This document shows positions 1 through 14,906 of a stretch of DNA of 14,906 bases, piece by piece. This DNA comes from Clostridia bacterium (GTDB lineage: Bacteria > Bacillota > Clostridia > UMGS1883), in contig JAFSBF010000107.1 in assembly GCA_017441965.1 (NCBI GenBank), positions 1 to 14,906 on the forward strand, in the 5' to 3' direction. A program made the position numbers and the translations under genes. Within the stretch, counting starts at the first letter, position 1, and each line of letters begins with the position of its first letter. The notes beneath the pieces are model-generated. The model was not told where the DNA came from, did not search any database, and was given only the letters and a program-made list of their open reading frames with translations.

Positions 1-67
1 GGGGAGACTTGAACTCCCGGCCTCTTGAACCCCATTCAAGCACGCTACCAAACTGCGCTACACCCAG
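1..67 (-). tRNA. tRNA-Pro (anticodon GGG), 3' end cut by window edge
   Basis: Read on the minus strand, the 5' acceptor strand CTGGGTG is followed by TA, a D-arm, an anticodon stem CTTGA/TCAAG and a T-arm GGGAG-TTCAAGT-CTCCC. The 7-nt anticodon loop ATGGGGT puts GGG at plus positions 31-33, which reads the proline codon CCC (and CCU by wobble). Only the first base of the 3' acceptor strand lies inside the window; the remaining six bases, the discriminator and any CCA lie beyond position 1. A consensus promoter sits immediately upstream (83-111). Confidence 0.95.
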
Positions 68-82
68 ATATGTTACTCAACT

Positions 83-111
83 ATTATAATCAAACATACG
101 GCAATTGTCAA
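83..111 (-). promoter_or_regulatory. Sigma-A-type promoter for tRNA-Pro
   Basis: On the minus strand, TTGACA (106-111), a 17-nt spacer and TATAAT (83-88) match the full consensus at both boxes. The expected start, about 7 nt past the -10, falls near position 76, just ahead of the tRNA 5' end at 67. A perfect promoter is typical of stable RNA genes. Confidence 0.9.
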
Positions 112-130
112 GTAAAAATTTAAAAAATTT

Positions 131-436
131 GCGGTTAAGCATAGGATAGTCCTCCCCGATATGGTTTAAAAACAGAAATTTCGTATAATACTGCAGAAAA
201 TTCTGCAAATATACGTCAGTATTATTCTTAAATTTTCTTTGTCTTATAACGAAATTTCTTGTTTTTAAACTCTTCGACCTTAAACGCAGAAAAATTTGAT
301 ATAATTTTTATGCGGAGGACGAAGATAGGCTGACGCCTTTCGAGGACAACAAATAAAAAGAATACAAATATAACAAGTTTAAGTCATATTGGGCTGGGCT
401 ATCCTATGCTCAAGCTTAAATAAACTTGTCCGCATA
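131..436. repeat. Highly structured non-coding block with nested inverted repeats
   Basis: No convincing ORF lies in this gap between tRNA-Pro and the sulfatase gene. Outer arms at 138-163 and 385-410 are inverted repeats matching at about 22 of 26 positions, sharing AGCATAGGATAG. Inside is a near-perfect palindrome: 164-184 pairs with 249-270 (one base indel), 185-193 pairs with 217-225, and 192-198 pairs with 201-207. To the right, TATGCGGA (309-316) is complementary to 429-436, ACAAGTTTA (373-381) to 421-429, and AGGC-TGAC-GCCT forms a small hairpin near 327-338. GAGGAC occurs twice around that hairpin. The outer arms and the 309/436 pairing cross, so they cannot all form together unless as a pseudoknot. 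It could be a MITE-like mobile repeat or a structured RNA. No clear target-site duplication was found. Confidence 0.6.
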
Positions 437-438
437 GT

Positions 439-2505
439 TCACTGAGCTATATTCATATCCTCGGCTGTCTGAATAAAATGCTCGTTTGCACTGTATATAA
501 CGGGGTCAGAATAGCTTAAAACCTCTCTCTTGCTTGAAGACTGGCCTACGGTTATACTGTCACCGTCTGTAAGCTCGACACCCGTTGCCATAAGGCTGTA
601 CTGACTAAGCATAATAGTCGATTTCTTTTCGCCGTTTATAAATATTTTACTTTTTTCGGTAAAACCGCTTCCCTGAACGTAAAGTGCTTCTCCCATAACC
701 TTTATGTTTTCCGCTATAATGGGAAGTGTACCCATACGCATATCGGTTTTTATATATGGCTTTTCTCCGCCAAACTGATAATTTTCTCCATAAAGCATAT
801 CATATGCAAGATAGCGTATGCTTTCCTGATACTCTTCCTCTGTAAGGGCAGAGTTTTCCTCACTTTTCATCTGATGCAGTTTTGTAAGGTTTCCGCTGTT
901 AAAGCCGATTGACTTCATTATTTCTCCGCTAAGCTCATACGTTCTTAAATCTCTGACCTTTTTTTCAAGTCCGAAGTTATTCCACGTTACGTATTCTGTA
1001 GCATAGGAATTACCCGTTGTAAGGTCATCGCTTTCAAGACCGATGCTCGGCAAATGGTCGCCGTATGCTATAAGAAGTGTTGGCCTTTTACGGTTTTCAA
1101 GTGCTGAAATCAGGCTTCCGAGGAACATATCCATCTCCCACACCTGATTTATATAATACTGCAGTGCACAAAGCTCAGGCTCAGTAAAATTGTCACTTTC
1201 TATTTTTATTACATTATCACTGCCCGCTATAGGCTCTGACGGGAATGCACCGTGTCCCTGCACTGAAACAGTCCATACAAACCGTGGGTTGTCTTCATTT
1301 ATACCGTTTTCCTCGTCCGTGTATGTGAGTGCATTCATAATTTCCTCTGTAAGAACCTTGTCCTTACACCAACCGTAGGGCGTTGTCTCAAAATCATACA
1401 TATATTCCTTGGACTGGAAGCTGTCAAACCCCATTCTCGGATACACCTTGTCACGGTCATAGAAATTACCCGTATGATTATGAATTGCGTGTGCGCTGTA
1501 GCCCTGATTTTTGAGGTTATATGCGAGCGACTCAACACTTTCTTCGAGCATTATTGTTTTATACGGATATTCACCCGGTCCGAAGTTATCAAGATTAATT
1601 CCCGTCAGCACCTCAAACTCTGTATTTGCCGTACCTCCTCCAAAAGAAGGAACAAAGAGTGTTCCGCCCGAGAAATTTTCCCGAAGGTATGTGTGAATTG
1701 GTGCGGGGTCATCAGAAAACGTCATTCCCTTAATAGTCTTGGGGTCTATAAACGACTCAAGCTGAATAAGAATAACGTCAGGCTTAATTTCGGGGGAATT
1801 ATTCTGCGCTGGAAGAGCGCTTAAAAGCTCTGCAGTCTTTTCCTCCCCGTAATCAGCGGGTTTTTTTATGCCCGTATCAAGCATACTGCTTGAAAAACAG
1901 TACACAAAACCGTAATCCTTATATGCGCCGACGAGGTTTCCGAAATCGGAGCTTATCGCCTTTATATTATGCGCCAGATTTGTCGCAATCATCACGCAGA
2001 TAAGCACGCCTATAATAGATGCAGTATTTTTTCCGTAATGCACCTTTCCGCTGATTTTCGGTCCTACTATCCACAACGCTATAATAGCAAGGAGCAGTAC
2101 GCCTACAGCACAGTAGAGCAAAATTCGCTGCGGTTTAGTAAGATACATCAGAATAAGGCTTAATTTTACCACCTGAAAATCTATCGCACCCAGCGGCGTT
2201 ACTCTGTAGGAAAGCACAACATTATTTATAAGACCGCATATAAGCCACGGTGCCGACATAAGCACCACGCCGAAGACCCTTCTCTTAAAAAGAAGTGATA
2301 CTGACAGTGTCAGCATAATTATAAGCGAGTTGTAAAAGAATACCGTCGGGCTTTCTACTACGTGCAAAGCACCCTCTGCGATACTGCGGCGGCTAAGACA
2401 TTCAACCGTAAAATTTTCCACAAGACTTAAAATTGCAAAAAATATCAGCGGATGATTGTCGAGAACCTTACCCAAAAAAGAGAAAAATTTTTTAATTGCC
2501 TTCAA
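439..2505 (-). CDS. LTA synthase family sulfatase-fold phosphotransferase, membrane-bound
   Basis: This 688-residue protein probably transfers glycerol-phosphate (or a similar head group) outside the membrane, as lipoteichoic acid synthases do. About five hydrophobic segments occupy residues 17-180. An extracellular sulfatase/alkaline-phosphatase fold follows (about 240-560). Visible active-site elements are IQLES (E250, metal ligand), GGTANTEFE (T292, likely nucleophile), HNH near 342-344, QGHG (H418) and YGDHLP (D483, H484). The C-terminus (about 590-670) looks like an IPT/TIG-type beta domain, which is not part of the minimal LtaS architecture. The start is TTG, chosen because AGAAGGTG lies five bases upstream. 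It is the last gene of the thyA-folA operon, 15 nt after the zinc-ribbon gene. The family is secure; the exact polymer made is inferred. Confidence 0.88.
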   Translation of the reverse strand: MKAIKKFFSFLGKVLDNHPLIFFAILSLVENFTVECLSRRSIAEGALHVVESPTVFFYNSLIIMLTLSVSLLFKRRVFGVVLMSAPWLICGLINNVVLSYRVTPLGAIDFQVVKLSLILMYLTKPQRILLYCAVGVLLLAIIALWIVGPKISGKVHYGKNTASIIGVLICVMIATNLAHNIKAISSDFGNLVGAYKDYGFVYCFSSSMLDTGIKKPADYGEEKTAELLSALPAQNNSPEIKPDVILIQLESFIDPKTIKGMTFSDDPAPIHTYLRENFSGGTLFVPSFGGGTANTEFEVLTGINLDNFGPGEYPYKTIMLEESVESLAYNLKNQGYSAHAIHNHTGNFYDRDKVYPRMGFDSFQSKEYMYDFETTPYGWCKDKVLTEEIMNALTYTDEENGINEDNPRFVWTVSVQGHGAFPSEPIAGSDNVIKIESDNFTEPELCALQYYINQVWEMDMFLGSLISALENRKRPTLLIAYGDHLPSIGLESDDLTTGNSYATEYVTWNNFGLEKKVRDLRTYELSGEIMKSIGFNSGNLTKLHQMKSEENSALTEEEYQESIRYLAYDMLYGENYQFGGEKPYIKTDMRMGTLPIIAENIKVMGEALYVQGSGFTEKSKIFINGEKKSTIMLSQYSLMATGVELTDGDSITVGQSSSKREVLSYSDPVIYSANEHFIQTAEDMNIAQ

Positions 2506-2520
2506 AAAAACACCTTCTTG

Positions 2521-2748
2521 TTAAAACAAAACCTTTTCATTAGGATTTACATTCCCCGTGCCGCAGCCACTGAAAAGAAAGACTACAACTAAAACTGCAA
2601 TTACAAGTAAAACTGCCGCTAAAAGTATTTTCCATACCTTTCTTTTTTTGGGTGCTGCCAAAGCCTGCGCCTTTTCAAGGCTTGCTCCGCAACCGCTGCA
2701 CTTTTCTTCGTTGTCGGGGTTGATTTTTCCGCATTTGGGGCAGAACAT
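2521..2748 (-). CDS. Small zinc-ribbon protein with one transmembrane segment
   Basis: A 75-residue protein begins MFCPKCGK and carries two CxxC pairs (CPKC, CSGC), a classic zinc-ribbon at residues 3-21. A basic stretch KKRK is followed by one hydrophobic helix (about residues 40-62) and a short GCGTGN tail, so the ribbon would face the cytoplasm. The ATG at 2748 is preferred over an in-frame GTG at 2760, because AAAGGTGG lies eight bases before the ATG and overlaps that GTG. The ATG sits one base after the folA stop codon (TGA-T-ATG), suggesting translational coupling. Function is unknown; similar ribbon-plus-helix proteins are common in Firmicutes. Confidence 0.8.
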   Translation of the reverse strand: MFCPKCGKINPDNEEKCSGCGASLEKAQALAAPKKRKVWKILLAAVLLVIAVLVVVFLFSGCGTGNVNPNEKVLF

Positions 2749-2749
2749 A

Positions 2750-3250
2750 TCATATACCACCTTTCAAATTTTTATAAGTACAGAAAGAAAATTCTGTTCC
2801 CTCATATTCCATTTTTTCACTCTGTGAAACGAGCTGCCAGCTTTCATCACTGTCTATGTCAAAGAAGAATTTGTCACATTCTACCTGTTTTTCCACCTTT
2901 GTAACAAGCGCCGTATCACATTCATCACGAAACATTTCATAAATCTGTGCCCCGCCTATTACATATACGTCATCCGTATCAAATTTCTTTATAAAGCTAA
3001 GCACATCTTCCTTAGAATTAAAAACCGTTGCCCCTTCCCGCGAGAAGCTTTTATCCCTCGATATTACAACATTTGTTCTGTTTTTGAGGGGTTTTCCTCC
3101 GGGGAAGGAGTCGAGTGTACTTCGTCCCATCACCACAACCTTGTTAAGCGTTGTTTCACGAAAGAACTTCATATCAGGCGGGAGAGAAAAAAGAAGGTCT
3201 CCGCCTTTTCCGATACCGAAATTCTCACTCACACAGACTATCATTTTCAT
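2750..3250 (-). CDS. folA: Dihydrofolate reductase
   Basis: The 166-residue product reduces dihydrofolate to tetrahydrofolate with NADPH, recycling the folate oxidised by the adjacent thymidylate synthase. Visible motifs are GIGKGGDL near residue 12, the substrate-binding acid D26 in LPPDMKFF, the NADPH-binding MGRSTLDSFP (41-50), R58 in KNRTNVV, and VIGGAQIYEMF (97-107) followed by T117. Length is normal for bacterial DHFR. The usual Trp next to the Met20-like loop is Phe21 here. The ribosome binding site AAAGGGTGA overlaps the thyA stop, and only 13 nt separate the genes, so they are cotranscribed. A second ATG two codons in is an equally possible start. Confidence 0.95.
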   Translation of the reverse strand: MKMIVCVSENFGIGKGGDLLFSLPPDMKFFRETTLNKVVVMGRSTLDSFPGGKPLKNRTNVVISRDKSFSREGATVFNSKEDVLSFIKKFDTDDVYVIGGAQIYEMFRDECDTALVTKVEKQVECDKFFFDIDSDESWQLVSQSEKMEYEGTEFSFCTYKNLKGGI

Positions 3251-3263
3251 TAGCTATCACCCT

Positions 3264-4094
3264 TTATATCGCTACAGGTATTTTCTTACCCAGTGTGTGG
3301 AAATTATAATTTTCAAAAGAAAAGCTGTCCACAGTAAATTTATAAAAATCGTCTATGGATTTATCTATTTTAAATTCGGGCGCATCATACGGCGTTTTGC
3401 GGATTATTTCCTCCACCAGCGGAATATGTCTGTCATATATATGTGCATCTGCAATAACATGCACAAGCTCGCCCACCTTAAGTCCGCTTACCTGCGCCAT
3501 CATGTGAACAAGCACTGCATACTGACATACATTCCAGTTGTTTGCCGTCAGCATATCCTGAGAACGCTGATTTAAAATCGCATTAAGCGTATCACCGCTG
3601 ACATTGAAGGTCACCGAATATGCACACGGATAAAGTCCCATCTCACTTAAATCATGGTGATTATATATATTGGTCATAATTCTTCTGCTCTGCGGATTAT
3701 GCTTTAAATCATAAAGCACTCTGTCAACCTGGTCAAACTCGCCCTCTTTATACTTATGCTTTATACCGAGCTGATAGCCGTATGCCTTTCCTATAGAGCC
3801 GTTTTCATCTGCCCACGAATCCCAAATATGGCTTGAGAGGTCCTTTATATTATTACTCTTTTTCTGCCATATCCACAAAAGCTCATCACACGCTGCAGAA
3901 AGATTTGTCTTTCTGAGGGTGATTACGGGAAATTCCTTTGATAAATCATATCTGTTGACTATGCAAAATTTTTTCACTGTATGCGCTTTTTTGCCATCCT
4001 CCCACACAGGGCGGACATCAAGTGCCTCATCACTGTAGCCGTGACTTAGTATATCTTCACAGTTTTGTTTGAATACTATATCTGCATAACTCAT
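3264..4094 (-). CDS. thyA: Thymidylate synthase (ThyA type)
   Basis: This enzyme methylates dUMP to dTMP using methylene-tetrahydrofolate. With the chosen start it is 276 residues. The catalytic cysteine is C157 in GLYPCAYSV, the phosphate-binding arginines are in SRRIM, NQRSQDML matches the RSxD motif, DAHIYDRH is the conserved nucleotide-binding block, and the C-terminus PVAI is typical. Residues around the cysteine and after RSQD (ANNWN) differ from the E. coli type, marking a divergent subgroup. I place the start at ATG 4094, which has GAGGGG six bases upstream. The ATG at 4118 has no ribosome binding site and lies at or before the predicted transcription start. It is the first gene of a four-gene operon. 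Confidence 0.95.
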   Translation of the reverse strand: MSYADIVFKQNCEDILSHGYSDEALDVRPVWEDGKKAHTVKKFCIVNRYDLSKEFPVITLRKTNLSAACDELLWIWQKKSNNIKDLSSHIWDSWADENGSIGKAYGYQLGIKHKYKEGEFDQVDRVLYDLKHNPQSRRIMTNIYNHHDLSEMGLYPCAYSVTFNVSGDTLNAILNQRSQDMLTANNWNVCQYAVLVHMMAQVSGLKVGELVHVIADAHIYDRHIPLVEEIIRKTPYDAPEFKIDKSIDDFYKFTVDSFSFENYNFHTLGKKIPVAI

Positions 4095-4121
4095 AGAAGA
4101 CCCCTCACTTTCATCCATACA

Positions 4122-4150
4122 ATTTTACCATTTTAAACTCTATAAGTCAA
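4122..4150 (-). promoter_or_regulatory. Promoter of the thyA operon
   Basis: On the minus strand TTGACT (4145-4150), a 17-nt spacer and TAAAAT (4122-4127) form a strong sigma-A-type promoter. The predicted start is near 4115, leaving a leader of about 20 nt. This excludes the upstream ATG at 4118 as the thyA start. Confidence 0.85.
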
Positions 4151-4185
4151 GTAACATATTTTCACTCAAAAAATCATTAAATCTG

Positions 4186-4214
4186 TTGAACATTCAAAAA
4201 GAATATGTTACAAT
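4186..4214 (+). promoter_or_regulatory. Promoter of the stalk-domain gene pair
   Basis: TTGAAC (4186-4191), a 17-nt spacer and TACAAT (4209-4214) precede the gene at 4243. A second TATAAT (4220-4225) lies just downstream but lacks a well-spaced -35. The promoter is divergent from the thyA promoter, 36 nt away. The ribosome binding site GGAGG is at 4233-4237. Confidence 0.75.
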
Positions 4215-4242
4215 ATGTCTATAATAGCACTCGGAGGTTAAT

Positions 4243-6096
4243 ATGCGAAAAAATTTCAAAAAACTTTTTTGCGGTGCACTTTCTTTTATCCTCGCATCAA
4301 ACGTATTTTCGTTTTATGTTTTCTCCTATAATGTAGGGGATGTTATAGGTAAAATCCTCAGCACCGACATAGTGACATATATAGAAGGGGTGCGTGTTCC
4401 CTCCTACAATATTAACGGCAGAACTGCCGTTATTGCACAAAACCTTAACGCACTTGGTAAAAATCTTAATTTCGGAGTAAGCTTTGACGAGGAAACAAGG
4501 ACCCTCACAATTACCGATAAAGATATTTTTATGACGGGGCAGGACGAGGCGCTCATATACAGCGATACCTCTTCTTCAAAGCCCGTCGGCACACCCGTAG
4601 GCGATGTGTATTATACCGACATCACAACAAATTTTAACGGCACTTTTATTGAAAGCTTTAATATAGGCGGTCTTACCTGCGTATATTCAGACGATCTGGC
4701 AAAGCTTTGCGGAACATATATCTGGGACGAGGAAAACAGAACTGTAAAAGTGTACCGAAGCGGCACTTATATTCCGTCTGTTACACGTGTTGATTCAGGA
4801 CGTACTCTTTCCGCCCAAGACAGTGTTATTTCCCATTCTGATACCTTTAACCGCTGGGGCGAGCCGTTAAAGTCATACCTTGCACAAAACCCTGACGGCA
4901 CATTTACCGCCGTGCAGATTGACGAGCATATAAATATAGAAACGTATGACAGCTCCTTTAACCAGCTTTCTTCGTTTGCTATTAAAAAGGAGCTTCCCCT
5001 TGTAGGAACACTTCTTTTCGGTAAAGATTATAACTATATAGCATACGGGCAGGAAAACCTGCTTGAGGATAATTCAAGGGAAATCATTAAAATCGTAATT
5101 TATAATAAGAGCTTTGTGAAAATCAGCGAGGTCAGTGTAAACAACTGCAAAACATCAATTCCGTTTGATGCCTCGGGCGCAAGTATGGCGGAGGATGAAA
5201 ACTATCTCGTTCTTCACACTTCACGCAGCCAGTATCTTGACGAACTTGGGAGCCGTCCGCAAACACAGCTTACAATTATAGTTGATAAATCCACGTGGAC
5301 AGTTACAAATGTTCTCGGTAAATTTCAGCATAACCACATAAGCCACGCACTGCAGGAATTTGTAAAAATAGATGAGGGCAGGCTGATTACGGCAAATCTT
5401 TCAGATGCCGCACCCATCAGGGGGGCGTTTTTGCAGGAGCTTGATTTTTCAGGAAAAATAGTAAATACGCACAGTATTTTCAATGTAGGCGGTGCGTTGG
5501 CTGCAAACTGTACGGGAATTATGATTGGCGGACTTGAGTGTTCAGAGAGCGGCTATCTTGTTCCAATCAGTACAATTGACCATTCACTGGCAACGGGTTA
5601 CAGCAGTATAAATATCGACGGTATACAAAAGGAAAACCGTGATATATACCTTTTATGGACAGATAAAAATACCTACGAGATGCGCCACACCTGCCTTGCA
5701 AGGTATACGGGAGTAGGGCTTTCGGGAAGTGTTCCGTATATCGTAAAAATTGCAAACGATAACTTTATGGTTTTGTGGCAACGCTTTACCGACGGTCAGG
5801 AGGACAGCAATACCCTTTGCTACTGCTTTATTGACGGAAATGGAAATCAGGTAGGTAATGTCTACACTGTAAACGCACGTCTTTCAAAGGACTGTGCCCC
5901 CATTTTTGCGGGCGGCAATGTTGTATGGTATGTAAATACACCCCAGGGGCGTGAATTTTACTCTGTCAGTGCAGATATATCAGCTTTGACGGCGCAAAAG
6001 CAGGAAGAGGTTTCTCCTGCTCCTGTGCCTTCAGATAAAGAACAAAATGACCGAGAAGAAGAAAAAGATAAAATTACGGAGGTAGATGGAATATGA
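4243..6096 (+). CDS. Exported protein with two stalk-type domains and a probable beta-propeller
   Basis: The 617-residue protein starts with a signal peptide (basic MRKNFKK, then a hydrophobic stretch to about residue 28). Two copies of a copper-amine-oxidase-N-like 'stalk' domain follow: about 39-97 (IEGVRVPSYNINGRT ... EETRTLTI) and about 115-173 (ESFNIGGLTCVYSDDL ... ENRTVKVY). Residues about 190-580 are a long beta-rich region with short strand-turn units such as NPDGTFTAV and IDGNGNQVG, suggesting a beta-propeller. The tail (595-617) is proline-rich, then highly charged. GGAGG lies five bases before the ATG. The stop overlaps the next gene's start (ATGA), so the two are translationally coupled. 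No catalytic motif was recognised; a surface or wall-associated role is inferred. Confidence 0.8.
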   Translation: MRKNFKKLFCGALSFILASNVFSFYVFSYNVGDVIGKILSTDIVTYIEGVRVPSYNINGRTAVIAQNLNALGKNLNFGVSFDEETRTLTITDKDIFMTGQDEALIYSDTSSSKPVGTPVGDVYYTDITTNFNGTFIESFNIGGLTCVYSDDLAKLCGTYIWDEENRTVKVYRSGTYIPSVTRVDSGRTLSAQDSVISHSDTFNRWGEPLKSYLAQNPDGTFTAVQIDEHINIETYDSSFNQLSSFAIKKELPLVGTLLFGKDYNYIAYGQENLLEDNSREIIKIVIYNKSFVKISEVSVNNCKTSIPFDASGASMAEDENYLVLHTSRSQYLDELGSRPQTQLTIIVDKSTWTVTNVLGKFQHNHISHALQEFVKIDEGRLITANLSDAAPIRGAFLQELDFSGKIVNTHSIFNVGGALAANCTGIMIGGLECSESGYLVPISTIDHSLATGYSSINIDGIQKENRDIYLLWTDKNTYEMRHTCLARYTGVGLSGSVPYIVKIANDNFMVLWQRFTDGQEDSNTLCYCFIDGNGNQVGNVYTVNARLSKDCAPIFAGGNVVWYVNTPQGREFYSVSADISALTAQKQEEVSPAPVPSDKEQNDREEEKDKITEVDGI

Positions 6097-6506
6097 AAAA
6101 GATTTTGACAGTACTTCTTGCAATGGTAATGATTTTTGCGGCAACATCAGCAATGGCTGCAGATATCAAGGTTTTGGTAAACGGAGAGGAAATGGTATTT
6201 GACCGTGGGCCTGCGCTCGACGGTGATACAGTACTTATTCCGTACCGCTTTGTAGTTGAAAAGCTCGGTGCAACAGTAAGCTGGTTTGGTGATATCCAGA
6301 CTATTTTCACAAATTACGAGGGACTTATCACAACAATCCAGATAAATAACGACAAAATGTTTATTGATGATGAGGCACTCACCCTTGAAAAAGCCCCTGT
6401 TTTAGCGATTGACAGAACTCTCGTTCCTGCCACAGTTATTGAAAACAGCGTAGGCGCAAAGGTCGAGTGGAACAAAGATACATCAACTGTTACAATACAG
6501 AAATAA
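6093..6506 (+). CDS. Small secreted stalk-domain (copper amine oxidase N-like) protein
   Basis: A signal peptide (MKKILTVLLAMVMIFAATSAMA, likely cleaved after AMA at about residue 22) precedes a single complete stalk domain. Diagnostic pieces are VLVNGEEM, the strand LIPYRFVVEKLGATVSW, a second half IDRTLVPATVIENSVGAKVEW, and the closing TSTVTIQK. At 137 residues the protein is essentially only this domain, which in Firmicutes is usually an accessory module of larger surface proteins. Its start overlaps the stop of the larger stalk protein by four bases, and GGAGG is at 6078-6082. The two probably share a transcript and perhaps act together outside the cell. The 61-nt gap that follows holds only a weak TATAAT (6540-6545) without a good -35. 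Confidence 0.85.
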   Translation: MKKILTVLLAMVMIFAATSAMAADIKVLVNGEEMVFDRGPALDGDTVLIPYRFVVEKLGATVSWFGDIQTIFTNYEGLITTIQINNDKMFIDDEALTLEKAPVLAIDRTLVPATVIENSVGAKVEWNKDTSTVTIQK

Positions 6507-6567
6507 GTCCTGAAATAATCATAATTTTCGTTCTCTGCATATAATAAGTAGCAGGGAGGATGATATT

Positions 6568-7614
6568 ATGAAGGATTTAGTTAAATTCTTTCTCGGTGCA
6601 AATTCACATATTAATTTTGTTTCTTACTTTAAGCAGCTGCAGGAGCAATCAGACTCTATGCAGCTGCTTATTTTAAAGGGCGGACCCGGCAGCGGTAAAT
6701 CCTCGCTTATGAAAAGGGTGATTAAATATGCCCTTGAAAAAAATCACGAGGTAGAAATAATTCCCTGTGCATCTGACCCAAATTCCATTGATGCCTTTAT
6801 TGACAAAACGGCTGATTTTGCTATGATGGACGGAACTGCACCTCATACAGAGGACCCGTCTCTCCCGGGGGCAAATCATCACATATTATATACGGGCGAT
6901 TTATGGGACACGGCATATCTTTATAAGTACGCAAGCGAAATCAAAAGTTTAAACGGCAGAATAGGAGATTATCATAAAGGGGCAGGCAGCTATATTAAGG
7001 CGGCAAGTGCCCTTTTGTATGAAAATCTTTTGTATAGCAAGAAATATATAAATAAGAGTGCAATTACTTCTTTTGCAAATGAAATCTGCAAATCCCTTTC
7101 AACGGGTAATTATAAGGATGAAAAAGTGCGCCTTTTGAGTGCAGTTTCCGTGGGTGAAATAAAATATTTTAAAGAAACACTGCCCCTTCTTGCCGACAAA
7201 ATATTTGTTATTGAAGATGACTTTGGCGGCGTGGCAGATTTTCTGATGAAAAATATAAAACACACTGCAGAGTATAATGGCACGCAAATTATAAGCTGCC
7301 CCTGCTCAATAATGCCGGAAAAAACAGACCATATAATTATCCCTGAGGAAAGAATTGCAGTTGTAACGCAAAACAGATTTCTTCCCATTGATTTTGGAGA
7401 GAAAAAAAGTGCGGAAAAATTTTACTGTAAAATGCCTGACCGTCTGCTTCTTGAAGCACGGCAATCAGATGCACAAAAGCTCCTTGGTAAGGCATGCACA
7501 CTTGTAAAAGAGGCAAAGCTTCTTCACGATGACCTTGAGGATATTTACAAGAATGCGATGGATTTTTCGGGGATGGACGGCTTTTTTGAAGACATTATTA
7601 AAAAGTTTTATTGA
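6568..7614 (+). CDS. Two-lobed P-loop ATPase, PRK06851-like family
   Basis: The 348-residue cytoplasmic protein has a clear Walker A motif, KGGPGSGKSS (residues 37-46), and the block MMDGTAPHTEDPSLPG (86-101) that I recognise from an uncharacterised Firmicutes ATPase family (PRK06851-like). The first lobe spans about 10-110. A second lobe (about 190-270) repeats the layout: a strand KIFVIE, a helix and a Cys-containing strand IISCPCSIMP, then HIIIPEERIAVVTQN. Its P-loop is replaced by EDDFGG with no GKS/T, so only the first site should bind nucleotide. The linker 115-165 is helical. GGGAGG lies upstream of the ATG. The gene follows the stalk pair after 61 nt and may be cotranscribed. Molecular function is unknown. 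Confidence 0.8.
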   Translation: MKDLVKFFLGANSHINFVSYFKQLQEQSDSMQLLILKGGPGSGKSSLMKRVIKYALEKNHEVEIIPCASDPNSIDAFIDKTADFAMMDGTAPHTEDPSLPGANHHILYTGDLWDTAYLYKYASEIKSLNGRIGDYHKGAGSYIKAASALLYENLLYSKKYINKSAITSFANEICKSLSTGNYKDEKVRLLSAVSVGEIKYFKETLPLLADKIFVIEDDFGGVADFLMKNIKHTAEYNGTQIISCPCSIMPEKTDHIIIPEERIAVVTQNRFLPIDFGEKKSAEKFYCKMPDRLLLEARQSDAQKLLGKACTLVKEAKLLHDDLEDIYKNAMDFSGMDGFFEDIIKKFY

Positions 7615-7642
7615 TATATCTTTGAATTTTAAATGAAAAACA

Positions 7643-7671
7643 TTGACTTTTTTCTCCATTCATTGTAAAAT
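7643..7671 (+). promoter_or_regulatory. Promoter of the polytopic membrane protein gene, with leader palindrome
   Basis: TTGACT (7643-7648), a 17-nt spacer and TAAAAT (7666-7671) give a strong promoter. The start would be near 7678. A short palindrome AGGAT-AAA-ATCCT (7685-7697) lies in the leader just before the ribosome binding site GGAGGG (7704-7709) and could be a small operator, though it is short enough to be chance. Confidence 0.8.
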
Positions 7672-7714
7672 GTAATGGTATGATAGGATAAAATCCTGAC
7701 AGCGGAGGGATAAA

Positions 7715-8200
7715 ATGAGAAATAAAATCAGTAGGCAGGAAAAGGAAAGACTTGACAATAAAATTGTTTTCTTTTCCTCTGTTACATTTTTATATGCATT
7801 GCTTCTTCTGTTTATTCAGAGGATGTCAGCAAACTCAATGACAGTTAACGGCGCACTTGCCTTTATAGAAATTCTCAGATGGGTTGCCCTTGGCGGTGCA
7901 ATGCTTTGCGCTGCGTGGAGTGCTTATAAGGAGAAGAAGGGATTTTTCCTTTACTGCGCAATGTGCATCTATGTATTTTTCAGCACTACGGTAATCCGCT
8001 ACTGTACAAGTCGCGGAAGTGCAAGACCGTATCTTATTAACTACGGTGCACTTGCAGTGGTGTTTGTTATGGCGCAGATTTACTATGCACTTAAGGTTCG
8101 CGGTAAATTTGACAACAAGGTTGTACGGGGGCTTTTCCTCGGTGCATCAGCACTGCTTATTGCTCTTTTTGCCGCAGTAAGTATTTACCACCGTTTCTGA
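7715..8200 (+). CDS. Hypothetical polytopic membrane protein
   Basis: The 161-residue product has a charged N-terminus (MRNKISRQEKERLDNK) and about five hydrophobic segments: 17-35, 46-70, 76-95, 106-127 and 137-157. Loops are short, and the positive residues YKEKK and KVRGKFDNK suggest cytoplasmic loops. I do not recognise the family and see no catalytic motif. It has its own strong promoter and GGAGGG ribosome binding site, and ends four bases before a perfect palindromic terminator, so it is probably monocistronic. Confidence 0.75.
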   Translation: MRNKISRQEKERLDNKIVFFSSVTFLYALLLLFIQRMSANSMTVNGALAFIEILRWVALGGAMLCAAWSAYKEKKGFFLYCAMCIYVFFSTTVIRYCTSRGSARPYLINYGALAVVFVMAQIYYALKVRGKFDNKVVRGLFLGASALLIALFAAVSIYHRF

Positions 8201-8203
8201 TAT

Positions 8204-8259
8204 AATATTTGAATAAAAAAATCGCAGCAAATTTGCTGCGATTTTTTTATTCAAATATT
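8204..8259. terminator. Perfect 56-nt palindrome, bidirectional terminator
   Basis: Positions 8204-8231 are the exact reverse complement of 8232-8259. The core GC-rich stem ATCGCAGC/GCTGCGAT is flanked by A7 on one side and T7 on the other, so it works as an intrinsic terminator for the membrane-protein gene (plus strand) and for cysK (minus strand). The symmetry runs beyond the A/T tracts for another 11 bp into the last codons and stop of cysK. Confidence 0.92.
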
Positions 8260-9170
8260 CCTGTTGATAAATACCTCTCTCCCGAGTCGGGAAGAAGAAC
8301 TACAATGGTTTTACCCTCATTTTCTTTTCTTTTTGCAAGCTCTGATGCCGCCCATAGCGCTGCACCTGATGAAATTCCTACGAGAATACCTTCTTTTCTG
8401 GCGAGAGTACGGCATTCCTTAAAGGCATCTTCCTCACATACAGTAATTATCTCGTCATAAATTTTTGTATCAAGATTTGCGGGCACAAAACCTGCACCAA
8501 TTCCCTGAAGTCCGTGTGCGCCTGCTTCACCGCCTGAAAGTACGGGGGAGTTTTTCGGTTCTACCGCTACAATTTTTATGGCGGGGTTTTTTTCTTTCAA
8601 AAAATTTCCCGTTCCGCTTATTGTACCGCCCGTACCGACACCGGCAACAAAAACATCTATATCTCCCTCAAGGTCTGCCCATATTTCAGGACCCGTTGTT
8701 TCGTAATGCGCCAAAGGATTTGCACTGTTTTCAAACTGCGATGGAATAAAACTGTTTTCCTTTTCCTTTGCAAGCTCCTTCGCCTTCTCTATAGCACCGT
8801 TCATACCCTTTTTTCCGTCGGTAAGGACTATCTGTGCGCCATATGCACTAAGAAGGTTTCTGCGCTCCACACTCATTGTTTCAGGCATAGTAAGAATTAT
8901 TTCATACCCACGGGATGCACATACCGCCGCAAGACCAATTCCCGTATTTCCGCTTGTAGGCTCAATTACAACACTGCCCTTTTTCAAAATTCCTGCTTTT
9001 TCTGCCTCATCAATCATTTTTACGGCAACTCGGTCCTTAGAGCTCCCTGCAGGGTTGAAAAATTCAAGCTTTGCAACAACTTTTGCATTAAGCTTCTTTT
9101 CCTTTTCATAGTTTAAAAGTTCCATCAGCGGAGTTTTTCCCGTAAGCTGTGATATCTCTTTATATATCAT
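8247..9170 (-). CDS. cysK: Cysteine synthase (O-acetylserine sulfhydrylase)
   Basis: This 307-residue PLP enzyme makes cysteine from O-acetylserine and sulfide. The PLP lysine is K45 in NPAGSSKDR, the substrate loop TSGNTG is at 72-77, the phosphate-binding loop GTGGTISG follows near residue 178, and SSGAA and [12 protein letters not shown] close the protein. Length and motifs are normal for CysK; CysM or cystathionine-beta-synthase-like alternatives are less likely. The ribosome binding site AAAGGAG overlaps the stop of the dCMP deaminase gene 11 nt upstream, so the two share an operon. No T-box or S-box is visible ahead of the operon. The end of the gene lies within the palindromic terminator. 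Confidence 0.95.
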
Positions 9171-9181
9171 TGTGCGCTCCT

Positions 9182-9673
9182 TTAATATCCTAACTTATCA
9201 CCGAGGCTGTCATCATCTTCTACCCAGTCACGCTGAACATCAATGATTTCATAGTCATTTTCACTGCGTCTTACAATAACGTTTGTTATTCCTGCATTTA
9301 TAATCTGCCTTTTACACATTGCACAGCTTGTCGCATCGTGCACCAATTCTCCCGTTTCGCAATCCTTGCCTGCAAGATAGAGTGTTGCACCGATCATATC
9401 ACGCCTTGATGCGCTTATAATAGCATTTGCCTCGCTATGTACGCTTCTGCAGAGCTCATACCTTTCGCCTCTGGGAACATTAAGCATCTGCCTGCGGCAA
9501 ACACCTAAATCCATACAGTTTTTACGTCCACGGGGCGCACCTGTATATCCCGTTGAAATAATTTCATCATTTTTCACTATGATTGAGCCGTAATTTCTGC
9601 GAAGACACGTTCCACGCTCCAATACAACCTCTGCTATATCAAGATAGTAATTATGTTTATCTCTTCTTTCCAT
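9182..9673 (-). CDS. Deoxycytidylate (dCMP) deaminase family protein
   Basis: The 163-residue zinc enzyme likely deaminates dCMP to dUMP, the substrate of the thymidylate synthase encoded elsewhere in this window. The zinc and proton-shuttle motif is HSEAN (H79, E81), with the other two ligands in SCAMC (C117, C120), where the family's usual proline before the first cysteine is serine. The N-terminal [12 protein letters not shown] and GYTGAPRG blocks are typical of the dCMP deaminase/ComEB group. AAGGGGG lies seven bases before the ATG. The gene has its own promoter (9695-9723) and is followed directly by cysK. Pairing with cysK has no obvious pathway logic. Confidence 0.9.
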
Positions 9674-9694
9674 TATTATTCCCCCTTTACGACT

Positions 9695-9723
9695 ATCGTA
9701 TCATAAAATGCCTTTAATTACAA
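9695..9723 (-). promoter_or_regulatory. Promoter of the dCMP deaminase-cysK operon
   Basis: On the minus strand TTGTAA (9718-9723), a 17-nt spacer and TACGAT (9695-9700) precede the deaminase start. The -35 adjoins the 3' end of the SGNH hydrolase gene. No terminator is visible between them, so read-through from upstream is also possible. Confidence 0.65.
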
Positions 9724-10775
9724 GATAATATTTTTTCTATCACGTCGCCCACTGCCTGCGCCATAGATGCAAAGCCAAAATCATTGGGGTGGCATCCGTC
9801 TACGGTACCGTCATTTTTGCAAAGTGACATAAGTGTTTCGCCGTTTAAAAGATATACATTTTTATCGCCCGAGGACACGGCATTTTTATATGTCCTTTCT
9901 ATTATCTCATATCTCTCCTTTACTAACGGCGTGAAAAGATATGAGGGTCTTGACATAATAATTATGGGGATATCAGGATGCGCAGCACGAACCGCTTTGA
10001 AAAGCTTTTCGTGTGTTGCCCTAAGATGCTCAGCCGAGGGGGCATTATAGTCATAGTCATAAATAAACATCGACATTTCAAGGGAAGAAATATAATAAGT
10101 CATTTCATCCTCGCCCTTTGCACTGCCCGAAAAACCTAAGTTTATGTAATCAAGATTAAATCTTCTTGAAATTATTGCCTGATAGGAATTTCCGGGTCTT
10201 GATGCACAACCGCCCTGCGTTATTGAAGAGCCGTAATATACAAGCGGCTTTTCATTTATATACGGTGAAGCCTCCATCACTGCGGCATTTTCGTCAAGTC
10301 CTACATAAAGCTCACTTACCTCACTGTAGAGCGGAAAATTAATAGTAATTTCACGAAGTTTCTTTTCCCCTAACTCTACGATGCTTTCATACCCCTGACG
10401 CATTTCTATCGGGGGCATAAAAGTTTTAATATAATTTTCGCCATTTGAAGTTTTTTCGTACATATCAAACCCTGCTGAGCCTGAAAAGGCAAAATGCGGC
10501 ATTATTCCATCTGTATTCATTTTTGCCAAGATTGCTATATAGGGGCTGTCTGTTTTAAAACGGACACGTCCGCCTGCCGTATTTGCGTGAAGATATAAAA
10601 CGCCTTCGCTTACTTTTCGGGCAACATTTTCAGGCAAACGGCAGAATTTTTCTCCGCCCGGGAAAACTCCATACACTTTAAAAGGAGATTTTTTTATATC
10701 GTAAAATTTAATCCCCTCTTTTTCAAGCTTTGTTTCAATTTTAAAATTAGAATCTACTTCGGCTAAATTTTTCAT
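9714..10775 (-). CDS. SGNH/GDSL-family hydrolase with N-terminal GxDLY-type domain
   Basis: A 353-residue likely carbohydrate esterase or related hydrolase. The N-terminal beta domain (to about residue 165) contains GFDMY, matching the GxDLY-type domain that accompanies Lipase_GDSL_3 catalytic domains. The catalytic block YYGSSITQGG gives S184 (GSS replaces GDS, common in this subgroup), GFSGS supplies the glycine, YDYNAP the asparagine, and DGCHPND the D326/H329 pair. No signal peptide is visible, so it is probably cytoplasmic. I start it at ATG 10775 because AGAGGTGG lies five bases upstream. The ATG at 10796 overlaps the -10 box and cannot be translated from this promoter. Substrate unknown. 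Confidence 0.85.
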   Translation of the reverse strand: MKNLAEVDSNFKIETKLEKEGIKFYDIKKSPFKVYGVFPGGEKFCRLPENVARKVSEGVLYLHANTAGGRVRFKTDSPYIAILAKMNTDGIMPHFAFSGSAGFDMYEKTSNGENYIKTFMPPIEMRQGYESIVELGEKKLREITINFPLYSEVSELYVGLDENAAVMEASPYINEKPLVYYGSSITQGGCASRPGNSYQAIISRRFNLDYINLGFSGSAKGEDEMTYYISSLEMSMFIYDYDYNAPSAEHLRATHEKLFKAVRAAHPDIPIIIMSRPSYLFTPLVKERYEIIERTYKNAVSSGDKNVYLLNGETLMSLCKNDGTVDGCHPNDFGFASMAQAVGDVIEKILSCN

Positions 10776-10794
10776 TAAAACCACCTCTGCGCCC

Positions 10795-10823
10795 ATTTTA
10801 GCACAGATTAATCAGTATGTAAA
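10795..10823 (-). promoter_or_regulatory. Promoter of the SGNH hydrolase gene
   Basis: On the minus strand TTTACA (10818-10823), a 17-nt spacer and TAAAAT (10795-10800). The start would fall near 10788, giving a short leader before ATG 10775. The hairpin array begins about 12 bp upstream of the -35. Confidence 0.8.
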
Positions 10824-10834
10824 TAATTAACTTC

Positions 10835-11062
10835 ATATTGTAAAGCAATATTTCACGCACGAAGTGCAGAACCATTGAGATATTTTATTATTTAGCTAAA
10901 TTTTGCAACAAGTTGCAAAGCGAAATTATTGCTCCGCAATAGCTAAATAACTCCTTTGGAGTAGCTAAATTAAATTCGCTTTCAGCGTGCGTAGCACATT
11001 TAGCTGCCGCAGGCAATTTAGCTGAACTTGTTCAATTTAGCTCGCGGAACGCGAATTTAGCT
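10835..11062. repeat. Array of mini-hairpins separated by ATTTAGCT/AGCTAAAT words
   Basis: This gene-free stretch is almost wholly short stem-loops. In order: ATATTG-TAAAG-CAATAT (10835-10851), GCAC-GAA-GTGC (10857-10867), TTTGCAAC-AA-GTTGCAAA (10902-10919), ATTGC-TCC-GCAAT (10928-10940), ACTCC-TTT-GGAGT (10950-10962), CGCT-TTC-AGCG (10977-10987), GTGC-GTA-GCAC (10987-10997), GCC-GCA-GGC (11006-11014), GAAC-TT-GTTC (11024-11033) and CGCG-GAA-CGCG (11043-11053). Between them stands an 8-nt word: AGCTAAAT at 10894, 10941 and 10963, then its reverse complement ATTTAGCT at 10998, 11016, 11035 and 11055. Word spacing in the right half is 18-20 bp. The orientation flip permits nested pairing of the words. 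Function unknown; there is no coding potential. Confidence 0.8.
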
Positions 11063-11063
11063 G

Positions 11064-11103
11064 AAAAAAAGACATTTTTCTTTGTCGAAAAATGTCTTTT
11101 TTT
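11064..11103. terminator. Intrinsic terminator after tRNA-Arg (bidirectional)
   Basis: A perfect 17-bp stem (11064-11080 with 11087-11103) with a 6-nt loop, beginning A7 and ending T7. It lies immediately 3' of tRNA-Arg on the minus strand, which it should terminate. It is equally good in the plus direction, where it would end any transcript of the hairpin array. Confidence 0.88.
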
Positions 11104-11104
11104 C

Positions 11105-11181
11105 TGGTACGCCTGATGCGATTCGAACGCACGACCTTCAGAGTCGGAGTCTGACACTCTATCCAACTGAGCTACAGGCGC
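11105..11181 (-). tRNA. tRNA-Arg (anticodon CCG), CCA encoded
   Basis: The minus strand folds as a complete 77-nt tRNA: acceptor GCGCCTG pairs with CAGGCGT (a G-U first pair), discriminator A, and CCA encoded. The D-arm is AGCTCAGTTGGATAGAG, the anticodon stem TCAGA/TCTGA encloses loop CTCCGAC, and the T-arm contains TTCGAAT. Anticodon CCG (plus 11145-11147) reads the arginine codon CGG. No well-placed promoter is visible immediately upstream, so it may be processed from the L,D-transpeptidase transcript. Confidence 0.96.
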
Positions 11182-11188
11182 ATATATC

Positions 11189-11219
11189 GGAGTTGCAAAT
11201 GTTTTGCAACTCCTTTTTT
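11189..11219 (+). terminator. Terminator-like hairpin facing the plus direction
   Basis: GGAGTTGCAAA (11189-11199), a 3-nt loop and the exact complement (11203-11213) are followed by T6 on the plus strand. On the minus strand, in which both flanking genes run, the hairpin lacks a U-tract and has A6 before it instead. It is therefore an intrinsic terminator only for plus-strand transcripts, and no plus-strand gene ends here. Confidence 0.65.
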
Positions 11220-11221
11220 CG

Positions 11222-12439
11222 TCAGGGTGTTACTACTACTTTAGTATACATCGGGATATTTGCTACCATCCACTTAATATCATTGGGATGCATTCTTACA
11301 CAGCCTGCCGACACCTTCATTCCAAGGCGGTCATCATAGGGCGTTCCGTCGTACCTGATAAGGTATGAATGGAATGCATATCCTCTGTAAAAGCGCATTA
11401 CTGGTCCGCAATAGTATTTATCGTATTTCCATATGGGCTGATACTGATGGTATTCAAACTGTCCCTCTACAGTTGGCGAGCTTGGCTTACCGATTGAACA
11501 GGTAAAGGATTTTACAAGCGACCAGTTGTTTTTGCTGCCGGTGAATATATTAACCTCAAAATCCTTTTTAGATACCCAAATCATATAGTTTGTTTTGCTT
11601 GAAATATTCTTTTTGTTTACAGAAATTATTCTTCTGTAATCTGCAGAGTATTCAGACGGTGTGAGGGTTATTTCACGATAAAAGGTGTTATCCTCCACCA
11701 TATTATAGTTGCACGCAAAATACTGCGCCACACGTGAAAGGGGAACATATACCATAGTGTCTATTTTAAAAGTGGGGATTGAGAGGTTTACCCCTTCATA
11801 ACCGAAAAGTGCATAAATATCGTCTATGTAAAACTGCGCACTGTGTGAGTCTTCGGTATAAAGCTTCACATACGGCTTTTCTTCATCAAAATGATTTTCT
11901 GACTGTATACCAAGCTTATGAAGAAGGTCTGTTGTTACATAAACCTCATCCTCTGTCAGGCAGTGGTAAAAAAGCGTCTGCTCCACACCGGGAATTTTAA
12001 TAATCGCTTCTTTATTCCACTTTGTGCAAAGATCCATATAAAAGCTTGTATAATACTTATCTACACCGTTTTCATCGGGCATAGCATATGTTTCGAGAAT
12101 ATGTTCGTTTGTATAAAATCCGTTATGATGCGTGGCATCAACTATTCCTGAAATAACAAATTTGAACTTTGTTCCTATAGTATACTCAGGGACATTGAAC
12201 ACAATTTCAAAAGGTGCGTACCCACGCTTTACGGCATACGTCTTTGTATCCAACAAAGTAGCCCCGTCCTCACTGTAAAGCTCCATTACAGCATCACCCT
12301 CTACAATAGTAGGTGTGGTGTTTCCGCTGAAATATATCTTAACAGTATTAAGTACTTCATCCTGTGCATAAGCATTTACACAGAAAAAAACTGCAGTAAT
12401 AATTACTACCAGAAACAGACCCTTTTTCAAAAGTTTCAT
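11222..12439 (-). CDS. Exported L,D-transpeptidase (YkuD domain) with stalk-like region
   Basis: The 405-residue protein has a signal peptide (MKLLKKGLFLVVIITAVFF..., cut after AYA at about 25). A beta-rich N-terminal region follows, then a stalk-like module (about 225-265, MVYVPLSRVAQYFACNYNM) and a C-terminal YkuD domain from about 275. The active site is H357 in YAFHSY and SAGCVRM with nucleophile C380, where alanine fills the position often occupied by histidine in SHGC. It would form 3-3 peptidoglycan cross-links or anchor proteins. The chosen ATG (12439) has GGAGG eight bases upstream. The in-frame TTG at 12454 is inside that ribosome binding site and is rejected. Promoter at 12472-12500. 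Confidence 0.9.
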   Translation of the reverse strand: MKLLKKGLFLVVIITAVFFCVNAYAQDEVLNTVKIYFSGNTTPTIVEGDAVMELYSEDGATLLDTKTYAVKRGYAPFEIVFNVPEYTIGTKFKFVISGIVDATHHNGFYTNEHILETYAMPDENGVDKYYTSFYMDLCTKWNKEAIIKIPGVEQTLFYHCLTEDEVYVTTDLLHKLGIQSENHFDEEKPYVKLYTEDSHSAQFYIDDIYALFGYEGVNLSIPTFKIDTMVYVPLSRVAQYFACNYNMVEDNTFYREITLTPSEYSADYRRIISVNKKNISSKTNYMIWVSKKDFEVNIFTGSKNNWSLVKSFTCSIGKPSSPTVEGQFEYHQYQPIWKYDKYYCGPVMRFYRGYAFHSYLIRYDGTPYDDRLGMKVSAGCVRMHPNDIKWMVANIPMYTKVVVTP

Positions 12440-12471
12440 AACAACTGCCTCCAAAGTTCATATATGCATTT

Positions 12472-12500
12472 ATTATACATTTTTGGAAAGATTAAGTCAA
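12472..12500 (-). promoter_or_regulatory. Promoter of the L,D-transpeptidase gene
   Basis: On the minus strand TTGACT (12495-12500), a 17-nt spacer and TATAAT (12472-12477), a near-perfect sigma-A promoter, about 33 nt from the start codon. I see nothing else in the rest of the divergent gap up to 12589. Confidence 0.9.
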
Positions 12501-12589
12501 TAAATTAATATGGAAAAATATCACATTTTTTTGCTTTTCTTCGGGGACCCGCATATTATTAATAACGTTATAGTTTTTCTAAAAGTATG

Positions 12590-12618
12590 TTGAAAAAACA
12601 TAAAATATGTTGTATAAT
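12590..12618 (+). promoter_or_regulatory. Promoter of the small hydrophobic peptide (toxin) mRNA
   Basis: TTGAAA (12590-12595), a 17-nt spacer and TATAAT (12613-12618). The start is predicted near 12625. The 5' end would fold at once into a hairpin (12622-12643; stem GTCGGA/TCTGAC with a GAAA loop and one G-U pair), a typical stabilising 5' cap of long-lived mRNAs. Confidence 0.85.
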
Positions 12619-12690
12619 GTCTTTGTCGGAGAAATCTGACAAAAAGGTAAGACTGAAAACAGTGTAAAAGCTGGGCGGTTATGCCATCAT

Positions 12691-12709
12691 CTCCCTGAAA
12701 GGAGGTGGT
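12691..12709 (+). promoter_or_regulatory. Shine-Dalgarno sequestering hairpin of the toxin mRNA
   Basis: The ribosome binding site GGAGGTGGT (12701-12709) is complementary to ATCATCTCC (12686-12694), with loop CTGAAA between (9 bp including two G-U pairs). The G-U pairs form only in plus-strand RNA, which supports a role in the mRNA. The annotated span covers the loop side and ribosome binding site; the left arm starts at 12686. Confidence 0.6.
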
Positions 12710-12714
12710 AGCTT

Positions 12715-12783
12715 ATGGAATATGTGTACATAATGATATACATTATCACATTAATTGTGCTTATTATAACCATAAAAAAATAA
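12715..12783 (+). CDS. Tiny hydrophobic peptide, candidate type I toxin (22 aa)
   Basis: ATG to TAA encodes 22 residues beginning MEYVYIMIYII and ending IITIKK: a short acidic/polar N-terminus, one membrane-spanning run (about residues 6-20) and a di-lysine C-terminus. This is the form of type I toxins such as the Fst, TxpA or 'holin-like' peptides of Firmicutes, although I do not recognise this exact sequence. The strong ribosome binding site GGAGGTGG is six bases before the ATG. The gene has its own promoter, a roughly 90-nt leader with two hairpins, and an immediate terminator that starts within its last codons. An antisense RNA with a consensus promoter runs into it from the other side. 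Toxicity is inferred from this architecture, not shown. Confidence 0.72.
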   Translation: MEYVYIMIYIITLIVLIITIKK

Positions 12784-12813
12784 CGCCCACCGCCAAGTAG
12801 TGCGTTATTTTTT
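12775..12813. terminator. Shared bidirectional terminator of toxin mRNA and antisense RNA
   Basis: AAAAAATAACGC (12775-12786) pairs with GCGTTATTTTTT (12802-12813) around a 15-nt loop, giving U-tracts on both strands. The loop contains CCACC and CCGCC, complementary to GGTGG in the toxin ribosome binding site (12704-12708) and to GGCGG in its leader (12674-12678). This allows end-to-end pairing within the mRNA. Confidence 0.85.
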
Positions 12814-12830
12814 ATAAACGATATTTATTT

Positions 12831-12858
12831 GGCATAACCGTTTGAGGTCTTGCCTTTT
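12831..12858 (+). terminator. Second, weaker hairpin with T-tract downstream of the toxin
   Basis: GGCATAACC (12831-12839) and GGTCTTGCC (12846-12854) pair with a two-base internal mismatch and are followed by T4. It could be a back-up terminator for toxin mRNA that reads through the first. In the minus strand the same bases form the better-paired 5' hairpin of the antisense RNA. Confidence 0.4.
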
Positions 12859-12866
12859 CTGTATTC

Positions 12867-12895
12867 ATTATACTTAATAAAATCTATTTTGTCAA
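12867..12895 (-). promoter_or_regulatory. Consensus promoter of the antisense RNA
   Basis: On the minus strand TTGACA (12890-12895), a 17-nt spacer and TATAAT (12867-12872) match the consensus at all twelve positions. It points away from the topoisomerase gene and toward the toxin. No ORF follows it, so it must drive a non-coding RNA. Confidence 0.9.
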
Positions 12896-12970
12896 CCATT
12901 TTGGAAAAACTTTATACAAAAGTGTCATTTGTACGTGTCGGAAAAATGCTGAAACAATTTACATCAAAAT

Positions 12971-12999
12971 TTGCTTTTTTTTAAAAATTATGATATACT
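12971..12999 (+). promoter_or_regulatory. Extended -10 promoter of the topoisomerase gene
   Basis: TTGCTT (12971-12976), a 17-nt spacer and TATACT (12994-12999) preceded by TGA, an extended -10. A TATAAT at 13003-13008 is an alternative but has only a weak -35. GGAGG follows at 13018-13022, eight bases before the ATG at 13031. Confidence 0.65.
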
Positions 13000-13030
13000 G
13001 ATTATAATTGTACTTACGGAGGAAACTGAT

Positions 13031-14906
13031 ATGAACGAAGAAAACATTTCATTAGCTCTGGAAGGGATTACCCAGACCCTTGAAAAAAACTATATGCCCT
13101 ACGCAATGAGCGTAATTATATCACGTGCTATTCCTGAAATAGACGGTTTTAAGCCGTCACACAGAAAGCTTTTGTATACGATGTACAAAATGGGACTTTT
13201 GGGCGGTAACCGCACAAAAAGTGCCAATGTCGTAGGTCAGACAATGAAGCTTAACCCCCACGGCGATGCGGCAATTTACGAAACGATGGTCCGTCTTACC
13301 GAGGGGCATATGGCTCTTTTGCATCCACTCGTTGATTCAAAGGGTAACTTTGGTCGCCAGTACAGCCGTGATATGGCATATGCGGCATCCCGTTATACAG
13401 AGGTGCGCCTTCTTCCTATTTGCAATGAAATATTCGGTGATATAGATAAAAACACGGTGGAATTTGTGGATAACTATGACGGAACTCTTAAGGAGCCGTC
13501 ACTTCTTCCAACGGCATTCCCCAACATTCTCATAAATCCCAATCAGGGTATCGCAGTTGGTATGGCGAGCAATATTGCAAGTTTCAACCTGCGCGAGGTT
13601 TGCAATGCAACAATTGCCCTGATGAAAGATAAAAACGCAGACCTGTCAGAATATATAACAGGCCCCGACTTTTCAACGGGCGGATACCTTCTCAAAAATG
13701 ATGAGGCGATGGAGAAAATTTTCTCAAGCGGTACGGGCAGTGTCAGGGTGCGTGCAAAGTACAATTACGATAAAAAACAAAACATTATAGAGGTTACAGA
13801 AATCCCCTATACCGCAACTGTAGAGGCTATTATAGACAAGCTTGCCGAGCTTATAAAGGGCGGTAAGCTTCGTGATATAAATGATGTGCGTGACGAAACG
13901 GATAAATCAGGTCTTAAAATAACATTTGAGCTTAAGCGCGGTGTTGACCCTGATAAGCTGATGGCACGCCTTTTCAAGCTGACACCGCTTGAGGACAGCT
14001 TCAGCTGTAATTTCAACGTGCTGATTGACGGAGAGCCTATGGTGCTTGGCGTGCGAGACATTCTCAAACACTGGATTAATTTCCGTATGGAATGTATCCG
14101 CCGTATGCTGCAGTTTGATATTGAGAAAAAGAGTGCACGTCTTCATCTTCTGCAGGGACTTGAAAAAATACTGCTCGATATTGATAAGGCAATCTACATT
14201 GTCCGCAATACGCCCGAGGATGCAATGGTTGTACCAAACCTTATGTCAGGCTTTGGTATAGACAAGGTGCAGGCAGAATTTGTAGCGGAAATAAAGCTGC
14301 GTAATCTTAACAAGGAATATATTTTAAAGCGTACAAGCGAAATTGAAAAGCTTATAGCTGAAATAGACGACCTTAAAAAAACACTGGAAAGCGATGCACG
14401 TATCAGAAAGCTTATTTCAAAACAGCTTACTGAAATTGCCGATAAATACGGTGCAGAACGTAAAACAGTCGTTATTACCCCCGATGAAGAAGATACCCCC
14501 GTCGTAGAAAACTTTATTGAGGACTATAACGTACGTGTGTTTATGACAAAGGATAATTATTTCAAGAAAATTACCCTTGTATCGCTTCGTGCGGCATCAG
14601 AGCAAAAGTATAAAGAGGGCGACTCGCTTCTTTGCGAGGCAGAGGCAACAAACAGAATGGATATGCTTTTCTTTTCGGACAAGCAGAACGTATACAAAAT
14701 GCGTCTTAACGATATTCCCGATACAAAGGCAAGCGCACTGGGTGAATATCTGCCCAATATTATCGGTATGGAGCCTGATGAAAAAATAATCTACGCAACA
14801 CCCGGCTATGACTACAGTGGATTTATGCTGTTTGCATTTGAGAGCGGCAAGGTCGCAAAGGTTGATATGAAGGGCTACGAAACAAAAACCAACCGTAAAA
14901 AGCTGA
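13031..14906 (+). CDS. Type IIA topoisomerase subunit A, GyrA/ParC-like (3' end beyond window)
   Basis: An uninterrupted frame of 625 codons runs from ATG 13031 off the window edge. It encodes the DNA-breaking subunit of a gyrase or topoisomerase IV. The N-terminus (YMPYAMSVIISRAIPEIDGFKPSHRKLLY) and winged-helix region are typical. The active-site tyrosine is Y122 in SRYTEVRL, and PNQGIAVGMASNI is conserved. The coiled-coil tower spans roughly 340-490, and a C-terminal beta-propeller begins near residue 505 (NVRVFMTKDNYFKKITL). The quinolone-contact helix reads NPHGDAAIYET, with alanine at A80 where Ser83/Ser80 lies in E. coli GyrA/ParC, and E84 at the acidic position. The sequence is far from canonical GyrA and resembles a Clostridia ParC-like paralogue. 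No B-subunit gene is in view, and the missing C-terminus prevents a GyrA-box test. Confidence 0.93.
   Translation, partial: MNEENISLALEGITQTLEKNYMPYAMSVIISRAIPEIDGFKPSHRKLLYTMYKMGLLGGNRTKSANVVGQTMKLNPHGDAAIYETMVRLTEGHMALLHPLVDSKGNFGRQYSRDMAYAASRYTEVRLLPICNEIFGDIDKNTVEFVDNYDGTLKEPSLLPTAFPNILINPNQGIAVGMASNIASFNLREVCNATIALMKDKNADLSEYITGPDFSTGGYLLKNDEAMEKIFSSGTGSVRVRAKYNYDKKQNIIEVTEIPYTATVEAIIDKLAELIKGGKLRDINDVRDETDKSGLKITFELKRGVDPDKLMARLFKLTPLEDSFSCNFNVLIDGEPMVLGVRDILKHWINFRMECIRRMLQFDIEKKSARLHLLQGLEKILLDIDKAIYIVRNTPEDAMVVPNLMSGFGIDKVQAEFVAEIKLRNLNKEYILKRTSEIEKLIAEIDDLKKTLESDARIRKLISKQLTEIADKYGAERKTVVITPDEEDTPVVENFIEDYNVRVFMTKDNYFKKITLVSLRAASEQKYKEGDSLLCEAEATNRMDMLFFSDKQNVYKMRLNDIPDTKASALGEYLPNIIGMEPDEKIIYATPGYDYSGFMLFAFESGKVAKVDMKGYETKTNRKKL

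What the first reader, a model, noticed from the sequence alone, without database searches (positions are those of the whole stretch)
12590..12895. Candidate type I toxin-antitoxin locus with a 22-residue membrane peptide
Seen directly: a plus-strand promoter, a long structured leader, a strong ribosome binding site, a 22-codon hydrophobic ORF, a two-way terminator, and facing it a full-consensus minus-strand promoter with no ORF behind it. Convergent mRNA and antisense RNA overlapping at their 3' ends is the layout of type I systems such as txpA/RatA and bsrG/SR4. The peptide sequence itself is not one I recognise, so it may be a new family. Toxicity is inferred.
Basis: partly seen in the sequence, partly recalled or inferred. 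Interest (0 to 1): 0.8.

Follow-up and report, generated by a model that had tools for sequence, protein, structure and literature searches.

The report
Likely mobile peptide toxin-antitoxin RNA locus
A gut bacterium carries a tiny gene for a 22-residue membrane peptide facing a small antisense RNA that probably keeps it silent, and the same unit with many different peptides recurs in related gut bacteria and on a few phage contigs, which points to an uncharacterised family of RNA-controlled, toxin-like genes.

Summary
Window 12590-12895 is one copy of a multicopy, apparently mobile unit: a toxin-like mRNA (structured leader, SD hidden in a hairpin, 22-codon membrane peptide), a shared bidirectional terminator, and a convergent short RNA from a 12/12 consensus promoter. 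I collected 182 records (two are chance hits); an antisense model finds the unit in 59 of 391 sampled genomes of the class. The peptide frame is mostly under purifying selection (pN/pS 0.19-0.46) and the terminator covaries. Of 43 leader-anchored places 39 have the antisense gene; two are cut by contig ends, one is chance, one has a decayed frame. About 19 records keep the antisense without an intact toxin. At the window's site three relatives are empty. The layout works like Fst or BsrG/SR4, but tested defining features of both fail. New: the 5' ends of the two RNAs share sequence in the same sense and change together (27 diverged loci, 0 of 20,000 permutations as high); the purpose is unknown, and arm-exchange pairing was not supported. 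Transcription, toxicity and neutralisation are untested.

The parts
12590..12618 (+). promoter of the toxin-like mRNA (TTGAAA-17-TATAAT)
   Evidence: 11 of 12 consensus positions
12624..12641 (+). 5' hairpin of the mRNA (TGTCGGAGAAATCTGACA)
   Evidence: fold
12646..12685 (+). leader hairpin GGTAAGACTG...CGGTTATGCC, the 5' domain shared in the same sense with the antisense RNA; its GGGCGGTTAT can also pair with the terminator arm ATAACGCCC
12686..12709 (+). hairpin that hides the Shine-Dalgarno sequence (SD 12701-12706)
12715..12783 (+). ORF of 22 codons, MEYVYIMIYIITLIVLIITIKK*, predicted membrane peptide with a C-terminal KK
12774..12813 (.). bidirectional terminator shared by both RNAs; the last AAA AAA codons and the stop lie in the U-tract and stem of the antisense terminator
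12772..12860 (-). predicted antisense RNA, about 85-89 nt
12831..12854 (-). 5' hairpin of the antisense RNA, GGCAAGACCTCAAACGGTTATGCC, highly conserved
12867..12895 (-). antisense promoter TTGACA-17-TATAAT (12/12)
12539..12965 (.). approximate extent of the segment absent from the same site in three relatives of the genus (edges set by eye)

Best explanation
It is a type I toxin-antitoxin-like unit of a large unnamed family of Clostridia. SHOWN from sequence: convergent promoters, a toxin-like mRNA whose SD lies in a predicted hairpin, a selected 22-residue membrane peptide, a shared covarying terminator and a short antisense gene with a consensus promoter; the unit is multicopy, sits at a site that is empty in three relatives, occurs with swapped peptides, and is also on viral contigs. 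INFERRED: the mRNA folds into an inactive form (SD hairpin, plus pairing of GGGCGGUUAU in the leader with AUAAC-GCCC at the start of the terminator); the consensus promoter makes an excess of antisense RNA that binds through the complementary terminator stretch (about 40 nt), blocks translation and has the mRNA cut; if the antisense falls away the peptide is made and harms or stops the cell through the membrane. In one subtype (14 of 14 loci picked by peptide type) the toxin start lies inside an overlapping frame with its own SD, so translation is probably coupled, as reported for hok/Sok.
For: Recurrence: 12 of 21 family genomes by DNA; 17 of 28 order genomes and 59 of 391 class genomes by antisense model. 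182 records, 155 with a membrane ORF by an automatic filter (L234 looks spurious), 132 distinct peptides, 154 of 155 records with K or R among the last three residues. pN/pS 0.19 for the window's peptide type (22 sequences; 0.25 on codons 8-19, 20 sequences), 0.29-0.46 for four other types, 0.51-0.52 over all 59 22-codon frames. Terminator covariation. Leader-anchored search: 43 places, 39 with antisense. About 19 antisense records without an intact toxin; the 7 of them that one search scored all have a 12/12 promoter. Paralogs in 8 genomes: mean cognate duplex -97 to -106 kcal/mol, mean non-cognate -35 to -64. Empty site. Two of the 5 viral contigs were scanned and hold tail genes, one also integrases. 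Overlapping frame 14 of 14.
Against: No RNA and no toxicity data. The window peptide matches no known toxin family. In G008 some non-cognate pairs form duplexes as strong as cognates (best -108.1, cognate mean -101.0). Absence of toxin-only loci rests on about 40 places, one search scored at most two candidates per genome, and two places could not be judged: G083:C92 has a complete frame and terminator but the contig ends before the antisense hairpin, G172:C201 ends inside the frame. Type C peptides have pN/pS 0.46 in frame and 0.45 in the +1 frame, so coding selection is not distinct there. In one search the leader paired less well with its own antisense tail than with those of paralogs.
Confidence: 0.8

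Rival explanations
1. The pair controls a harmless small membrane protein (a regulator or signal peptide), not a toxin; the antisense RNA simply tunes it.
For: Toxicity is untested; small membrane peptides can be regulators (recalled); the frame is conserved as protein.
Against: Different peptides occur on one antisense unit, copies are numerous and a site is empty in relatives, and antisense genes were found without toxin but no toxin was shown without antisense.
Confidence: 0.13
2. A miniature mobile element whose matched inverted ends are recognised by a transposase; the RNAs are incidental.
For: Multicopy, site empty in three relatives, and the two 5' regions form an inverted repeat that changes together.
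Against: The repeats lie about 107 and 111 bases inside the apparent insert, with the promoters outside them. A short T-rich word stands at both edges, but a similar pair is also in the empty site of L273, so no target duplication is shown (by eye). Coding selection and terminator covariation are not explained.
Confidence: 0.04
3. A chance small ORF between two terminating transcripts.
For: AT-rich intergenic DNA gives promoter-like sites (7 found, 3.3 expected).
Against: Conservation across many families, pN/pS, covariation.
Confidence: 0.01

Closest known systems
Fst/Ldr (par of pAD1; RNA I/RNA II)
   Same: Convergent promoters, shared bidirectional terminator, SD hidden in a 5' stem-loop, short membrane peptide (33 residues in Fst of pAD1; passages of PMC7472228).
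   Different: Fst has DNA direct repeats giving a second complementary region; here the two 5' domains are inverted (same sense in the RNAs) and the complementarity control is flat. No P, G, C or W in the window peptide, so no PXXXG(C) motif. Antisense about 85 nt here against about 40.
TxpA/BsrG family (bsrG/SR4, txpA/RatA)
   Same: Toxin mRNA and antisense overlap at their 3' ends. Sub-threshold Rfam BsrG matches on the mRNA strand: window 20.9 bits (E 0.004-0.005), L236 34.3 bits (E 6e-5 in 20 kb), including pairing of GGG in the leader with CCC beside the terminator.
   Different: Gathering score 55 not reached; L231 and L018 matches (E 0.11, 0.28) and the window's RatA match (E 1) are at chance level. 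Overlap about 40 nt against 100-140 bp (passages of PMC6562991). 22 residues.
Clostridioides difficile type I systems (for example CD0977.1-RCd11)
   Same: Small peptide with membrane segment and charged C terminus, several per genome, many on prophages (abstract and one section of PMC6563280; names from a listing).
   Different: Peptides of 34-59 residues; no direct sequence comparison with them was made here.
hok/Sok (mok coupling)
   Same: Subtype D has an overlapping upstream frame with an SD; coupling to a leader peptide is named for hok/Sok in PMC6562991 (passage; the name mok is recalled).
   Different: Antisense arrangement differs (5' complementarity there); the window's own copy has no such frame before its start.
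orz-only loci of E. coli
   Same: Antisense antitoxin genes kept without the toxin (abstract and one section of PMC11264685).
   Different: Different family; expression of the orphans here is untested.

Membership tests
Type I toxin-antitoxin (general) | small hydrophobic peptide with membrane segment and charged end | tested here: met
   hydropathy and sequence only
Type I toxin-antitoxin (general) | antisense gene complementary to the toxin mRNA, with its own promoter | tested here: met
   sequence level only:
Type I toxin-antitoxin (general) | antisense RNA is transcribed | not testable with these tools
   needs RNA data
Type I toxin-antitoxin (general) | peptide is toxic and the antisense neutralises it | not testable with these tools
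   indirect support only:
Fst/Ldr | convergent promoters and bidirectional terminator | tested here: met
Fst/Ldr | direct repeats DRa/DRb giving complementary RNAs | tested here: not met
   reverse-complement control flat, cognate 6.94 against 7.15; same-sense repeats instead
Fst/Ldr | PXXXG(C) motif and conserved tryptophan in the toxin | tested here: not met
   no P, G, C or W in the window peptide
Fst/Ldr | YUNR U-turn in the recognition loop | tested here: inconclusive
   CUUG/UUUG seen by eye in antisense terminators, not counted and place in the loop not established; not universal in Fst either
TxpA/BsrG | Rfam BsrG or RatA at gathering score | tested here: not met
   window 20.9 and 22.4 bits against 55 and 49; best BsrG among 20 other loci 34.3
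TxpA/BsrG | antisense overlaps the 3' end by 100-140 bp | tested here: not met
   about 40 nt from predicted ends (passage)
Hol_Tox (PF16935) | Pfam match at cut-off, window peptide | tested here: not met
   window: no family at E <= 1
Hol_Tox (PF16935) | Pfam match at cut-off, relatives | tested here: inconclusive
   2 of 38 peptides at best E 0.025; bits against the cut-off were not shown and the two were not identified (none of the 8)
PepG1/SprG (NF041589) | NCBIfam match at cut-off | tested here: inconclusive
   window none; 1 of 38 relatives at E 0.0045, bits not shown
hok/mok | toxin frame overlapped by an upstream frame with an SD | tested here: met
   anatomy only, subtype D, 14 of 14; not in the window's copy

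The most novel reading that the evidence does not exclude
Each locus carries a matched 5' domain on both its RNAs, same sense and co-diverging, which works as an identity tag (for a shared protein, a shared decay route or RNA-RNA recognition), on a portable antisense-terminator scaffold that swaps peptides between genomes and persists as an orphan antitoxin: a new class of type I regulation in gut Clostridia.
Probability: 0.3. Interest if true: 0.78.

Novelty: new variant of a known kind. Interest (0 to 1): 0.62.

Why it matters
If it behaves as inferred, this is a common RNA-controlled toxin-like family in largely uncultured gut Clostridia that the family libraries used here do not name, with up to 17 model matches in one genome. 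Its many natural variants (different peptides on one scaffold, orphan antisense genes, co-diverging RNA 5' ends) make three questions testable: what keeps paralogous antisense RNAs specific, why antitoxins survive without toxins, and whether the two RNAs of a pair are recognised through a common 5' element.

Tried and rejected
Look-ups that gave nothing: window peptide in Pfam, NCBIfam, PADLOC at E <= 1 and NCBIfam at E <= 10; a 311-base DNA search in phage and plasmid records at E <= 0.01, although 5 viral metagenome contigs match the antisense hairpin; a pattern for the second hairpin type in viral contigs (0) and a leader pattern (1, already known).

Arm-exchange pairing between the two 5' hairpins as the cause of the shared domain: tested by duplex energies against permuted partners, not supported within genomes (67 loci) or across 20 diverged loci (mRNA 3' arm with antisense 5' arm, 4574 of 20,000 permutations as good). 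Only the antisense hairpin's own arms were locus-specific (21 of 20,000). In one search the leader paired with the cognate antisense tail worse than with paralogs (2997 of 3000 permutations as good or better). The leader-terminator pairing is strong family-wide (-12.6 against -8.4 kcal/mol with shuffled partner, 133 loci) but not locus-specific, so it may be constraint or composition.

The shared-5'-domain effect is uneven: of 23 genomes with two or more loci, cognates score higher in 17, equal in 4 (G155, G041, G005, G006) and lower in 2 (G213, G009); in G008 and G069 the difference is small.

Rejected: Fst direct repeats; miniature transposon ends. U-turn loops seen by eye, not counted, not claimed.

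Dropped rows: alignment A1 holds 69 of 98 collected antisense sequences, near-duplicates left out by hand. 182 of 207 records kept after removing short, N-containing and duplicate ones. 27 of the 182 had no standard frame: by eye 2 chance, 6 whose frame runs on into the terminator, 19 lost, truncated or degraded. 80 of the 96 stretches were stored and read. 38 of 132 distinct peptides were scanned against families. Regions fetched are a hand-picked part of the matches. In one search the 39 of 43 count was made by eye against the places listed (one).

Literature: search listings; passages of PMC7472228 and PMC6562991; outline, abstract and one section of PMC6563280 and PMC11264685. No description of this family was seen in these; subscription papers are mostly not held.

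Full report
OBSERVATION. The region 12590-12895 lies between an L,D-transpeptidase gene (minus, to 12454) and a DNA topoisomerase IV/gyrase A gene (plus, from 13031). Both RNAs fold better than each of 200 shuffles (z -4.5 and -5.1). The consensus terminator scan reported nothing, so the terminator rests on the folds and on covariation.

IT IS A FAMILY. The window's own genome has a full copy at C7, a full copy of another subtype at C11, the end of one at C136 cut by the contig, and a decayed leader at C71. In the family 12 of 21 genomes match by DNA. A pattern for the antisense hairpin found 96 stretches in named genome contigs; of the 80 listed, all but L035 (Bryobacterales) bear Clostridia-type names, many from ruminant gut. 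L035 and L065 are chance hits by eye. A covariance model of the antisense RNA (R1, 69 sequences) finds it in 17 of 28 genomes of the order at E <= 0.01, 59 of 391 of the class at E <= 0.001 (completeness 80 or more) and 3 of 398 of a phylum draw at E <= 0.0001; one of these three (G730) is outside the class and shows the same layout by eye. Matches reach 17 in G008. Several loci are in tandem (G164, G053, G155). Searches over 40 genomes use stricter filters, so counts may be low.

THE PEPTIDE IS SELECTED. 155 of 182 records have a membrane frame by an automatic filter, 132 of them with at least 5 of 6 SD bases; there are 132 distinct peptides. For the window's type pN/pS is 0.19 (22 sequences), and frames +1 and +2 give 0.69 and 1.96; the other four types give 0.29-0.46. 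The types were picked by N-terminal residues, which biases this, so I repeated it on codons 8-19: 0.25 for type B (20 sequences), 0.51 for all 59 22-codon frames. Type C is not separated from its +1 frame (0.46, 0.45). Sequences vary widely while a hydrophobic core and a basic end stay.

THE ANTISENSE IS SELECTED. The two stems keep pairing in 96.6% of cells with 125 double changes (shuffled 42, 0 of 500 as high; slides by 1-3 columns give 0-25). Related sequences can exceed such shuffles without structure, but the slides share that relatedness. The promoter is 12/12 in 84 of 90 matches. The last Lys codons and the stop lie in the antisense terminator (sequence).

ASYMMETRY. Searching with the leader only gave 43 places in 29 of 391 genomes. 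39 have the antisense (place by place, or for G318). Of the rest, G083:C92 has a complete frame and terminator but its contig ends before the antisense hairpin, G172:C201 ends inside the frame, G028 is inside what looks like a coding gene, and G000:C71 has a decayed frame and no antisense. From the antisense side about 19 of 182 records have lost, truncated or degraded the toxin, often with unrelated DNA up to the antisense terminator. Antitoxin-only loci are known for orz in E. coli (PMC11264685). This is what a harmful peptide would leave behind, but the numbers are small.

MOBILITY AND MODULES. The transpeptidase-topoisomerase gap is short and empty in G017, G020 and G019 and holds other small frames in G015. 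The insert in the window is about 430 bases by eye. The five relatives L009-L013, at 71-84% identity, lie elsewhere: no transpeptidase or topoisomerase match was found beside them. From just before the stop to the end of the antisense hairpin the window is identical over 85 bases to L095, a buffalo-gut MAG, whose peptide is 47% alike by the same score; seven such pairs were found among the records. Two of the five viral contigs were scanned: L130 holds integrase, baseplate and tail genes, L132 tail genes.

THE SHARED 5' DOMAIN. The antisense begins GGCAAGACC..GGUUAUGCC and the mRNA leader GGUAAGACU..GGUUAUGCC, same sense. In diverged lineages both change together, for example GAGCAAGGCUC and GAGUAAGGCUC (L200), AGCACCGGCUU in both (L213), GCAAGGGUACA in both (L236). 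Local alignment of antisense nt 1-36 with the leader window: cognate 12.43, permuted among paralogs of the same genome 11.46 +/- 0.18 (100 loci, 23 genomes, 0 of 20,000 as high); 27 diverged loci 12.19 against 8.88 +/- 0.35 (0 of 20,000), and the same for each half. The reverse-complement control is flat. The effect is uneven: 17 of 23 genomes higher, 4 equal, 2 lower. Arm exchange was not supported. Common descent of the two ends with conversion, a shared binder or a shared decay signal remain open.

SUBTYPE D. In 14 of 14 loci picked by peptide type the peptide start lies 22-31 bases inside an overlapping frame, always in the same relative frame. The outer frame's SD scores 4-6 of 6; the peptide's own scores 3 in 12 loci and 4 in two (L221, L104), where the two are equal. 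The outer frame's protein is not conserved (pN/pS 2.26 in the corresponding shifted frame). This fits translational coupling.

KNOWN SYSTEMS. By layout it works like Fst/RNA II and BsrG/SR4. It is not filed under either: direct repeats and motif fail for Fst; gathering score and overlap length fail for BsrG/RatA. The BsrG matches of the window and L236 are below threshold but on the right strand and include the long-range pairing, so a remote link is possible; two further ones are at chance level.

VERDICT. A new, widespread variant of the type I kind, probability about 0.8 for toxin-antitoxin function, all functional steps inferred. The recount changed facts of detail only, so the odds stand.

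Noticed in passing
window 12454-13031; L272, L273, L274, L275: The gap between the L,D-transpeptidase and topoisomerase genes is a small insertion site: empty in three relatives, the TA-like unit in the window, and in L274 a set of small frames (one looks like an XRE-type regulator by eye).
   Followed up: partly
L002 1440-1581: Decayed copy in the same genome: leader kept, frame of 12 codons, no antisense found.
   Followed up: partly
L192, L194, L208, L215, L235, L238, L248, L249, L252, L254, L043, L054, L100 and others: Antisense genes with hairpin and terminator but no intact toxin; in many, unrelated DNA begins at the antisense terminator.
   Followed up: partly
L191, L213, L018, G053:C112: Two or three copies in tandem within about 0.3-1.6 kb.
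   Followed up: no
L200-L203, L312 (G396, G318): Subtype with longer peptides (36-38 aa in L200-L203) ending in a strongly basic tail.
   Followed up: no
L243 1-256: A copy lies close to the RNase P RNA gene (Rfam).
   Followed up: no
window 1-67: Second, partial tRNA at the window edge in Rfam, not reported by ARAGORN.
   Followed up: no
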